Positions 1-64,000 of a stretch of DNA of 64,000 nt are shown here, one piece after another. The position numbers and the translations under genes were made by a program. Numbering within the stretch: the first letter of the stretch is position 1; the number at the start of each line of letters is the position of its first letter. This stretch comes from an uncultured Bacteroidales bacterium (GTDB lineage: Bacteria; Bacteroidota; Bacteroidia; Bacteroidales; F082). Location of the stretch: assembly GCA_946185535.1 (NCBI GenBank), contig CAMHJX010000004.1, positions 79,849 through 143,848 of the forward strand. Reading direction: 5' to 3'. The notes under the pieces are model-generated. The model searched no databases. It saw nothing but the letters and a program-made list of their open reading frames with translations, and was not told the DNA's origin.

Positions 1-2
1 AA

Positions 3-680
3 GCCGGCTGGACCAAATATTGGACAAGCTTCGGTTCGGTGGGCTTGTCGGCCTACTATCGCGGCAAGTCAAACGAAGTCAATACGATAACGATTTCTTC
101 CGACAGCACTATGTATTGGCTTTATGGTCGTCCGGTGTCGTACAGTTATCCCGTCAATGTGGGTAAGAGCTACAGCACGGGCTTGGAGGCCAATGTGATG
201 TATCGTCCGAATGGTTTTTTCAATGTACGCTTCTATGCCAACCTTTATGATTCCTACATTTCTACGGAATATAATGGAATACCCTATAAATCGGATATGT
301 GGTCCTACAGTTTCCGCCTGAATCTGTGGGCCAAGCTGTGGAATAAGTTGGAAGTGACGGCTTCGGGCTATTATAGTTCGCCCACGCAGTCGCTGTTCAG
401 CGAGCGTCATGCCCGTTATGGCATCAATGCCGGCCTTCGTGCTGACTTCTTCGATCGCAAGCTGTCGGTCTTCGTCAACGCGAGCGACATCTTCAATTGG
501 AACAGTTGGGGCCAGTCGAACAACAGCCCGTATGTGGTTTCCACCTCCAATTCGAAGTACAACAGCCGCAGCGTCTCGGTCGGCGTGACCTTCCGTTTCG
601 GCAAGATGGAGCTTGAGCAACGTGCCCGCCAAGGTGCCGACGACTCGCAAGGCGCACCACAAGGCATGGGTGGAATGTAA
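3..680 (+). CDS. Outer-membrane beta-barrel protein, C-terminal part
   Basis: This is the 3' end of a gene that begins before the window; the frame is open from base 3. The 225 visible residues are alternating aromatic/polar beta-strands (YSTGLEANVMYRPNG, FFNVRFYANLYDSY, KLSVFVNASDIFNW) typical of the last strands of a TonB-receptor-like outer-membrane barrel. The ending, a final strand GVTFRFGKMELEQRAR followed by a Gly/Gln/Met-rich tail, is common in Bacteroidota barrels of the OMP_b-brl_3 type. It probably sits in the outer membrane and takes up or secretes an unknown ligand. The plug and signal peptide are outside the window, so substrate and exact family are open. Confidence 0.8.
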   Translation, partial: AGWTKYWTSFGSVGLSAYYRGKSNEVNTITISSDSTMYWLYGRPVSYSYPVNVGKSYSTGLEANVMYRPNGFFNVRFYANLYDSYISTEYNGIPYKSDMWSYSFRLNLWAKLWNKLEVTASGYYSSPTQSLFSERHARYGINAGLRADFFDRKLSVFVNASDIFNWNSWGQSNNSPYVVSTSNSKYNSRSVSVGVTFRFGKMELEQRARQGADDSQGAPQGMGGM

Positions 681-684
681 AATC

Positions 685-812
685 AGATTCCCTGCGGGAA
701 TGGCTTAATGTTTGTTTTTTGAACTGCGGCGGTATGTGACGTTTACGATTTGTAGACATCATTTACCGCCGCTTTGAAACATGCAATCACACTCCATTCC
801 AGCAGGGAATCT
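685..812. repeat. 128-bp nested palindrome (MITE/REP-like)
   Basis: The outer arms at 685-703 and 794-812 are 19-bp inverted repeats with one mismatch (AGATTCCCTGCGGGAATGG on the left). Inside, GCGGCGGTA (726-734) pairs with TACCGCCGC (764-772). There is no T-tract, so it is not an ordinary terminator. It fills most of the gap after the barrel gene and looks like a miniature inverted-repeat element or a structured 3' UTR. Confidence 0.6.
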
Positions 813-881
813 ACTTATTGTGTTGACATTTTCTGCCTAAAAACGGATAAAAAACGCCAAACAAATCCTATAATTTCGTTT

Positions 882-952
882 TTTCGCCACAAAAAAGCCC
901 AAATTTCGCCACAAATGGCCGATTTTCGCCACTTTTTGCCCGTATTCGGCAC
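882..952 (+). promoter_or_regulatory. Phased direct repeats upstream of the fab promoter
   Basis: TTTCGCCAC occurs at 882-890, 904-912 and 924-932, and a degenerate copy (ATTCGGCAC) lies at 944-952. The spacing is 22, 20 and 20 nt, close to two helical turns. The array ends about 30 nt before the -7 box of the fab operon, so it could be a multi-site operator. This is an inference from spacing only. Confidence 0.45.
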
Positions 953-980
953 ATTTTCCACACGGCATGACACGATGCTG

Positions 981-988
981 TACTTTTG
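981..988 (+). promoter_or_regulatory. -7 box of the fab operon promoter
   Basis: TACTTTTG followed by CA matches the Bacteroidota -7 consensus TAnnTTTG. It lies 53 nt before the fabH ATG. A TTTT-C sequence near 954-958 is the best, poor, -33 candidate. The box shows that fabH cannot start at the in-frame ATG at 967. Confidence 0.65.
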
Positions 989-1041
989 CAGCGTTTTTAA
1001 TCGAAAGCGAAAACGACTTTTTAATTTTAATCGAAAACGAA

Positions 1042-1995
1042 ATGAAAATTATTGGAACAGGAAGCGCAGTGCCATCGCTTACGGTGACCAACGACGACTT
1101 GGCCACTTTTTTGGACACTAACGATGCTTGGATCTCGTCTCGTACAGGAATCCAAGCCCGTCACCTATTATCCACTGAATCTTTATATGACTTGGCCGTT
1201 GACGCCGCCGACAAGGCTATCCAAGCCTCCGGGCTTCGTACTGACCAGATAGATTTCCTTTTGGTCTCGAATGTGGCGAACCAACACGTCACTCCTGGAT
1301 TGAGTTGTATCATCCAAAAGCGTATTGGTGTCACCTGTGCGGGTCTCGACATCAATGTAGCTTGTGCTGGTTTTGTCAACGCCCTGATGCTTGCCGATAG
1401 CATGATTAAGGCGGGCCATGCCAAGAATATACTGATTGTGTGCGCTGAAGAACCCACGAAATATTGTAACTGGCACGAAAGAGATTGTAGCGTGTTGTTT
1501 GGCGATGGTGCTGGTGCCGTGGTTCTGACCGAAGGCACTGCCTTCAAGGATGTGAAGCTCACCATGATCAGCGACCGCGATGTGTTGTATTACGAACGTG
1601 GCATGGAGGCTACGCCTTTCGAACAACACTATGTCAAAGGCCAACCCTTGGTGATGAAAGGCAAGGAACTGTTCAAGACCGCTGTCACCGAATCAGCTAA
1701 GGATATCCAGAATGTGTTGGATTACAATCACCTGACCCACGAAGACATCACTTGGTTCATGCTCCATCAAGCCAACAAGCGTATCATTGATGGCATTCGC
1801 AATATCATTGGAGGTCCTGAAGAGAAATATCCTACCATCATCGAGAAGTATGGCAACACCTCATCGGCCAGCATCCCGATTATGCTTGACGAGATGTTGA
1901 GAGCAGGTAAGATCAAAGAAGGTGACAAAATCATTATGAGTGCCTTTGGCGCAGGTTTCGTGTCAGCTGCCTGCCTTTGGGAATGGGAATTTTAA
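1042..1995 (+). CDS. fabH: 3-oxoacyl-ACP synthase III (KAS III)
   Basis: 317 residues, the normal FabH length. The catalytic triad is visible: Cys108 in NVACAGF, His in FMLHQANKRIID and Asn in YGNTSSASIPIML. KAS III condenses acyl-CoA with malonyl-ACP to start type II fatty acid or polyketide chains in the cytoplasm. The start at 1042 (MKIIGTGSAVP) is chosen because the family begins there and an upstream in-frame ATG at 967 precedes the promoter -7 box. It is the first gene of a five-gene cluster fabH-fabF-fabZ-acpP-fabG. The cluster lacks fabD and an enoyl reductase, so it could serve a specialised acyl chain rather than bulk lipid synthesis. Confidence 0.93.
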   Translation: MKIIGTGSAVPSLTVTNDDLATFLDTNDAWISSRTGIQARHLLSTESLYDLAVDAADKAIQASGLRTDQIDFLLVSNVANQHVTPGLSCIIQKRIGVTCAGLDINVACAGFVNALMLADSMIKAGHAKNILIVCAEEPTKYCNWHERDCSVLFGDGAGAVVLTEGTAFKDVKLTMISDRDVLYYERGMEATPFEQHYVKGQPLVMKGKELFKTAVTESAKDIQNVLDYNHLTHEDITWFMLHQANKRIIDGIRNIIGGPEEKYPTIIEKYGNTSSASIPIMLDEMLRAGKIKEGDKIIMSAFGAGFVSAACLWEWEF

Positions 1996-2019
1996 ATTTT
2001 AAATTTTGAATTTTGAATT
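1990..2019 (+). repeat. Heptamer tandem repeat before fabF
   Basis: About four degenerate copies of TTTTAAA/TTTTGAA run from the fabH stop codon to the fabF ATG. It is the first of a family of 7-8-mer repeats that sit directly upstream of start codons across this window. Confidence 0.6.
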
Positions 2020-3255
2020 ATGAATAGAAGAGTAGTAATCACCGGCATGGGCGCCATTTCGCCGATTGGCAACGACTTGCCGACTATATGGAATAACTTG
2101 ATGAAGGGCTATTGTGGTATCGACTTCATCAAATCGTTTGATACCACCGACCTCCCCGTGAAGATTGCGGCAGAGTTGAAGGACTTTGATCCCGAGGCTT
2201 GCGGCGTCGACAAGGGCTTCGTCAAGCGTAACGACCGTTTTGCGGTATACACTTTGGCCGCTGCCTATCAGGCTATGAAGGACAATGAGGACCTTCAGAT
2301 GGATCCTAGTCGTCTTGGCGTGTATGTGGGCTCCGGAATCGGCGGCTTTGACACCATTATGAAAGGGGTCAAGACCTATTATGATGAAGGCGCACGTTGG
2401 ATTTCACCATTGATGATCCCCACCATGATTGGCAATATGGCTTCGGGTAGCGTGGCCATCCGTTACAATGCCCAAGGCCCATGTGTGCCTATTGTGACAG
2501 CATGCGCCACAGGAACACACAGTATCGGTGAGGCCTATCGTGCCATTAAGCATGGCTATGCCGATGCCATCATCGCTGGCGGTTCTGAAGCTGGTATCAA
2601 CCCCGTCTCCATTGGTGGCTTTGCCAACTGCAAGGCGTTGACGAAGTCGGAAGACCCCAAGTATGCCTCTCTGCCGTTCAATAAGAACCGCGCTGGTTTC
2701 GTCATCGCCGAAGGTTCTGGCATCGTACTCCTTGAGGAATACGAGCACGCCAAACAGCGTGGTGCGAAGATCTATGCTGAGCTTTGTGGTTATGGCAACT
2801 CATGCGATGCCTACCACAGCACGGCTCCGCGTCCCGATGGCACTACGCAAAGTTTGGCCATCAAGCAAGCTCTCGAAGAGGCCAAATTCAAGGCTGGCGA
2901 GAGCATTTACATCAACGCCCACGGTACAGGTACTCCGATGAACGACAGCGGCGAGACCCGCGCCATCAAGATTGCCATGGGCGAGGAAGAAGCCCACAAG
3001 GCCCACATCAGCTCGACCAAGTCGGAGATGGGGCACGCTCTTGGTGCAGCTGGTGCTATCGAGCTCATCATCAGTGTGATGGCCTTGAATAACAATACCG
3101 TGCCTCCGACCATCGGTCTGGATGAACCCGACCCCGAGTGCGACCTTGACTACACGCCCAACAATCCGCTCAAGGTGGATTTGGACATTGCCATCTCCAA
3201 CTCTTTGGGCTTCGGTGGACATAATGCCTGCTTGGCTATTCGTAAGGTGAAGTGA
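2020..3255 (+). CDS. fabF: 3-oxoacyl-ACP synthase II (KAS II)
   Basis: 411 residues, typical for FabF. It begins RRVVITGMGAISPIGND. The elongating-KAS Cys-His-His triad is present: Cys in VTACATGTHSIGEA, His in NAHGTGTPMND and His in KSEMGHALGAAGA, with the conserved Lys just before it. It condenses acyl-ACP with malonyl-ACP during elongation. Second gene of the fab cluster, 24 nt after fabH and separated only by an AT-rich heptamer repeat, so it is probably co-transcribed. By motif it is a normal KAS II. A role in a specialised product (aryl polyene-like or unusual fatty acid) cannot be told from the sequence. Confidence 0.93.
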   Translation: MNRRVVITGMGAISPIGNDLPTIWNNLMKGYCGIDFIKSFDTTDLPVKIAAELKDFDPEACGVDKGFVKRNDRFAVYTLAAAYQAMKDNEDLQMDPSRLGVYVGSGIGGFDTIMKGVKTYYDEGARWISPLMIPTMIGNMASGSVAIRYNAQGPCVPIVTACATGTHSIGEAYRAIKHGYADAIIAGGSEAGINPVSIGGFANCKALTKSEDPKYASLPFNKNRAGFVIAEGSGIVLLEEYEHAKQRGAKIYAELCGYGNSCDAYHSTAPRPDGTTQSLAIKQALEEAKFKAGESIYINAHGTGTPMNDSGETRAIKIAMGEEEAHKAHISSTKSEMGHALGAAGAIELIISVMALNNNTVPPTIGLDEPDPECDLDYTPNNPLKVDLDIAISNSLGFGGHNACLAIRKVK

Positions 3256-3267
3256 CCACGGTCGGCG

Positions 3268-3326
3268 TTTCGACAGGCTCAACGACCTTAGCTTTTGCAG
3301 GTCCCTGAGCCTTGAGCCTGTCGAAA
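3268..3326. repeat. REP-like inverted repeat (GAGCCTGTCGAA family)
   Basis: Perfect 15-bp arms TTTCGACAGGCTCAA (3268-3282) and TTGAGCCTGTCGAAA (3312-3326) enclose a 29-nt loop. The same GAGCCTGTCGAA core recurs inside hydE (35714-35737), and a diverged version occurs in the GT39 gene near 16600. It lies between fabF and fabZ, where it could also form an mRNA hairpin. Confidence 0.7.
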
Positions 3327-3346
3327 GGTCGAATGGCCGTCAACCA

Positions 3347-3383
3347 ACAATTAAACGATTAAACAATCAACGATTAAACAACA
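3347..3383 (+). repeat. Octamer-like repeat before fabZ
   Basis: Degenerate copies of CGATTAAACAA fill the space immediately before the fabZ ATG (3386). Same placement as the other 7-8-mer repeats in this window. Confidence 0.45.
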
Positions 3384-3385
3384 AT

Positions 3386-3817
3386 ATGAACAGAGACGAA
3401 ATCAAACAGTATCTCCCGCACCGCGAGCCTATGCTTTTGGTCGACGAGATGAACCTCGATGAGAATCATGTGTGTCATTCCAAGTACCATGTGACGGGCG
3501 AGGAATTCTTCCTGCAAGGCCATTTCCCTGGCGAACCTGTCGTGCCTGGCGTTATCCTTTGCGAAATCATGGCCCAGTCGTGTGCCCTGCTGATGAAGGA
3601 CGACCTCATTGGCAAACTGACCTTCTACACGGGCATCGACAAGGTGCGCTTCAAGAACAGCGTCAAGCCGGGTGACACCGCCGAGGTGGAAGCCACATTG
3701 ACCTATCATCGTGCCAACATCTACATCTGCTCCGCAGTGCTCAGCGTGGGCGGAAAGATGTGCGTGAAGGGCGAGCTTTCTTTTGCCCTGCTTCCCGACA
3801 CTCGCAACAAACAATGA
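3386..3817 (+). CDS. fabZ: 3-hydroxyacyl-ACP dehydratase, FabZ type
   Basis: 143 residues with a hot-dog fold pattern. It shows the FabZ N-terminus YLPHREPMLLVDE and the active-site stretch GHFPGEPVVPGVILCEIMAQ, which contains the catalytic His and Glu. It dehydrates 3-hydroxyacyl-ACP to trans-2-enoyl-ACP. In many Bacteroidota the housekeeping FabZ is fused to LpxC; this is a free-standing copy, which fits a dedicated locus. It lies between fabF and acpP and is probably in the same operon, although the REP-like hairpin upstream could attenuate transcription. Confidence 0.88.
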   Translation: MNRDEIKQYLPHREPMLLVDEMNLDENHVCHSKYHVTGEEFFLQGHFPGEPVVPGVILCEIMAQSCALLMKDDLIGKLTFYTGIDKVRFKNSVKPGDTAEVEATLTYHRANIYICSAVLSVGGKMCVKGELSFALLPDTRNKQ

Positions 3818-3860
3818 ATCTTGAATTTTAAATTTTGAATCTTTAAATCTTAAATTTAAA
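3818..3860 (+). repeat. Heptamer tandem repeat before acpP
   Basis: Degenerate TCTTGAA/TTTTAAA/TCTTAAA units fill the entire fabZ-acpP spacer up to the ATG at 3861. The same unit recurs at 1990-2019 and 48599-48657. Confidence 0.6.
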
Positions 3861-4106
3861 ATGGCAACGATTCAAGACAAGGCGCGGGCATTTATCGCTA
3901 CCAAGCTGAACGTCAGCGAGAGAGAAGTCACGCCAGAGAAGCATCTTTTTAACGACTTGGGCGCTGATTCGTTGGATGTCGTGGAGCTTCTCATGATTTT
4001 GGAGAGCGAATTCAATGTGAAATTCTCCGAGGACGATACGGCCAATGTCAAGACCGTCGGCGACTTGTATGCAATGATTGAGAAATACATTCAGAAAACT
4101 AAATAA
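3861..4106 (+). CDS. acpP: Acyl carrier protein
   Basis: 81 residues, acidic and helical. The phosphopantetheine attachment Ser lies in DLGADSLDVVELLM, the canonical DSL motif. It carries the growing acyl chain for the neighbouring FabH, FabF, FabZ and FabG. A separate ACP inside the cluster suggests the locus is self-contained. The following gene starts 9 nt after the stop codon, so the two are probably co-translated. Confidence 0.93.
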   Translation: MATIQDKARAFIATKLNVSEREVTPEKHLFNDLGADSLDVVELLMILESEFNVKFSEDDTANVKTVGDLYAMIEKYIQKTK

Positions 4107-4115
4107 CAGAAGATC

Positions 4116-4862
4116 ATGGGATTATTAGACAATAAAGTGGCTCTGATTACTGGAGCTGGTCGTGGCATCGGCAAGGCCATTGCTTTGCGTTTTGCCCAGG
4201 AAGGCTGCAACATTGCCTTCACCGATATCGCTTTGAACGATGTCGTCATGGAAACTGAAAAGGAGCTACAAGCTCTTGGCATCAAGGCTAAGGCTTATGC
4301 TTCAAATGCGGCCAATTTTGAGGAGACGCATCAGGTCGTTGACGAAATCGTTAAGGACTTCGGTCGCATTGACATCCTCGTCAACAATGCAGGTATCACC
4401 AAGGACACTGCACTCAAACGCATGACCGAGGAACAATGGGATGCCGTTATCAATGTGAACCTCAAGTCGGTGTTCAACTTCACCAAGGCTGTGCAGCCTG
4501 TGATGTGGAAGCAAAACGGGGGTAGTGTCATCAATATGAGTTCGGTGGTGGGTGTCTCTGGCAATGCCAACCAGTGCAACTACAGTGCCTCGAAGGCCGG
4601 TATCATCGGCTTTACCAAGAGTGCAGCCAAGGAAATGGGTGTGCGCAACATCCGTCACAACGCCATTGCTCCTGGCTTCATCATCACTGCCATGACCAAT
4701 GCACTTCCCGAGGATGTTCGCAAGGCATGGGAAAGCCTGATTCCGCTACGTCGTGGCGGCACCCCCGAGGATGTGGCCAACGTGGCCCTCTTCCTTGCCT
4801 CCGATCTCAGCTCGTATGTCACAGGTCAGGTCATCCACTGCTGTGGTGGCATGAATTGCTAA
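4116..4862 (+). CDS. fabG: 3-oxoacyl-ACP reductase (SDR family)
   Basis: 248 residues. The Rossmann motif is TGAGRGIGKA. The catalytic Ser-Tyr-Lys set is SSVVGVSG ... YSASKAG, followed by the typical NAIAPGFI. It reduces 3-oxoacyl-ACP with NADPH. The C-terminus, TGQVIHCCGGMNC, is unusual: most FabG proteins end VTGQ-x-VDGGM, while here two adjacent Cys and a terminal Cys are present. It is the last gene of the fab cluster and is followed by a terminator. Confidence 0.92.
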   Translation: MGLLDNKVALITGAGRGIGKAIALRFAQEGCNIAFTDIALNDVVMETEKELQALGIKAKAYASNAANFEETHQVVDEIVKDFGRIDILVNNAGITKDTALKRMTEEQWDAVINVNLKSVFNFTKAVQPVMWKQNGGSVINMSSVVGVSGNANQCNYSASKAGIIGFTKSAAKEMGVRNIRHNAIAPGFIITAMTNALPEDVRKAWESLIPLRRGGTPEDVANVALFLASDLSSYVTGQVIHCCGGMNC

Positions 4863-4895
4863 GAAAAAGAATTATTGAAAACGATAGCAGAAAGG

Positions 4896-4930
4896 AAAGC
4901 CTCGCTGATTGGCGGGGCTTTCTTGTTTTA
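4896..4930. terminator. Bidirectional terminator after fabG
   Basis: The stem AAAGCCTCGC (4896-4905) / GCGGGGCTTT (4912-4921) has a 6-nt loop and is followed by a T-rich run. It lies between the convergent ends of fabG (+) and the LytTR gene (-). Confidence 0.8.
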
Positions 4931-5815
4931 TTTTTTGTTGAAGGCTTCCAAAACCTTAGCCGAGTAGGTCTTCGAAACAGGAATGGAATCCAATCCTTCG
5001 CGTTCAAAGTCGATGACAAAACCGTCGGCTTCGTTGTGCAAGACGCTCACTTTCTTGATGTTGACGATGTAAGAGCGATGACAACGCATCAATGAACTGG
5101 AATCCACGCAGTTGTCCTCGATGGTCTTCATCTTGCAGCGTAGCATGTAACTGGCAATGGTGCCGCTGCGTTGGTAAAATACATTGATATAATTGTCTTC
5201 CGCCTTGATGTAATAGAGGTTATCGAGCTTGACGGATAGTTTCAGGTTGCCGTTGTTGTCCATCAAGTTGATGATTTCGGTGTGTTCTGGCATCACCTCA
5301 TCATCAGATTCAACCGTGTCACTCTTGGTGAGCATAAGGCGTTGTTGCGTGTCTTTCAACAAGATAACCAAGTCGGTGACGGTATAGGGCACACCCAAAG
5401 CCACTAGAGAGACAAGGAAGCTCTTGGCCAGGATGAAAGCAAAGCTATGCCCCATGGCTTCAGTGATCTGGATTTGGAAATAGGAGAGTAGGGTGTAATA
5501 CACGGCAATCAGCACGATTTCAAGGAAAAGCCAGAGGATATAGAGCCAAAAAGGGAAATGTCGCATCTTTTTGACGAGCCATGTCATCAGAGTTCGGCTT
5601 AGGGCTAGAAACAGAGTACCGGTGCCCACAAATGCCAAAGTGGTGAAGAAATAGCTGCCTTTTCCGACTTGAAACCAAGCGGTGGCGGAAAACGGAACAT
5701 ATGCCGTCAGAAAAACGAGAGCAAACAAAGTCGAGATAATAACGTTGATTGACTGGCTGACTGGTTCTGTCAGGCATTCAGGGGTTTGCGTTATCAGTCG
5801 TCTTGGGTATTTCAT
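4928..5815 (-). CDS. Membrane-anchored LytTR transcription regulator
   Basis: 295 residues. The first about 150 form four hydrophobic segments (for example VIISTLFALVFLTAYVPF). The C-terminal about 105 are a LytTR DNA-binding domain (LYYIKAEDNYINVFYQ, MLRCHRSYIVNIKKV). It is probably a membrane-tethered regulator that senses an unknown signal. The ATG at 5815 (MKYPRRLITQ) is chosen because a longer reading would begin with a TTG next to the -7 box, upstream of the predicted transcription start. There is no histidine kinase next to it, so it may act alone. Confidence 0.85.
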   Translation of the reverse strand: MKYPRRLITQTPECLTEPVSQSINVIISTLFALVFLTAYVPFSATAWFQVGKGSYFFTTLAFVGTGTLFLALSRTLMTWLVKKMRHFPFWLYILWLFLEIVLIAVYYTLLSYFQIQITEAMGHSFAFILAKSFLVSLVALGVPYTVTDLVILLKDTQQRLMLTKSDTVESDDEVMPEHTEIINLMDNNGNLKLSVKLDNLYYIKAEDNYINVFYQRSGTIASYMLRCKMKTIEDNCVDSSSLMRCHRSYIVNIKKVSVLHNEADGFVIDFEREGLDSIPVSKTYSAKVLEAFNKK

Positions 5816-5837
5816 CGTTTGCTCAAAAAAAGTGCGG

Positions 5838-5868
5838 CAAAGATACAAAAACTTGTCAAATTGTCAAA
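5838..5868 (-). promoter_or_regulatory. LytTR gene promoter
   Basis: On the minus strand a -33 TTTG (complement of 5865-5868) is followed by a spacer of about 19 nt and TATCTTTG (5838-5845). This is close to the ideal Bacteroidota promoter. It overlaps the last codons of recX. Confidence 0.75.
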
Positions 5869-6335
5869 TCCTTCAGGACTTCCCAAATAAGATTGCCCTC
5901 GAAGCCTTTTTGCATAGCGTATGCGGCCAATTTGCGTTTTTTTTCGAAGTCAGAATTTGCTTTTATGGTCTTGGATTTGGTCTTTAGGATGTCAATGAGA
6001 CGTTGGCGGTAGACTTCATTGTCGGTTTGTCCTAAAGCCTCATCGATAACGTCTTTGTCGATACCTTTTTGAATGAGGTGGAAACGGATTTTGTTGACAC
6101 CCCAGCCGCTTTGGTTGATTTTGCCTCTGACAAAACTCTTGGCAAACCTTTCGTCGTTGACAAAACGGTTATCCAAAAGATAATCAAGGATCTTTGTCTT
6201 TTCCTCTTCGGGGACGTCGAAGGTCTTCAGCTTGTCTCTTACATCCTTCACACAGCGTTCCTGATAGGCGCAGTACTTGGCTATCTTGTCAAGAACTTGG
6301 TCGGGAGTGAGTGGTTTTTGGGGCTTTTTCTGCAT
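5856..6335 (-). CDS. recX: Regulatory protein RecX
   Basis: 159 residues, all helical, with RecX-type three-helix repeats (YLLDNRFVNDERFAKSFVRG, KIRFHLIQKGIDKDVIDEAL). RecX binds RecA filaments and modulates recombination and the SOS response. Its ATG overlaps the stop codon of the upstream EIIC-like gene by one base (ATGA), so it is probably translated by coupling. recA is not in the window. The family is clear, although RecX sequences diverge. Confidence 0.82.
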   Translation of the reverse strand: MQKKPQKPLTPDQVLDKIAKYCAYQERCVKDVRDKLKTFDVPEEEKTKILDYLLDNRFVNDERFAKSFVRGKINQSGWGVNKIRFHLIQKGIDKDVIDEALGQTDNEVYRQRLIDILKTKSKTIKANSDFEKKRKLAAYAMQKGFEGNLIWEVLKDLTI

Positions 6336-7354
6336 CAGCAGTCGATTTTGAGGTCGCCTTCTTTAATCCATCCTATTTTCCTCAGAATCATACCGAAAAG
6401 CCAAGAAAGCACGGCAGGCAGAACGAAGCAAACCAAAGTCATGCCAAGCCACATGTTCATGCCACCTTCAGGCATGGCGGTGTAGATGCCGATGGGTCCG
6501 ACGAGGCCGCAAGTGCCCATGCCGGAACCGATGGGGATGTTCTCCAGATGGAAGATGCAAGTTGAGATGGGGCCTGTGATGGCGGCAGTGAGCAGTACTG
6601 GAATCCAGATTTTAGGATTTTTCACGATGTTACCCATTTGCAACATCGAAGTGCCGAGACCTTGGGCCACGAGTCCGCCCCAGCGGTTTTCCTTGAAACT
6701 CAACACGGCAAAACCAATCATCTGTGCGCAGCAGCCGGCCGTGGCAGCACCTCCAGCGATGCCACCCAAGCCGATGGCGAGGCATATGGCCGCCGAGCTG
6801 ATAGGCAAAGTGAGCACTGCACCGATGACCACAGAGACGACAATGCCCATGAGGAAGGGCTGCATTTGCGTGGCGTTCTCGATGAAGGTGCCGAGGGCGG
6901 TCATAACCTTTTGGATGGGAGCGCCTACAGCATAAGCCATTAATACACCGCTGATGATGACCACGGCAGGCGTGACGAGGATGTCGACTTGGGTTTCCTT
7001 GTAGACGATTTTGCCTAGTTCTGCGGCTACGATCACGGCAACGTAGGCGCCCATCGGTCCACCAAGTTCGTTGCCTGCGATACCCACGGCGATGGCACTG
7101 AACAGCACCAAGCCTTCGCATTTGAGCTTGTAAGCTATGGCAACGGCGATGGCGGCTCCTGTGGCGGCCTTGGCATATTTGGCGATGGTCTCAAAAGCTT
7201 CAATTCCGGTCTTGTCTCCTAAAGTTTGGAAGATGGTACCGATAAGCAACGAGGCGAACAAGCCCAGCGCCATAGCACCAAGAGCGTCGACAAAATAGGC
7301 CTTCCAGGTCATGTCGACGCCCTTGCGCTGTAGGAATGATTTGAATTTGCTCAT
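6335..7354 (-). CDS. PTS EIIC-type membrane protein (PTS_EIIC_2 family)
   Basis: 339 residues with about ten hydrophobic segments and many Gly/Ala helices (AVGIAGNELGGPMGAYVAV, LAIGLGGIAGGAATAGCC, LENIPIGSGMGTCGLVGP). The pattern matches the PTS_EIIC_2 family of predicted transporters. No EIIA, EIIB or HPr domain is nearby, so it may transport without phosphotransfer; the substrate is unknown. It is downstream of the nicotinamidase gene, separated by an octamer repeat, and coupled to recX. Confidence 0.7.
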   Translation of the reverse strand: MSKFKSFLQRKGVDMTWKAYFVDALGAMALGLFASLLIGTIFQTLGDKTGIEAFETIAKYAKAATGAAIAVAIAYKLKCEGLVLFSAIAVGIAGNELGGPMGAYVAVIVAAELGKIVYKETQVDILVTPAVVIISGVLMAYAVGAPIQKVMTALGTFIENATQMQPFLMGIVVSVVIGAVLTLPISSAAICLAIGLGGIAGGAATAGCCAQMIGFAVLSFKENRWGGLVAQGLGTSMLQMGNIVKNPKIWIPVLLTAAITGPISTCIFHLENIPIGSGMGTCGLVGPIGIYTAMPEGGMNMWLGMTLVCFVLPAVLSWLFGMILRKIGWIKEGDLKIDC

Positions 7355-7360
7355 GGTTGT

Positions 7361-7443
7361 GACACGGGACTTCGGGACTTCGGGACTTTGAGACTTCGGG
7401 ACTTTGCTTGTCTCTTAGTCCCGTGGTCTCGCAGTCTCGCGTC
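7361..7443. repeat. Octamer repeat with inverted arms (CGGGACTT family)
   Basis: Five near-copies of CGGGACTT (7365-7405) are followed by GTCCCG/GTCTCG units (7418-7443). The two halves are roughly complementary. Related arrays lie before sufB (19671-19748) and etfA (40853-40922), each just upstream of a start codon; here the gene is the EIIC-like one. Confidence 0.65.
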
Positions 7444-7448
7444 AAATA

Positions 7449-8180
7449 TTAAAACTCAATGCCTTGAATGCCGTTTTCCTTCATCAGGTCGGCGAGTTTG
7501 GTGTCGCTTTCGTCGACGGCGGCGAGGCAGTTGGTCACGACGCGCACTTGCTTGGCAGGATAGAAAGCAATCAGGTCCTTAACGGTTTCATATACGCAGT
7601 AATCGGTGGCGATACCGCAGACATCGATGCCTTCGAAATGTTCAAATTCTTCGATGGTGCGACGCAGTTTTTCACCGCTGTGTTCGTTTTGGAAGATGCT
7701 AAACTCTTCCTTTTCAGCCAAATCGCCTTTTTCCATGAAGTGAACTTGGAAGCCACTACCGTTACCCACCAAGTTTTCAAGTACACTGTACAAGTTGGGG
7801 TAGACTTTCATACCCTCAGTGCCTTGTACGCAGTGAGGTGGAAATACACCGCCTTGCTCAACGAAAGAGCAGTGGTTTTTGGGATGGGCATCTTGTGTAA
7901 CGATAACCCAGCCGTAATTCTTCCAGGCGCCCTGTTTCAAAGCCTTGGCGAGGTAATCCATGGCAGCAGGACCATTTTTTGTGGCTAAGCTACCTGTGGT
8001 GAAATCAACTTGAGGGTCAACGATGATGAGCAGACGGTTGGGAAGAGTGGCTTGCTCTACCTTAGTTTCGGTGGTGGTTCCATTTTGAACTTCTTCGTCT
8101 TCTTTTTGGTTGTTGTTGCCGCAGCCAGCAAAAGCAAGGGCTGCTACGAGCACGATGGCTCCAAGGATGTGTCTTTTCAT
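7449..8180 (-). CDS. Lipoprotein nicotinamidase-like hydrolase (isochorismatase family)
   Basis: 243 residues. The N-terminus is a lipoprotein signal (LVAALAFAGCGNNN, lipidated Cys at about 20). The mature part is PncA-like: catalytic Asp in IIVDPQVDFTTGSL, metal ligands in TQDAHPKNHCSF, the motif HCVQGTEG, and the nucleophile Cys in GIATDYCVYETVKD. PncA turns nicotinamide into nicotinate for NAD salvage. This enzyme is normally cytoplasmic, so membrane anchoring is odd; it may salvage nicotinamide outside the cytoplasm or use another amide. A -7 box TAATTTTG lies at 8211-8218 (minus). Confidence 0.85.
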   Translation of the reverse strand: MKRHILGAIVLVAALAFAGCGNNNQKEDEEVQNGTTTETKVEQATLPNRLLIIVDPQVDFTTGSLATKNGPAAMDYLAKALKQGAWKNYGWVIVTQDAHPKNHCSFVEQGGVFPPHCVQGTEGMKVYPNLYSVLENLVGNGSGFQVHFMEKGDLAEKEEFSIFQNEHSGEKLRRTIEEFEHFEGIDVCGIATDYCVYETVKDLIAFYPAKQVRVVTNCLAAVDESDTKLADLMKENGIQGIEF

Positions 8181-8225
8181 TGCTTTACTTTATGATTTAG
8201 AAATTTGCGGCAAAATTAGTGAATT

Positions 8226-10049
8226 TTATGATTTGTAGAGCTTTTTAATCCAATCTGCGTGTCCGATTCTGCGCAAGGCATTCTTAACCCACTCGCGGTT
8301 CTCGGGTTTGTACCAGAAGAAAAAGCGTTGTTGGGCGAGTTTTTCTTCTTTGGTTTTGGCAACGAACACGGGCTCCAAAGTGTAGGGATCGTACCCCGAA
8401 TAATAGATTTCGGTGGCCAAAGTCATAGGGGTGGGAGTGAAGTCTTGTACTTGCTCCAAATGATAACCTAACTCTTTGGTTTTCACGGCTAACTCTGCCA
8501 TATCCTCGAGGTAACAGTCGGGGTGAGAGGAGAGGAAATAGGGGATGAGTTGCTGGTTCAGATGCTCTTTTTCGTTGATAGCATCGAACTTCTTTTTCAG
8601 CTTGATGAACATGTCGAACTTGGGCTTGCGCATGAGTTTGAGGACGGCATCGCTGGTATGTTCGGGAGCCACTTTCAGTCGTCCGCTGACATGTCTTGTG
8701 ACCAGTTGGCGGAAGTATTCGTCATAGCCCATGGCTTTGTTTTCTTCAGGCGTGCTGTCGTGCAGGAACAGGTCGTAGCGAATGCCTGAGCCGATGGTGG
8801 CTTTCTTCACTTTTGGGTTTGCGTCTACCTCTTTGTATATCTCGATAAGCGGATGATGGTCGGTGTTGAGGTTCTTGCAGACGGTGGGTTGCAGACAGGT
8901 GGGACGGGCGCATTTCTCACAGAGGCGCTCGTCTTTGCCTTTCATGCGGTACATGTTGGCCGATGGACCACCGAGATCGCTGATGTAACCCTTAAAGTCT
9001 TCCATTTCGGTGACTTTTTCCACCTCACGCATGATGGATTCTTTGCTGCGCGAGGCGACGAACTTGCCCTGATGCGCCGAAATGGTGCAGAAGGCACAGC
9101 CGCCGAAGCATCCCCGATGTAGGTTGACGGAGTGACGAATCATCTCGTAGGCGGGAATCACGCCGCGTTTGGCATATTTCGGATGCGGTAGGCGTGTGTA
9201 AGGCAAGTCGAAGCTGGCGTCAATCTGTTCTGTTGTAAATGTTGGCAAGGGAGGGTTGATTATAAGCCTTTGGTTGCCAACTTCTTGTATCAGCCTCGCG
9301 GCGTGTTTCTTATTGGATTCTTCCTCGATGTGACGGAAGTTGGAGGCATATTTCTTTTTGTCTTTTAAACAGACTTCGTGTGAGACAAGTTCGATAGTCT
9401 CGCCATCGAAATCGGGAAGTGGCTGTTTCTTGTCTTGCAAAAAGAAGGTCTGTTTGATGTCGGTCAGTTCGCTGACTTTCTTGCCGTTTTGGATGGCTTT
9501 GGCGATCTCCACCATGGTGAGTTCTCCCATGCCGTAAACGCCAAGGTCGGCTTCCGAGTCGACCAAGATGCTGGGTTTCAAGCAGTCATCCCAATAGTCG
9601 TAATGCGTCACTCTGCGTAGTGAGGCTTCGATGCCGCCGATGACGACGGGCACATCGGGATAGAGTCGCTTGAGGATGTTGGTGTAGACGATGGTGGCTC
9701 TGTCGGGACGGAAGCCCGCTTCACCACCCGGCGTGTAGGCATCGTTGCTGCGTAAGCGCTTGTTGGCAGTGTAATGGTTCACCATAGAGTCCATGCAGCC
9801 CGCCGAAACGCCGAAATAAAGTCTCGGCTTGCCGAATTTCTTGAAATCGCGCAAGTCATCTCTCCAATTGGGTTGCGGGATAAGTGCAACTCGGAAACCG
9901 TTGTGCTCCAGCACCCTTCCAATGACTGCCGCCCCAAACGCTGGATGGTCGACGTATGCATCGCCCGTGACGAACACGATGTCCACTTCATCCCAACCGC
10001 GCAGGTCGGTTTCTTTCTTCGTTATGGGAAGCCAGTCTAGCAGGGTCAT
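8226..10049 (-). CDS. ygiQ: YgiQ family radical SAM protein
   Basis: 607 residues. It has an N-terminal cobalamin-binding-like region, then the [4Fe-4S] motif GCFGGCAFCTI, and a YgiQ-type C-terminal domain (DFTPTPMTLATEIYYSGYDP). The family (UPF0313) has no settled reaction. The ATG at 10049 (MTLLDWLPITKKE) is preferred. A longer reading begins with a TTG inside the -7 box TATCTTTG (10065-10072), which would lie upstream of the transcript start. Monocistronic by spacing. Confidence 0.9.
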   Translation of the reverse strand: MTLLDWLPITKKETDLRGWDEVDIVFVTGDAYVDHPAFGAAVIGRVLEHNGFRVALIPQPNWRDDLRDFKKFGKPRLYFGVSAGCMDSMVNHYTANKRLRSNDAYTPGGEAGFRPDRATIVYTNILKRLYPDVPVVIGGIEASLRRVTHYDYWDDCLKPSILVDSEADLGVYGMGELTMVEIAKAIQNGKKVSELTDIKQTFFLQDKKQPLPDFDGETIELVSHEVCLKDKKKYASNFRHIEEESNKKHAARLIQEVGNQRLIINPPLPTFTTEQIDASFDLPYTRLPHPKYAKRGVIPAYEMIRHSVNLHRGCFGGCAFCTISAHQGKFVASRSKESIMREVEKVTEMEDFKGYISDLGGPSANMYRMKGKDERLCEKCARPTCLQPTVCKNLNTDHHPLIEIYKEVDANPKVKKATIGSGIRYDLFLHDSTPEENKAMGYDEYFRQLVTRHVSGRLKVAPEHTSDAVLKLMRKPKFDMFIKLKKKFDAINEKEHLNQQLIPYFLSSHPDCYLEDMAELAVKTKELGYHLEQVQDFTPTPMTLATEIYYSGYDPYTLEPVFVAKTKEEKLAQQRFFFWYKPENREWVKNALRRIGHADWIKKLYKS

Positions 10050-10176
10050 TCCGTGAATTTTTTGCAAAGATAATTATTTATTGAAAACCCTTCTTTATCT
10101 CAAAAAGAATTCCGACCTTTGCAGCCGCAAAAATCGAAGCTTATTTATTATTTAAAGAATTATAAATCAAACATTT

Positions 10177-11169
10177 ATGAAAAAATTTAACGACATAATG
10201 AAGGAAATTGGCCAGGCTTTGGTCAGCAAAAAGTTTTGGGTTGAGCTGATGATTATGACTTTCGGCATGTTCATGACCGGTGTTTGCGTCTATTATTTCC
10301 TCGTTCCCAGCAAGCTGATTGTGGGTTCCATCTCGGGTCTTTCCATCGTGTTGACCAACATTTTCAATGGCATGGGCATCAGCATTGGCCTTCCTACGAT
10401 GATTACCGTCATCAACGCTATCTTGTTGATTCTTGCCTATATCCTCGTTGGCAAAGAATTTGGACTTAAAACGGTTTATTGCGCCTTGATTCTTGGCCCT
10501 ATGACCAAATTCTGCGAATGGCTCTATCCTTGGCAGAATTTTGCCACTCCAAACGATTATCTGGTTAATATGGGTGTCGCTCCCGACCAAGCCTTCTCTG
10601 TGATGGGTAACCCGTGGTTTGACCTGCTCTGCTGCGTGATTATCCTTAGTGCGGCACAAACGCTGATGTTCTCTATCAATGCCTCCACTGGCGGCCTCGA
10701 CATTTTGGCCAAGATTGTCAACAAATACCTACATTTCGACATGGGTAAGTCGGTGAGCGTGGCTGGCGCTATCATCTGCCTCACGGCTTTTGCCATCAAC
10801 CCCTTCCAAATGGTTGTCATTGGCCTCATCGCCACTTGGATCAACGGTATGGTAGTGAATATGTTCACGGCTAATTTGAACCAACGCAAGCGCGTTTGCA
10901 TTGTTTCTAAGGACTACGACCGTATTCGTCATTACATCATTGATGAACTTCACCGTGGTTGCACACTTTATGAAGTTATCGGAGGTTACACCAATGAAAA
11001 GTCGATTGAATTGGAGTCCTTGCTCACCAACGATGAGTTCTCGAAGTTGATGGAATACCTTGGAAAGAACGAAATCAATGCTTTCACTACTGCCGGTAAC
11101 GTCAGTGAGGTTTACGGTTTGTGGGCAAAAGACAGACATCGTACAAGAAAGCACGCAGAAAAGCGTTAA
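10177..11169 (+). CDS. YitT family membrane protein
   Basis: 330 residues. There are five to six transmembrane segments up to about residue 225 (MTFGMFMTGVCVYYFLVPSK, INASTGGLDILAKIVNKY), then a cytoplasmic DUF2179 domain (CIVSKDYDRIRHYIIDEL, GGYTNEKSIEL). YitT/DUF161-DUF2179 proteins are common in Bacteroidota and their transported substrate is unknown. A second member is at 51295-52239. The upstream gap has the weak -7 sequence GACCTTTGCA near 10117. Confidence 0.88.
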   Translation: MKKFNDIMKEIGQALVSKKFWVELMIMTFGMFMTGVCVYYFLVPSKLIVGSISGLSIVLTNIFNGMGISIGLPTMITVINAILLILAYILVGKEFGLKTVYCALILGPMTKFCEWLYPWQNFATPNDYLVNMGVAPDQAFSVMGNPWFDLLCCVIILSAAQTLMFSINASTGGLDILAKIVNKYLHFDMGKSVSVAGAIICLTAFAINPFQMVVIGLIATWINGMVVNMFTANLNQRKRVCIVSKDYDRIRHYIIDELHRGCTLYEVIGGYTNEKSIELESLLTNDEFSKLMEYLGKNEINAFTTAGNVSEVYGLWAKDRHRTRKHAEKR

Positions 11170-11195
11170 TATAATAGTAAGATTGTTTTTTCATG

Positions 11196-11234
11196 GTCCC
11201 GCGGTTTGGAGTTTCTCCTGCCGCGGTTTTTTTT
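11196..11234 (+). terminator. Terminator after the first yitT
   Basis: CCGCGG (11199-11204) pairs with CCGCGG (11221-11226) around a GAG/CTC inner stem and is followed by eight T residues. Confidence 0.8.
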
Positions 11235-11280
11235 GTATGAAAAAAATGACTATTTTTGTGCCAAATTAAAACCTGACAAA

Positions 11281-12504
11281 ATGGAAAAGCTTTTAGACAA
11301 ATTCTTGAGATATGTCTCTGTGGAGACCACCTCCGATGAAAACTCCGAATCACAACCCAGCACAGTTAAACAGCTGAACTTGTTGAAAATGCTTCGCGAT
11401 GAGCTTCAGGCCATGGGCATAAAGGCCGAACTGGACGAATATGGCTATGTGATGGCCACCATCCCTTCCAATGTCGACCGCGAGATTCCTGCCATTGGAT
11501 TTATTGCCCATGTGGATACCTCACCTGACGCTTCGGGTGCTGACATCAAGCCACAAATCATCCCGAACTACGACGGCAACGACATTGTGCTGAACAAAGA
11601 AAAGAACATCGTTCTTCGTGTTTCTGAGTTTCCTGAGATGTCGCAGTATAAAGGTCAAACAATGATTACCACCGACGGCACAACCTTGCTTGGCGCTGAT
11701 GACAAGGCAGGTGTGGCCGAAATCATGTATGCCGCCCAATACATGATGGAGCATCCCGACTTCAAACATGGCGAAATCAAGATTGGTTTCACGCCTGATG
11801 AGGAAATCGGTCGCGGTGTGGTGAAGTTCGATGTGAAGAAGTTCGGGGCAAAGTATGCCTACACGATGGATGGAGGCGAAATCGGTGAGTTGGAGTATGA
11901 GAACTTCAACGCTGCTGGAGCCAAGATTCACATTCAAGGCAGCAATATCCATCCTGGTTATGGCAAGGACAAGATGGTGAACTCAATGCTCATCGCCATG
12001 GAACTCAACGGGATGCTGCCTGTGGAACAGCGTCCGCGTTTTACGCAAGGTTATGAGGGGTTCTTCCACCTGACCGAAATCAACGGCACGGTAGAGGAGA
12101 CCACGATGTCGTATATCATCCGCGACCACGACCGTGAGAAGTTTGAGGAAAAGAAGGCCTTGATCACTTCTGTTACGGAGTTCTTGAATAAGAAGTATGG
12201 CGATGTGGTGAAGTTGGAACTGAAGCACCAGTATTACAACATGCGTCAGGAAGTGGAACCGCATTTCTTTATTGTCGAAAGAGCGATTAAGGCCATGGAA
12301 ATGGCCAACATCAAGCCGAAAGTGCAGCCCATCCGTGGTGGTACTGACGGTGCCAATCTCTCGTTTATGGGTTTGCCTTGCCCCAACATCTTCGCTGGTG
12401 GTCACAATTTCCATGGCAAGTTGGAATATGTGCCGCTTGAGAGTATGATGAAAGCTTCTGAGGTGATTCTGAACATTATCACCTTGTTCCAAGCTGAGGG
12501 CTGA
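11281..12504 (+). CDS. pepT: Peptidase T (tripeptide aminopeptidase, M20B)
   Basis: 407 residues, the normal PepT length. Zinc-site motifs are visible: His/Asp in GFIAHVDTSPD, Asp in LLGADDKAGVAEI, Glu-Glu in FTPDEEIGRG and His in GHNFHGKLEYVP. It removes the N-terminal residue from tripeptides in the cytoplasm. The start at 11281 (MEKLLDKFLRY) is where the family begins; the -7 box TATTTTTG (11251-11258) rules out the longer reading from 11206. It is followed after 5 nt by a DUF2079 gene. Confidence 0.94.
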   Translation: MEKLLDKFLRYVSVETTSDENSESQPSTVKQLNLLKMLRDELQAMGIKAELDEYGYVMATIPSNVDREIPAIGFIAHVDTSPDASGADIKPQIIPNYDGNDIVLNKEKNIVLRVSEFPEMSQYKGQTMITTDGTTLLGADDKAGVAEIMYAAQYMMEHPDFKHGEIKIGFTPDEEIGRGVVKFDVKKFGAKYAYTMDGGEIGELEYENFNAAGAKIHIQGSNIHPGYGKDKMVNSMLIAMELNGMLPVEQRPRFTQGYEGFFHLTEINGTVEETTMSYIIRDHDREKFEEKKALITSVTEFLNKKYGDVVKLELKHQYYNMRQEVEPHFFIVERAIKAMEMANIKPKVQPIRGGTDGANLSFMGLPCPNIFAGGHNFHGKLEYVPLESMMKASEVILNIITLFQAEG

Positions 12505-12509
12505 GGAAT

Positions 12510-13967
12510 ATGAAGGAAATGACCTTGAGTAAACGACAGAAAAACATCACGCTGGCATCGGTTTTCACCTTTGCCGGCGTATTGTATGCCCTTATCTCTT
12601 TGGTTAACCATTATCTTTTCAAGACTTACGCGCTCGACTTGGGGCTTTACACCCATGCGATGTATGACTACATGCATTTTCGCGTTGACGATTGCAGCAT
12701 GTTCAAGGCTGTTCCGCAAAGCATCCTCAGCGACCATTTCGACTTGTATTTGGTCATTTTGTCGCCACTGATATATGTGTTTGGAAGCTACACCTTGCTC
12801 GTTGTTCAGATTGCTGCCGTGCTGTTTGGCGGTTGGGGTGTTTACAAGCTGATAGGCCTTTATACTGAGGATGGTTGGATGCCGGTTTTGGCTGCCACTG
12901 TCTTTTTCTTTTCATTCGGAATCATTCATGCAATAGCCTACGACTATCATTCCAATGTGTTGACCGCCATGTTGTTGCCATGGCTGCTCTTCTTCCTTAA
13001 GAAACGGAGGTTTGCTTTGACATCTTTGTTCGTCGTGCTGTTTGTCATCGGAAAGGAGAACATGTCGTTATGGCTGTTTTTCATAGCCATCGCTTTGATG
13101 TGGGATTATAGGAAGGACAAGAAAGCTCTATGGTATTTGGCCGGCTATGCTGTGTTTGCCTTGGCTTATTTCTTCATTATCAATATGATAGTGATGCCGA
13201 GAATAGGTGGTAGTGGAGGCGGTTTCGCCCGTTATGCTCATTTGGGCGATAATTATGTGGACATTGCCTCGAGGTTGATTAAGCATCCGTTTGAGACCAT
13301 TCAAATGTTGTTCACCAACACTAATGGCATCTCGAACTTTGATGGTATAAAAGAGGAATTTTATGTATGCGCTTTGGCTTCAGGAATGTTACTTACTTTG
13401 TTGAAGCCCAACTATTTGATAATGATAGTCCCTCTGCTGGCTCAGAAAATGTTTGCTGTTGACCCTAACTTCTGGGGTATCTCTTTCCAGTATTCGGTTG
13501 AATTTGTGCCAGTATTGGTGGTCTCGTCGTTTTTGGTGCTTGTCAAGTTGAAGAACGGTAAGTGGCGAATGGCATTGAGCTTAGTCTTGTTGCTCTCTAC
13601 AGTGCTGACCACCTTTTATACTATAGGAGTACCAAAGTCAGCCATCTTGGTTGACCAGTTATGTGTGTATCAGGGCCGTCATTACGAGCAAGAAGAATTT
13701 GATGTGCATTATGCCCGAGAGTTGCTAAAGATGATTCCTGACGATGCTTCAGTGAGTGCTACATCTAATTTCGTACCTCATTTGGCTTTGCGTGAAAACA
13801 TTCAAAACTTTGCGCATGCAACCAAAATCGAAGCTGATTATGTGCTGATTACGGAACATTATGTCAACTTTGAGCGTAATGGCCAATTGGTGTTTACCAA
13901 CCGTTCGGAGTATGAGACCATAGCTTCCGATGGTCGTTTGCATCTGCTTCGTCGGAAGTTGCAATGA
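12510..13967 (+). CDS. DUF2079 membrane protein (GT-C-like)
   Basis: 485 residues with about ten transmembrane helices. The first periplasmic loop has ALDLGLYTHAMYDYMHF and SDHFDLYLVILSPLIYVFG, the acidic/His pattern of DUF2079, a family distantly like GT-C glycosyltransferases. It may move a polyprenyl-linked sugar, but the activity is not established. It starts 5 nt after pepT, so it shares its transcript, and converges on the GT39 genes. Confidence 0.75.
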   Translation: MKEMTLSKRQKNITLASVFTFAGVLYALISLVNHYLFKTYALDLGLYTHAMYDYMHFRVDDCSMFKAVPQSILSDHFDLYLVILSPLIYVFGSYTLLVVQIAAVLFGGWGVYKLIGLYTEDGWMPVLAATVFFFSFGIIHAIAYDYHSNVLTAMLLPWLLFFLKKRRFALTSLFVVLFVIGKENMSLWLFFIAIALMWDYRKDKKALWYLAGYAVFALAYFFIINMIVMPRIGGSGGGFARYAHLGDNYVDIASRLIKHPFETIQMLFTNTNGISNFDGIKEEFYVCALASGMLLTLLKPNYLIMIVPLLAQKMFAVDPNFWGISFQYSVEFVPVLVVSSFLVLVKLKNGKWRMALSLVLLLSTVLTTFYTIGVPKSAILVDQLCVYQGRHYEQEEFDVHYARELLKMIPDDASVSATSNFVPHLALRENIQNFAHATKIEADYVLITEHYVNFERNGQLVFTNRSEYETIASDGRLHLLRRKLQ

Positions 13968-13970
13968 AAA

Positions 13971-15443
13971 TTACTTTGAGAAGTAGTTGACAGAATAGGG
14001 ATGTTCGTCTTGTTCCCTTTCCAATCGGAAGCCGTGGTTTTCCAAGTATTCTCTTAATCCGTTGGTGGGCATGTCTTTGTGATATGGAAATACTACTTTG
14101 TCGTAGGCACTGAAATCCGCTTTTTGGTAGTTGATGTCGTAATAATAGCCCTGTTTCAGCAGATAATCTTGAAACACATAATAATTAGTGGGTTGGCTTT
14201 GTGTGCGGAAAGCCTCATGGTTTTCTTCTAGATAATAAGTGAACTGTTTGTCGAAATACTCGGGCAGTATGACGAGCGCTTTTTCGTTTTCCTTTGCTTC
14301 AACTAGTTGATGTACAATGGGCTTAACATTGTAATGCCATCCACTAAAGTGATTAGTGAAACTGTCGGGAGAGCAGGAAATGGCCATTGCTATGGCAAAA
14401 ACTCCCATGAGTGAGAGCCCAAAAGCCTTTCTTTTTGGGAACAGATAGAGGCAATAAGAGGCGATGGAAAGATAGAAAAAGGGGAAAATGAAGTAGAAAT
14501 AACGGTCGAGGAAGAAGCCAGTGAAATAGGAAAGTACAAACGAAACCAGTAGCGGAACAACCCATAGCAAAGTAAGGATGCCAATATTCCCGAACTGATA
14601 TTTCTTTTTGAAAATATTGATAATCAATATAATAAATACTGATATAAGGATTGCAATAGCCAGCACTGTTGTGACAGGAACATTGCACATGCGCCATAGG
14701 AAATCGTATAGCGCTTCGGGACTGGTGGTCTTAGCAATCCAAGTGCCGTGTATTCCTGAGTCGATAAAGCGTGTGAACAACACTGGAAACATCGGCACAA
14801 AAAGTAGGATAAGCGATGCTGCGTGAATCAGATATGGCTTCCAAATCTTCTTTCTTATAGGATTGATTGCCAATGCAATAAGAAATTCCATTACGATGAT
14901 CCAAACGGAAAGGTAATGCCCGTACATGAGCATCAAATTGACTAAGGTCAATAGGATGAATTTGAAGGTTTTAGGATTTTTGATGATGCTGATGAACAAG
15001 AAAGCAGAGCTTGCTGAGAGGAATCCGATGAGGCTATAAACGCGGCATTCGTGTGCCAGATAAATGGAAAAAGTTGAGAAACAATAGAATAGGGAAGCTG
15101 CAATACCTGCCCACCTGTGGATGTACTTTTCACCGAGCAAATAAATCGGGATAATGGTCAATGTGCTGAAAATGAGTGATAAGGAACGAATGGCGACTTC
15201 AGAGATGCCGAAAGGCTTGATCCAGAAATGCAATAGAACTTCCCAAAGTGGAGGGTTGTCGCCTTTGCAAAGCATTCGTATGGCGTCAGGTAGGCTTTGC
15301 AGTGCCATATAAAGCGAGAAGCTTTCATCATACCCAAGGTCGGTTTTGCCTACATACCAAATGCGAAGCACGGCAGCGATGACTACCAATATCAGGCACT
15401 CGATAATGGTTCGGAGACGGTTTGTCATCAGCAACTGTTTCAT
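13971..15443 (-). CDS. GT39-type membrane glycosyltransferase
   Basis: 490 residues with an N-terminal membrane helix, then the catalytic acidic loop TDLGYDESFSLYMAL and about ten further helices. It ends in a soluble domain of about 110 residues (VILPEYFDKQFTYYLEENHE). GT-C enzymes of the PMT/ArnT type transfer sugars from polyprenyl phosphate to lipids or proteins on the outer face of the inner membrane. It is the last gene of a minus-strand glycan operon, 7 nt downstream of a second GT39 gene. Confidence 0.8.
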   Translation of the reverse strand: MKQLLMTNRLRTIIECLILVVIAAVLRIWYVGKTDLGYDESFSLYMALQSLPDAIRMLCKGDNPPLWEVLLHFWIKPFGISEVAIRSLSLIFSTLTIIPIYLLGEKYIHRWAGIAASLFYCFSTFSIYLAHECRVYSLIGFLSASSAFLFISIIKNPKTFKFILLTLVNLMLMYGHYLSVWIIVMEFLIALAINPIRKKIWKPYLIHAASLILLFVPMFPVLFTRFIDSGIHGTWIAKTTSPEALYDFLWRMCNVPVTTVLAIAILISVFIILIINIFKKKYQFGNIGILTLLWVVPLLVSFVLSYFTGFFLDRYFYFIFPFFYLSIASYCLYLFPKRKAFGLSLMGVFAIAMAISCSPDSFTNHFSGWHYNVKPIVHQLVEAKENEKALVILPEYFDKQFTYYLEENHEAFRTQSQPTNYYVFQDYLLKQGYYYDINYQKADFSAYDKVVFPYHKDMPTNGLREYLENHGFRLEREQDEHPYSVNYFSK

Positions 15444-15450
15444 GGTTTCC

Positions 15451-17136
15451 TTATTTGGCTTTGTTGTTTTCGATGGTCTCAGAAACTGTAGGTTGCATGT
15501 AAATCAAGCCTTTGCAAGCATAGACGAAGAAGTTTTTGGCTGGTTTTCCTCCTCGTTCGATGGTGATAGTGTCAACCGGTATGATGGCTTCAAAACCTCC
15601 TGGGTAGAGCCCTTCTGGGTTTTTGAGATATCGGCTATCGGTCAGGAACCAAAAGTCTTCTCCTTTTTTGAATCCTCCCCGTTGCTCGTTGATCCATAGA
15701 TATTTGTGTAGTTTCTCGATATAGCCTACGCCCATTACTTTCATGCCTAAAGGACGGGCCACATAGTAATCAAGGTTGGCCAATGGGAACCATTCATCGG
15801 CCACTATGCCGTCATCCTTTTTCATCACGCCTTCGGCGATTTTTTGTTCGCGCAAGGTGGCGAATTTTGTCTCAAGTTGTCGCCAGCCATACATGTCTAG
15901 TGTGAAGTCATTGCGTCCAAGCTTTTCTGGTTCAGTATGTCGGTCAAGCGGGATGAAGCCCGTGTTGATTTCCGCAATTCCAATGCCTACTGTTAAAATC
16001 AGGATGCTAAGAGCTGCAATGATGCTTTTGGGAAGACGGAAGCTGCCATCCGATTGTGGATTTTTATCACACAACCAGCAGGCACTCAATAAGATGAGAA
16101 TAGAATAGGCGGGAGCGTTCCAATGGGGTAGTGTTTGACGGGTCAAAGAGAAGAAAATGAAAGTTAAAATCAAGGGAAGGGCAATGCAGAGTACCAATCG
16201 CAGTGCGGTTTTTCCCATTGTGAGTTTTCCTTTGAAAGCAGCGATGACTGCTATGATGGCCAAAACGAAGTTCACGGGGTTGTTGTAGAGCATTTCTCCA
16301 GCCAATTCGGCGCCGAAATAGCCTAAGTTGGGTTTGCCAAACAGACTGACGCGATCTCCATGGAAGTTGAAACTGATGAAACCGTTTTGAAAGTTCCAAT
16401 AGAGAATCGGGATGCAGCACACGACAGAAATCAGTAGAGAGAGATACAAATAAGGATTCTTTAACTGTTTCCGGTTGAAAATTAAGATATAAAATGCCAT
16501 GCCAACCCAAAGAAAGACACCCGAATATTTGGAGAGCATGGCCAAACCAGAGAAGAGTCCGAAAAGTAGCAAAAACCTAAGTTGCTGAGTACTGAGCTTG
16601 TCGAAGTATCGAGGCACCGTTTTAAAATCTGTCGGCCCTTCGACCCTTCGATGGGCCTCAGGGACCGCGGGCTCAGGGACCTTGACCTTCAAATACTTAA
16701 CCGCCATCCAAATCGCTACTAACCAGAACAGCATCAGTGGCGTGTCAGGCATGATGAAAATACCAGTGATGACGAAGGCGTAAACGGATGAAGTGTATAG
16801 CAATGCGGCATATAGCCCTGTTTGAGCGTTCTTGATGTCTTTTCCGATGCGAAATATAATATAGGTGTTGGCTGTCATGAAGACCACTGAGGCCAATCGA
16901 ATGAAAAACTCGCTGTCAAACAATAGGTTAAGGCTAAAGAGCTGTATCACCCAGCCTACCATGGGGGGATGGTCGAAATGACTCCAATCGGGGTAGAGGG
17001 CATAGGTCCAATAATACACCTCGTCGTTGCCAAATTCAATCGAAGTTGCCGCGATGCCTCGAACAACAGCGCTGATAACCAAAAGCCAAAAGAGTATTTG
17101 GTTGATTTTCTTATCGTTGTCCTGGATTCGAATCAT
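15451..17136 (-). CDS. GT39/ArnT-type glycosyltransferase with a repeat-coded insertion
   Basis: 561 residues with about eleven membrane helices. The first loop has the ArnT-like motif GNDEVYYWTYALYPDWSHFD and the HPPMVGW motif. The C-terminal part is soluble. Residues about 151-182, rich in Pro, Arg and Glu (KVPEPAVPEAHRRVEGP), are coded by a REP-like repeat and do not look like part of the family. They lie between two membrane helices, so the insertion may be tolerated as a loop. Its 5' end overlaps the PHP-domain gene by 26 nt, so translation is probably coupled. Confidence 0.82.
   Translation of the reverse strand: MIRIQDNDKKINQILFWLLVISAVVRGIAATSIEFGNDEVYYWTYALYPDWSHFDHPPMVGWVIQLFSLNLLFDSEFFIRLASVVFMTANTYIIFRIGKDIKNAQTGLYAALLYTSSVYAFVITGIFIMPDTPLMLFWLVAIWMAVKYLKVKVPEPAVPEAHRRVEGPTDFKTVPRYFDKLSTQQLRFLLLFGLFSGLAMLSKYSGVFLWVGMAFYILIFNRKQLKNPYLYLSLLISVVCCIPILYWNFQNGFISFNFHGDRVSLFGKPNLGYFGAELAGEMLYNNPVNFVLAIIAVIAAFKGKLTMGKTALRLVLCIALPLILTFIFFSLTRQTLPHWNAPAYSILILLSACWLCDKNPQSDGSFRLPKSIIAALSILILTVGIGIAEINTGFIPLDRHTEPEKLGRNDFTLDMYGWRQLETKFATLREQKIAEGVMKKDDGIVADEWFPLANLDYYVARPLGMKVMGVGYIEKLHKYLWINEQRGGFKKGEDFWFLTDSRYLKNPEGLYPGGFEAIIPVDTITIERGGKPAKNFFVYACKGLIYMQPTVSETIENNKAK
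16590..16685. repeat. REP-like repeat inside the GT39 gene
   Basis: Units such as GAGCTTGTCGAA, GGCCCTTCGACCCTTCGA and CTCAGGGACC are clustered in about 95 bp. They resemble the GAGCCTGTCGAA family at 3268 and 35714. The reading frame passes through without a stop and gives a 30-residue Pro/Arg-rich loop. Confidence 0.6.
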
Positions 17137-18358
17137 TCTTTTTCTCTTTAGCTTTTTTGATTAGGTACCAGACGAAAGCTGCCAATGCTACGGCATAGAC
17201 GAACCAATAGAGTCCGGTTTGCGCGTAATTGATGCTGTCCAAACGGCGGTCATCCACTTCTGGCGATGGATGTCTTGTGATAGGATTCAGATAAAGGAAA
17301 TGTCTGCCGTTCAAGTCAATACGGGTTCTGACATAAGGGTCTTCAGGTTGGATGACATAATGTGCTGTGCCAATATTCTCCTCTGTTTTCAGCACTTTGC
17401 CGTCTTGTCCGATGAATTGGACCTCTTTCATGGTCTCTGCTGAAGTGGATATGAATAAGGTGTCTCCAACCAATTGGGCCTGAGTTAGATAATCTAAAGC
17501 GCGGGCATCTTTTATCTTATACTCGAGGGCAAGTGGATAATAATACCAATTGTCGAACTCCACGGCATAGCACAAGCCTTTGTCCAAGGACTCATATACA
17601 TGTTCTGGATTGAGATCTGGTGTGTTGACCATGGTTAGGTTGCGGCATATTTCATGTTCATTGTTGATATTGTGGGTGTCGTCGTTACCAAGGGCATACA
17701 CACGGTGACCGTTTGAGAGGGCTTTGTCCCAATGCTCGAAGGCATTCCCGTATGGATTGACCACTTCAAGTAGGCGGTAGTTACTCAACAGCATCATTTC
17801 GTTTACCTTGTAGCCTTTGGTGAACGAGGCATGGGCAGGCATGACAAAGCGACAGCGTTCGCCCAACTTGTTGATCATATGCTGTTTCATGTTGAGGTTT
17901 TGCATGAAGGGAAAGTCAGGCCAATACACCGACTCGGCTCCGATGCAGATTTGGTGGGTTTTGCGGAAGAGCCCGTAGCCATGTTCGTAGGCGGGGATAT
18001 AGTCTTCTCTTTCCGAACCATGCTTGTTGATGCCCATATAGTCGGATATGCCGTAATGGTCATAGCCCAAAGCCTGATATACGCTGTCGATGGTTTTTTC
18101 AGCACTTTTTCTACCGTTGGTTAGGCCAAAATACTTACGCGAATGGCAATGGAAGTGGTATTTCTTCCATTGGTCTGGGTTCATGTCTTGGTAGGGGTTG
18201 TAAAGGTATTCACCGCTAAAAGGCTTCGGCTCTTTGAAGCTGTAGGTGGGGACGGAGAGATAGACATACAATACTAACAACAGCAAAGCGATGCCGATGC
18301 CTGCCATCACTCTGCCGAAATAAAACCAAAAACCGTGTTTTTGTTTCCCTTTGCTCAT
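17111..18358 (-). CDS. Membrane-bound PHP-domain protein
   Basis: 415 residues. It has an N-terminal membrane helix (GRVMAGIGIALLLLVLYVYL), a PHP-type metal hydrolase domain and a C-terminal membrane helix (LYWFVYAVALAAFVWYLI). The metal motifs are HFHCHSRKYFG, YDHYGISDYMG, MPAHASF and GNDDTHNINNE. PHP proteins are phosphoesterases; the placement suggests a periplasmic-facing enzyme acting on a phospho-glycolipid or undecaprenyl intermediate. A -7 box TAGTTTTG lies at 18376-18383 (minus), so the gene and the two GT39 genes after it form one operon. Confidence 0.65.
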   Translation of the reverse strand: MSKGKQKHGFWFYFGRVMAGIGIALLLLVLYVYLSVPTYSFKEPKPFSGEYLYNPYQDMNPDQWKKYHFHCHSRKYFGLTNGRKSAEKTIDSVYQALGYDHYGISDYMGINKHGSEREDYIPAYEHGYGLFRKTHQICIGAESVYWPDFPFMQNLNMKQHMINKLGERCRFVMPAHASFTKGYKVNEMMLLSNYRLLEVVNPYGNAFEHWDKALSNGHRVYALGNDDTHNINNEHEICRNLTMVNTPDLNPEHVYESLDKGLCYAVEFDNWYYYPLALEYKIKDARALDYLTQAQLVGDTLFISTSAETMKEVQFIGQDGKVLKTEENIGTAHYVIQPEDPYVRTRIDLNGRHFLYLNPITRHPSPEVDDRRLDSINYAQTGLYWFVYAVALAAFVWYLIKKAKEKKNDSNPGQR

Positions 18359-18400
18359 CTCAGGTTATTTTGGCGCAAAACTAATGAAAAAAACATTGAT

Positions 18401-19570
18401 TTAAGGTATGACAATCAATTTCTTTTTGGCAATCAAACGATTGTAGCGTTCAAGTACCTCACCAACTATGTCTTCCCAAGAGCGTACGATGGAGTGCGAG
18501 GCTTGCACACCCACGCGGTGCACCCGTTCTGGGTCGTGAATCAGCTCACGCAGTCGGCTGGCGAAGGCATCCAAGTCGTTGGGAATCAGGAAACCATTCT
18601 CATTATCGGTGATGATGGAGGCCGCAGTGGCAGTTTCCACCATAACAGAGGGCGTTTGTAGTGCCGCGGCCTCTTTGACGACCAAACCGTCCGTGTCGTA
18701 AAGCGAGGGGAATAGGAATAGGTCAGCCGCTGCATAATACTGCTTGATAAATTCGCGCTCAGTGACGGTACCCACAAAGGTGACTTGGCTTTCGAGGCCT
18801 TTTTCTGTCACCATTTCCTTCATCGCATCAGCTGCGTATCCGTTGCCGACAAAAAACATCTTGAAAGGTGTATCTTTCACTTTTTCAAGGGCGTCGATGA
18901 TGAGACGAACGTTTTTCTGCCAGATATGCTGTCCAACGAAAAGGCAAACGAAGTCGTTGGGCGCAATGCCTAACTTCTTTCGTGCATCCGCGAAATAGGT
19001 CTTAGGATAGTCGGCAACAAGGTCGCTACCATTGGGTACCACCTCCACATTGCCCTTGAATCCGTAATCCTTAATCACTTCTTTTACAGAGGCTTGTGGC
19101 ACCCAAACTTCATCGGCGTGTTCATAGAAACTGACGATGCGCTTGATGATTTGTTCCACGACGGCTTTGGAGGGGATGGTTTGGCTGAAGTCGTCGCGGT
19201 ATTTGGAGTGAAATGTGGCCACCATCGGGATATTGAGCCTTTTGGCGACATTAACCGCAGCCCAACCTGCTGCAAAAGGTGAATGGGCATGGACAATTTT
19301 GAATCGACGTTTGACGATTTTCGCAATGAAAGCAGGGTCAACTTCTGCAATTCCAGTGACATACGGCTGACGAAAAGGCACAGGAACCGAGAAATAGTCG
19401 AGCACCTCGTAGTCATACTGATTGTAGTCGGCACCTGGAACATTCGGTGTGATGACGGAAACGCCACCCACTTTTTTCTGCATCCAATAGGCATAATTTT
19501 GCACGCAGATGGCAACGCCATCCATCACCGGCGGGAACGATTCATTGAATAGACCGATATTTAAATCCAT
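18401..19570 (-). CDS. GT4 family glycosyltransferase
   Basis: 389 residues, GT-B fold. The N-terminal domain starts LNIGLFNESFPPVMDGVA, the C-terminal domain has the motif FPSLYDTDGLVVKEAAALQTP with the usual E-x7-E pattern, and the linker is FLFVGNGYAADAM-like. It probably transfers a hexose (mannose-like) from a nucleotide sugar to a lipid acceptor, in a pathway with the PHP and GT39 genes downstream. The ATG at 19570 is used because a longer reading begins with the TTG of the -7 box TAATTTTG (19589-19596). Confidence 0.85.
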   Translation of the reverse strand: MDLNIGLFNESFPPVMDGVAICVQNYAYWMQKKVGGVSVITPNVPGADYNQYDYEVLDYFSVPVPFRQPYVTGIAEVDPAFIAKIVKRRFKIVHAHSPFAAGWAAVNVAKRLNIPMVATFHSKYRDDFSQTIPSKAVVEQIIKRIVSFYEHADEVWVPQASVKEVIKDYGFKGNVEVVPNGSDLVADYPKTYFADARKKLGIAPNDFVCLFVGQHIWQKNVRLIIDALEKVKDTPFKMFFVGNGYAADAMKEMVTEKGLESQVTFVGTVTEREFIKQYYAAADLFLFPSLYDTDGLVVKEAAALQTPSVMVETATAASIITDNENGFLIPNDLDAFASRLRELIHDPERVHRVGVQASHSIVRSWEDIVGEVLERYNRLIAKKKLIVIP

Positions 19571-19630
19571 CTCTGTTGAAATTTGGCGCAAAATTATAAA
19601 AAAGAAGCTTCTTAAACCATAATAAAATTG

Positions 19631-19638
19631 TATCTTTG
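19631..19638 (+). promoter_or_regulatory. suf operon -7 box
   Basis: TATCTTTG followed by CA matches the Bacteroidota -7 consensus. It is divergent from the GT4 promoter 35 bp away. The leader up to sufB is about 120 nt and consists mainly of octamer repeats. Confidence 0.65.
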
Positions 19639-19670
19639 CAGCCTAATTTGAAATCATTCTTAATAGTGAC

Positions 19671-19748
19671 TGCGAGACTACAGGAGTGCGAGACTTTTTG
19701 GGGTTAAATGAAGACCCCGAAGTCCCGAAGTCCTGAAGTCCCGAAGTC
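19671..19748. repeat. Octamer repeat in the suf leader
   Basis: TGCGAGAC units (19671-19695) are followed by four near-copies of CCGAAGTC (19718-19748). This is the reverse complement of the CGGGACTT family seen at 7361-7443. It ends 14 nt before the sufB ATG. Confidence 0.65.
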
Positions 19749-19762
19749 AAAAAAGCAGAATC

Positions 19763-21214
19763 ATGGATCAGAATCCGAACGAAAATATCATCAGTGAAGT
19801 CACGAACAAGGAGTATGAATACGGCTTCGTGACCGACATTGAGACCGATTTTGTGCCGAAAGGCTTGAACGAGGACATCATCCGCCTCATCTCCAAGAAA
19901 AAAGAGGAACCAGAATGGTTGCTGGAGTTCCGATTGAAGGCCTTCCGCCACTGGCAGACGCTGAAACAGCCCAACTGGGCACATCTCGATATCCCCGAAA
20001 TCAACTACCAGGACATCATCTATTACGCAGCGCCGCGCAAACGCCAGCAGAAGCAGAGCCTCGACGAGGTGGACCCCGAATTGTTGGCCACTTTTGACAA
20101 ACTCGGCATCTCACTCGATGAGCAGAAGAAGCTTTCGGGCGTGGCTGTCGACGCGGTGATGGACTCCACCTCGGTGAAAACGACCTTCCAGGAGACCCTC
20201 TCCAAACATGGCGTTATCTTTATGTCGTTTAGTGAGGCTGTCAAGCAGCATCCAGACTTGGTGAAGAAATACCTCGGCAAGGTAGTGCCTTATACCGATA
20301 ACTTCTTTGCGGCACTCAACTCGGCAGTCTTCAGCGATGGCTCGTTCTGCTACATCCCGAAAGGTGTTCGTTGCCCCTTGGAGCTTTCCACCTATTTTCG
20401 CATCAATGCGGCCAACACAGGCCAGTTTGAGCGCACGCTCATCGTGGCCGATGAAGGCGCGTATGTGAGTTACATGGAAGGTTGCACGGCTCCACAGCGC
20501 GATGAGAACCAGCTTCATGCAGCCATCGTGGAAATCATTGCCGAGACGGATGCAGAAGTGAAGTATTCCACAGTGCAGAATTGGTATCCTGGCGACAAAG
20601 ACGGCAAAGGCGGCGTGTATAACCTCGTCACCAAGCGCGGTCTTTGTCGCGGCGACCGCTCCAAGATTTCTTGGACGCAGGTCGAGACGGGCTCTGCCAT
20701 CACCTGGAAATACCCGGGCTGCGTGTTGTTGGGCGACAACTCGGTAGGCGAGTTCTACTCCGTCGCCGTGACCAACAACTATCAGCAGGCCGATACAGGC
20801 ACGAAAATGATTCATTTGGGCAAGAACACCCGCAGTACGATCATATCTAAAGGTATCTCTGCCGGCCACAGCCAGAATGGCTATCGTGGCTTGGTGAGAG
20901 TGGCTGCCAAAGCCGAGAACTCGCGTAACTACTCGCAATGCGACTCACTCCTATTGGGCGACAAATGCGGTGCCCATACTTGGCCATACGTTGAATGTGG
21001 CAACGAATCGAGTATCCTCGAACACGAGGCTACGACCTCGAAGATTTCCGAAGACCAACTGTTCTATTGCCAGCAGCGAGGTATCCCGACGGAGAAGGCT
21101 ATTGGTCTCATCGTCAATGGTTATGCCAAGGATGTGCTGAACAAACTGCCTATGGAATTTGCGGTCGAGGCACAGAAGCTATTGTCGATCACCTTGGAAG
21201 GTAGCGTTGGATAG
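19763..21214 (+). CDS. sufB: Fe-S cluster assembly scaffold SufB
   Basis: 483 residues, the usual SufB length. Conserved stretches are visible ([52 protein letters not shown]-type C-terminus [14 protein letters not shown]). With SufC and SufD it forms the SufBCD scaffold that builds [Fe-S] clusters in the cytoplasm. First gene of the suf operon. The start [21 protein letters not shown] agrees with Bacteroidota homologues in general form. Confidence 0.95.
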
Positions 21215-21216
21215 TT

Positions 21217-22593
21217 ATGGCGATCACCCGTTCAAATAACACGCCTTTTTGGTTGCTCCTCATCGGATTGTTCCTCATTCTGGTGAGCAAGAACCTTTTG
21301 ACCGAGGGCATGTTTCTTGATGGTGTGACATATGCCTGCATTTCCCGCAATATGGTTTGCGGTCTAGGCTCGTTTTGGAACCCAAGTTATACCCAAACGA
21401 TAGGTCATGTATTCCATTCTCATCCGCCTTTGGCTTTCGGATTAGAAGCATTGTTTTTCAAGGTTTTGGGCGACCACTGGTGGGTTGAGAAGGCCTATTC
21501 CGTGTTGATGTTCCTGCTCTCGGGTTTGTTCATCGCTTTGATTTGGAAACGAACCACTAACAATCTCCGTTGGGCTTGGCTGCCACTGTTGTTTTGGCTG
21601 GTCATGCCTTTGGCCACTTGGTGCGCCACCAACAATATGCTTGAAAACACGATGTCGGTCTTTGTGCTGCTCTCCGTCTATCTGATGATTGTCGGTTACC
21701 AGCGCAACCATAAGATTTGGCTTTTTTTGTCGGCTTTCACTCTGTTATTGGCTTTTCTCTCCAAAGGATTCACGGGATTGTTCCCTTTGGTATTCCCGAT
21801 ACTTTATTGTGCTTTTGATCAAAAGCGCAAGTGGATACAAGGCCCCATTGACAGCTTGATTCTTTTGGTCTCTATAGCTGTGTTTGCCGGAATCATGTTT
21901 TTGGTTTGCCCTGGCTCGTTTGGCTATATTAAGGACTACATCCGATTACAAGTCATCGGTGGAGGGTTGCACGAAGCAACAGCATCTTCAAGGTTCTATA
22001 TCGTTTTCGCTTTATTGCAACAACTGGTCATCCCGTGTGCTCTTGCACTCGTTTTGGTGATTTGCAAGACTAAAAGTAAGGTCAATTCGAAGATCTTTGA
22101 GTTTCCACCCGACAAGGGTTGGTTCTATGTCTTTCTGATCATGGGATTAGTGGGTGTGCTGCCCATCATGGTGAGCGTGAAGCAACGCGACTTTTATATG
22201 CTTGCTGCGTTGCCTTTCTTTGCCTTGGCTTGCGGACATATTACCCTTTCGATGCTGACTTTATGGTTGCCTAAGATAACGCCAAAAGTCCGTGGATGGA
22301 TGACCCTTGGTGCAGGTTGTGTCGTATTGTTAGGGCTTGTTTTGAACATCATCCATATCGGGAAATATGGCCGCGATGAAGCATTGATCGAAGAAGTGAA
22401 ACAAAGGATTGCCGAGTGTGAAGACAGCAATGTCATTGAAATATCACCAGAAGAATATACACAGTGGGCCAAGCATGCCTATTATATGCGTTACGGCAAA
22501 ATCAGCCTAAGCCCAACCCATCAAATTTCGCCCATAGATTCCCGCCAGCCCACCAGCCCGCGTTGGAAATCGGAGATTCGACAAAGTCAATGA
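21217..22593 (+). CDS. GT39-type membrane protein between sufB and sufC
   Basis: 458 residues with about ten membrane helices. The first loop has TEGMFLDGVTYACISRNM and a SHPPLAFGLEALFFK segment, the GT-C (PMT/ArnT) pattern. Its ATG follows the sufB stop after 2 nt, so it lies in the suf operon, which is unusual because sufB and sufC are normally adjacent. It may be a recent insertion or exploit the suf promoter. The last about 20 residues (ISPIDSRQPTSPRWKSEI) look like read-through of intergenic DNA. Substrate unknown. Confidence 0.8.
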   Translation: MAITRSNNTPFWLLLIGLFLILVSKNLLTEGMFLDGVTYACISRNMVCGLGSFWNPSYTQTIGHVFHSHPPLAFGLEALFFKVLGDHWWVEKAYSVLMFLLSGLFIALIWKRTTNNLRWAWLPLLFWLVMPLATWCATNNMLENTMSVFVLLSVYLMIVGYQRNHKIWLFLSAFTLLLAFLSKGFTGLFPLVFPILYCAFDQKRKWIQGPIDSLILLVSIAVFAGIMFLVCPGSFGYIKDYIRLQVIGGGLHEATASSRFYIVFALLQQLVIPCALALVLVICKTKSKVNSKIFEFPPDKGWFYVFLIMGLVGVLPIMVSVKQRDFYMLAALPFFALACGHITLSMLTLWLPKITPKVRGWMTLGAGCVVLLGLVLNIIHIGKYGRDEALIEEVKQRIAECEDSNVIEISPEEYTQWAKHAYYMRYGKISLSPTHQISPIDSRQPTSPRWKSEIRQSQ

Positions 22594-22607
22594 CATGGGC
22601 GAATCCA

Positions 22608-22652
22608 ACTGAATACTGAACAACTGAATAATTGAACAACTGAACAACTGAT
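22608..22652 (+). repeat. Octamer repeat before sufC
   Basis: Five degenerate copies of CTGAACAA/CTGAATAA/TTGAACAA end 5 nt before the sufC ATG. It belongs to the same kind of start-codon-proximal repeat as those before fabF, acpP and sufB. Confidence 0.65.
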
Positions 22653-22657
22653 AAAAT

Positions 22658-23404
<747 letters not shown>

Positions 23405-23406
23405 TT

Positions 23407-24234
23407 ATGAACAACCAACTTATCTTAGCTGCCAACCAAAGCCGCGAAATCATTGAGTATGACGATGACGCTCACTTGTCATCCGAGCCAAAGGTCTCCG
23501 AAATCATCCTCAATGAGAATTCGAGCCTTGAGTTGTATGTGCTGCAGAATGTAAGCAACGAGGCCTCCATCCAAAGGGAGTTCAAGGTCAAGCAGCTGGC
23601 TGACAGTCGACTGAAGATTGTGGTCATCACCTTCAACGGCGGCGATGTGCGCAACACCTATCATGTCGACTTGGATGGCGAAGGCGCCGACACTCAGGTG
23701 CATGGTCTGTATCTCATTGACAAGACCCAGCACGTAGAGAACTTCTTGAAGGTGAACCACAATGTGCCGCATTGCACCAGCAACGAAAAGTTCAAGGGCG
23801 TCATTGATGACTCTGCCTCGGCGGTGTTCAACGGCCATGTGTATGTGGCCAAAGATGCCCAAAAGACCGATGCCCACCAAAACAATAGCAACATCCTCCT
23901 GACCTCGACGGCCAAAGTCAACAGCCAGCCTTTTCTTGAGATCTATGCCGACGATGTGAAGTGTTCGCATGGCACCTCCACGGGCCAACTCGACCAAGAG
24001 GCCATGTTCTACATGCGTCAGCGCGGCATCAGCAAGGCCAACGCAAGAATCCTGTTGATGTATGCCTTTGCCGCTGAGGTGAGCAACCATATCGGCAACG
24101 AGATGCTGCACGAACACATCGACGACATGATCAAGCGTCGTCTGCGCGGTGAGCTGTCGAGTTGCGAGAACTGTGTGTTGCGTTGCAGCCACCCGAAGGA
24201 ATATAATTTTGATATTGATTATTCGAAAATCTGA
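23407..24234 (+). CDS. sufD: SufD-like scaffold subunit, short form
   Basis: 275 residues, while SufD is usually above 400. The central beta-helix and C-terminal helices are present (SAVFNGHVYVAKDAQKTDAH, CSHGTSTGQLDQEAMFYMRQ, RILLMYAFAAEVSNHI). The N-terminal helical domain of about 150 residues is missing and there is no room for it in the 2-nt spacer. The C-terminus carries SSCENCVLRCSHP, a compact Cys cluster. The ATG at 23407 is used instead of the TTG at 23401, which overlaps the sufC stop. A working minimal subunit is more likely than a pseudogene, because the frame is intact. Confidence 0.88.
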   Translation: MNNQLILAANQSREIIEYDDDAHLSSEPKVSEIILNENSSLELYVLQNVSNEASIQREFKVKQLADSRLKIVVITFNGGDVRNTYHVDLDGEGADTQVHGLYLIDKTQHVENFLKVNHNVPHCTSNEKFKGVIDDSASAVFNGHVYVAKDAQKTDAHQNNSNILLTSTAKVNSQPFLEIYADDVKCSHGTSTGQLDQEAMFYMRQRGISKANARILLMYAFAAEVSNHIGNEMLHEHIDDMIKRRLRGELSSCENCVLRCSHPKEYNFDIDYSKI

Positions 24235-24257
24235 CAATGGCCTATGGTTTTTGGCTA

Positions 24258-24290
24258 ATGGCCGCTTTCACAGGAGATTGAAGCGGCCAT
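24258..24290 (+). promoter_or_regulatory. Hairpin in the sufD-sufS spacer
   Basis: ATGGCCGCTT (24258-24267) pairs perfectly with AAGCGGCCAT (24281-24290) around a 13-nt loop. There is no T-tract. It may be a processing or attenuation hairpin, since sufS still follows after 53 nt. Confidence 0.55.
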
Positions 24291-24343
24291 AGTCATAGTT
24301 TGGGTCATTGTTAAGGAAACTAAAACAGTTAAGTCTGAAAACG

Positions 24344-25609
24344 ATGTTTAGTATCAATGAAATAAGAGAGCAAATCCCCGTCCTGAACCAGCAGGTCTAT
24401 GACAAGCCCTTGGTCTATTTTGACAATGCCGCCACCACGCAGAAGCCCTTGTGCGTCATCGAGCGTGAGCGTGACTATTACCTCCACGAGAACTGCAACA
24501 TTCACCGTGGGGTGCATTATCTGAGCCAGAAGGCGACAGAGGCCTACGAACATGCTCGCCAGACCGTTGCCGATTTCGTCCATGCCAAAGAAGCAAGGGA
24601 AATCATCTTCACGCGTGGCACCACCGAGTCGTTGAACCTGCTCGCCACTTCTTTCGAGCACCTCTTTCTTTCAACTTTCAACTCTCAACTTACCACTGAC
24701 TCTCAAATCTCAACTCTCAACTCTCAACTAAAAGTACTCGTCACCTCCATGGAGCATCACTCCAACCTCGTGCCTTGGCAACAGATGTTGCAGCGGCATC
24801 ATGGTCAGCTGCTTGTTGTGCCAATGGATGACAAAGGCGTATTGGACCTTGATCGGTATGAGGACTTGCTGAAAGAAGGACCGAAGGTGGTCTCGATTGC
24901 GCATATCTCAAATGTCTTGGGAACCATCAATCCCGTGAAGGAGATGGTGGCCATGGCACATCAATATGGAATTCCGGTCATCATTGACGGTGCCCAGTCC
25001 ATTGCCCATCATCCCATCGATGTTCAAGACTTGGATTGTGACTTCTTCGTTTTCTCCGGCCATAAGATGTATGCGCCTATGGGCATCGGAGGCTTATTTG
25101 GCAAAGCCGAATGGTTGGAGAAGTTGCCCCCCTACCAGTTTGGAGGCGAGATGGTCGACACGGTGAGTTTCGAGAAGACCACTTTCAATGTGTTGCCTTA
25201 CAAATTCGAGGCTGGTACTCCAAATGTGGGTGCGGCCTTAGGCTTGGAAACAGCCGTTCAATTCATGCAAGGTCTTGACAGAAAAGAGGTTGAGCAATAT
25301 GAAGCCAAGTTGTTACAGTCGGCTTTTGAACAGCTCTCTGAAATCGACGGTATCCGTTTCATTGGGGAGGCTGAGCGTCGCTCAGGTTTGGTTTCTTTCA
25401 TCATTGATGGCATTCATCCTTATGACTTGGGTACCATCATCGACAAGATGGGTGTAGCGGTGCGCACAGGTCACCATTGCGCCGAGCCGGTGATGACACG
25501 ATTCGGCATTCCAGGCACGGTGCGAGCTTCGTTTGCCATGTACAATACGATGGAAGAGGTGGAAATCTTTGTCAATGCGGTGAAGAAAGCCGCAATGATG
25601 TTGCGTTAA
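24344..25609 (+). CDS. sufS: Cysteine desulfurase SufS
   Basis: 421 residues. The PLP Lys is in FFVFSGHKMYAPMG and the catalytic Cys in RTGHHCAEPVMTRFG. It takes sulfur from cysteine for the SufBCD scaffold. The ATG at 24344 (MFSINEIREQIPVL) fits the family. Residues about 109-129, Ser/Thr/Gln-rich (LSTFNSQLTTDSQI...), are coded by a heptamer tandem repeat in frame, just before the conserved SMEHHSNLVPW. The family usually has only a short loop here. The last four bases overlap the next, convergent gene. Confidence 0.93.
   Translation: MFSINEIREQIPVLNQQVYDKPLVYFDNAATTQKPLCVIERERDYYLHENCNIHRGVHYLSQKATEAYEHARQTVADFVHAKEAREIIFTRGTTESLNLLATSFEHLFLSTFNSQLTTDSQISTLNSQLKVLVTSMEHHSNLVPWQQMLQRHHGQLLVVPMDDKGVLDLDRYEDLLKEGPKVVSIAHISNVLGTINPVKEMVAMAHQYGIPVIIDGAQSIAHHPIDVQDLDCDFFVFSGHKMYAPMGIGGLFGKAEWLEKLPPYQFGGEMVDTVSFEKTTFNVLPYKFEAGTPNVGAALGLETAVQFMQGLDRKEVEQYEAKLLQSAFEQLSEIDGIRFIGEAERRSGLVSFIIDGIHPYDLGTIIDKMGVAVRTGHHCAEPVMTRFGIPGTVRASFAMYNTMEEVEIFVNAVKKAAMMLR
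24669..24730. repeat. Heptamer repeat inside sufS
   Basis: Eight degenerate copies of TCTCAAC/TCAACTT lie within the sufS reading frame. A 7-nt unit read in triplets gives a 7-residue periodic peptide rich in Ser, Gln, Thr and Asn. Confidence 0.7.
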
Positions 25610-26130
25610 GCCTCTGTCGTTGGGGTTTCTGTAGGGGTTGCCTCCGCTGTGGGTTCTTCTGTTTTTACTTCTTGATTTTCAACGGATTCTAGTTTAATTT
25701 TTCCGTTCTTTAGCTTGATTTTCTTTTTTACTCGGAGTGGAGCTATGATGAGCACGAGCAGTGCTTCGAGGGCATATTTCATCCAAGGATCACCTCCAGT
25801 TGTCACGAATTGGAAAATCATAAGCAAAATGGAGGCAACCACAAAGATGACTTTGCCGTGATTCTTTTTTCTGAAGATCTGTATTAAGCTGAATACGAGA
25901 GTTATAAGTAGTGCAAGCTGTAGAATTGGGGTTAGCAATTCGGATTTGTCTTGCTTGACATTGGCTTCTTCGTAATAGTAGGAGTCGATGTAATATTGGC
26001 TGAAAATGACCGTGATGATGGCGAAGACGAGCAAAAACCCGTAATAGGTGATGGCAAAACTCGCTGCCAACCTCATGGGCTGGGTCAATTCTGGCCTCAG
26101 GTTGAATATCTTGCCTTCACGCTGCTCCAT
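25606..26130 (-). CDS. Small membrane protein, unknown
   Basis: 174 residues with about four hydrophobic segments (MRLAASFAITYYGFLLVFAI, LALLITLVFSLIQIF, VIFVVASILLMIFQFV, LEALLVLIIAPLRV) and a charged Pro/Thr/Glu tail (EEPTAEATPTETPTTEA). I do not recognise the family. It follows the next small membrane protein (26133-26639) by 2 nt, so the two probably form an operon. Its end overlaps sufS by 4 nt on the opposite strand. Confidence 0.7.
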   Translation of the reverse strand: MEQREGKIFNLRPELTQPMRLAASFAITYYGFLLVFAIITVIFSQYYIDSYYYEEANVKQDKSELLTPILQLALLITLVFSLIQIFRKKNHGKVIFVVASILLMIFQFVTTGGDPWMKYALEALLVLIIAPLRVKKKIKLKNGKIKLESVENQEVKTEEPTAEATPTETPTTEA

Positions 26131-26132
26131 GG

Positions 26133-26639
26133 TTAATCAGGGTTTTGTGTGGTTTTTGCCATCTCCATGCGCTTGAAATAGAGGTAATACAGCAAGATAA
26201 ACATGGCTGTGAACATCAAGTCGGATAAAAATGGAGAGGGCTTTTGCAATGGATAGACATACAAGGAATTGTCAATCAGCATGCAAATTTGGGCGACGGA
26301 ATAGATATGGAAACCGCGCTTGTCGCCTTTGAACATCTTGATGACGCCAATCAGCGATGCGATGAACAACACCAGTAGAATGATGTAGAATTTGGAGTCG
26401 ATTTGGGAGAAAATCTGCATCCCTTCGTTCATGGCCTTAGCGAAATCTCCACCAAAGGCTGAGAAGGGTTGCATCATCTCCTCGAGTTGCCCGTTCTTGT
26501 ACATCGCGGTCATACTCGGCTTCACGATCAACGAAATCGACGCGTTGAAGATGTTCCAACAGGCGTTGATGAGCGACATCACCAAGAGGATGGTCATCCC
26601 TACGGGGCGCTTCTGAGGTTGTTGTGTGTTGGTTTCCAT
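26133..26639 (-). CDS. Small membrane protein, unknown
   Basis: 168 residues with four hydrophobic segments (GMTILLVMSLINACWNIFNA, FYIILLVLFIASLIGVI, VAQICMLIDNSLYVYPL, LMFTAMFILLYYLYFKRME) and a hydrophilic N-terminus. It has no family I can name. It is upstream of the other small membrane protein and both may act together. Confidence 0.7.
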   Translation of the reverse strand: METNTQQPQKRPVGMTILLVMSLINACWNIFNASISLIVKPSMTAMYKNGQLEEMMQPFSAFGGDFAKAMNEGMQIFSQIDSKFYIILLVLFIASLIGVIKMFKGDKRGFHIYSVAQICMLIDNSLYVYPLQKPSPFLSDLMFTAMFILLYYLYFKRMEMAKTTQNPD

Positions 26640-26651
26640 ATCCTATATTTT

Positions 26652-26726
26652 GTTTGTAAGGCTGTCACACCGTGGCGCCGCTTTCGTTTTTACGAGCGGT
26701 TGCCGTGGTACGACAGCCCTACAAAC
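26652..26726. repeat. 75-bp palindrome between hutH and the membrane-protein pair
   Basis: GTTTGTAAGGCTGTC (26652-26666) pairs with GACAGCCCTACAAAC (26712-26726) with one mismatch. The interior has CCGTGGC/GCCGTGG and CCGCT/AGCGG inner pairs. It could act as a terminator for hutH, but there is no long T-tract; a mobile palindrome is as likely. Confidence 0.6.
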
Positions 26727-26729
26727 CAA

Positions 26730-28241
26730 TCATTTGTTTTGCAAATCATCAAATGCCAGCGGGTAGTCTTTCACGAACTGCACGCTCTTGGCAATTTCGG
26801 TGTACATCACCTTATCGATGCGTACGAATTCCACTTCCTTGCGGTAGGCGGCGACGAACTTCTCGATGATGGGCGATGACTTCAGCGGACGGCGGAACTC
26901 AAGGGCTTGGGTGGCGTTGAACAATTCGATGGCCAAAACACGCTCCAGGTTTTCGGCCACGCGCAAAGCCTTCGTTGCAGCGTTGGCACCCATGCTGACA
27001 TGGTCTTCCTGTCCCTGTGATGACTCGATGCTGTCGACCGAAGCGGGTGTGCAGAGTTGCTTGCTTTGGCTGACGATGCTGGCTGCAGCATATTGCGGAA
27101 TCATAAAGCCAGAGTTGAGGCCGGGCTCGGCGACCAAGAAGGAAGGCAGACCGCGCTTGCCACCAATCAACTGATAGATACGGCGTTCGCTGATATTACC
27201 CAACTCAGCCATGGCGATGGCCAAGAAGTCCAAGGTGATGGCCAGAGGCTGACCATGGAAGTTGCCGGCGCTGATGACCAGGTCTTCATCGGGGAAGATG
27301 GTCGGATTGTCAGTGACGGCGTTGATTTCTTCACTGAACACGGAGGCCACATAGTCGATGGCATCCTTGGAGGCACCATGCACTTGAGGCATGCAACGGA
27401 AAGAGTAGGGGTCTTGGACATGTTTCTTCTCCCTGATAATCAGCTCGCTGCCTTTGGTGAACTCACGCACGCGCTTGGCGGTGACAATTTGTCCGTTGTG
27501 GTGACGGATTTGATGCACTTGGTCGAAGAAAGGCTCGATGCGACCATCGAAGGCTTCCAAAGAAACGGTGCCGATGAGGTCGGCAAGATAGCTGAGGCGG
27601 AAGGCCTTCAGCAGGACGTAGGTGCCGTAGCTGCTCATGAACTGGGTGCCGTTGAGCAAGGCCAAACCTTCTTTCGATTGCAAGGTGATGGGCTCCCATT
27701 TGAACTTCTTCAGAACTTTCTCGGCAGGGACGATCTTGCCTTCAAAATGCACCTCACCTAGACCGAGCAGAGGCAGCATAAGGTTGGCCAAAGGAGCCAA
27801 GTCGCCGGAGGCACCGAGTGACCCTTGGTTGTAGACCACGGGTAGCACATCGTTGTTGAAGAAGTCGATGAGACGTTGCACGGTTACGACTTGTACGCCA
27901 CTGTTGCCGTAGCTGAGGCTCTGCACCTTTAAGAGGAGCATGAGGCGGATGATTTCCTCGGGTACCATCTCGCCCGTGCCGCAGGCGTGCGACATGACGA
28001 GGTTCTTCTGCAAGGTGCTCAGGTCTTCCTTAGAGATGCTATGGTCACAGAGGGAACCGAAGCCGGTGGTCACACCATAGATGGGCTTCTCGGGGTTCTC
28101 CATCTTCTTGTCGAGGTAGTCGCGGCATTTTTGGATGCGCTTGACGGCGTCGGCGCTGAGTTCCAGCTTGTAGCCCTTGGTGAGTATTTCGTTTACCTGT
28201 TTGAAGGTCAGCTCTTTGGCTGAGATTTTGTGGATTTTCAT
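26730..28241 (-). CDS. hutH: Histidine ammonia-lyase
   Basis: 503 residues. It has the MIO-forming Ala-Ser-Gly in QGSLGASGDLAPLANLM and the family motifs VMSHACGTGEMVPEEI and QVVTVQRLIDFF. It deaminates histidine to urocanate, the first step of histidine degradation. The SH in VMSHACGTG agrees with histidine rather than tyrosine as substrate. No other hut gene is nearby; hisS is just upstream (86 nt), so a histidine and tRNA link by neighbourhood is possible but may be chance. Confidence 0.88.
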   Translation of the reverse strand: MKIHKISAKELTFKQVNEILTKGYKLELSADAVKRIQKCRDYLDKKMENPEKPIYGVTTGFGSLCDHSISKEDLSTLQKNLVMSHACGTGEMVPEEIIRLMLLLKVQSLSYGNSGVQVVTVQRLIDFFNNDVLPVVYNQGSLGASGDLAPLANLMLPLLGLGEVHFEGKIVPAEKVLKKFKWEPITLQSKEGLALLNGTQFMSSYGTYVLLKAFRLSYLADLIGTVSLEAFDGRIEPFFDQVHQIRHHNGQIVTAKRVREFTKGSELIIREKKHVQDPYSFRCMPQVHGASKDAIDYVASVFSEEINAVTDNPTIFPDEDLVISAGNFHGQPLAITLDFLAIAMAELGNISERRIYQLIGGKRGLPSFLVAEPGLNSGFMIPQYAAASIVSQSKQLCTPASVDSIESSQGQEDHVSMGANAATKALRVAENLERVLAIELFNATQALEFRRPLKSSPIIEKFVAAYRKEVEFVRIDKVMYTEIAKSVQFVKDYPLAFDDLQNK

Positions 28242-28327
28242 ATTTGTTGAGTTTGATGTTTGTTCGTTGTTAGCGCAGGGACTTACGTCGCCTGCTTAAT
28301 CTCCTGTCGCCCCTACGGGGCTCTGCT

Positions 28328-29683
28328 TTATAATATCGTTTCCACCAATTTGCTGGCGTCAACAGTTTCTTGTTTGCCTTCTTTCATCCATTTCACGGTG
28401 AATTTCTGTTCGGCCACTTCGTTTTCGCCAGCGATGACGACAATCGGGATGTGGCGTTGGTCGGCGTATTTCATCTGTTTCTGGATTTTGGCGGCATCGG
28501 GATAAATTTCCGCGTTGATGCCGTGTTTGCGTACCTGATTGAGGTATCTCAGACAGTATTTCTCCTCGTTCTTGCCGAAGTTGAGGAAGATGACCTTAGT
28601 GCTTTCTGACATGGTCTCAGGGAAGAGGTTGAGGCCTTCCAATACGTCGTAAATGCGGTCGGCTCCGAAGCTGATGCCCACACCCGAGACATTGGGCAGG
28701 CCGAAGATGCCCGTGAGGTTGTCGTAACGACCACCGCCCGAGATGCTGCCGATGGCGAAGTCCTTGGCTTTCACCTCGAAGATGGCGCCAGTGTAGTAGT
28801 TCAGACCGCGGGCGAGGGTGAGGTCGAGTTCGGTGTCGATGCCGAGTTCCATGTTTTCAATATAGTCGAATAGAGTCTCAAGTTCTTCGATGCCTTTTTG
28901 GCCGACTTCATTATCTAATAAAGGCTTCAGCTGAGCCAGCTTCTCGCGCGTGTTGCCCTTCATGAAGAGGATGGGTTGCAGCTTGTCGATGGCGGCTTGC
29001 TCCAAGCCCTTTTCGGCGAGTTCTGCGTTGACGGCATCGATACCAATCTTGTCCAGCTTATCAATAGCCACAGTGATGTCGACCAGGGCATCCGACTTCC
29101 CAATGTATTCGGCGATACCAGCCAACACCTTGCGGTTATTAATCTTCAGAGTGACTCTGATTTTCAAGGCATTGAACACCTCATCGACGATTTGCACCAG
29201 TTCGGCTTCGTTGAGCAAGGAGTCGCTGCCGATGATGTCAACATCACATTGGTAGAACTCACGGTAACGGCCTTTCTGTGGACGGTCGGCGCGCCAAACG
29301 GGTTGGATTTGGTAGCGCTTGAAGGGGAAGGCGATTTGGTCGCGATACATGGTGACAAAACGGGCGAAGGGCACGGTCAGGTCGTAGCGCAGACCTTTCT
29401 CCGTGATCTTTGAAGCTAGTTTCAGGGATTCAAGAGGTTCTCCGTTTTGCTCCACACCACTCATGAAGTCACCTGAGTTGAGCACACGGAAGAGGAGTTT
29501 GTCGCCTTCTTCGCCGTATTTGCCTAAAAGGGTGCTGAGGTTTTCCATCGAAGGGGTCTCAATCGGTTGGAAACCAAAGCGTTTGAACACTGTCTTAATG
29601 GTGTCAAAAATATAATTGCGGCGCACCATGACTTCGGGCAGGAAGTCGCGGGTGCCTTTGGGAATGCTGGGTTTTTGTGCCAT
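28328..29683 (-). CDS. hisS: Histidyl-tRNA synthetase
   Basis: 451 residues, class II synthetase. Motif 1 region [15 protein letters not shown], motif 2 region [14 protein letters not shown], the His-binding loop [17 protein letters not shown], and a C-terminal anticodon-binding domain. It charges tRNA-His. The start at 29683 ([14 protein letters not shown]) is set by the family and by the -7 box TACTTTTG at 29699-29706 (minus), which excludes a longer reading. Confidence 0.95.
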
Positions 29684-29710
29684 TTTTGAAAATTTTTGCA
29701 AAAGTACGAA

Positions 29711-31123
29711 TTATTTCAATTCAAACTCTTCTCCTGGCCCGGGTATGACGATGTTGTCCCAACCTTCTTTGCGAAGTTGCCGTTGATAATATTGTTGGGC
29801 TTCAAGATCACCGTGCACAATGAAAGTCTTCTTCACTTTAGTCGGGTCTTGGCAACTCAGGTAATGAATCATTTCCTTGTAGTCGCCGTGGCCACTGAAG
29901 GCATCGATTTCATAAATCTCTGCATTGACATTGTGTTCTGTGCCAAAAATGGAAACGCTTGCAGGTGTGGGTTTTTCCAACAGTTTGGCTCCCAATGTAG
30001 TAGGAGAGCAGTATCCAATGGCAAGTATGCTGTTGTTTGGGCTCTCGATGCTATTGGCAATATGGTGTTTCACCCGTCCGGCCTCCATCATGCCTGAAGC
30101 AGAGATAATGATACAAGGTTGCTTAGTGGCATTTAGTTCCTTCGACTGGTTGATGTCGCGCACGAAAGTGAGCCCGTTGAAGCCAAAGGGGTCGGGGTCG
30201 TATTCGATGACATCTTTCACATCATCGTTGAAAAGGTCGACATGCATACGGAAAATCTCGGTGGCATTGACGGCCAAGGGACTATCAACATATACGGGAA
30301 TCTTCTCGGGCAATTTGCCTTGGTTGTAGAAGTTATTTAGCAAGTACACAATCTCTTGCGTGCGGCTGACGGCAAATGACGGAATGATGAGCTTGCCACG
30401 TTTCTCGACACAGGTGTGGTAAATGACTTCCAAAAGCAGCTGCTCAGCATTGGTGCGGTCGCTGTGGAGCCGGTTTCCATAGGTAGCCTCTGTGATGAGG
30501 TAGTCGCAGTGTGGAAATGGCTCGGGAGAGCGCAGTAGGTAGTTGTATTCGCGGCCGATGTCGCCAGTGTATCCGATGCGGGTCATTTTGCCACCCTCGT
30601 CGATTTCGATGACGGCACAACCGCTGCCCAGCAGATGACCTGTGTTGTTGAACTTCACCTTTATATTATTGTCGATGTAAAAATAGCGGTTGTAGGCCAC
30701 GCTGACGAACAACTCCATGCTGGCGCGGGCATCTTTTTCGGTATAAATGGGCTGCAAGGCGGGAAGCCCTTGCTTGCGGCGTTTCTTGTTGAACCATTCC
30801 ATATCGTTTTCTTGGATGAAACCGCTGTCGGGGAGCATGATGCTGCACAAGTCTTCCGTGGCTTTAGTGCAGACAACTTGACCACGGAACCCCAATTTGT
30901 AGAAATAGGGGATGAGACCGCAGTGGTCGATATGGGCGTGGGTGAGGATGATGGCGTCGATTTCCTTAGGGTCGACCATGATGTTGCGGTTGGCGGCATC
31001 GGTCTCGAGGCCTTTACCTTGGAACATACCGCAGTCCAACAGGATTTTCTTGCCATGGTCGGTGGTGATGAGGTGCTTGCTGCCTGTCACTTCTTGGGCA
31101 GCACCGATGAATTTGATTTTCAT
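29711..31123 (-). CDS. Metallo-beta-lactamase/beta-CASP RNA exonuclease-like
   Basis: 470 residues. It has the metal motif THAHIDHCGLIPYFY, the beta-CASP block (GKLIIPSFAVSRTQEIVYLL, CIIISASGMMEAGRVKHHI) and a RMMBL-type C-terminus (FIVHGDLEAQQYYQRQL). Beta-CASP proteins of this length are ribonucleases of the CPSF73/YsmA kind that process or degrade RNA. Bacteroidota often carry one as a general nuclease. The promoter overlaps the terminator of the upstream minus-strand gene. Confidence 0.88.
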   Translation of the reverse strand: MKIKFIGAAQEVTGSKHLITTDHGKKILLDCGMFQGKGLETDAANRNIMVDPKEIDAIILTHAHIDHCGLIPYFYKLGFRGQVVCTKATEDLCSIMLPDSGFIQENDMEWFNKKRRKQGLPALQPIYTEKDARASMELFVSVAYNRYFYIDNNIKVKFNNTGHLLGSGCAVIEIDEGGKMTRIGYTGDIGREYNYLLRSPEPFPHCDYLITEATYGNRLHSDRTNAEQLLLEVIYHTCVEKRGKLIIPSFAVSRTQEIVYLLNNFYNQGKLPEKIPVYVDSPLAVNATEIFRMHVDLFNDDVKDVIEYDPDPFGFNGLTFVRDINQSKELNATKQPCIIISASGMMEAGRVKHHIANSIESPNNSILAIGYCSPTTLGAKLLEKPTPASVSIFGTEHNVNAEIYEIDAFSGHGDYKEMIHYLSCQDPTKVKKTFIVHGDLEAQQYYQRQLRKEGWDNIVIPGPGEEFELK

Positions 31124-31142
31124 AACAATCCAAATTTGACCC

Positions 31143-31172
31143 CAAAAATAGCAAAAAAAAGTGAGGTGGCAA
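31143..31172 (-). promoter_or_regulatory. Promoter of the beta-CASP gene
   Basis: TATTTTTG (31143-31150, minus) has a TTG -33 element (31170-31172) 19 nt upstream. The -33 element sits in the loop of the terminator hairpin of the C25 protease gene. Confidence 0.7.
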
Positions 31173-31190
31173 TAAATGTCACCTCACTTT
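31151..31190 (-). terminator. Terminator of the C25 protease gene
   Basis: On the minus strand AGTGAGGTGACA pairs with TGCCACCTCACT (one G-T pair) around a short AT loop. It is followed by eight T residues. Confidence 0.85.
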
Positions 31191-31216
31191 GGGATTTTTG
31201 TTTGAAACAATCTGGC

Positions 31217-34200
31217 TTATTCCACCACAATCTTCCTGACGGCATGACCACCGCTGGCCTCGATGTGCATCATATAGATGCCCTTGCCCATCTGAGAGAG
31301 GTCGATGCGGGCTTGGTCGCCTTTGAGGTCAGCTTTGTAAACCGTTTGTCCGTAAGCGTTCACGATGCGGACATGGCTCAAGCCTTCGCCTTCGAGGGTG
31401 AATTCACCCTTGGTAGGGTTAGGATAGACATTGGCAGCAATGCTGTTCTCGCCGATGCCCTCAGTGAAGAGGAAGTTGGCTACCAGGTTGCGGTTTTCGG
31501 TGGCAATAAAGGTGTAGGTCATTTCTTCTGAAACCACATCGCCGTTTTCAGTCCAGTTCCGGAAGGACCAGTCTTCGTTGCGGACAATAGTCAATGTGAC
31601 CTCATCACCATAGTGGTACGTGCCAGCTCCTATCACGCTACCGGCTTCTTCTGGATTCACTTCGCTTGTGATTTCAACCATAGGAATCTCAAAGTTGGCG
31701 ACCAAGGTGCGGTTGGCAGTAACGGTGAATGTATAGCTTTGGTCAGTAGAGACTACAGTGCCGTTCTCCGTCCAATTGGCGAAGAGGTATCTTTGAAATG
31801 GTGTGGCGGTCACTGTGCATAAAGTGCCGTAATCATAGGTGCCAGCACCCGAAACCGTACCAGCATTGGTAGGATTGGCTGACAAACTGATGGTGAAGCT
31901 TTGGAGCTGGAAGTGGGCGACATAGGCTGCCGATTCTGTCACATTAAAGGTGTAGGTGGCGTTGGTGCTGACCTGTTGGCCGTTTTTGGTCCAGTTGACG
32001 AAGTTGTAGCCTGTGGAAGGTGTGGCCGTCAGAGTGCAGCTTTGGCCTTGGTTAAAGGTGCCTCCGCCTGTGACGGTGCCGCCTATAGTTGGGTCGGCTG
32101 TAGCGGTGATGGTGTAAGTCGACATTGTAAAGTTGGCTACCAAATTGCGATTGCCCGTTACAATGAAGGTATAACGAGAATTGGTGGATACCACATTGCC
32201 ATTTTCGGTCCAGTTGGTGAAGGTGTAACCCATATTGGCCATGGCACGGACGGTACAAGACTCTCCTTCATAATAGGTTCCGCCTCCCGAAACGGTTCCT
32301 CCGTTGTTCGGGTTAGCCGAAACATTGATGGTGTATTGTTGTGACTGTGCCGTGAAGTTGGCGACCAAATTACGGTTGGTGTTGACAGTGAAGGTGTAAC
32401 TTGCATTGGAAGAAACCACATTGCCGTTTTCCGTCCAGTTGGTGAAGATATAGCCTGAGTTGGCCGTGGCTGTCACGGTGCACGATTGGCCTTGGTTGTA
32501 GATGCCACCGCCTGTGACGGTGCCACCGATATTCGGGTTGGCCGACACGTTGATGGTGTACTGTTGTGTTCCACCTTGTGTGATGTTTATGGTGGCGATA
32601 TAAGTGATCTTGTTGTAGCCAAACACGGTCAAGGTGGCTGTTCCAGTCGTTCCTGGTGCGGTAAAGGTGATGTTGCAGGTGCCGTTGTTGATGGTGGCCG
32701 ACCCCATGATTTCGTTGTTGCGGGTCAGTGTGGCCAAAGCACCGTCGCCATTGGTGGCGTTCACGGTAAAGCTCGTGGCAGTGCTGCTCATCGAAGAGGC
32801 ATGAGTTACGCCCATGTCGGTGGGAACGGCATTACGCACCGTCAAAGTGGGGTCGCCGAAGAGAATCCAGGCAAGGTAGGTGCCCTTGGCGGCATTGTCG
32901 TTTTGTCCGTATTGGTCCAAAATTTTCATGTTGCCGTCAAACGAAATGCCACCCAAAGTGCGCTTGATATTGGTGCTGTGTTGCTCAGTCAGCACATCCA
33001 CCATTTCATCTTGGCCGTACATTGGAGGAACCCAAGGCTGGGAAATGTAGGAGAACATGCCGCCGATGGCACCAGTGGGGGTCCCGTTGCTGTTGTTAGT
33101 GGCACGCAGCCAAGTCTCGCCGAAGCATGGTTGGCTATGGTCGTATTTACCATTGAGGCAGGCTACTGACCAGACATAAGGAAACTTGTTGTCGTTGGTC
33201 AAGGCATTGATATTAGAGTTGCTGTAATTGAATACCCCCCAGCTAGTTTCCGAACCATGGTTGCAGTAGTTGATGATGCTTACACCATCGTTGATGTGTT
33301 GACTCAACGTGGCTGCGTTTGAATTGGCGCCGCCGGCGTTTTGATAATCTCTGTGGATCTCAGTGTAATTGTATGCCAATAAGTCGTTACGTATGTTGTC
33401 GATATGCTGCCAGTCGTCTTCATTGAAGTGACCACCATTACCAGCGACAGTGGCAACTCCCGTGCCGGTACTCAACCAAGTGTCGGTAGCATTACTGTCT
33501 CTCTCGTAATGGATGACCTTGTTGACTTGTGTGGTAACATGGGTCTCGTTCTCGGCAGAAAAACGGCCGATGATGATGTCGTTATACAAATCATTTCCAA
33601 CGACTTGACCGTACATGTTGTCACTTTTGCCACTATAGCCGCCCCATCCGCTTCCTGCCGTGTAAGAGATGCCTGGGATCTGGCTGACATCACCGACTAG
33701 AAGGACGTGTGAGAGGTTGGGGTTGGCATTGTATTGGCCTTGAATGTAGGCTTGGATGGCTGTTGTGGTAGTGCCAGCCGTGCTCGTGCCGACCATGGTA
33801 GTGGGACGGCCGATCTGCTTCTTCCAGTTGACGAAAGGCTGCATGGCGCTCATAAAGGCATCGTGGCAGATGATGAGCAAATGACCGGTCTCGACCACGG
33901 GCGTATATTTGCTCAAGCCTTCGCTGAAATTGATGAAGTGGTTGCCGTACATGGCCTCTATTTCTGGATCCATCTTCACCTCGTTTGAGCGGCGGTCTAT
34001 AATGTTTTCGTTTGACAGGCCATCGCTGTATATTTCAACAGTCATGTTGTAATACACGCGAAGGGTCTTGCTAACGGGGTTGTAGGCGAAAGGATAGACG
34101 ACCATGTTCTGTCCACGGAAGTCACGGAGGATGTAAGGCTCATAGAGGCCTACATTCTGAGTGGGGAAGAAAGCATCGGTCGAATAGGCTTCACCGTAGG

Positions 34201-34603
34201 TGTAAGGCACATCGGCAGGGTTGATGGTGCGCGGGAAATCGCCTTTGGAAGGGGCCACTTCCATTGGAATATCGGTGTATTGCGCATCAACGACGCGGAT
34301 GTTGTAATGTTGACGGTCGCCAACGATAGCCGGAACAGCAATCATAGGCAGGTTGGGCTCGCCAGCGGAAGCAGTGCTTACCGTCTTGGGAACCGAGATG
34401 ATGTTGGCTTCACCTCGCGGTGTGGTCACCGTTTGGGTGAAGAAACCTGGGACTTGCAGGTTGACGGTGATTTGGCTCTCGGAAGAGGAAACCAAATTCG
34501 TCTGAATGGTGCTCGGGGTGTTGCTCTTGAGGGCTACCCACTGCTGGCCGAAAGTCACCACGGTCAGCATGACGAGCAGTAGCGTAATTAAGTTTTTTTT
34601 CAT
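31217..34603 (-). CDS. Gingipain-like C25 cysteine protease with T9SS sorting domain
   Basis: 1128 residues. A signal peptide (MKKNLITLLLVMLTVVTFGQ) is followed by a propeptide-like region and the C25 catalytic domain. His449 lies in NYCNHGSETSWG and Cys482 in VACLNGKYDHSQPCFGETW, as in gingipains. Residues about 690-1050 are five InlB-B-type (Flg_new_2-like) repeats of about 72 residues, each with NWTENG. The last about 75 residues are a type A T9SS sorting domain (VYPNPTKGEFTLEG ... GIYMMHIEASGGHAVRKIVVE). It is probably exported through T9SS and anchored to the surface as a protease or adhesin. Confidence 0.93.
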   Translation of the reverse strand: MKKNLITLLLVMLTVVTFGQQWVALKSNTPSTIQTNLVSSSESQITVNLQVPGFFTQTVTTPRGEANIISVPKTVSTASAGEPNLPMIAVPAIVGDRQHYNIRVVDAQYTDIPMEVAPSKGDFPRTINPADVPYTYGEAYSTDAFFPTQNVGLYEPYILRDFRGQNMVVYPFAYNPVSKTLRVYYNMTVEIYSDGLSNENIIDRRSNEVKMDPEIEAMYGNHFINFSEGLSKYTPVVETGHLLIICHDAFMSAMQPFVNWKKQIGRPTTMVGTSTAGTTTTAIQAYIQGQYNANPNLSHVLLVGDVSQIPGISYTAGSGWGGYSGKSDNMYGQVVGNDLYNDIIIGRFSAENETHVTTQVNKVIHYERDSNATDTWLSTGTGVATVAGNGGHFNEDDWQHIDNIRNDLLAYNYTEIHRDYQNAGGANSNAATLSQHINDGVSIINYCNHGSETSWGVFNYSNSNINALTNDNKFPYVWSVACLNGKYDHSQPCFGETWLRATNNSNGTPTGAIGGMFSYISQPWVPPMYGQDEMVDVLTEQHSTNIKRTLGGISFDGNMKILDQYGQNDNAAKGTYLAWILFGDPTLTVRNAVPTDMGVTHASSMSSTATSFTVNATNGDGALATLTRNNEIMGSATINNGTCNITFTAPGTTGTATLTVFGYNKITYIATINITQGGTQQYTINVSANPNIGGTVTGGGIYNQGQSCTVTATANSGYIFTNWTENGNVVSSNASYTFTVNTNRNLVANFTAQSQQYTINVSANPNNGGTVSGGGTYYEGESCTVRAMANMGYTFTNWTENGNVVSTNSRYTFIVTGNRNLVANFTMSTYTITATADPTIGGTVTGGGTFNQGQSCTLTATPSTGYNFVNWTKNGQQVSTNATYTFNVTESAAYVAHFQLQSFTISLSANPTNAGTVSGAGTYDYGTLCTVTATPFQRYLFANWTENGTVVSTDQSYTFTVTANRTLVANFEIPMVEITSEVNPEEAGSVIGAGTYHYGDEVTLTIVRNEDWSFRNWTENGDVVSEEMTYTFIATENRNLVANFLFTEGIGENSIAANVYPNPTKGEFTLEGEGLSHVRIVNAYGQTVYKADLKGDQARIDLSQMGKGIYMMHIEASGGHAVRKIVVE

Positions 34604-34629
34604 AGATTGAAAATGGATTAGTTTTAAAG

Positions 34630-34649
34630 GGCAAAAATAGTGTTTTTTG
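34630..34649 (-). promoter_or_regulatory. Promoter of the C25 protease gene (shared 20-bp core)
   Basis: The -7 box TATTTTTG is at 34632-34639 (minus). The surrounding 20 nt, GGCAAAAATAGTGTTTTTTG on the plus strand, is identical to that upstream of the secreted deacetylase-like gene (63459-63478). Confidence 0.65.
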
Positions 34650-34660
34650 CCGAATGTGGG

Positions 34661-35767
34661 TCAATTTTTGTTGTTTTTCTTCGTAAAAGCGACAGAATCA
34701 CCCCAAGCGTTGTACAAAACCTTGTGTCCGATGGCTGCGAGACGCATGTCTAAACAGCTTTGGCACTCGTCAGGTTTGTCCTTGACGCAGGCTTTGTCAG
34801 GGTAGATAAGGTAGTTTTCACGAAACTTGTTCGGCGTGAGGTTGGGCATGATGACATTGGCTCCGGCGAGAATAGCTTTTTCGCGGCCTTGTGGGTCGAC
34901 AGTTTGGTTGGCGGTGGCTGCCACCATGTTGATTTCGGGCATCATCAAGCGAAGGATGGCAATCATCTTCAAGGTCAGTTCCATGCGTTTTTCGGCGGAA
35001 GGAATTTGGTCTCTGTATGGCCAAAGTGGCGTGTCGGGGTGGGGGATGAAGGGGCCCATACCGACCATAGCCACATCTTTTTGCTTGAAGAAGAGCAGGT
35101 CATCGGCGAGGTCGTCCAAGGTTTGGAAGGGGAGTCCCACCATCACACCGGTACCGGTCTGGTAGCCGACTTTCAGAAGACTGTCGATGCAGGCGAGACG
35201 CTGTTGGAAGTCGTGTTTGGCATCGTGCGGGTGAATCTTATAATATAGGTCTTCGTTCGAGGCCTCGATGCGGAGCAGATAACGGTGCGCACCTGCCTCA
35301 AACCAACGGCGATAAGTCTCTTCAGTCTGCTCACCCAATGATAACGTGATGCCCAAACTTCCATTGTCTATCTTCTTGATTTCCTTGACCAAATGGGTGA
35401 TTTTGTCGACAAAAGCGGCATCGCTGCGCTCGCCGCTTTGCAGCGCCACCGAGCCGTAGCCTAACTTGTGCGCCAACTTCGCACATTCGATGACCTCCTC
35501 ATCGCTGAGTGTGTAGCGTTCGAAGTTCGGGTTCTTGCTGCGCACGCCGCAATAGAGGCAGTATTTGGTGCAAACGTTGCTGTATTCAATCAACCCGCGC
35601 AGATGGACGAAGTTGTCCAAATGCGCCAACTTCACCTGCAAAGCCTTGTCGAACAACAGTTTCTTGTCGTCGCCTTCGGCAACGAGGAGGCTTTTGATTT
35701 CCTCATGAGTTAAGGCCCCTGAGCCTGTCGAAGGGCCGATTTTATTTAGTATTTCATTGATGGACAT
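34661..35767 (-). CDS. hydE: [FeFe]-hydrogenase maturase HydE-like radical SAM protein
   Basis: 368 residues. The radical SAM Cys set is C66-x3-C70-x2-C73 in NVCTKYCLYCGVRS, preceded by RGLIEYS as in HydE. The barrel includes GITLSLGEQTEETYRRWFEA and GVMVGLPFQTLDDLADDL. A C-terminal Cys group is present (CVKDKPDECQSCLDM). HydE takes part in assembling the H-cluster, so the genome probably encodes an [FeFe] hydrogenase. Residues 11-18 (GPSTGSGA) are coded by a 24-bp palindromic repeat. BioB-like functions are less likely. Confidence 0.85.
   Translation of the reverse strand: MSINEILNKIGPSTGSGALTHEEIKSLLVAEGDDKKLLFDKALQVKLAHLDNFVHLRGLIEYSNVCTKYCLYCGVRSKNPNFERYTLSDEEVIECAKLAHKLGYGSVALQSGERSDAAFVDKITHLVKEIKKIDNGSLGITLSLGEQTEETYRRWFEAGAHRYLLRIEASNEDLYYKIHPHDAKHDFQQRLACIDSLLKVGYQTGTGVMVGLPFQTLDDLADDLLFFKQKDVAMVGMGPFIPHPDTPLWPYRDQIPSAEKRMELTLKMIAILRLMMPEINMVAATANQTVDPQGREKAILAGANVIMPNLTPNKFRENYLIYPDKACVKDKPDECQSCLDMRLAAIGHKVLYNAWGDSVAFTKKNNKN
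35714..35737. repeat. 24-bp REP-like repeat inside hydE
   Basis: The unit GGCCCCTGAGCCTGTCGAAG is followed by GGCC. The length is exactly eight codons, so the frame is kept. It shares GAGCCTGTCGAA with the inverted repeat at 3268-3326. Confidence 0.75.
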
Positions 35768-35789
35768 ATCGTGTTTTGAAAATTTGCTG

Positions 35790-35824
35790 CAAATGTAGGA
35801 ATTTCCGAAAAATGCTTATATTTG
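35790..35824. promoter_or_regulatory. Divergent promoters, hydE and DUF1016 gene
   Basis: A -7 box TACATTTG lies at 35790-35797 on the minus strand for hydE. TATATTTG lies at 35817-35824 on the plus strand for the nuclease gene, 13 nt before its first ATG. Confidence 0.65.
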
Positions 35825-35837
35825 CAGGGCGAAATAA

Positions 35838-37019
35838 ATGGATATGGACAAGAAGACTGTACGGATCATACCATCGAATCCCGATGACTTTGAAAGGCAA
35901 TTCGCTTACGTGGATTCCATCATCAACAAGCATCGCACAACCGCGATAGCCACGGTGAATATGGAGTCGTTGCTAACGGCTTGGGAAGTGGGTCAATACA
36001 TATCCATTCAATTAAAGTCTTCCCACTGGGGCAGCAAGGTGGTCAGCGAACTGGCCGATTACCTGAAGAGGCAAAATCCCAAACGTCGGGGATTCGGGAA
36101 ACGCCATCTTTATAATATGGTAAAGTTCTATGACACTTATAGCACCGATGATTTTCAGCGTCTTGGCGAGCATTTGAAATTGGATGAAATTGTGCAATTA
36201 CCGATTGCACAATTAGAAGACACTAACGGACAGAATGAAATTGTGCAATTGCCAATTGCACAAATTGACAGTGCTTTGAAGCCCATGCCTATTGTATTGA
36301 CTCTGAACACTTTCACAAACCATATTGAGATTCTTAACCGTTGTTCGACTAATGAAGAACGAGTGTTCTATATGTTGTATGCGGCTCACCAAAGGCTCAA
36401 GACCGAGGAGTTGCGCCGTTGTATCGTTACGCAAACGCATGTTGCTTTGTTGGGCAAGGAAAAAATGATGTCGCCAAAGTTGCGCGATAGTTATCCCAAC
36501 ATAGATTTCGTATTGAAAGACAAAGCCGTAGTGGATTTCTTGAACCTGCCTCAAAAACACAACGAGCACCATCTGCATAAAGGCTTGATTGAACACATGA
36601 AAGAATTCATCCTTGAGTTGGGCAAGGACTTCTTGTTTGTTGATAGCGAGTATGCCGTGCAGGTGGGTGGTTCCACAAAACGCATTGACTTGTTGTTTTA
36701 TCATAGGGCACTGCAATGTCTTGTGGCTATTGAGTTGAAGGCTGTCGATTTTGAGCCAGAATTTGTCGGGAAGATGGACATGTACCTTGAAGCCCTTGAC
36801 CGAGATGTGAAACGCGACAACGAAAACCCGAGCATTGGCATCATCCTGTGCCCCTCTGCCGACCGCAGCATGGTGGAATACACATTAAGCCGCTCGTTAA
36901 GCCCGACCATGGTGACCGAATATCGCCGCAAACTCATCCCACAAGAGGTGATGCAAAAGTCGTTGGACGAATATTGTTCGTATTTGGGTGCAAATTTGAA
37001 TGAAAATACTGATAATTAA
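35838..37019 (+). CDS. DUF1016/YhcG-type PD-(D/E)XK nuclease
   Basis: 393 residues. The N-terminal DUF1016_N domain reads LLTAWEVGQYISIQLKSSHWGSK and KRRGFGKRHLYNMVKFYDTY. The C-terminal nuclease domain has RIDLLFYHRALQCLVAIELK, giving the D ... E-x-K active site, and KMDMYLEALDRDVKRDNENP. A middle segment (residues about 116-143) contains two 17-residue copies of EIVQLPIAQ coded by palindromic repeats. Proteins of this family are linked to mobile elements and restriction-like islands, but their role is not settled. Start at 35838 (MDMDKKTVR) or 35844 cannot be decided; the -7 box ends at 35824. Confidence 0.88.
   Translation: MDMDKKTVRIIPSNPDDFERQFAYVDSIINKHRTTAIATVNMESLLTAWEVGQYISIQLKSSHWGSKVVSELADYLKRQNPKRRGFGKRHLYNMVKFYDTYSTDDFQRLGEHLKLDEIVQLPIAQLEDTNGQNEIVQLPIAQIDSALKPMPIVLTLNTFTNHIEILNRCSTNEERVFYMLYAAHQRLKTEELRRCIVTQTHVALLGKEKMMSPKLRDSYPNIDFVLKDKAVVDFLNLPQKHNEHHLHKGLIEHMKEFILELGKDFLFVDSEYAVQVGGSTKRIDLLFYHRALQCLVAIELKAVDFEPEFVGKMDMYLEALDRDVKRDNENPSIGIILCPSADRSMVEYTLSRSLSPTMVTEYRRKLIPQEVMQKSLDEYCSYLGANLNENTDN
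36189..36265. repeat. Two tandem palindromes inside the DUF1016 gene
   Basis: ATTGTGCAAT ... ATTGCACAAT occurs at 36189-36213 and again at 36240-36264, in phase at 51 nt (17 codons). Each copy is a hairpin with a short loop. The peptide EIVQLPIAQ is repeated as a result. Confidence 0.75.
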
Positions 37020-37100
37020 CACAATAATAATCAATAACTTAAAAACAAAAGAATAGACAAACAAATACAAACATATTAGCAGATAGCACTTGTTGCTGTC

Positions 37101-37228
37101 CTTGACTCTCAATTTTCCACAAGTCCCCATTTTCGGGGGCAACAACTCAAGGACAAGTTACAAATGCCGTAGTTGCTACGGCGTGGAATACTTGTTAGAG
37201 TTGTGGGCGTGGAAACCCGAGAGTCAAG
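37101..37228 (+). ncRNA. Candidate structured RNA (riboswitch-like or MITE)
   Basis: By eye the 128 nt fold into nested stems. P1 is CTTGACTCTC (37101-37110) / GAGAGTCAAG (37219-37228). P2 is TTTCCAC (37114-37120) / GTGGAAA (37209-37215). A side hairpin is CCCC/GGGG (37125-37138). P3 is ACAACTC (37142-37148) / GAGTTGT (37198-37204), P4 is ACAAGT (37153-37158) / ACTTGT (37190-37195), and the apical hairpin is GCCGTAG-TTG-CTACGGC (37166-37182). The 3' strand of P2 overlaps the 5' strand of the terminator hairpin that follows, as in an aptamer plus expression platform. It lies in an AT-rich gap before a secreted-protein gene. No known family is recognised. Confidence 0.5.
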
Positions 37229-37256
37229 CAAGGAATTGATTCCACGCTTTTTTTTT
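37207..37256 (+). terminator. Terminator competing with the structured RNA
   Basis: GCGTGGAA (37207-37214) pairs with TTCCACGC (37240-37247), followed by nine T residues (37248-37256). A second GCGTGGAA at 37181-37188 could pair with the same strand. Both 5' strands are also used by stems of the preceding structured RNA, so the terminator may be conditional. Confidence 0.65.
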
Positions 37257-37313
37257 ATGCAATTTGATAACAACAAATCATTAACAATAAACAAAAAGAA
37301 AGGAAACAAAGCT

Positions 37314-38654
37314 ATGAAGAAAATGCTTTTAATGATTGCTTGTATTGTTTTCTGTTTAATGGAAACTCAAGCAAAAAACAATGAAAGTTTAACAAACACA
37401 GAAAAACAAGTCATGGTTAGCCAAGAAGTTACGGTTAGCCAACAAACGGAAAATGACACAATAATCACATTTAGTCAATTGCAAAACGCAGTTGGCCATG
37501 TAGTTCGAATTTGTGCCAATAAATATGACCGTGCACTTGTTTATGCTCCAGAAGGTTGTAATGACTTCGTTTGGGCAATTGGTGATGAAGCAATTTACAA
37601 TGTCAGCCCAGTAATACTAAACAAAAACCAATCTAATCATTTTTCTTGCTGGTTTTATGGTTGTGGCCACGATTTTGGCTTCGACGTTTACTTCATAGAC
37701 CCCAACGTCCCCACCGAGACCACCGAAGAAATCTGGATCCACAGCGGCGAGCTTGCCGAGCTATCGGCTGTCGGAAGCGACTCGGCCAGCATGTACAGCA
37801 TCCGCTGGAATACAGGCGAAGAAGAAAACGTAATCTACAAACCGGCGGGAACCTACATCGCCGGAATCTCTGACATGTGTGCAACTGCATACAGGACGAA
37901 AATCGTCAAAGAGAGTGTCGAAATCGACCTTGCTACTTGCGACCTTGAGAGCAACTTAAACATGGTCACATGGCCCACTACCGAGGCACAAGCCCAGTAC
38001 ATAGACCATGTCATCGTGAAGCGCGACGGCCTACAGGTCGGCACAGCCAACTACTCCGACGGCCAGTTCATCGACAACATCGGAAGCGATGCTGCATCCC
38101 GTACTTACACACTCACAGCCATCGCCACTGATGGCACAGAATGTCCCATCGTAAGCTATCCTAAGGAAACGATACACATGAGCTACACTTTGGGCATGAA
38201 CAACACCATCGAAATCGGATGGAACACCCCGACGGGATACGACTTGTTAGGCTACAATGTCTGCGAATGGCATGAAAACGATGGTTCGCTCAACGTCATT
38301 GATTATGTCGGTGCTAGCGTCACCAGCTACACCTGCTCGCAAAGCCAGTTCGACCAGGGTTACATTGTCGTGCAAGGCGTTGAAGCAGGCAAGGATGGCG
38401 AAACGCGCCTGCTCTCCAACCGCAGCATGGACCTTGTCGGTCTTGGTGAGAACGAGGCCACGACGTTCAAAGTCTATCCGAATCCTGCCAAAGACCGTTT
38501 CACGATTGAGGGCACGGGCACATTGACTGTCACCAACACCCTTGGGCAGACTGTTTTGACCCGCGAAATCGACGGAAAAGCCACTATGGAATTACCGCAA
38601 GGCCTGTATTTTGTGAAATTGTGCGGTGTCACGCGGAAGGTTGTGGTGGAATAA
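37314..38654 (+). CDS. Secreted T9SS-sorted protein, mosaic composition
   Basis: 446 residues. A signal peptide (MKKMLLMIACIVFCLMETQA) is followed by a Cys-containing N-terminal domain (ALVYAPEGCNDFVWAIGDE), beta-rich fibronectin-like domains and a type A sorting domain (VYPNPAKDRFTIEG ... LYFVKLCGVTRKVVVE). No catalytic motif is recognised. The first about 120 codons are AT-rich and Lys/Asn-rich, while the rest is clearly more GC-rich, with a change near base 37680. The gene may have been joined from two sources. The ATG at 37314 is chosen for the signal peptide. Expression may be controlled by the structured RNA upstream. Confidence 0.85.
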   Translation: MKKMLLMIACIVFCLMETQAKNNESLTNTEKQVMVSQEVTVSQQTENDTIITFSQLQNAVGHVVRICANKYDRALVYAPEGCNDFVWAIGDEAIYNVSPVILNKNQSNHFSCWFYGCGHDFGFDVYFIDPNVPTETTEEIWIHSGELAELSAVGSDSASMYSIRWNTGEEENVIYKPAGTYIAGISDMCATAYRTKIVKESVEIDLATCDLESNLNMVTWPTTEAQAQYIDHVIVKRDGLQVGTANYSDGQFIDNIGSDAASRTYTLTAIATDGTECPIVSYPKETIHMSYTLGMNNTIEIGWNTPTGYDLLGYNVCEWHENDGSLNVIDYVGASVTSYTCSQSQFDQGYIVVQGVEAGKDGETRLLSNRSMDLVGLGENEATTFKVYPNPAKDRFTIEGTGTLTVTNTLGQTVLTREIDGKATMELPQGLYFVKLCGVTRKVVVE

Positions 38655-38693
38655 CTTTTGGCACGCAAAATACGCTGAACTATGTGAATTTGC

Positions 38694-38812
38694 TGTCGCT
38701 TTGCGCCAACGCGCTTTGCGTCATTGCGAGGAGGCACGACGAAGCAATCCAGAGAGTCGGCCAATACCATTCGTCTGGATTGCTTCGTTCCTCGCAATGA
38801 CGCGAAGCGACA
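38694..38812. repeat. Composite palindrome, GCAATGACG/CGTCATTGC family
   Basis: Three sets of paired arms are nested: TGTCGCT (38694-38700) / AGCGACA (38806-38812), GCGTCATTGCGAGGA (38718-38732) / TCCTCGCAATGACGC (38789-38803), and CGAAGCAATCCAG (38740-38752) / CTGGATTGCTTCG (38775-38787). It looks like a MITE. Similar CGTCATTGCGAGGA-type repeats are known from many unrelated bacterial genomes. Confidence 0.75.
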
Positions 38813-38823
38813 CCAAGTTTGTG

Positions 38824-38898
38824 TCCGGCAGGCTTCTGCGAGTTCTGCGTGAAAAAACACGTCCGGCAGGTTCTGCGTATTCTGCGAATTCTGCGTGA
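38824..38898 (+). repeat. Nonamer-type tandem repeat (TTCTGCGTA)
   Basis: Five degenerate copies of TTCTGCGTA/TTCTGCGAA together with two copies of GTCCGGCAGG lie between the MITE-like palindrome and the Rpn nuclease gene. Nothing else is seen in the 38655-39017 gap. Confidence 0.55.
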
Positions 38899-39017
38899 GG
38901 AAAACGAACAATCCTCGGCTTTCGGGTCGGGGATTGTTTGTTTCTCGGTTGAGGGTGTTTTTTCGTACAGATTTACGATTGAATCGAAAGGAGTTTTCGC
39001 ATTTGGACAAAAACATC

Positions 39018-39863
39018 CTACAAACCATCAATTTCCTCTAACGTCAAATCAGTTACTTGTGAAATGATGGAGTAGTCTATCCCTAAGGCCTTCATTTTAC
39101 GGGCATTTTCGTTTTTTTCGTTCAAAACGCCCTTTTGGTATGAGGTGTCCATCGAGTTCTTCAAATCGCGATAAATCTTCACACTGTCTTCGTACTCAAG
39201 GATTTCTTCGGGGGTGAATCGCGCAATTTCAGCCTGTTCGAATAGTTTCTTGAAAACACGTTCTTGCAATGCGGCAGGCCGGTCGAAAAGTCGGGTGAGG
39301 TTTTTTAAGACAAACAGCCATTTGTCCAACATCCCATCGAGTTCATCCTCGGTCTTGTTGAACTTGGGCATTTCCAAATAAATGAAAGTCAACTTGTCGT
39401 AAAAAACGTGTTTGTCATCCTTGTCCATCAATTTCACTTCGTGATGGAAGCAACTTGGTGCATATTCGTCCTCGGGGAACACAAAATTCAGGATGCCGAC
39501 CGTATAAACGCTTTTCAGTTCAAAGTTCCAATCGGAGCCACGTTGACCTTGTTGCTGGATGGGAAATGAGGCATAGAAAACGCTGCGATCCTTGAAGAAA
39601 GCCTGTTCGGTTTTTTGCATCTCAACGATGATTTTCTCACCTTTCTCTGTCTCGCAATACACATCAAAAATGGCCCGCCGACTGCCGTATGCGCTTATTT
39701 GTTCGTTGGGCAAATAAGTGATGTCGGTGATGACCTCATCGCCACGAAACAGCGCATTGAGAAAACTGATGAGCAAGTCCTTGTTCATCTCGGTGCCGAA
39801 TAGTTTCTTGAAACCAAAGTCGGTGTAAGGGTTGACGTAACGTTCTCTTCTCTCGTCAATCAT
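39018..39863 (-). CDS. Rpn family PD-(D/E)XK nuclease/putative transposase
   Basis: 281 residues. The N-terminal block VNPYTDFGFKKLFGTEMNKD and the active-site pattern FDVYCETEKGEKIIVEMQK (D ... E-x-Q-K) mark the PDDEXK/Rpn recombination-promoting family. It ends KMKALGIDYSIISQVTDLTLEEIDGL, typical of the family. Such proteins promote RecA-independent recombination and are often multi-copy. The neighbouring MITE-like repeat may be a substrate, which is inference. Confidence 0.88.
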   Translation of the reverse strand: MIDERRERYVNPYTDFGFKKLFGTEMNKDLLISFLNALFRGDEVITDITYLPNEQISAYGSRRAIFDVYCETEKGEKIIVEMQKTEQAFFKDRSVFYASFPIQQQGQRGSDWNFELKSVYTVGILNFVFPEDEYAPSCFHHEVKLMDKDDKHVFYDKLTFIYLEMPKFNKTEDELDGMLDKWLFVLKNLTRLFDRPAALQERVFKKLFEQAEIARFTPEEILEYEDSVKIYRDLKNSMDTSYQKGVLNEKNENARKMKALGIDYSIISQVTDLTLEEIDGL

Positions 39864-39936
39864 GGTTTGATGATGATTTATCGGTGCAAAGTTAACATAA
39901 AAAACTGTACAAGCAATCTAAACGGGAAAAAATCCG

Positions 39937-39944
39937 TACCTTTG
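39937..39944 (+). promoter_or_regulatory. -7 box for etfB
   Basis: TACCTTTG, followed by CC and GCG, lies 33 nt before the etfB ATG. The -33 element is unclear. Confidence 0.6.
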
Positions 39945-39976
39945 CCGCGAAATTTGAAAACGAGAAATTTTATTTT

Positions 39977-40852
39977 ATGACCAAAGCTTTGAAAATCGTG
40001 GTGCTTGCCAAGCAGGTGCCCGATACTAGGAATGTGGGCAAAGACGCCATGACGCCGGAAGGCACCGTCAACCGCGCCGCCCTGCCCGCCATCTTCAACC
40101 CCGAAGACCTGAATGCCCTTGAACAGGCCCTGCGCCTCAAGGAGCAACATCCAGGCAGCACCGTCGGCGTGCTCACCATGGGCCCGCCGCGCGCCGGTGA
40201 GATCATCCGCCAAGGCCTCTTCCGCGGAGCCGACACGGGCTGGCTGCTCACCGACCGCCTCTTTGCAGGCGCCGACACCCTCGCCACTTCGTATGCCCTC
40301 GCCACCGCCATCAAGAAAATTGGCGATGTCGACATCGTCATCGGAGGCCGTCAGGCCATCGACGGCGACACCGCTCAGGTGGGTCCCCAAGTGGCACAGA
40401 AACTGGGGCTCAACCAAGTGACTTACGCCGAGGAAATCCTCAAGATCGAAAACAACATCGCCACTATCCGCCGCCATATCGACGGTGGCGTGGAGACCGT
40501 GGAAGTGCCGCTGCCCTGCGTGATTACCGTCAACGGCAGCGCTGCACCCTGCCGTCCCTGCAACGCCAAGTTGGTGATGAAATACAAGTATGCCTCATGT
40601 CCGCTGGAGCGTCAGCCCGAAGATCCTCGCGCCGACCTCTATGCCAGCCGCGACTACCTCAACCTCAACCAGTGGAGCGTGGCCGACGTGGATGGCGACC
40701 CCAACCAGTGCGGCCTCTCTGGTAGTCCCACCAAGGTGAAAACCGTGCAGAACATCGTCTTTCAGGCCAAGGAGAGCAAGACCCTCACGGCCAGCGACGC
40801 CGATGTGGAAGGCCTAATTAAAGAGTTACTTGAAGAAAAGATAATTGGATGA
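39977..40852 (+). CDS. etfB: Electron transfer flavoprotein subunit beta
   Basis: 291 residues. ETF-beta features are VVLAKQVPDTRNVGKDAM, VDIVIGGRQAIDGDTAQVGPQ and the central FMN/AMP-binding region. With EtfA it carries electrons between acyl-CoA dehydrogenases and the electron transfer chain. It is first in the operon etfB-etfA-acyl-CoA dehydrogenase and is probably involved in butyryl-CoA or amino acid fermentation. The extra length and the C-terminal KTLTASDADVEGLIKELLEE tail are ordinary for the family. Confidence 0.93.
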   Translation: MTKALKIVVLAKQVPDTRNVGKDAMTPEGTVNRAALPAIFNPEDLNALEQALRLKEQHPGSTVGVLTMGPPRAGEIIRQGLFRGADTGWLLTDRLFAGADTLATSYALATAIKKIGDVDIVIGGRQAIDGDTAQVGPQVAQKLGLNQVTYAEEILKIENNIATIRRHIDGGVETVEVPLPCVITVNGSAAPCRPCNAKLVMKYKYASCPLERQPEDPRADLYASRDYLNLNQWSVADVDGDPNQCGLSGSPTKVKTVQNIVFQAKESKTLTASDADVEGLIKELLEEKIIG

Positions 40853-40922
40853 CGCGAGACTACGAGACGCGAGACACGAGACTTTGGTTTGTCCCGCGTC
40901 CCGCAGTCCCGTGTCCCGAGTC
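40853..40922. repeat. Octamer repeat with inverted arms before etfA
   Basis: GCGAGAC/ACGAGAC units (40853-40891) are followed by GTCCCGC/GTCCCGT units (40901-40922). It ends about 15 nt before the etfA ATG. Same family as at 7361-7443 and 19671-19748. Confidence 0.65.
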
Positions 40923-40937
40923 AAAAAAGAATGAACT

Positions 40938-41960
40938 ATGAATAACGTATTCGTATATATCGAGACCGAATGCACTCAAGTGGCCGAAGTCTCCCAGGAG
41001 TTGCTTACCAAAGGGCGTAAATTGGCCGACCAGCTGGGCGTGGAACTGCACGCTGTCGTGGCTGGCACTGGCATCAAAGGCAAGGTGGAAGACCAAATCC
41101 TGCCTTACGGTGTGGATAAGCTGTTCGCCTTCGACGGCGAAGGCTTGTTCCCCTACACCTCTGCCCCCCACACCGATATCCTCGTCAACCTCTTCAAGGA
41201 GGAACAACCGCAGATCTGCCTGATGGGCGCCACCGTCATCGGTCGTGACCTCGGTCCGCGCGTCAGCTCTTCACTGACCAGCGGCCTCACCGCCGACTGC
41301 ACCCAACTCGAAATCGGTGACTTCGACGACGTCAAGACCAAGAAGCACTACGACAACCTGCTTTATCAGATTCGTCCCGCATTCGGTGGCAACATCGTGG
41401 CGACCATCGTCAACCCTGACCACCGTCCGCAGATGGCTACCGTCCGCTCGGGCGTGATGCAGAAAGCCATCTACGAAGGCAAGGCGAAGAATGAAGTCGT
41501 CTATCCCGAGGTGAGCAAGTATGTCTCGCCCGAGGCTTATGTCGTCAAGGTTCTCGACCACCATGTGGAGGCTGCCAAGCACAACCTGAAAGGCTCACCC
41601 ATCGTGGTGGCTGGTGGTTACGGCATGGGTTCGAAGGAAGGCTTCGACATGCTGTTTGAACTCGCCAAGGTGCTTCATGGCGAAGTCGGTGCCTCGCGTG
41701 CCGCCGTCGATGCGGGCTTCTGCGACACCGACCGCCAGATTGGTCAGACGGGCGTCACCGTGCATCCGAAGGTGTATATCGCCTGCGGTATCAGCGGTCA
41801 GATCCAACACATCGCCGGTATGCAGGACTCCAAAATCATCATCTCGGTGAACAGCGACCCCGATGCACCTATTAATAAGATTGCGGACTATGTGATTGTA
41901 GGAACGGTTGAAGAAGTCGTCCCGAAATTGATAAAATATTACAAACAGAATTCGAAATAA
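40938..41960 (+). CDS. etfA: Electron transfer flavoprotein subunit alpha
   Basis: 340 residues. The FAD-binding C-terminal domain has the ETF-alpha motif RAAVDAGFCDTDRQIGQTG, HPKVYIACGISGQIQHIAGM and INSDPDAPI-like (SVNSDPDAPINKIADYVIVG). It pairs with EtfB, and its N-terminal domain is complete. Second gene in the operon. The perfect palindrome after it could be an mRNA stability or attenuation site. Confidence 0.94.
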   Translation: MNNVFVYIETECTQVAEVSQELLTKGRKLADQLGVELHAVVAGTGIKGKVEDQILPYGVDKLFAFDGEGLFPYTSAPHTDILVNLFKEEQPQICLMGATVIGRDLGPRVSSSLTSGLTADCTQLEIGDFDDVKTKKHYDNLLYQIRPAFGGNIVATIVNPDHRPQMATVRSGVMQKAIYEGKAKNEVVYPEVSKYVSPEAYVVKVLDHHVEAAKHNLKGSPIVVAGGYGMGSKEGFDMLFELAKVLHGEVGASRAAVDAGFCDTDRQIGQTGVTVHPKVYIACGISGQIQHIAGMQDSKIIISVNSDPDAPINKIADYVIVGTVEEVVPKLIKYYKQNSK

Positions 41961-41971
41961 TTGTTGTGTTT

Positions 41972-41999
41972 GTAGAGACGCGATTAATCGCGTCTCTAC
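41972..41999. repeat. 28-bp perfect palindrome
   Basis: Half-site GTAGAGACGCGATT followed immediately by its complement. It lies in the 67-nt gap between etfA and the acyl-CoA dehydrogenase gene. Similar GAGACGCGATTAATCGCGTC repeats are known as scattered palindromes in several bacteria. Confidence 0.75.
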
Positions 42000-42027
42000 C
42001 AGGCACATACAATAAAAATAGAACAAA

Positions 42028-43755
42028 ATGGCAAACTATTATAACGACAACCCGAACCTGCAATTCTATCTCGACCACCCGCTGATGAAGCGCATCGTCG
42101 AGTTGAAGGAACGCAATTTCGCTGATAAGGATACCTACGAAGATGCTCCCGTCGACTACGAAGACGCGATGGAGAACTATCGTCGCGTGCTCGACATCAC
42201 GGGCGACATCACCGCCAACATCATCGAACCCAACTCCGAGAGTGTCGACCTCGAAGGTCCGCATTTGGAGAATGGCCGCATGATCTATGCCTCCAAGACT
42301 GTGGAGAACCTCGATGCCTGCACCAAGGGCGGCCTTTGGGGCGTTTCCATGCCGCGCCGTTACGGCGGCTTGAACCTACCCATCACAGTCTTCTCCATGC
42401 TGAGCGAGATGGTGGCCAGCGCCGATGCTGGTTTCCAGAACATTTGGTCGCTGCAGTCATGTATCGACACCTTGTATGAATTCGGCAACGAGGAACAGCG
42501 CATGAAATACATCCCGCGCGTTTGCGCTGGCGAGACCATGTCGATGGACCTCACCGAGCCCGATGCCGGTTCCGACCTGCAGAGCGTGATGCTGAAGGCC
42601 ACCTATAGCGAGAAGGACGGTTGCTATCTGCTCAACGGCGTGAAGCGTTTCATCACCAACGGCGACTCCAATATCCACCTTGTGTTGGCTCGTTCCGAAG
42701 AAGGCACCAAGGACGGTCGTGGCCTATCAATGTTCATCTACGACAAGCGTCAGGGCGGCGTCAACGTGCGTCACATTGAGCATAAGCTTGGTATCCACGG
42801 TTCACCCACCTGCGAGTTGACTTACAAGAACGCCAAGGCCGAACTTTGCGGTGAAACCCGTCTGGGCCTTATCAAGTACGTCATGGCTCTGATGAATAGT
42901 GCTCGTCTCGGTATTGCTGCGCAGTCCGTCGGTCTGGGACAGGAGGCTTACAATGAGGCTCTGAAGTATGCCAGCGAACGTCAGCAGTTCCACAAGAGAA
43001 TCATCGAATTCCCCGCTGTTTACGACATGCTTTCGCGCATGAAGGCCAAGATCGACGCTGGTCGTTCGCTGCTTTACATGACTGCCCGTTATGTGGACAT
43101 CTACAAGTGCCTTGAGGACATCCAGCGCGAGCGTCCGCTGACGCCCGAGGAGCGCGCCGAGTGCAAGAAGTACTCGCGTCTTGCCGATGCCTTCACGCCT
43201 TTGGCCAAGGGCATGAACTCCGAGTATGCCAACCAGAACGCCTACGATGCCATCAGCATCCACGGTGGTTCGGGCTTCATCATGGAGTACAAGTGCCAGC
43301 GCCTCTACCGCGATGCCCGTATCTTCTCGATTTACGAAGGCACGACGCAGTTGCAGGTGGTGGCCGCCATCCGTTACATCACCAACGGCACCTACCTCAC
43401 CATCATGAAGGAAATGCTCGAAAACGAAGTCTCCGAGGACCTGAAGCCCTTGCAGAACACGGTGCGCACCCTCGTGGAACTCTACGAGCAGAGCATCAAC
43501 TACGTGAAGGGCGCCAACAACCAGGAGGTTCAGGACTTCTTGGCCCGTCGTCTCTACGACATGACCGGCGACATCATGATGTCGCTGCTCATCCTCGATG
43601 ACGCCACTCACGCCCCGCATCTCTTCACCCAGTCGGCCAACGTCTATGTCCACGCCGCCGAAGAAGACGTCATCGGCAAGAGCATCTACGTGAAGAACTT
43701 CATCGAGGAAGACCTGGTGAACTTCAGGGCGAAGGCGAAAGAAGTGGCTGAGTAA
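42028..43755 (+). CDS. Acyl-CoA dehydrogenase, long form
   Basis: 575 residues. The core has FAD/substrate motifs (MSMDLTEPDAGSDLQS, FITNGDSNIHLVLARSE, SIHGGSGFIMEYKCQRL, SIYEGTTQLQVVAAIRYITNG). The usual fold is about 380 residues; an additional C-terminal domain of about 150 residues (LKPLQNTVRTLVELYEQSINY) is present, as in DmdC/AcdC-type long members. It probably oxidises an acyl-CoA and passes electrons to EtfBA, and may be butyryl-CoA dehydrogenase-like. Third gene in the operon. Confidence 0.92.
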   Translation: MANYYNDNPNLQFYLDHPLMKRIVELKERNFADKDTYEDAPVDYEDAMENYRRVLDITGDITANIIEPNSESVDLEGPHLENGRMIYASKTVENLDACTKGGLWGVSMPRRYGGLNLPITVFSMLSEMVASADAGFQNIWSLQSCIDTLYEFGNEEQRMKYIPRVCAGETMSMDLTEPDAGSDLQSVMLKATYSEKDGCYLLNGVKRFITNGDSNIHLVLARSEEGTKDGRGLSMFIYDKRQGGVNVRHIEHKLGIHGSPTCELTYKNAKAELCGETRLGLIKYVMALMNSARLGIAAQSVGLGQEAYNEALKYASERQQFHKRIIEFPAVYDMLSRMKAKIDAGRSLLYMTARYVDIYKCLEDIQRERPLTPEERAECKKYSRLADAFTPLAKGMNSEYANQNAYDAISIHGGSGFIMEYKCQRLYRDARIFSIYEGTTQLQVVAAIRYITNGTYLTIMKEMLENEVSEDLKPLQNTVRTLVELYEQSINYVKGANNQEVQDFLARRLYDMTGDIMMSLLILDDATHAPHLFTQSANVYVHAAEEDVIGKSIYVKNFIEEDLVNFRAKAKEVAE

Positions 43756-43777
43756 TCAGGCTTTTATTCTAAAGGAA

Positions 43778-43811
43778 AAGTGCGCTTTATTTCTTGAAGC
43801 GTACTTTTTTT
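43778..43811 (+). terminator. Terminator of the etf operon
   Basis: AAGTGCGCTT (43778-43787) pairs with AAGCGTACTT (43797-43806, one G-T pair). T7 follows. Confidence 0.8.
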
Positions 43812-43830
43812 GTGGTCATTGTTGGTAATT

Positions 43831-43946
43831 TTACATTTTAAAATGTAAGAAATGCACTTAGTTTTACATGTTGAAATATAAAAACTGGAAACTATTTACA
43901 TCTTAAAATGTAAAAAATAGATATTTATTTGCATATTAAAATGTAA
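43831..43946 (+). promoter_or_regulatory. Four phased palindromic operators before the AAA_14 gene
   Basis: Site 1 is TTACATTTTAAAATGTAA (43831-43848), a perfect palindrome. Degenerate copies lie at 43864-43881, 43896-43913 and 43929-43946. The spacing is 33, 32 and 33 nt, about three helical turns. Site 4 covers the probable -33 TTTG of the following promoter. It looks like a co-operative repressor array; the regulator is unknown and may be the ATPase itself or a distant protein. Confidence 0.7.
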
Positions 43947-43951
43947 ATATG

Positions 43952-43959
43952 TATTTTTG
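43952..43959 (+). promoter_or_regulatory. -7 box of the AAA_14 gene
   Basis: TATTTTTG followed by CA. A TTTG (43928-43931) at the expected distance of about 20 nt lies inside operator site 4. The ATG is at 43985. Confidence 0.65.
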
Positions 43960-43984
43960 CACGGTCAATCAATAATAAAAAACG

Positions 43985-45190
43985 ATGGAAACCATAGAAT
44001 TACAGCCCCTTATTGACAACTATCACCGTAAGATTGCAAAAATAAGCCTTCGGTTCAAACGTTATCTATATGCTCAAATCAATTGGAATGCAAGAATCAT
44101 CGCCATCAAAGGGGCGCGTGGTGTTGGTAAGACAACTATGCTATTACAACATATTCTAGAGCATTACCAAGATATTGATCAGACGCTTTATGCTTCGCTT
44201 GATGACCTTTGGTTTACTACCCATTCATTGCTCGAACTTGTGGATTGGGCTGACCGTCATGGCATTTCCCGTCTATACCTCGACGAGGTCCATCGATACG
44301 ACAATTGGTCACAGACGCTGAAAAACATCTATGACAATTATCCCGACATGAGCATTGTCTATACCAGCAGCTCCATCTTGATGATGGACAATGCCAAAGT
44401 CGACCTGTCGCGCCGTCAAACCATATACATGCTCCATGGTCTTTCTTTTCGTGAGTTCCTAAATTATGAAGGTGTGCTTGACATAGCTCCTATCCCGCTT
44501 AAAGACCTTTTGCAGCACCATGTCCGTCATGCCATGAAGATAGTTCAAGAGATTAAGGTGACACCTTTGTTTGAAGATTATCTGGCTCATGGTTACTATC
44601 CTTTCTATCGCGAATCCGTTGAGGACTTTTTTGGCCGATTGCGCCAAACGGTCTCTGTGGTCATCGATACCGATTTGCCTGCTGTGGAAAACGTGTCGTT
44701 CGACACCATTCAGAAGACCAAGAAATTGCTCATGATCATCAGCGAGCGTGTGCCGTTTGAGCCAAACATGTCAGAGTTATGGAAACAGTTATCCACCAAC
44801 AACGATTTGGGATTGCGTATGCTTTATGCGCTCGACAAGGCACAAATATTGACGTTGTTGATTAATCAGACAAAGAGCTATAAATATCTCTGCAAACCCG
44901 AAAAGATTTTCCTGAACAACACGAACCTGATGCATGTCTTGTGTCCTCAAGTTGACAAAGGCAACGAGAGGGAGACGTTTTTCTATAGTCAGATGCGTGT
45001 TGCCAATGAAGTCAAGTTTCCAAAGCAAGGTGATTTCCTCATCAATGACAAGTACCTGTTCGAGGTTGGTGGCAAGAAAAAGAACTTCGACCAGATAGCG
45101 GATGTAGCTAACAGTTTCCTCGCTGTTGATGACACAGAAGTGGGTTATGGCAACCGCATTCCTTTGTGGATGTTTGGGATGGTTTATTGA
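43985..45190 (+). CDS. AAA_14/DUF4143-type ATPase
   Basis: 401 residues. Walker A is IKGARGVGKTTMLLQH and Walker B is ISRLYLDEVHRYDNW. The arrangement of an AAA_14 ATPase followed by a DUF4143-like domain (LSFREFLNYEG, EVPFEPNMSELWKQLSTNND-like, GDFLINDKYLFEVGGKKKNFDQI) fits COG1373. The last part resembles a degenerate nuclease fold. The role of this family is unknown; it is patchily distributed and behaves like an accessory gene. It is flanked by the operator array and a terminator, so it is a single-gene unit. Confidence 0.85.
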   Translation: METIELQPLIDNYHRKIAKISLRFKRYLYAQINWNARIIAIKGARGVGKTTMLLQHILEHYQDIDQTLYASLDDLWFTTHSLLELVDWADRHGISRLYLDEVHRYDNWSQTLKNIYDNYPDMSIVYTSSSILMMDNAKVDLSRRQTIYMLHGLSFREFLNYEGVLDIAPIPLKDLLQHHVRHAMKIVQEIKVTPLFEDYLAHGYYPFYRESVEDFFGRLRQTVSVVIDTDLPAVENVSFDTIQKTKKLLMIISERVPFEPNMSELWKQLSTNNDLGLRMLYALDKAQILTLLINQTKSYKYLCKPEKIFLNNTNLMHVLCPQVDKGNERETFFYSQMRVANEVKFPKQGDFLINDKYLFEVGGKKKNFDQIADVANSFLAVDDTEVGYGNRIPLWMFGMVY

Positions 45191-45208
45191 CTTTGTGCTG
45201 ATTTAATG

Positions 45209-45246
45209 AAAAAACGGTACGCCTCAATCGAAGCGCACCGATTTTT
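45209..45246. terminator. Bidirectional terminator
   Basis: CGGT-ACGC and GCG-CACCG arms (45215-45222 and 45232-45240) are flanked by A-rich and T-rich runs. It lies between convergent genes. Confidence 0.7.
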
Positions 45247-45264
45247 CATTCTTGTGCCGCGAAA

Positions 45265-46263
45265 TCACTCCAAATGCGTAAACTTCTTCGACACCCAGAG
45301 CGCATGGCCATGGAAGTCAATCTGGTAGAAATCGCCTTCTTCGCTGAGGTATAAAAACCTTTCGCCCACTTTGGGATGGCGATTGCTGCCATCATCCCAT
45401 TTGAAGGTGTCGGCGCTCGTTGAAGGTCCCAATCTCAAACGGAGTTCAGAGCCATCGATGACCACATAGACATCATCTTCTTCATATCCTCCTTCCTCGA
45501 ACCATTCCTCATCAGGTATCAAATACCTTTCTGCCGAATATTCATATTCAGGGTAGTATGCCTTGAAAATGGTGCTAAGTCCTTGGTAGAAAGGATCAAT
45601 GGTACCATCAGCCCAACGGCGCGCCCAAAAATGGAGGAAACGATAACTGATGTTGGAAAAGACATAGCTATCATCATCGAGCCTCAAGCGATTCAAATAA
45701 AAACCGGCATCATAATCATCAAATTCCCAGCCTTTTGTTTCGACCGATGTGTTGAAAATCCTTTCGCGTTCTTTTTGGCTATAGGTACCATCATAAAGTG
45801 CGTCGTGGATCACCATCATAATATGCATCTGACGGTATAAGTAGTTGTCGATGAGAGGCTTGCTCATCTTTACGAACTTTTTGTCGGATACCACTCTTTG
45901 TGCGAGACCGGCAAGATATTCAATGGCCTCTGGGTTGTAGTGTCCAAAAGTTGCCTCGTTATTGAGGTCCCATTGACCGTCATGATGCGGTCCCGAAACA
46001 TAAAGCGGGCAGGGAAGCATCTGTTGAAGTTCATTCAAGGAAATAAGCGAGGCAAGATGGCTTCCCGTGACGCGGATGCCACATTCTGGCCAATAGTCAT
46101 ACTCGTTAATTAAGGTGTGACGGGTCTTATCGAGGTTCATGGCAGCGTCCTTGAAACGCTGTGCAGTATTGTCGCCACCACTCATGAAGGCGCTGAATAC
46201 TAAAGCTGATGCGAAGACCACAATGGCCTTTCCCATTTTTGAAAAGAAAGAAAGTTTTTTCAT
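45265..46263 (-). CDS. Exported protein with C-terminal SH3-like domain
   Basis: 332 residues. The N-terminus is a signal peptide or membrane anchor (MGKAIVVFASALVFSAFMSG). The middle about 200 residues have no family I recognise. The last about 70 (YVVIDGSELRLRLGPSTSAD, FYQIDFHGHALWVSKKFTHL) look like a bacterial SH3-type domain, which often binds peptidoglycan. A cell-wall sensor or stress protein in the periplasm is possible. A -7 box TATTTTTG lies at 46286-46293 (minus). Confidence 0.65.
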   Translation of the reverse strand: MKKLSFFSKMGKAIVVFASALVFSAFMSGGDNTAQRFKDAAMNLDKTRHTLINEYDYWPECGIRVTGSHLASLISLNELQQMLPCPLYVSGPHHDGQWDLNNEATFGHYNPEAIEYLAGLAQRVVSDKKFVKMSKPLIDNYLYRQMHIMMVIHDALYDGTYSQKERERIFNTSVETKGWEFDDYDAGFYLNRLRLDDDSYVFSNISYRFLHFWARRWADGTIDPFYQGLSTIFKAYYPEYEYSAERYLIPDEEWFEEGGYEEDDVYVVIDGSELRLRLGPSTSADTFKWDDGSNRHPKVGERFLYLSEEGDFYQIDFHGHALWVSKKFTHLE

Positions 46264-46305
46264 GATAATGAGGTTTTGAATGCCTCAAAAATACAACTTT
46301 TTTTG

Positions 46306-47370
46306 TCAGCTAGCTGGATGTGTAGCAAATTCTTTTCCCTGCCAAGTGTTTCTCTCCTCCATTCGTTTCTCGATGCGGCTCAAAACCTCGTCATAGCGAA
46401 GCTTCATCCAAGGTTCACTGACAAGGTATCGCGGTGGCACCTCGCCAGCAAATCGCTCAATGACAATGTCAGGGTTGAGCCGTTCGGCAAAGTCGATGAC
46501 AAAATCAATGTATTCCTCAAGGTCAAAAAGATGGAAATGCTCGGGGTACTCAAGATATTCCTCAGCCATCGTGGTACCTTTGAAGATTTGCAGTTGGTGG
46601 AACTTGACCGTGGTCAAAGGCAGTTGTGAGATGATGTCGGCGGCATCGAGCATCATGGCTTTGGTTTCTCCAGGCAGGCCGAAAATGAAATGGGCCCCAC
46701 AGGGGATGCCGAAGTCAGCTGTCATGCGGATGGCGCGTTCTGCCGTGGCGAAGTCGTGCCCTCGGTTGACGCGTTTCAAGGTCTCGTCGTAAACGCTCTC
46801 CACACCGTATTCCAGCATGACATAATGCGATTTCTGTATCTCGTTGAGGTATTGCAAAAGTGGCTCGTCAACCAAATCTGGCCTTGTGCCAATGACAATA
46901 CCAATGATTTGTGGGGTCTCTTCGGCTTTTGAAACTATGTCATACCGAGACTCGCCGTGCATAGATACTCTCCCTCCTGTCGTCGGTCGGTATGACATGC
47001 ATGGCGAGGCGAGTGTATCTATGGCCTCAAAAGCCTCTGCATAAATCCTTTTCAACTCCTCCAACGGCTTATAAGTATTCGAAAATGGTTGAAAATAAGC
47101 CAAATACTTATTTGCCCGACGATACCGCCTTTGGTGGAACTCTATACCTTCCTCGATCTGCTGCTTGATGGACTTCTCTGGCCGACAATACGACGGGTTG
47201 AAAGCCTCGTTACTGCAAAAAGAACAGCCACCCGTGCTGATTTTGCCATCGCGATTGGGACAGCTGAAGCCCGCATCGATGCTGATTTTCTGCACACGCC
47301 CGCCGAACTGCTTCGTGAAGTAGTTGCTGTAGCTGTTGAAACGCCGGTTGTCGCCCCAAGGAAATAGCAT
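46306..47370 (-). CDS. TIGR01212/YhcC family radical SAM protein with inserted repeat
   Basis: 354 residues. The radical SAM motif is AGFSCPNRDGKISTGGCSFC (Cys spacing as in YhcC). Other conserved parts are LEYGVESVYDETLKRVNRGH and HFIFGLPGETKAMM. Residues about 114-151 (LASPCMSYRPTTGGRVSMHG...) do not fit the family, where a short helix leads directly to IGTRPD. They are coded by a palindromic repeat. The family acts on tRNA or another RNA; the exact reaction is not settled. The insertion may sit in a surface loop. Confidence 0.85.
   Translation of the reverse strand: MLFPWGDNRRFNSYSNYFTKQFGGRVQKISIDAGFSCPNRDGKISTGGCSFCSNEAFNPSYCRPEKSIKQQIEEGIEFHQRRYRRANKYLAYFQPFSNTYKPLEELKRIYAEAFEAIDTLASPCMSYRPTTGGRVSMHGESRYDIVSKAEETPQIIGIVIGTRPDLVDEPLLQYLNEIQKSHYVMLEYGVESVYDETLKRVNRGHDFATAERAIRMTADFGIPCGAHFIFGLPGETKAMMLDAADIISQLPLTTVKFHQLQIFKGTTMAEEYLEYPEHFHLFDLEEYIDFVIDFAERLNPDIVIERFAGEVPPRYLVSEPWMKLRYDEVLSRIEKRMEERNTWQGKEFATHPAS
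46915..47030. repeat. Palindromic repeat inserted in the TIGR01212 gene
   Basis: Perfect 12-bp arms ATGTCATACCGA (46937-46948) and TCGGTATGACAT (46987-46998) enclose about 38 nt. Copies of ATAGATACTC and GAGTGTATCTAT form a second inverted set at the sides. The frame stays open through the whole element. Confidence 0.7.
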
Positions 47371-47384
47371 GGTCTCTTTTTTTT

Positions 47385-47523
47385 GTCACAAAACCTACAA
47401 AACTGTCAAAACTTATCGGGTGAGGCGGCTTCGCAACCGCGTCGCCGCCGGAAAGCCGCCGGTTGGCGTGCTTTTCTTTGCCTAAACAAGAATTGTGTTT
47501 TGTAGGTTTTGCATGTTTTGTGA
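47385..47523. repeat. Octamer repeat arms around a GC-rich palindrome
   Basis: The left arm, TCACAAAACCTACAAAAC and similar units (47385-47411), is complementary to the right arm with GTTTTGTAGGTTTTG (47496-47523). The middle is GC-rich and self-complementary (GCCGCCGG/CCGCCGG). It fills the gap between the TIGR01212 and diheme peroxidase genes. A related array overlaps the purN stop (60537-60564). Confidence 0.65.
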
Positions 47524-47526
47524 TAA

Positions 47527-48588
47527 TTATTTGTTTGGGTTATCGTAGTTTGGGTTATTCAAAAAAGTTTCATCTGTCAAGGTGCTCAAAAACGCCTTCA
47601 GTTGTGCTTTCTCCAAATCGGTGAGTTGCACACCACCATCCATCACATGGTGCATCAGCGGGTTGATGTTTTCGGAGTCTTTCACGCCTTCGCTGTAGAA
47701 GTCGATGACTTCGTCCAAAGTGGTGAAGCGTCCATCATGCATATAGGGTGCCGAAACGGCAATGTTGCGCAGGGTGGGGGCTTTGTAGGCGCCACGGTCC
47801 CAATGGCTTCCCGTGACGGCGGAGCGGTCTTCGGGATCGTTAAACTCGTCGTCCAAGCCATTGTTATAGAACAGGTTGGTGGTCATCAAGGCCAGCCCTC
47901 CACCACCATGGCAGTGGAAGCAGTCGGCGCCTTCTTCGGTGCAAAACAACTCGTAGCCAGCCAACTCATCTTCGGTAAGCTCTTCTTCGCCAAGTAGGTA
48001 GCGGTCGAATTTGCTGTCGGCAGAGACCAAACTCCGCACAAATTGGGCTATGGCTTTTTCGACATGGACAAAGGTGATCTCATGGCTGCCAAAGGCTTTC
48101 TCGAACAAATCGGGATAGTCATCGGTCTTTTGCAGGTATTTTACTACCTGGTTGGTGTCCGCATTGATTTCCACGGGACTCGTGACTGCCGCCAAAACCA
48201 TATCCTCTAAAGTGGCTACGCCTCCATTCCAGCCCAAACCCGTGCGGTTCCAAGCTAAGTTAATCAAGGGCAGCATGGCGTGATGGGTGTTGGTCGGAGC
48301 GCCGTATTCAAAGTTGTGTTCTTGATGGTGGCAGGAGGAACAGCTGCGGATGCCATCCGTTCCGTCGCGACCCGAAAGACGCGGGTCATAAAACAGCTTT
48401 CTGCCCAACGCCACGCCTTCCTCGGTCATAGGATTGTCGGCAGGGATGTTGTTTTTCGTAGGGAAATAGGATGGCTGTGTGAGTTCATAAGGCGTTGGGG
48501 TATAATGGTTTTGCTCGGGTTTACAGGCCGACATAATCAATAGAAGCCCCATTGCCAATTTGCATATTTTTTTCATCCTTCTCGCCAT
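47527..48588 (-). CDS. Diheme cytochrome c peroxidase-like (MauG/MbnH type)
   Basis: 353 residues. A lipoprotein signal (LLLIMSACKPEQ, lipidated Cys at 22) is followed by two heme c motifs, CSSCHHQ and CFHCHGG, with axial Met/His candidates in TLRNIAVSAPYMHDGRF. The length fits the CcpA/MauG family. It starts 14 nt after the MbnP-like gene, so the pair is co-transcribed. In methanobactin loci the homologous MbnH oxidises a Trp of MbnP; here the pair exists without methanobactin genes, so a copper or oxidative stress role in the periplasm is inferred. Confidence 0.85.
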   Translation of the reverse strand: MARRMKKICKLAMGLLLIMSACKPEQNHYTPTPYELTQPSYFPTKNNIPADNPMTEEGVALGRKLFYDPRLSGRDGTDGIRSCSSCHHQEHNFEYGAPTNTHHAMLPLINLAWNRTGLGWNGGVATLEDMVLAAVTSPVEINADTNQVVKYLQKTDDYPDLFEKAFGSHEITFVHVEKAIAQFVRSLVSADSKFDRYLLGEEELTEDELAGYELFCTEEGADCFHCHGGGGLALMTTNLFYNNGLDDEFNDPEDRSAVTGSHWDRGAYKAPTLRNIAVSAPYMHDGRFTTLDEVIDFYSEGVKDSENINPLMHHVMDGGVQLTDLEKAQLKAFLSTLTDETFLNNPNYDNPNK

Positions 48589-48598
48589 CTTTATCCCG

Positions 48599-48657
48599 AA
48601 TCTTAAATCTTAAATCTTAAATCTTGAATCTTAAATCTTGAATCTTTGAATTTCGAA
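48599..48657. repeat. Heptamer repeat at the mbnP-like 3' end
   Basis: Eight copies of TCTTAAA/TCTTGAA. The repeat overlaps the last codons of the mbnP-like gene and codes for its Lys/Phe/Asp tail (DSRFKIQDLRFKI). Confidence 0.7.
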
Positions 48658-49559
48658 TCCACAATTCTTTCTTTCACTTTTTCCCAATTCCAAAAATGTG
48701 GTTTGGGCGTTGCCATTTGCATCATATTTTTGATTTTTTCTGCAAGTTTATTATCTTTTTTCATGTCTATATTGTTTTCATTTTCAGTAGGTTTTCCGAT
48801 TCTAAACACATCCTTTCCGTTTCCGTTGAGCAATCGTTGCGCGGTTTGGTTCTGCATGATGTGGCTCCCGAATTCGTTGAAGTCGATGGTATGTGGATTG
48901 CGGAACCAGTTGTCGATAACCATGGTCAAGTCAAGTTGGTTTTCAGCGTTGGCTTTGACGGTGAAATCTATGGGCAACTCCACGATGAAATAGTTTTGGT
49001 AGAATTCAGTGCATTCTTCGTTCTGCCCGATGCCGAGATGGATGGCTAATGGGGCGAGACGGTCTTCTGAATTCAGGTATTTCCCGTTCAGTTTCATGTA
49101 GTGGTAGCCACCGCCCAGCATATCGGGCCAGAACATTTCAGACTCGGGCGAGTCATTGAAGAGGCCTGTTTGGTTATCGGTTTCATCAAGGCCAAAGGTG
49201 AAACGGAGCGCGGTGTAGTGGCCAATAGGCAGGGGCTGGGTATGCAATGTTTGCGATTCCGGGATGTTGGTGTCCATATAAAAAACACGGTTGATGCCTG
49301 CTGTGTCAAGGAGATTGCGTTGAAGGAGCGGAGTCCAATTGCCTGCTTCGTTTTGCAGTTCCAAGTTGGAGAGGAACCATTGGACCTCAGTAACGAGGAA
49401 GGTATTGCCCGCTTCGTTGACATAGCGTAAAGTGTCAGTGACCAACGGCATATTATTGATTTCATAGCCGATGTTAATGTCGATTTCGGCCTTTTCGTTG
49501 CGCTTCGAGCAGGCTGTAGCCAGCAGGGCAAACAAAAATACCACTATTCTGGTTTTCAT
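48603..49559 (-). CDS. MbnP-like lipoprotein
   Basis: 318 residues. The lipoprotein signal is VVFLFALLATACSKRN (Cys 17). The body fits the MbnP family: LRYVNEAGNTFLVTEVQWFL, EMFWPDMLGGGYHYMKLNG, HLGIGQ and IDFNEFGSHIMQNQTAQRLL. MbnP binds copper through a modified Trp after MbnH acts on it. Upstream in-frame codons to 50195 are not used, since a clear lipoprotein start is at 49559. The last about 50 residues (KKDNKLAEKIKNMMQM ...) exceed the family and the final part is coded by a heptamer repeat. Confidence 0.85.
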   Translation of the reverse strand: MKTRIVVFLFALLATACSKRNEKAEIDINIGYEINNMPLVTDTLRYVNEAGNTFLVTEVQWFLSNLELQNEAGNWTPLLQRNLLDTAGINRVFYMDTNIPESQTLHTQPLPIGHYTALRFTFGLDETDNQTGLFNDSPESEMFWPDMLGGGYHYMKLNGKYLNSEDRLAPLAIHLGIGQNEECTEFYQNYFIVELPIDFTVKANAENQLDLTMVIDNWFRNPHTIDFNEFGSHIMQNQTAQRLLNGNGKDVFRIGKPTENENNIDMKKDNKLAEKIKNMMQMATPKPHFWNWEKVKERIVDSKFKDSRFKIQDLRFKI

Positions 49560-49639
49560 CTCCAATGATTTTAACTCACTTCGTGTCGTTGAATCTTCGA
49601 TTTCGGATGCGAAATTACAAAAAATCTGCCAAAATTGTG

Positions 49640-49647
49640 TATTTTTG
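49640..49647 (+). promoter_or_regulatory. -7 box of the Smr-domain gene
   Basis: TATTTTTG followed by CAC, 21 nt before the ATG at 49668. It excludes the longer in-frame reading from 49635. Confidence 0.6.
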
Positions 49648-49667
49648 CACCTCAAAACCGAAATACA

Positions 49668-50756
49668 ATGGCAGAATTCAAAATTGGCGATAAAGTGAAC
49701 TTCCTTAGCACCGTCGGTGGAGGCAAGGTCACAAAAATCATAGACTCCCGTATGGTGATGGTCGAGGTGGAAGACGGCTTCGAAATTCCTACTTTGATTA
49801 CGGATTTGGTACTCGATTATCGTTCCATGCCTGCCCCAAGCAAACAACAACAGACGGTTGAAAAAGTGCAGAAAGAGGTTCGGGGACAGGAACTTCTGAA
49901 GCAACAGCAGGCCGAAGAAGCAAGAAAGGGTGGTCTGCGTCGCTTTGCAAAAGAGGCTGAAAAGGAAGGTGTGTATATGGCTTTCGTGCCACATGAGCAG
50001 CAATGGCTCCTCACGGGACCGCTCGATGTAGTACTTGTCAACCACACGCCTTACGAGATGCTCTACACCTTCACCATCAAGGAGGAGGACAAGTTCGCCA
50101 ATGTGGACTTCGGCCAGGTGGACAAATACGAGAAAATTGTCATTGAGACCATCTCGCGCGACGACCTCGAGTATTGGCTCAACGGTGTTGTACAAGCCAT
50201 ATTGACTGCGGAAACTTCTGATTGTGTGCTGCTTCCGCTGAATGCGCCATTCTCGCTGCGTCCCGGGCGGTTCTATAAGGAAGGCAGCTATCTTCCTTCG
50301 GGCATATTAGGCGAGAAATCGGTGATGATTTGCCTCTCCGAGCTCATTGCTCTAAGGCACGGTGACAGCGATTTTACTAAGATTTTGAAGGAAGGTGTTG
50401 GCGCTCAAGCTCCCGCGAAGAATCTGGTGAAGCAAGAAGCACCCATCGACAAGCATAGGGTGGCTCCTGGTGAGGCTATTGTTGATTTGCACATTGGTGA
50501 GTTGGTCGACAACATTTTGGGAATGTCGAGTCACGATATGTTCAAGATACAGACCGACTACTTCAAGAAAATGCTTGACAGTGCCATTGCTGCCGAATAC
50601 ACCAAGGTGACCTTTATTCATGGTGTAGGCAATGGCGTGCTGAAAAACGCCATCATCGAGGAATTGAAAAACTACAAAAACACCGAGAACCGCATGGCCA
50701 GCATTGCCAAATTCGGCGTAGGTGCCATCGATGTCATCATATCTGAAAAGAAATGA
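49668..50756 (+). CDS. DUF2027 and Smr domain protein
   Basis: 362 residues. The N-terminal about 60 residues (EFKIGDKVNFLSTVGGGKVTKI) form a KOW-like barrel of the DUF2027 type. The middle is a charged helical part and a beta domain. The C-terminal Smr domain has the motifs DLHIGELV and HGVGNGVLK. Smr domains cut or bind branched DNA or stalled-ribosome mRNA. This Bacteroidota arrangement is conserved, but its target is not settled. Its stop codon overlaps the ATG of the next lipoprotein gene (ATGA). Confidence 0.88.
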   Translation: MAEFKIGDKVNFLSTVGGGKVTKIIDSRMVMVEVEDGFEIPTLITDLVLDYRSMPAPSKQQQTVEKVQKEVRGQELLKQQQAEEARKGGLRRFAKEAEKEGVYMAFVPHEQQWLLTGPLDVVLVNHTPYEMLYTFTIKEEDKFANVDFGQVDKYEKIVIETISRDDLEYWLNGVVQAILTAETSDCVLLPLNAPFSLRPGRFYKEGSYLPSGILGEKSVMICLSELIALRHGDSDFTKILKEGVGAQAPAKNLVKQEAPIDKHRVAPGEAIVDLHIGELVDNILGMSSHDMFKIQTDYFKKMLDSAIAAEYTKVTFIHGVGNGVLKNAIIEELKNYKNTENRMASIAKFGVGAIDVIISEKK

Positions 50757-51121
50757 GAAAGTCCTTAGTAATAGGATTAGTGTCGCTGGTACTTGCTTCC
50801 TGCGCGCCCAAGGATGATCCTTTCTTTGGGCGCTGGACGGTAGACAAGGTGAATGTCGATTTTGATGCTGACTGGGCAACGCCTGAGATGGTGCGACAAT
50901 TTGGCTCGATGGAAAAGGACAATGTTGTCATGATCAGCAATGATTCCGTGTTGACATTGGTCATGGACGGCGATACAATGCAAGGCAAGTGCTCATTGCA
51001 GGGTACCCGTATTATGGTTGACGGTGAGCCTTGGGGTTGGTTTGAGGAGGGTATAATAAAAACAGAGACCTCCACGCCAATGGGCAATGTGAAGACCTCT
51101 TATGTAAAATCCAATCAGTGA
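50753..51121 (+). CDS. Small lipoprotein, unknown
   Basis: 122 residues. The signal LVSLVLASCAPKDD gives a lipidated Cys near 17. The mature part (FFGRWTVDKVNVDF, LTLVMDGDTMQGKCSLQG) looks like a small lipocalin-like barrel of the type seen in Bacteroidota lipoproteins. It is translationally coupled to the Smr gene. Its stop codon overlaps the 3' end of tRNA-Arg on the opposite strand. Confidence 0.75.
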   Translation: MRKSLVIGLVSLVLASCAPKDDPFFGRWTVDKVNVDFDADWATPEMVRQFGSMEKDNVVMISNDSVLTLVMDGDTMQGKCSLQGTRIMVDGEPWGWFEEGIIKTETSTPMGNVKTSYVKSNQ

Positions 51122-51190
51122 ACCCGCAGGGAATCGAACCCTGAGCTAAGGAACCGGAATCCTTTATTTTATCCATTAAACTACGGGTCC
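51119..51190 (-). tRNA. tRNA-Arg (CCG)
   Basis: On the minus strand the acceptor GGACCCG pairs with CGGGTTC. The anticodon arm is AAGGA-TTCCGGT-TCCTT with anticodon CCG, and the T arm CAGGG-TTCGATT-CCCTG is complete. The discriminator base is A and CCA is not encoded. The length is 72 nt. Its 3' end overlaps the stop codon of the lipoprotein gene on the opposite strand. A -7 box TACCTTTG (51203-51210, minus) lies 13 nt upstream. Confidence 0.93.
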
Positions 51191-51202
51191 TATTTTGGAC
51201 TG

Positions 51203-51238
51203 CAAAGGTAGTAAGATTTTGGAAATTTCGTACCTTTG
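51203..51238. promoter_or_regulatory. Divergent promoters, tRNA-Arg and second yitT
   Basis: TACCTTTG is present on the minus strand at 51203-51210 (for tRNA-Arg) and on the plus strand at 51231-51238 (for yitT at 51295). The -33 elements are weak. Confidence 0.6.
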
Positions 51239-51294
51239 CCGCTTCAAAAAGCATATTTTTTAATGTAAATAATTGGATATAAATTGTTTAAGAC

Positions 51295-52239
51295 ATGAAA
51301 AGTGGAAAACTGAAACAAGAAATTCTGGCCTATTTCTATTTGATTTTAGGATCGGCTCTTTTTGCTGTCGGCGATGTGATGTTCGTGAATCCCTATCACT
51401 TGGCTCCTGGAGGCGTTTACGGTCTTGCCAACGTGTTCAACGCCTTATGGGGGTGGAAGATTTCCGTGTCCGGCATTTGCATGGACATACCTTTGCTGAT
51501 TATCGGCACGATTATCTTGGGACCTAAATTCGGCATTAAGACCATTATCTCGGTGATCTTGATCCCCGTGTTTACTTATGTCCTTGAGACTTTCTGGGGC
51601 TATGCGCCTGTGATTCATGGTGGTGCAGTGGCGGCCGATACCCAGTCAGCACTCTATTACATCGCTAAGGACGGCTCACAGAGTTGGTTCATGCCTGATA
51701 TGTTCTTGAACACCGTGGTTTCGGGCCTTATCTATGGTGTGGCTATCGGTGTCATCTTCCGTTCGGGTGCCACTTCGGGCGGTTCCGACATCATTTCCAT
51801 GATTATTCACAAATACACAAAAATCAGCCTTGGAACACTGGTGCTTATTGTCGATAGCATCATCTCTCTGACCACGCTGCTTGCCTTTGAAGATTTCCGT
51901 TTGCCCATTTATTCCATCATCCTTATCTTCATCGAGAGCAAGATTATCGACTTGGTGGTGGAAGGCGTAAAGAGCTACAAGACAGCTTTTATCGTTACGG
52001 ATAAGATTGAAGAGGTGCGCAACTTCATCATCAATAATTTGGACCGCAGCGGTACCGTTTTCGCGGGTAGTGGCCTCTATCAAGGTGCTGAGCGCAAGAT
52101 GATTTATGTCACCCTCAACCGTTCAGACTTGGTGAAATTGAAAGCCAACCTTCGTTTCCTCGACCCGAATGCTTTCGTCAATGTGATTGAAAGCAGCGAA
52201 ATCATGGGTAACGGCTTTAAGGCTTTGCCTACTGAATAA
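51295..52239 (+). CDS. YitT family membrane protein, second copy
   Basis: 314 residues. There are six hydrophobic segments up to about 210 (ILGSALFAVGDVMFVNPYHL, FRSGATSGGSDIISMIIHKY), then a DUF2179 domain (TAFIVTDKIEEVRNFIINNL, SGTVFAGSGLYQGAERKMIY). It is related to the first YitT (10177-11169) but clearly diverged. The substrate is unknown. It is followed after 32 nt by a lipoprotein gene and is probably in operon with it. Confidence 0.88.
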   Translation: MKSGKLKQEILAYFYLILGSALFAVGDVMFVNPYHLAPGGVYGLANVFNALWGWKISVSGICMDIPLLIIGTIILGPKFGIKTIISVILIPVFTYVLETFWGYAPVIHGGAVAADTQSALYYIAKDGSQSWFMPDMFLNTVVSGLIYGVAIGVIFRSGATSGGSDIISMIIHKYTKISLGTLVLIVDSIISLTTLLAFEDFRLPIYSIILIFIESKIIDLVVEGVKSYKTAFIVTDKIEEVRNFIINNLDRSGTVFAGSGLYQGAERKMIYVTLNRSDLVKLKANLRFLDPNAFVNVIESSEIMGNGFKALPTE

Positions 52240-52271
52240 TGAATTATTAGGTTGTTAAAGTTCAATTTGAT

Positions 52272-53003
52272 ATGAAGAAATTAGCATTCCTTTTGCTCGG
52301 ACTTATGGCTGTGATTGCCATGTCGTGCCAAAATACGGGTAACGATGGCAATGAGCCTGCCAAAAAAGATAACCAACCGACTGAGGCTTCTGTCAAGCAT
52401 GCTGTCGAGCAACTGATGCAGATGGATGTTGAGAACGACATGGATCGCATGCTCACCGCCGATATGCTTTCGTTGCAGAAGCAGGTACTTGGCGTGCACT
52501 TTGAAGGCACTCATTTCATGGGTTTCCAATGGAATACTGGTGTGCTGGACGTCTGCTCGGAAAACAATGAGACTACAATCGAAGGAGTGAAATTGATCGA
52601 TTCCTTGCACTCTGATGTGGCTATGCGCTATGTGGATGAGGGCTGCTATGATGAGCGATATACCTTGCATCTCTTGAAGGAAAATGGCCAATGGAAAATC
52701 GATGATGTTGATTTTCAAGAGAGTACATTGCGCGACCAGTGTAAAGCCTTCTATGAGGAGGTAGCGGAATGGTATCGCACGGAATCCCCCGAGACCATTA
52801 TGGACTTTTTTATGACAGAAGAACCCTTAGAGGAAAATTTCACGGATCCTAACACCATTTATTGCAACAATCCTGAAGCGGTTAAGGGACTCATCAGCGA
52901 GATTCGTAACGACCACGAACTCTTCAAGATGAACCCCGGCTATACCGAGGAGATGGGAAAACAAATCGAGGTGATGATTTCACGCATTGAGGCGCATCTT
53001 TAA
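52272..53003 (+). CDS. Lipoprotein, DUF3828-like
   Basis: 243 residues. The signal LLLGLMAVIAMSCQNTGN gives a lipidated Cys. The mature protein is acidic and helical, with YTLHLLKENGQWKIDDVDF, which resembles DUF3828-type domains. No catalytic motif is seen. The gene ends at 53003, four bases inside the convergent WYL gene (53000). Confidence 0.7.
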   Translation: MKKLAFLLLGLMAVIAMSCQNTGNDGNEPAKKDNQPTEASVKHAVEQLMQMDVENDMDRMLTADMLSLQKQVLGVHFEGTHFMGFQWNTGVLDVCSENNETTIEGVKLIDSLHSDVAMRYVDEGCYDERYTLHLLKENGQWKIDDVDFQESTLRDQCKAFYEEVAEWYRTESPETIMDFFMTEEPLEENFTDPNTIYCNNPEAVKGLISEIRNDHELFKMNPGYTEEMGKQIEVMISRIEAHL

Positions 53004-53908
53004 TATTTCTTCAACATTTCCTTAAGCAACGACTTGATTTTCTCCCTCAGCGAAATCGGCTCCAGCACCTCAATATGTGCATTCATAGTAAACAATTGTT
53101 GGATGAAGTCATAGGAAGGTTTGAGCCGCCATGAGAAGATGGTATAGTCGTCGGTTTCTTCGATGATGCGTTGGCTGTGGTGCAAGGGCAAGCCTTTCAG
53201 GAAATTGCTTTGGTCTTTGTCGGCCTTGACGAGGATTTCTTCAGTCTGCAATTCAGGCTCCACGTAGATGCCGAAAGCGTCTTGGAAGTGTGTCTGCAAA
53301 TCAAAATCTTCTGGAGCCTTGAAGGTGGTCTCAGTGAGGTTAAGTGTATCGATGCGGTCTAAGGCATAGCAACGAATCTCTTCCTTTTCGTTGAGAGCTA
53401 TCAGATACCATCTTTGCTTGAAAAGCTTTATAGCCAGTGGCTTGCAGTGGTAATGCTTGATGTCATCGGTGCCATAATACCGTCTGTATTGCATCTCGAT
53501 TTCAAGGTTTTTCTCCAAAGCCTCCATCAGTGGCTCCAAATGCTCAATGCCGCCTGGGATGCGCTCAAATTGCACCCGTTTGCGTAGGCTAAGGTCTGAC
53601 GAAAGCCTATTATTGATGGCGAAACTGTGAAGCAGCCACATTTTCAGGTCGTTGCCGAGCATTTCCTCACGTTCGCCTTGGGGAATATAGTAGGAATTGC
53701 GGCTTTTGTCGCACTCAATGTCGATGCCGAATACATCGGCAATGTGTTGACGGTAGTTGTGGAACGACCTTTCGGGGATAGGGTCGTTGTCGTCGTCCCG
53801 CGTCCACCGTTCGTTAAGTTCCTTCAGCGTGATGCCCGCGTCGCGGCGGTCGGCGATGGTGTTGGCAATCCAAATGCATTTGATGAGCTTGTCCATAAGG
53901 TGCTTCAT
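53000..53908 (-). CDS. WYL domain transcription regulator
   Basis: 302 residues. There is an N-terminal winged helix-turn-helix (MKHLMDKLIKCIWIANTIAD ... RSFHNYRQHIADVFGI) and a WYL domain from about 130 (YRRYYGTDDIKHYHCKPLA, KQRWYLIALNEKEEIRCYAL). WYL regulators bind ligands or nucleic acids and often control phage-defence genes. The ATG at 53908 is used because the longer reading begins with the TTG of the -7 box. It stands at the end of the accessory block and might control the shared operators at 56360 and 60450; this is an inference. Confidence 0.88.
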   Translation of the reverse strand: MKHLMDKLIKCIWIANTIADRRDAGITLKELNERWTRDDDNDPIPERSFHNYRQHIADVFGIDIECDKSRNSYYIPQGEREEMLGNDLKMWLLHSFAINNRLSSDLSLRKRVQFERIPGGIEHLEPLMEALEKNLEIEMQYRRYYGTDDIKHYHCKPLAIKLFKQRWYLIALNEKEEIRCYALDRIDTLNLTETTFKAPEDFDLQTHFQDAFGIYVEPELQTEEILVKADKDQSNFLKGLPLHHSQRIIEETDDYTIFSWRLKPSYDFIQQLFTMNAHIEVLEPISLREKIKSLLKEMLKKY

Positions 53909-53917
53909 ATTTGCTCG

Positions 53918-53948
53918 CAAAGATAATGGTTTTATGCAAACGCCCCAA
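53918..53948 (-). promoter_or_regulatory. WYL gene promoter
   Basis: TATCTTTG (53918-53925, minus) with TTG (complement of 53946-53948) 20 nt upstream. The transcript would begin within a few bases of the ATG, so the leader is very short. Confidence 0.65.
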
Positions 53949-53950
53949 GA

Positions 53951-54664
53951 TTATTCTTCCATCAGGAGTTCCCATGTCTGTTTGAGTGGAAACAACGCTT
54001 CAAACTTTTTCCTTGACCCCTTGGGAATGATGATCCTTTTCAAGGCTCGGCAACCTAAAAATGCTGTTGGGTCAATCTTTGTGATATTGTTGGATAGTCT
54101 TATCGTGTCAAGATTTCCGCACCATGCAAAGGCGCATCTTCCAATCTTCATCTTCGTGCCAGGATAGGCGGTGAAGTAAACCGCTTCCAGATATTGGCTC
54201 TCCATGAAGGCGTTTTCGCCTATCTCTGTAACCTCTACACCGCCATCGGCTGCACCATCATTTACCACTACAGGTATCGAGTATTCTTTGTTGGCTCTGC
54301 CGCAAGGGTATTGGAACAAGGTGTAGCCGTGGCTTTTGCCAAAGCGGTCGTAGTTCCTTTCAAACAACACGCCGTTTTGGGTCAGATAGTTGAGGCAATA
54401 CGGTGGCCCTGGCCTGAAAGCTATCGAGTCCAATTGCTTGCACCGCGCAAAGGCGTTTGTGCCAATCCGCTTGATGTCGCCCGAAAGGACGATAAACTTT
54501 ACATTGTTTGCGTTTTCAAACGCACTTTCGCCAATATATTCAACGCTGTGGGGCAGCAAGATTGACCTGATACCGTCAAAGCTTTCATGCCTAAACGCAA
54601 AGTCGCCAATGTCTGTGATGCCTGATGGTATTTGTAGGGTGTGTTTTTGTTTTCCTTCTTTCAT
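53951..54664 (-). CDS. LRR_5 (BspA-like) leucine-rich repeat protein without signal peptide
   Basis: 237 residues. Repeats of the TpLRR/BspA type are visible (ITDIGDFAFRHESFDGIRSI, VEYIGESAFENANNVKFIVL, IKRIGTNAFARCKQLDSIAF, EIGENAFMESQYLEAVYF). The start, MKEGKQKHTLQIPSGITDIG, has no signal or anchor, so it is probably cytoplasmic, unlike most BspA proteins. Its start is 20 nt after the AAA gene, so they form one unit. A protein-recognition partner of the ATPase is possible. Confidence 0.8.
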   Translation of the reverse strand: MKEGKQKHTLQIPSGITDIGDFAFRHESFDGIRSILLPHSVEYIGESAFENANNVKFIVLSGDIKRIGTNAFARCKQLDSIAFRPGPPYCLNYLTQNGVLFERNYDRFGKSHGYTLFQYPCGRANKEYSIPVVVNDGAADGGVEVTEIGENAFMESQYLEAVYFTAYPGTKMKIGRCAFAWCGNLDTIRLSNNITKIDPTAFLGCRALKRIIIPKGSRKKFEALFPLKQTWELLMEE

Positions 54665-54684
54665 GTTGTTGCTGTTTTTGTGAA

Positions 54685-56316
54685 CTAAAACCCAATCCTC
54701 GGTCTGTTTTCAGCAATGTTTTCTTCTTCGCAAAAGCCGACGAGTGTTTCAAGGCTCGGCGTTTGGCCTGTCAGGATATGCTCGACGGTTGCTTTTCTTG
54801 TGATGTTTTCCATTTGACCGCCGCTGAAGTCGTAACGTTCAGCAAGGATGGCCAAATCGTTTTCGGGCAAATCGGGCATCATGCTTTGCCAGATTTGGAG
54901 GCGTGTGGCGCAGTCGGGTTTGTGGAAGTTGATTTTGTAGAGGAAACGTCGTTCAAAGGCAGAGTCCATGTTTTGTGTCAAGTTGGTCGTGGCCATCATA
55001 ATGCCGTCCAAAGTTTCCATCTCTTGTAGGATGATGTTTTGCAGCGCGTTTTCCATTTGGTCAACGGCATGGATGGCGTTGGTGGAACGTTTCGCAATGA
55101 TACCATCAGCCTCATTGAAAAGCAGGATAGGCTCTTTGTCGCAAAACTCCACGAAATTGCGATAACGGTCGAAGACGTCCTTCACCCTTTTCTCGCTTTC
55201 GCCCACCCACTTGCTGCGCATCTCCGAAAGGTTGACTTGCATGATGTTTCGACCCGTGGCGCGGGCAATTTGCAGCACGGTTTCAGTCTTTCCCGTGCCA
55301 GGTGCACCATACAGGAGGCAGGCAAAACCGCTGCGCATTCCTTGTTGCTTCATCCTGAGCCTGATGTCACTGAATGATGTCGGTTGCAGTAGACTTTTTA
55401 GCCGCTCTATTTGGGCTTGGTCGTTGGCATTATAGTACAGCCGTTTTTCAGTAATGCTTGCGGCCAAGGTGAGTTCATCAAGGTCAACAGGCGCCTGTTT
55501 GAGGCAATTTTTGGGCAACAAAGTTTCCTTGCCGTGTTCGGTCAGTCGGAAGGTGTCACCGCCAAAAAGCTCATGGCCTGCTGGCTCCACCAACTTGTCT
55601 TTAATGAGCCGATGCTGACCGTTGCGTAGTTGGTTGAACTCCGCCTTTGCTTGTCGCTCGTTGTCGAAAAGGTATTCAAAATCACGGAATTCAAGTTTTT
55701 CTTCCCTATCGACGAGTGTACTGAGGCAGAATTTCAGAAGAAAGACAAGTTCTTTGTCGTCATAATTCAGTCTGTCAAGTTTTGTGACAAAATCCAATTG
55801 TGGGTTAGCCGTTATGAGTTCACGGACATCATAGACGAAACACTCAAATGATGTTTCCTTCTCGTCCTTTTCCTTGAATATCGAGTCTAATTGCAGAATG
55901 AATGTTTCAAAGTTGAGGTTGCCTATTTCTTGTTTCTCAATCTCCGTATCGTTCAACAAGCAATTTAGGATGTATTCTGGCACGTAGTAGCTTTCTTCGC
56001 TATACAATCCTCTTTTTCCATTGCTCCGTATGAGCCTTGCCTGAAGAAGTGCTTTGAGGTCGGGAGCAAGCCGGAGCATGTCGAGGTCTTTGCAGTCAAG
56101 GTGGCGTTTGATGTCAGAAAGGGAACACGTGGAGCAATATGACGAGTAGGCGATGATGGCGAACAAAGTGGCCTGCTCCTTGCTGATTCCCAATTTGTTG
56201 GCAAGTCTTTCAAGCGGTTGTGCGTTTTTTGCCATGAATTGGCCTTTCATCTGGGAGTCTTCTGATGCTTTGACAATCTTTTCAATGTCGAGCAATGCGG
56301 TTGATTTTTCTTTCAT
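54685..56316 (-). CDS. AAA ATPase (26S/vesicle-fusing type)
   Basis: 543 residues. An N-terminal helical part of about 300 residues precedes a single AAA domain: Walker A GAPGTGKT (337-344), pore-like SKWVGESEKRVKDVF, Walker B region PILLFNEADGII (about 396-406), sensor MMATTNLTQNMDSAFERRF. The first Walker B acid is Asn (N401) with Glu at 402, a variant found in several bacterial AAA proteins. It probably remodels proteins. An operator palindrome covers its -7 box. It is co-transcribed with the LRR gene. Confidence 0.85.
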   Translation of the reverse strand: MKEKSTALLDIEKIVKASEDSQMKGQFMAKNAQPLERLANKLGISKEQATLFAIIAYSSYCSTCSLSDIKRHLDCKDLDMLRLAPDLKALLQARLIRSNGKRGLYSEESYYVPEYILNCLLNDTEIEKQEIGNLNFETFILQLDSIFKEKDEKETSFECFVYDVRELITANPQLDFVTKLDRLNYDDKELVFLLKFCLSTLVDREEKLEFRDFEYLFDNERQAKAEFNQLRNGQHRLIKDKLVEPAGHELFGGDTFRLTEHGKETLLPKNCLKQAPVDLDELTLAASITEKRLYYNANDQAQIERLKSLLQPTSFSDIRLRMKQQGMRSGFACLLYGAPGTGKTETVLQIARATGRNIMQVNLSEMRSKWVGESEKRVKDVFDRYRNFVEFCDKEPILLFNEADGIIAKRSTNAIHAVDQMENALQNIILQEMETLDGIMMATTNLTQNMDSAFERRFLYKINFHKPDCATRLQIWQSMMPDLPENDLAILAERYDFSGGQMENITRKATVEHILTGQTPSLETLVGFCEEENIAENRPRIGF

Positions 56317-56359
56317 GATGCTTTTGTTTTGTTGATTTCATCGGCAAAACAAAAACAAA

Positions 56360-56382
56360 ACTCTGCCAAATTTAGGCAGAGT
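56360..56382 (-). promoter_or_regulatory. Operator palindrome over the AAA gene -7 box
   Basis: ACTCTGCC (56360-56367) and GGCAGAGT (56375-56382) are perfect 8-bp arms with a 7-nt centre. On the minus strand the -7 box TAAATTTG (56367-56374) lies inside it. The same 23-bp arrangement occurs at 60450-60472. Confidence 0.65.
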
Positions 56383-56441
56383 TGGTGGTTCGTTTGAAAA
56401 ACACGGAAAATCAACGGGGATTGCTTCGTTTTGAAACCCTT

Positions 56442-57467
56442 TTATTTCTTTTCCGTTCCATCAATGAAATAAACGCCACAATAAATGGTGTAATCTATAT
56501 CCTCATTAATAACGATATTGTATGTTTTGTTTTTTTGTAAGTTAATGGTAGGAGTTGCGGTGCAAACACTATTGATATTAGCGGCGTTCATCTTTTCTGC
56601 CAAATCTGTGTTTTTGTTGGATGATTCATCTAAATTGTTGATTTTCTCACCATTAAAAAACTTGTCATAATAATTCTCTTTGTCCTCTTTCCTTTTACAT
56701 TCACCATTGAAGTAATGGTCAGCTAACAAAACGATTGCTTTATTTGTAGGAGAACCCAATGGAAGAGGAATGTTTGGATGATGTTTCTTAATCCTCTCAA
56801 GGTCATCCAAAAGACACTCAAAATGAGCGATGTCATATAGCCTTTTCGCTTCAATATAGATTACCCAATTTTCGTCAATTATTATAGAATCGACATGCTC
56901 TCTGTCGACATTATTAATAGGTATTTCTTGCCAAACAATTGCCTTATCGTTCTGTTTTAAATAGGTATGGCAAAAGTTAAAAGTAAGGTTTCTTTCCGTA
57001 AAGCCATTGATAACAAGCGAGGACTCGACTGTTTTTGTAGGAAGGTAACGATTCTCATTAAAAGTCTTTTCGTATTTTTTACCAACAAGTTCGTATGTTT
57101 CAGAGAGTGTCTTTAAAAGTCTTTTTTTCACTTTTTCATCTATCGGTGTGGTAATCGAAACAGATATGTCTTTTCGCTTTTGGTCTTTGTCTTTTTTCTC
57201 AATATTGACGATGAAACCATTTTCGGCATCGGATTTGAAAAGAATTTTGTCACCTTCTTTTAAGTTCCAGTGGTCAATAAACTCCTTAGTTTGAGATAGC
57301 CGTAATTTTTTGCGAGATCTTTTTACATCAAAAAAGAACTCGCGATCATCTTGACCCACAATTTTGATTTGGTGTCCAACACGGTGATTAAATAGACGAT
57401 GAACGCTTCTATCAAGAACGATATAGTTTTGTGTTACATCTGTGAGGCTTAGTTTGCCTTTCTCCAT
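56442..57467 (-). CDS. B3-like DNA-binding domain plus PD-(D/E)XK nuclease (EcoRII-like layout)
   Basis: 341 residues, visibly AT-rich and Lys/Asn-rich compared with its neighbours. Residues 1-90 resemble a B3/AbrB-like beta-barrel (RKKLRLSQTKEFIDHW, NLKEGDKILFKSD). Residues about 180-230 show an endonuclease core: Asp193 in HVDSIIIDENWVIYIEAK and E206-A-K208. The order of a B3-like domain followed by PD-(D/E)XK matches that of EcoRII-type restriction enzymes. No methyltransferase is near. It lies 53 nt after the Mrr_N gene. A modification-dependent or addiction-free nuclease is inferred. Confidence 0.6.
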   Translation of the reverse strand: MEKGKLSLTDVTQNYIVLDRSVHRLFNHRVGHQIKIVGQDDREFFFDVKRSRKKLRLSQTKEFIDHWNLKEGDKILFKSDAENGFIVNIEKKDKDQKRKDISVSITTPIDEKVKKRLLKTLSETYELVGKKYEKTFNENRYLPTKTVESSLVINGFTERNLTFNFCHTYLKQNDKAIVWQEIPINNVDREHVDSIIIDENWVIYIEAKRLYDIAHFECLLDDLERIKKHHPNIPLPLGSPTNKAIVLLADHYFNGECKRKEDKENYYDKFFNGEKINNLDESSNKNTDLAEKMNAANINSVCTATPTINLQKNKTYNIVINEDIDYTIYCGVYFIDGTEKK

Positions 57468-57520
57468 ACGACAATATATTTGCTTATAATAGTTTATCGA
57501 ATACTGTGTTGTTTAACTTG

Positions 57521-57940
57521 TTACTTGTTTTCAAATAGAGTTTTACAAAGGTCGTCAAAATCAATGATTTCGCTTTCCTTAGCTTTCTTCCTATGTCCTT
57601 CAGATACCCATTTGCGGTATTCGGGGAACTTCTTTAGATAACTGTAAGAAATTGTCCCGTGGTTTTCATTTAGGGCATTCAAGCCACGTTGGGTTATTCT
57701 ATGGCCTTGAGGCGTGAACTCTTCCAATCCAGCGAATCGAAAGCGTTCCTCATTCGAGGCCACTTTTTTGTAAAACACCTTGTCGTAGGGACGTTTGTCA
57801 TAGTTTTCTGTGCGTTCTTCCTCGGTCAGATGGTAATAATTAGCCAGTTTTTCAACAATTTCCTTTTGGGTTAAAGGGCTTTCTTCTTTTAAAATGGACA
57901 ACACTTGGTACTTCAGTTTTCCGTGGTCTATTTTTTCCAT
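57521..57940 (-). CDS. Stand-alone Mrr_N winged-helix protein
   Basis: 139 residues. The Mrr N-terminal winged-helix pattern is clear: YQVLSILKEESPLTQKEIVE, HLTEEERTENYDKRPYDKVF, ERFRFAGLEEF, THGHRITQRGL-like (TPQGHRITQRGLNALNENHG). In Mrr this domain precedes a nuclease; here there is none, and the nuclease gene follows. A split system is therefore possible. The ATG at 57940 (MEKIDHGKLKYQ) is used, since the -7 box TATATTTG lies at 57969-57976 (minus), downstream of the longer reading. Confidence 0.75.
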   Translation of the reverse strand: MEKIDHGKLKYQVLSILKEESPLTQKEIVEKLANYYHLTEEERTENYDKRPYDKVFYKKVASNEERFRFAGLEEFTPQGHRITQRGLNALNENHGTISYSYLKKFPEYRKWVSEGHRKKAKESEIIDFDDLCKTLFENK

Positions 57941-57968
57941 GTTTTGTTGTTGTTTTGGATTATCGCTG

Positions 57969-57976
57969 CAAATATA
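57969..57976 (-). promoter_or_regulatory. -7 box of the Mrr_N gene
   Basis: TATATTTG (minus), followed by CA. The AT-rich upstream region has no clear -33 element at 19 nt. Transcription would start about 20-25 nt before the ATG. Confidence 0.6.
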
Positions 57977-58011
57977 ATGATTTTTCAAACACAAGCTCGT
58001 TGCAAGGTTTT

Positions 58012-58686
58012 TTATTCCAGCATAACAATCCCTCCATCCAACCGAATATAAATCTCAAACTCAAACTCGTTCACATAAACGAGGTCATAGAGGCTGAAAT
58101 GGCGGTTGTCATAGAGGTTGTGGAAAGGATAAACAAGGTGCATGTCCTTCGACCATTCGTAATCCAAGCCCTCGTTCCAGTTGTCGTTTTCGTCGGCCAT
58201 GCCGAGCCATGCTTCAAGGCTTTCGTGCGCCGACATGATTCCGTTTTGGTTCCATCTCAGACTCCACGAGCAGCCATCCGTGGAATACATGCGGTCGTAG
58301 CCGCCTTGGGTCATCACCTCCCACATCGTTTCCGCTCGCTCGGTCTGGACGGGATGCGCCGTAGGATAGGTATAACCTAACTTCAAATTCCTTTCAACTT
58401 CAAGGTCGCCGATGCCGTCGTAGAGTTTCATCATGCCCTCGTGGATGGCTTTCGTCTTGTTGAAGAGGGCAGTGGCTGCTGCCTTTATCCTGTCGTTGAA
58501 ATCCGACAGCAGCCTTTTGTTTTCCTCGTCATACTGCATAAGCTCACGCAGTATCATCCACCGATGATGCAGTGCATTCTTGATGATGGCTTCCGCTTCG
58601 ACTTGTTTCCCATGCTCGTACTCATCCAAGATGATTTCTTCCAGCATCACGATGCGAGGGTCTTCAAATGCTTCTTTGGTGTTCAT
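58012..58686 (-). CDS. Unrecognised protein, accessory block
   Basis: 224 residues, acidic and soluble. It has an N-terminal coiled-coil-like part (AEAIIKNALHHRWMILRELM, DFNDRIKAAATALFNKTKAI) and an aromatic-rich C-terminal half (GCSWSLRWNQNGIMSAHESL). I know no family. It starts 8 nt after the previous gene's stop, so it is the last of a three-gene unit (59793, 58695, 58012). The C-terminal half is rich in Asp, Tyr and Trp and may be a binding domain. Confidence 0.6.
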   Translation of the reverse strand: MNTKEAFEDPRIVMLEEIILDEYEHGKQVEAEAIIKNALHHRWMILRELMQYDEENKRLLSDFNDRIKAAATALFNKTKAIHEGMMKLYDGIGDLEVERNLKLGYTYPTAHPVQTERAETMWEVMTQGGYDRMYSTDGCSWSLRWNQNGIMSAHESLEAWLGMADENDNWNEGLDYEWSKDMHLVYPFHNLYDNRHFSLYDLVYVNEFEFEIYIRLDGGIVMLE

Positions 58687-58694
58687 CTTGCATG

Positions 58695-59765
58695 TCAGTT
58701 AAACCCGTTTGCAGCTGCTTCCAACATTTTCTTGTTAATCCTCGTGTATCTGTTCACTTGCTTCGTTGTCATGCTGCCCGAAGCGTTTTCCAGTTGTTCA
58801 CCCAATTCCTCTGCTTTTTCCAACAGCTTTGCATATTGCGTCATTGCATCCATATCGCCTGAAGCAATTCTCTTCAAACAAGCGATGTATCTGTCAACAT
58901 AGTTTTCATAAGCATCGAGCACTTTGTCCCAATCGGTTGTGGCTGTTACTTGGCCTCTGCCTTCTATGATTTCACAAGCCGAGGTGATTTTGAAGGTAAG
59001 CTTACCTTTTGCTTTGTCTTCAGCAGGGTCAGTGTCCCAACGGATGATACCGATTCCGCCAGGTTGGAGTTTCATAAGGTCGAGTATGTCATTGCTACTG
59101 TATGGCCCCAGAAGCCCCGTGGCTGTTGCTGAACGTTTGTCTACCAAGTTGCCGTCCTTGTCAAAGGTTTCCAATCCGAATCCTACTTTACAGTAGGCTC
59201 TTCCATCGGAGTAGGTGTCGTTGAATCTTGCCACTGTCATACTTTCATCCCATGGAAAAGGCATGTCAGTACGCCTCAACTCCACATTCCAGAGCGACCA
59301 CCTTCCTTCTGTGGCAATGATTTCTTTTTCGACCACCTCGAAATATCCGCTCAGGTCACCTGAGATTTCTGTAGTCTTCGGCGACATGGTTGGGCGTTTG
59401 TTTCCACTGCAACCACATAAGACGAAAGTGAGAACAAAGAGAAGACAAACGAATGTTTTCTTTCTCCTCAACCATAATAAAGGTTTTCGTGGGCAAGTGA
59501 GATGCAACGCCGTGTTTTCAATATCAAGCGTGTACTTGATGGTGTCTCCAGGTCTCAGTTCATAACGGTCATAAAGCTTGCTCAATCCTAAAACACGGTT
59601 GAATTTGGTTGCACAAAGCTGATGTGTGTGGGTGCGGTCGTCCACAATGACGACTTGCGGCGGGACATGTGGGTATTCTGTCCAAAATTCAGGTGGCATG
59701 GTAAAAGTCCCGTAGTGGATTTCCCATTTGTCTAATGTCTTTTGTTTACTGTTTCTGCGTTCCAT
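58695..59765 (-). CDS. B3-like domain joined to a lipoprotein-like part
   Basis: 356 residues. Residues 1-90 resemble the B3-like domain of the nuclease at 56442 (FNRVLGLSKLYDRYELRPGD, TIKYTLDIENTALHL). Residues 96-120 are a perfect lipoprotein signal: basic LRRKK, hydrophobic TFVCLLFVLTFVL, then CGCSGNK with Cys119. The rest (residues 121-356) has helices at the end (YIACLKRIASGDMDAMTQYA) and no known family. Such a signal inside a protein is odd. Either it is a membrane-anchored regulator, or a separate lipoprotein gene starts at an in-frame TTG about residue 99. Confidence 0.55.
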   Translation of the reverse strand: MERRNSKQKTLDKWEIHYGTFTMPPEFWTEYPHVPPQVVIVDDRTHTHQLCATKFNRVLGLSKLYDRYELRPGDTIKYTLDIENTALHLTCPRKPLLWLRRKKTFVCLLFVLTFVLCGCSGNKRPTMSPKTTEISGDLSGYFEVVEKEIIATEGRWSLWNVELRRTDMPFPWDESMTVARFNDTYSDGRAYCKVGFGLETFDKDGNLVDKRSATATGLLGPYSSNDILDLMKLQPGGIGIIRWDTDPAEDKAKGKLTFKITSACEIIEGRGQVTATTDWDKVLDAYENYVDRYIACLKRIASGDMDAMTQYAKLLEKAEELGEQLENASGSMTTKQVNRYTRINKKMLEAAANGFN

Positions 59766-59792
59766 TTCTGTGGTTTTTAATAGTTGCTGGTT

Positions 59793-60410
59793 TTATTGAA
59801 AGCATTGGTATATTGCTTGTGTGTCTTTGACTAAATTTTCCTCAACAAAGCCATCCCAATCGAAAGGCGTGGGCATAACAAATTGGAAGCCAAGGTTGAG
59901 GTCGGTCATGTCGCAAAGTGTTTCATCCTCAATGGGAAGATGGTGGCGCTCATAGTATGCGTGTTCTTTGATGAGGTTGCTGCCCATCAAGGCAAGCTGC
60001 TCGTTAGGCTGATGCTGTTCGTCTTTGGGTCGGTACCAAATGCCGTGAATCAGCCTTTTTTCCGTCCCGTTCACCCAATAGACAGCGATTTCGTTGAAAA
60101 GGTTGTCGTCAAAGACCATCGTTCCGATGCGGGCCGTGGATTTGCTACAGCCTGCGCGAAGGAAAGATTGCAGGTCAATACGAGCTTGAAAGTCAGTTGT
60201 GTAACTTTCGCCTAAAGTCTCGTAAAGCACATCAATCAGGCTTTGATAATAGGCAAAGGCTTCCTTCCGTGCCTTGCTGAGGTCGGTGTCCTCAAAGGTT
60301 TTGTTGATGCAGCAAAGCTTGTCTTTCCTTGATTCGTGATAGTTCGCATTGTGCATTTGTCCCTTCCAGAACAGCCCATGCACGAGGTAATGTGATTTCT
60401 TTTTGTCCAT
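59793..60410 (-). CDS. Unrecognised protein, accessory block
   Basis: 205 residues, soluble, with Trp/Tyr-rich beta segments (IAVYWVNGTEKRLIHGIWYRP, HYLVHGLFWKGQMHNANYHE). No family is known to me. It is the first gene of the three-gene unit, with the operator palindrome upstream (60450-60472). The start at 60410 (MDKKKSHYLVHGLFW) is used because a longer reading begins with a TTG at 60437. Confidence 0.6.
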   Translation of the reverse strand: MDKKKSHYLVHGLFWKGQMHNANYHESRKDKLCCINKTFEDTDLSKARKEAFAYYQSLIDVLYETLGESYTTDFQARIDLQSFLRAGCSKSTARIGTMVFDDNLFNEIAVYWVNGTEKRLIHGIWYRPKDEQHQPNEQLALMGSNLIKEHAYYERHHLPIEDETLCDMTDLNLGFQFVMPTPFDWDGFVEENLVKDTQAIYQCFQ

Positions 60411-60449
60411 AGCGGTGTCGTTTTGATTTCGGCGCAAAACAACACCATC

Positions 60450-60472
60450 ACTCTGCCAAAAACAGGCAAAGT
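60450..60472 (-). promoter_or_regulatory. Operator palindrome before the three-gene unit
   Basis: ACTCTGCC (60450-60457) and GGCAAAGT (60465-60472) surround a 7-nt centre, the same design as at 56360-56382 with one arm mismatch. A poor -7 box TGTTTTTG (60457-60464, minus) lies in the same place. The flanking sequence upstream of both sites is also similar (GGCAAAACAA / GCGCAAAACAAC). Confidence 0.6.
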
Positions 60473-60536
60473 AACCAAGATTATCAAAAATAGTTATTAA
60501 CGACCGCCCGGTTGGGCAAGTCGCTCATCGTAAGAA

Positions 60537-60564
60537 CTGTTTTGTGTGTTTTGTCAGTTTTGTG
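60537..60564. repeat. Octamer repeat at the purN 3' end
   Basis: Three copies of CTGTTTTG/TGTTTTGT/AGTTTTGT in tandem overlap the purN stop codon. They are related to the arms at 47385-47523. Confidence 0.55.
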
Positions 60565-61123
60565 ACAACAACACCTGCTCAATTGCAATAGGAAAATACG
60601 CCTGCTCCAGATGGTGGATTTTAGCCGCCAGGGAGTTGGGTGTTTCTTTTTCATCCAAGCTGACGCGGGCTTGCAGGATAATCTCACCGCTGTCGTAAAT
60701 CTCATTGACATAGTGGACAGTGATGCCAGATTGGGCTTCCTTGGCCGCCACTACGGCTTCATGCACATGCTCGCCATAAAACCCTTTGCCGCCATATTTG
60801 GGCAATAGGGCAGGGTGGATGTTGACAATCTTTTTCGGGAAGGCCTTGACCAAGTTCTCCGGAATCTTCCAAAGGAAACCAGCCAACACGATAAGGTCGA
60901 CATGAAGGTCTTGCAGCTCCTTAATGAAGGCTTCGCTTTTGAATTCTTCTCTATTGATCATACGCAGGGGAATGCCCAATTTCTTGGCTCGTTCAATGGA
61001 ATAGGCCTTGGGATTGTTGCACACTACGTTGATGATTTCAACGTCTTTGTTGTCGGCGAAATACTCGGCAATGCGCTGCAGGTTGGTGCCGTTGCCGCTG
61101 ACGAATATGGATAGTCTTTTCAT
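60554..61123 (-). CDS. purN: Phosphoribosylglycinamide formyltransferase
   Basis: 189 residues, the usual PurN length. The GART motifs are VSGNGTNLQRIAE, VNIHPALLPKYGGKGFYG (catalytic Asn and His) and SGITVHYVNEIYDSGEII (catalytic Asp). It formylates GAR in purine synthesis. Its ATG overlaps the stop of the upstream secreted protein gene by 4 nt. The C-terminus LLSQN is reached within an octamer repeat. Confidence 0.93.
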   Translation of the reverse strand: MKRLSIFVSGNGTNLQRIAEYFADNKDVEIINVVCNNPKAYSIERAKKLGIPLRMINREEFKSEAFIKELQDLHVDLIVLAGFLWKIPENLVKAFPKKIVNIHPALLPKYGGKGFYGEHVHEAVVAAKEAQSGITVHYVNEIYDSGEIILQARVSLDEKETPNSLAAKIHHLEQAYFPIAIEQVLLSQN

Positions 61124-63447
61124 TCTCTGTATCTTATGGTTACGGTTTCGTTCTTGCCCAAATCAAACCACACCAAATAGCCTTCATCTACCTTGCGGAA
61201 ATCCATGACTTTGCCTTCCACCACGATGGGTTTGGTGCATAGCAAGGTCAGACCTTTGATGGCTTCGTTGGAGTTGGTCAATTGTATGGTCTTGTTGTCG
61301 ATAATAAGGTACTCGATGCTGTTGAGCTTCTCGTAATAGCTGAGGTATTGTTCAATGGTAGTGGGCAGGATTTTCTTCTCGTCGCGGAAGTGGGCGAGTT
61401 GGCTCAGTGCGAAGTTGAAGCCTGGCATGGCTACTGCGGTACCGTTTTCGTTGTACTGCCAGAAGGCGCGATAAGGATTGCTCCAAGCGGGATAGACATG
61501 GGTGATAAACACATTGTGTTGGTCTACAAGGCGTTGCAGGCGGATACTGTCGAAGTAGTAATACCATTCGTGGTCTTCGTTTACCTCTAAGGTCGAGGGT
61601 GTCGACCACAGCAGGAAGTCTTTGTCGCCATTGGGCAATGTGGTGATTTGGCGGTTGGGCAGGGCATCTCCGAAGCCGTCGAAAGGCTGCACAAAATGAC
61701 CGTCGAAGTTATGGCTTTCCATTCGGTTTTCCTCGTAATAGGCATTCCAAAGATATCGCACGCCATTCTTTTTCCAAAGCTCGGCGGCATATTGTGGCGA
61801 ATCGGGTAGCAGGCCGTCGCAAACCAAGTCCTCGCGGTTTTTGTCGGGACCGTTGTTATAACCATGGTCGATCCAACTCTTGGTGTCGAACTGCCTTCTC
61901 ATGAAACGCATGGCCTTGGGAAATTCGCTTGGAATGGTGGTGTAAATCTCGGGTGAGTGCAGGCAGATCTCAAAGCCTTGTTTTTTAATGGTTTTCAGTA
62001 GTTTATAAAACTCCTTATCGGTCTTAATGGAAGCTACCAAACCTTTGAAAAGTCCGTTGCTGGTCTTTTCATTGGTCACATTGTCGGGGTTCCAATAGAA
62101 CACACTCTTCGTGACGGGAATGTTGAAGTAACAGAAGCCACCGACGGCATCTTCCGGTTTGGTGATGTTTTCATTTCCAAAGAGTACGGCACGATGGGTT
62201 CTTAAATCCGTCCAGTCGGCATGTTCGGTGAAGATGAAGGCCGATTGGTAACCGTCCCACACGGGCATGAGGCGAGGGAGGTCGTCGGGAGCCTTTGAAA
62301 AGATATTGAATTCGCCTGTCAGCACCTCACCGGCTTTGACGTTACGGTAGGAAATGTCCTCGAAATAGTCGCTTGTGTCGCTACGCATTGGGTAATGCAA
62401 CAAAGGATGGTCGCGCCAGTAGTCGATGTTGAAACAAGCAGTACGGTTCTCTACATCCAATTGCAGTGACGAGATATCAGTGTTGTGATATGTGCTGAAT
62501 CCGATGTTGCCGTATTTTATTGAAAATCCTTCACGATCAAGATAATAGGTAGGCTGTAGGTTAAGACTGTCGATATGCTGGTTACGGCGGTAAGCAGTAA
62601 TATCACCTTTCTCAGGCAGAGAAAGAACAAAAGCCAATCGGAGCAATTTGACATCTTCCTTGAATCGTGTTCTTGTCGTGATTTTTCGACCGAAACGGGG
62701 TTGGTAATCCCATCGGTCTTTCAGTTTATAGGATTTATCCCAGATAATGTCCCACTGGATGTCGATTTCCGCAATGGATGGGTCATTGATGGTGTCGCCA
62801 TCGGCATTGATATATTCAACGACAGGCTTTAAATCATACCAGTAATCGTATTGCAATTCAAAATATAGTGTATCATTTTCGGTTAATGAAACAGGCTCTC
62901 GTTTTATTTCAGGCTGATAGCTTGGTAAAGCATCGGCTTTGACTTTCAATTGTGCGTCATCAAAATACAGCCTTTCTTTCGCTTTATTCCAAACATAGAC
63001 CTTAATCTCGCTGCCTTGAGTATAACTGGCGGGGAAGTTGAGGTCAAGCTGCACTTGCGACCAATCAGTTGTGTCGTTCACATAATCTGCAAGGGCATAG
63101 GCAGCCCAATAGCGGTTGCGGATGGTGTCGTCGATGCTCACTACAATGTCGGCTTGGGTGTTGGCATCGGCCTTAAACATGAAGTCGTATTTGCAGTTGA
63201 CATTCTGGTTGGGGAAATCCTTGCCAGCGTTAATGCCGAAGCCCAAACCATATTCGTGCATAGAGTCGCAGATAGAGACGTAATTCTCTTCCGTTGCGCT
63301 GCTGTCGGCCATGATATGAAGGTTGAACCAAGGCGCATTCCACTCCTGACGGTTCTCGAAGTCGTTGGTATATACCTGTGCCTTGGCCAAGAAGGCGGCA
63401 AATATGGCCGCACAAAATAGTATGATTCTGGGGTAAAACCTCATCAT
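61120..63447 (-). CDS. Secreted protein with polysaccharide-deacetylase-like domain
   Basis: 775 residues. A signal peptide (IILFCAAIFAAFLAKAQ) is followed by a beta-rich N-terminal region of about 170 residues, a long middle and, from about 390, a NodB-like fold (FIFTEHADWTDLRTHRAVLF, GFEICLHSPEIYTTIPSEF, SWIDHGYNNGPDKNREDL). The Asp and His residues at the expected strands could bind metal, but a complete NodB motif is not certain. It would act on surface or periplasmic glycan. It has no T9SS sorting domain. It is coupled to purN by the ATGA overlap, although the two functions are unrelated. Confidence 0.65.
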   Translation of the reverse strand: MMRFYPRIILFCAAIFAAFLAKAQVYTNDFENRQEWNAPWFNLHIMADSSATEENYVSICDSMHEYGLGFGINAGKDFPNQNVNCKYDFMFKADANTQADIVVSIDDTIRNRYWAAYALADYVNDTTDWSQVQLDLNFPASYTQGSEIKVYVWNKAKERLYFDDAQLKVKADALPSYQPEIKREPVSLTENDTLYFELQYDYWYDLKPVVEYINADGDTINDPSIAEIDIQWDIIWDKSYKLKDRWDYQPRFGRKITTRTRFKEDVKLLRLAFVLSLPEKGDITAYRRNQHIDSLNLQPTYYLDREGFSIKYGNIGFSTYHNTDISSLQLDVENRTACFNIDYWRDHPLLHYPMRSDTSDYFEDISYRNVKAGEVLTGEFNIFSKAPDDLPRLMPVWDGYQSAFIFTEHADWTDLRTHRAVLFGNENITKPEDAVGGFCYFNIPVTKSVFYWNPDNVTNEKTSNGLFKGLVASIKTDKEFYKLLKTIKKQGFEICLHSPEIYTTIPSEFPKAMRFMRRQFDTKSWIDHGYNNGPDKNREDLVCDGLLPDSPQYAAELWKKNGVRYLWNAYYEENRMESHNFDGHFVQPFDGFGDALPNRQITTLPNGDKDFLLWSTPSTLEVNEDHEWYYYFDSIRLQRLVDQHNVFITHVYPAWSNPYRAFWQYNENGTAVAMPGFNFALSQLAHFRDEKKILPTTIEQYLSYYEKLNSIEYLIIDNKTIQLTNSNEAIKGLTLLCTKPIVVEGKVMDFRKVDEGYLVWFDLGKNETVTIRYRE

Positions 63448-63768
63448 GTCTTATTTTCGGCAAAAATAGTGTTTTTTGTGCTGAATCAAGTTTGCTTTTG
63501 GCAAAAAACTCTTGGTTCTTTTGTATATATAAATAAGGTGTACCTCAAAAACAGTCTTGAAGACAATTTTGGTAGGCAATGTAAAAAGTCACCCTTTTAC
63601 CTCAAAAACATGTAAATTTTCCAGAGAACCTTGGCCAAAATATGCATCTTTGGGTTGAAAAAGTAGGTTTTGTGCCCTGAATCTCATGATTTTTTGAAAA
63701 AATTATTGTTTTTAAATATTTGATAATCAGTATAATATAAAAAAAATTCAAAAAATCAAAAAAAAGTG
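63448..63768. other. AT-rich spacer between the secreted protein gene and the rRNA promoter
   Basis: About 320 nt with no coding potential seen. The first part holds the minus-strand promoter of the secreted protein. The last 90 nt are almost only A and T and may work as an UP-like element or regulator site for the rRNA promoter. Confidence 0.6.
63459..63478 (-). promoter_or_regulatory. Promoter of the secreted protein gene (shared 20-bp core)
   Basis: The -7 box TATTTTTG is at 63461-63468 (minus) with TTG (63487-63489) 18 nt upstream. The 20-bp core GGCAAAAATAGTGTTTTTTG is identical to that at 34630-34649. Confidence 0.65.
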
Positions 63769-63798
63769 TTGCGCGTAATAAAAAAAGCTGTACTTTTG
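63769..63798 (+). promoter_or_regulatory. rRNA operon promoter
   Basis: TTG (63769-63771), 19 nt spacer, TACTTTTG (63791-63798) followed by CA. This is an ideal Bacteroidota promoter. Transcription would begin near 63804, about 185 nt before the mature 16S end. The A/T-rich tract upstream fits a strong promoter. Confidence 0.85.
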
Positions 63799-63803
63799 CA
63801 CCC

Positions 63804-63989
63804 GCTAAACGAGAGAGGGGAAAGCAAGATTATGGAAGACGTTTGGCACAGTTCTTTGAAAGCTTGAGGCCAGCACAAGAAAACGGTCCGCATCCGTTGT
63901 GCAGACGGGAGGCGGACACGGGAAAAGGAACACAAGAGAACGAAAGCGGAACCCGAGATTCAGAATAGAAATTTGAGTACAACAATACT
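63804..63989 (+). ncRNA. rRNA operon leader with boxA-like element
   Basis: GTTCTTTGAAAG (63851-63862) matches the boxA antitermination element (TGYTCTTTRA type). A hairpin GTCCGC (63886-63891) / GCGGAC (63912-63917) follows. The leader is rich in A and G and has no ORF. Nus factors probably act here. Confidence 0.7.
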
Positions 63990-64000
63990 ACAACGAAGAG
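63990..64000 (+). rRNA. 16S ribosomal RNA, first about 11 nt
   Basis: The window ends ACAACGAAGAG. Bacterial 16S begins with about ten bases before GAGTTTGATC, and the GAAGAG fits positions 6-11. The boxA-like leader and strong promoter before it support this. The rest lies outside the window. Confidence 0.75.

Follow-up and report, generated by a model that had tools for sequence, protein, structure and literature searches.

By the window we mean the whole 64,000-nucleotide stretch of DNA that was analysed. The eight minus-strand genes that the first-pass annotation had placed at 53000..60472 were confirmed in the ORF listing and are referred to here as g1 to g8, in order of transcription. 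They are carried on an insertion of 8.3 kb (52239..60572) at a hotspot between a yitT-like gene (51295-52239, plus strand), which forms the left flank, and purN (60554-61123, minus strand), which is convergent with it and forms the right flank. The empty site for this 8.3-kb block is clean: yitT and purN are approximately 10 bp apart in relatives without the block, and in the empty genomes L154 and L155 the alignment to the window stops at 52238 and resumes at 60573, with a gap of 9 bp in both.

Comparison of 17 loci, all from one genus of related gut bacteria, separates the block into a conserved frame, consisting of g1-g2-g3 and the AAA, LRR and WYL genes, and an exchangeable slot that lies between these two groups (about 57957-56384). 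The frame is itself variable, as g2, g3, the LRR gene g7 and the AAA gene are each absent from some loci (g3 and g7 from several). The first frame gene, g1 (59793..60437), encodes 214 aa, or 205 aa from the likely ATG at 60410, and had no match in Pfam, PADLOC or NCBIfam; its AlphaFold model failed (pLDDT 44) and relatives were detected in 7 of 149 family genomes, counting its own. In g2 (58695..59765, 356 aa) an N-terminal module of about 97 aa is fused to a lipoprotein-like DUF6591 part (Pfam, 31.8 bits, cut-off 27.1), which is a separate protein in L059, L061 and L094. The g3 gene (58012..58686, 224 aa) stops just short of the slot.

On the other side of the slot, g6 (54685..56316, 543 aa) is an AAA ATPase (84.2 bits, cut-off 21.2) whose Walker-type residues are invariant in 15 relatives, g7 (53951..54664, 237 aa) is an LRR_5 protein (99.1 bits, cut-off 27.7), and g8 (53000..53920, 306 aa, likely ATG at 53908) matches both WYL (48.8 bits, cut-off 21.8) and WCX (35.5 bits, cut-off 23.9), with no HTH family listed for it in Pfam at E<=1. 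The AAA, LRR and WYL assignments made earlier therefore all stand above the Pfam cut-offs, as does that of Mrr_N for g4 (below), and, as was also claimed, no methyltransferase family was matched among the eight genes in Pfam.

The resident cassette, g4 and g5

The slot of the window holds two genes. The first, g4 (57521..57994, 139 aa from the likely ATG at 57940), is an Mrr_N winged-helix protein (32.6 bits, cut-off 29.5). The second, g5 (56442..57467, 341 aa), is predicted to have a B3-like N-terminus and a PD-(D/E)XK-type nuclease part. Both are AT-rich, as had been noticed, with a G+C content of 0.398 for g4 and 0.342 for g5 against 0.479 for the window.

The earlier description of g5 as a B3-like/PD-(D/E)XK protein was borne out in part. 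In an alignment of eight sequences of the family, D193, E206 and K208 are invariant and correspond to D...ExK active-site residues; the B3 match, however, at 18.5 bits (E 0.002) stays under the Pfam cut-off of 30.1 bits, and Pfam lists no family of the PD-(D/E)XK type for this protein at E<=1. The AlphaFold model is modest (mean pLDDT 59.7, with blocks within residues 161-250 at 68-90) and its core appears to have the order alpha-beta-beta-beta-alpha-beta. Structural matches are weak, the majority being to restriction-type enzymes, and the top Foldseek row is a B3 domain, also weak (E 0.02, TM 0.12). It is the family alignment, the modest model and the weak structural matches together that suggest a nuclease. 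The Pfam rows for g5 also include HNH_2 at chance level (E 0.16). The more specific proposal of an EcoRII-like nuclease or Mrr enzyme is unsupported, because at E<=1 Pfam gives neither catalytic family for g4 or g5, and the four families it gives for g5 do not include EcoRII. PADLOC gave no match for either protein.

Of 99 genomes of the genus, 7 have a member of the g5 family, invariably in this slot and within the frame, so the genes do travel together; put differently, it is present in 7 of the 17 frame genomes and in 0 of the 82 others. In broader genome sets it is scarce, with relatives in 2 of 295 Bacteroidales genomes by protein search, while a family profile recovered 1 of 395 Bacteroidota genomes, which was its own. 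No relatives were detected in viral contigs, by protein search or by family profile, nor in the phage and plasmid collections.

The exchangeable slot

The edges of the slot on the minus strand were set at 56384..57957 by comparison with L058, and fall at 56388 and 57962 by comparison with L056. It is visible in 16 of the 17 frame loci, and 13 of these 16 slots carry a PD-(D/E)XK-type nuclease belonging to one of three kinds (the g5 family, NucS_C or HSDR_N-like). Of the remaining visible slots one holds a remnant and two are without a recognised nuclease; no enzyme of another kind was recognised in any. The slot nuclease of L058 matches PADLOC candidate families, the best being PDC-S02 (E 3.7e-23).

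Slots from different loci often have nothing in common, as 33 of 55 pairs are without any shared 200-bp stretch, and three whole-slot matches are more similar than their own frames (99.4% vs 90.8% at best). A simpler rule, under which two slots would either have nothing in common or exceed the frame in similarity, fails for 9 of the 55 pairs, which share a module that is less similar than the frame. Between the window and L057, g4 and g5 have moved together. Different species carry different nuclease cassettes, and some of these cassettes have been transferred whole. The first-pass annotation did not separate the two parts of the block: the two restriction-like genes are one of several swappable cassettes, and the other six form a frame that is itself variable.

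The first-pass annotation preferred a type IV-like or modification-dependent restriction system, and such a mode of action would be a guess. On that view Mrr_N and the B3/PD-(D/E)XK protein would be a restriction pair that happens to sit next to unrelated genes; movement of the pair as a unit, the Mrr_N match, the sub-threshold B3 match and the lack of a methyltransferase match in the eight genes would fit. We consider this improbable, as no catalytic family of EcoRII or Mrr is found at E<=1, the nuclease stays with the frame, and at other loci the same nuclease kind occurs with a 99-aa protein, or without an Mrr_N gene.

It is also rather unlikely, if slightly less so, that the nuclease genes in the cassettes are selfish elements or hitch-hikers at a neutral site, and that the frame has some other role in which it neither controls nor needs them. 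Movement between species, a promoter-like stretch of the cassette's own and retention of the nuclease without the AAA gene at some loci are all consistent with this. Such genes are harder to reconcile with a g5 family that never occurs outside the slot in 99 same-genus genomes and lacks relatives in the collections of viruses, phages and plasmids searched, and with visible slots in which all enzymes recognised are nucleases, of three kinds.

Palindromes, the WYL gene and relatives of the AAA gene

The shared operator claimed for the block corresponds to a 23-bp palindrome, ACTCTGCC-N7-GGCAGAGT, present in two copies, one of them with one change. Candidate operator 1 (60450..60472) precedes g1 and is the changed copy; candidate operator 2 (56360..56382) precedes the AAA gene and lies on the slot's right edge. 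The exact pattern ACTYTGCCN7GGCARAGT has two sites in the 3.67-Mb genome, both in the block, and its reversed control has none. At up to two mismatches two sites are present in 12 of the 17 frame loci and none in 520 kb of other DNA searched. Both palindromes are kept in relatives and are predicted to be regulator sites. No palindrome is present at the promoter-like stretch of the slot cassette, which means that control of the nuclease by the WYL protein would be indirect at best.

Of 36 loci with a relative of the AAA gene, 22 also have a WYL gene within 5 kb of it and 14 do not. The neighbours of these relatives include GmrSD, McrBC and HsdM families: GmrSD_N matches lie within 10 kb of an AAA gene in 12 of 39 cases against 0.31 expected, and McrC adjoins one relative. 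AAA relatives are also present in 12 viral contigs, where no WYL gene was recognised up to 6 kb on each side. Among the frame loci, L059, L060, L061, L101 and L102 have no AAA gene, a short one or a remnant, and L059-L061 retain a slot nuclease despite this, which argues against a strict requirement for the AAA protein.

One AAA paralogue in the same genome adjoins SbcCD-like genes, which could point to a DNA-repair or stress locus. The WYL-AAA pair would then form a DNA-damage regulon, and the host's own DNA would be the substrate of the nucleases. The NucS_C family is of the repair type, and the WYL proteins PafBC and DriD are described as driving DNA-damage responses (PMC11804915, PMC12340889). 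On balance a repair role seems unlikely, since the rapid turnover of unrelated nucleases and the empty site in close relatives fit an accessory role, and GmrSD, McrBC and HsdM families are among the AAA neighbours.

The accessory nature proposed in the first-pass annotation is thus upheld by the insertion, its empty site in relatives and the exchange of cassettes, and the data support a block that is accessory, horizontally exchanged and defence-like, with a shared operator.

Comparison with known systems and interpretation

Restriction enzymes with a B3 domain, such as EcoRII and the R-proteins of NgoAVII and CglI, combine a B3-like DNA-binding part with a nuclease part, and g5 would likewise join a putative B3-like part to a predicted nuclease part. 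Unlike EcoRII, the block has no match to the EcoRII family. The CglI and NgoAVII systems are reported to include a methyltransferase and a DEAD-family helicase, whereas neither was found in the block. The Mrr_N winged helix is shared with Mrr, here as the separate protein g4 and in L061 and L095 as a fusion to a NucS_C nuclease, but no Mrr catalytic domain was matched. GmrSD and McrBC both occur next to relatives of the AAA gene, frequently together with a WYL gene, yet neither is present in the block of the window. For g6 the best match in both PADLOC and NCBIfam is IetA, but the match is limited to about residues 274-521 and reaches 87 bits against a cut-off of 510; the protease IetS was not matched, no protease family being listed among the eight genes in Pfam.

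The closest precedents for the regulation are BrxR and CapW, WYL proteins that bind palindromes and repress defence operons (PMC9122601 and PMC9122588). As in these systems, the WYL-WCX protein of the block adjoins defence-like genes. The palindromes are of similar size (23 bp in the block, 19-24 bp for CapW, and for BrxR 11-bp repeats separated by a 5-bp spacer) and the block has two sites in one island, as does pEFER (PMC9122601, PMC9122588 and PMC9122589). It differs in having no BREX or CBASS genes, in having its second site border the exchangeable nuclease slot and in having palindromes that precede g1 and the AAA gene and not the WYL gene.

The locus probably serves to defend the cell against phage or foreign DNA, under WYL control and with a slot in which nucleases can be exchanged. 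We propose that the g8 protein would bind both palindromes as a dimer and repress the g1-g2-g3 and AAA-LRR units, and that infection or DNA damage may lift this repression; for PafBC and DriD the signal reported is single-stranded DNA. Once derepressed, the AAA ATPase could load, remodel or activate the resident nuclease, the DNA target of which might be chosen by the B3-like and Mrr_N parts. A swap of the cassette would then supply a new target with the control circuit retained.

More tentatively, the locus could be a plug-in restriction platform, in which a WYL-AAA chassis with a fixed slot, bounded by an operator on one side, takes unrelated PD-(D/E)XK cassettes. The AAA protein would then be a general activator or loader of whichever nuclease is resident, and the chassis would also serve nucleases of the GmrSD and McrBC types in other members of the Bacteroidota. 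This broader proposal is a possibility that we hold with less confidence than the role in defence.

WYL regulators, restriction nucleases and defence hotspots are already known. The first-pass annotation did not recognise the gene combination as a described system, and our search of open-licence papers likewise returned no description of it, or of a conserved regulatory frame with an exchanged nuclease and an edge at an operator. If the interpretation is correct, a restriction enzyme could be renewed without rebuilding its control, AAA-WYL neighbourhoods would help to locate more nuclease systems among the Bacteroidota, and the slots would provide a natural series of cassettes from which the targets of B3-like and Mrr_N modules may be learned.

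Insertion between purN and a yitT-like gene

Genes for purN and the yitT-like protein were matched in 99 genomes of the genus, the window's own included, and were present in 93/99 and 94/99 respectively. A hand tally of pairs on one contig gave 50 pairs in 49 genomes; the distance between the protein matches was at most 10 bp in 11, more than 4 kb in nine and between these values in 30. Seven of the nine largest gaps contain this locus (G000, G374, G451, G453, G454, G458 and G462), and two have other contents; G402 carries an AAA relative at 41%, with no g8 match in the 12 kb read, and G409 has other genes in its place. Alignment of the window with two empty genomes ends at 52238, by the yitT-like gene (51295-52239, plus strand), and restarts at 60573, within purN (60554-61123, minus strand). 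Based on these breaks and the spacing tally, the eight minus-strand genes (g1-g8) and an ORF of 243 aa beside them (52272-53003) constitute an insertion at a hotspot.

The yitT-like gene is also found downstream of the WYL gene (g8) in four further loci; it adjoins it in L057, L095 and L096, and is separated from it by four small ORFs in L097. Six loci are located elsewhere (L056, L059, L060, L061, L100 and L101). At the same hotspot in another genome of the genus (L152:3507-9773), a different AAA relative (41%) and other genes are present.

An exchangeable nuclease slot

The locus consists of a frame (g1-g3 and the AAA, LRR and WYL genes) and a slot, which in the window holds Mrr_N (g4) and the B3-like, PD-(D/E)XK-type g5. 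WYL orthologues at ≥79% identity occur in 16/99 same-genus genomes, and a seventeenth, G462, has an 88-residue end only (85%). The neighbourhoods of all 17 WYL loci, window included, were read, and the slot is visible in 16, as the L097 sequence begins within AAA. A predicted PD-(D/E)XK-type nuclease is present in 13 of these: of the g5 family in seven (window, L057, L060, L093, L096, L098 and L100; those of L057, L098 and L100 assigned via alignment), with NucS_C in three (L058, L061 and L095) and HSDR_N-like in three (L094, L099 and, under the Pfam cut-off, L059). The L056 slot has Mrr_N fused to an apparent NucS_C domain end, judged by eye to lack the core, and neighbourhood reading recognised no nuclease in L101 or L102, whose proteins were outside the Pfam scan. 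The scan covered ten cassette proteins and three more (99, 107 and 94 aa), for which no Pfam match was found.

The first-pass annotation treated the genes as one candidate defence block, and the g5 family does stay with the frame: it is in 7/99 same-genus genomes, within this frame's slot in all seven, and thus in 7/17 frame genomes vs 0/82 others (Fisher P 1.3e-6, before any correction for relatedness). Outside the genus, g5 relatives were found in one other Bacteroidales genome of 295, as two genes with a WYL gene adjoining. The g2, g3 and LRR genes are each missing from some frame loci, and in L059, L060, L061, L101 and L102 AAA is lacking altogether, short or reduced to a remnant. The g2 protein (58695-59765) comprises a module of ~97 aa and a lipoprotein-like part; the latter is a separate protein in L059, L061 and L094, and L093 retains the first module only.

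Frame (AAA and WYL, as DNA) and slot were compared in 11 loci having AAA, giving 55 slot pairs. Frame identity is 88-94%, except for pairs with L099 (82-84%) and L100 (69-70%). No 200-bp stretch is shared by 33 slot pairs. Three match across 80% or more of the length of the shorter slot, each exceeding its frame identity: window-L057 (99.4 vs 90.8%), L093-L098 (98.4 vs 91.1%) and L094-L099 (88.9 vs 84.1%). A common module is more alike than the frame in ten pairs, as seen for the LRR gene in L056, L095 and L096 (96.9-97.9 vs 89-91%), and less alike in nine, as for the g5-type nucleases of window and L093 (67.3 vs 91.1%). The closest frames, L057-L096 (94.2%) and L058-L098 (93.4%), have different slots. 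On this evidence, the slots are patchworks which have been replaced wholly or partly. Similarity between window and L058 stops at 57957 and resumes at 56384, and that with L056 stops at 57962 and resumes at 56388. Of the ten named relatives, nine carry MAG in their titles and the remaining one resembles a MAG; chimaeric contigs are therefore possible, but they are an unlikely cause because many separate assemblies show the same arrangement.

Palindromes and probable promoters

The operator proposed in the first-pass annotation as shared gains support from sequence comparison: the exact pattern is found just twice in the whole genome, before g1 (60450-60472) and before AAA (56360-56382), and palindromes recur in related loci. 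Within 2 mismatches, 12 of 17 loci have two, three have one (L096, L100 and L101) and two have none (L097 and L102); none was found in 520 kb of other DNA searched. Both arms of the palindrome before AAA are invariant in 10/10 aligned loci; an eleventh, L100, was excluded from this alignment and carries 2 mismatches. Conservation across all ten starts at the left arm, and 42-43 bp lead to the AAA start codon; upstream of this stretch, loci having like cassettes resemble each other as well. As the upstream sequence has nothing common to all loci, the AAA promoter is probably within or after the palindrome, a position which suits repression. The slot starts in 7/10 loci with a promoter-like stretch, TATATTTG, of the Bacteroidota type, and without a palindrome; any WYL control of the nuclease would therefore have to come from read-through or via AAA.

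The wider AAA family and a proposed mechanism

An AAA match was found in 97/99 Bacteroidales genomes, mainly to the AAA domain alone, and across most of the protein in 12/99, own included; 21/295 genomes of the class match the family profile at E≤1e-60. Thirty-six AAA loci were read, excluding the window's and the regions of two places (G619 and G615). A WYL gene is within 5 kb in 22 and not in 14, a tally in which several contigs end nearby and eight WYL genes belonged to the profile that found them. From 227 neighbouring proteins 117 were hand-picked, mostly the nearest, and this biased sample contained GmrSD_N (7), DUF2779 (5), ADP_ribosyl_GH (3), PDDEXK_4 (3), N6_Mtase (2), McrBC (1) and DUF2130 (1). 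In a less biased test, a hand count in 30 genomes having such AAA genes, 12/39 GmrSD_N matches, in 8 genomes, are within 10 kb of one, vs an expectation of 0.31 based on length (binomial P 2e-16). This P value takes no account of clustering among defence genes or among neighbouring copies, and such clustering alone could explain part of the excess.

On plasmids of Prevotella sp. E2-28 (L148) and Chryseobacterium balustinum (L150; AAA gene annotated as two pieces), WYL, a 3'-5' exonuclease, two DUF262 genes and AAA occur together, a cluster which recurs in L118. The DUF262 proteins may form their own system with AAA-WYL. AAA relatives are also carried by long viral contigs of up to 339 kb (L140, L141, L144, L145 and others), with no WYL gene recognised nearby. 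The window's own genome has an AAA paralogue (38%) on contig C23 (L034:3244-8316), with LRR proteins and an ADP-ribosylglycohydrolase (133.8 bits in Pfam) in its vicinity, and a WYL paralogue (35%) on contig C6 (L103:7381-13201). The latter adjoins a 1537-aa ORF, the start of which we take by motif to resemble Cas9, and downstream are ORFs built of a repeated stretch, CRISPR-array-like.

The g8 product is likened to the WYL repressors BrxR and CapW. PMC9122601 describes one island with two R-BOX sites and PMC9122588 palindromes of 19-24 bp covering the -10 site; PMC9122589, PMC11804915 and PMC12340889 offer further precedents. The best reading, which we favour with some reserve, is a locus in which a BrxR/CapW-like WYL repressor would hold g1-g3 and AAA-LRR low until released on infection or damage. 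The AAA protein would then activate or load whichever nuclease is resident, and the B3-like and Mrr_N parts would choose the DNA. For the sparing of self DNA by a locus that lacks a methyltransferase, the simplest guess is dependence on modified DNA.
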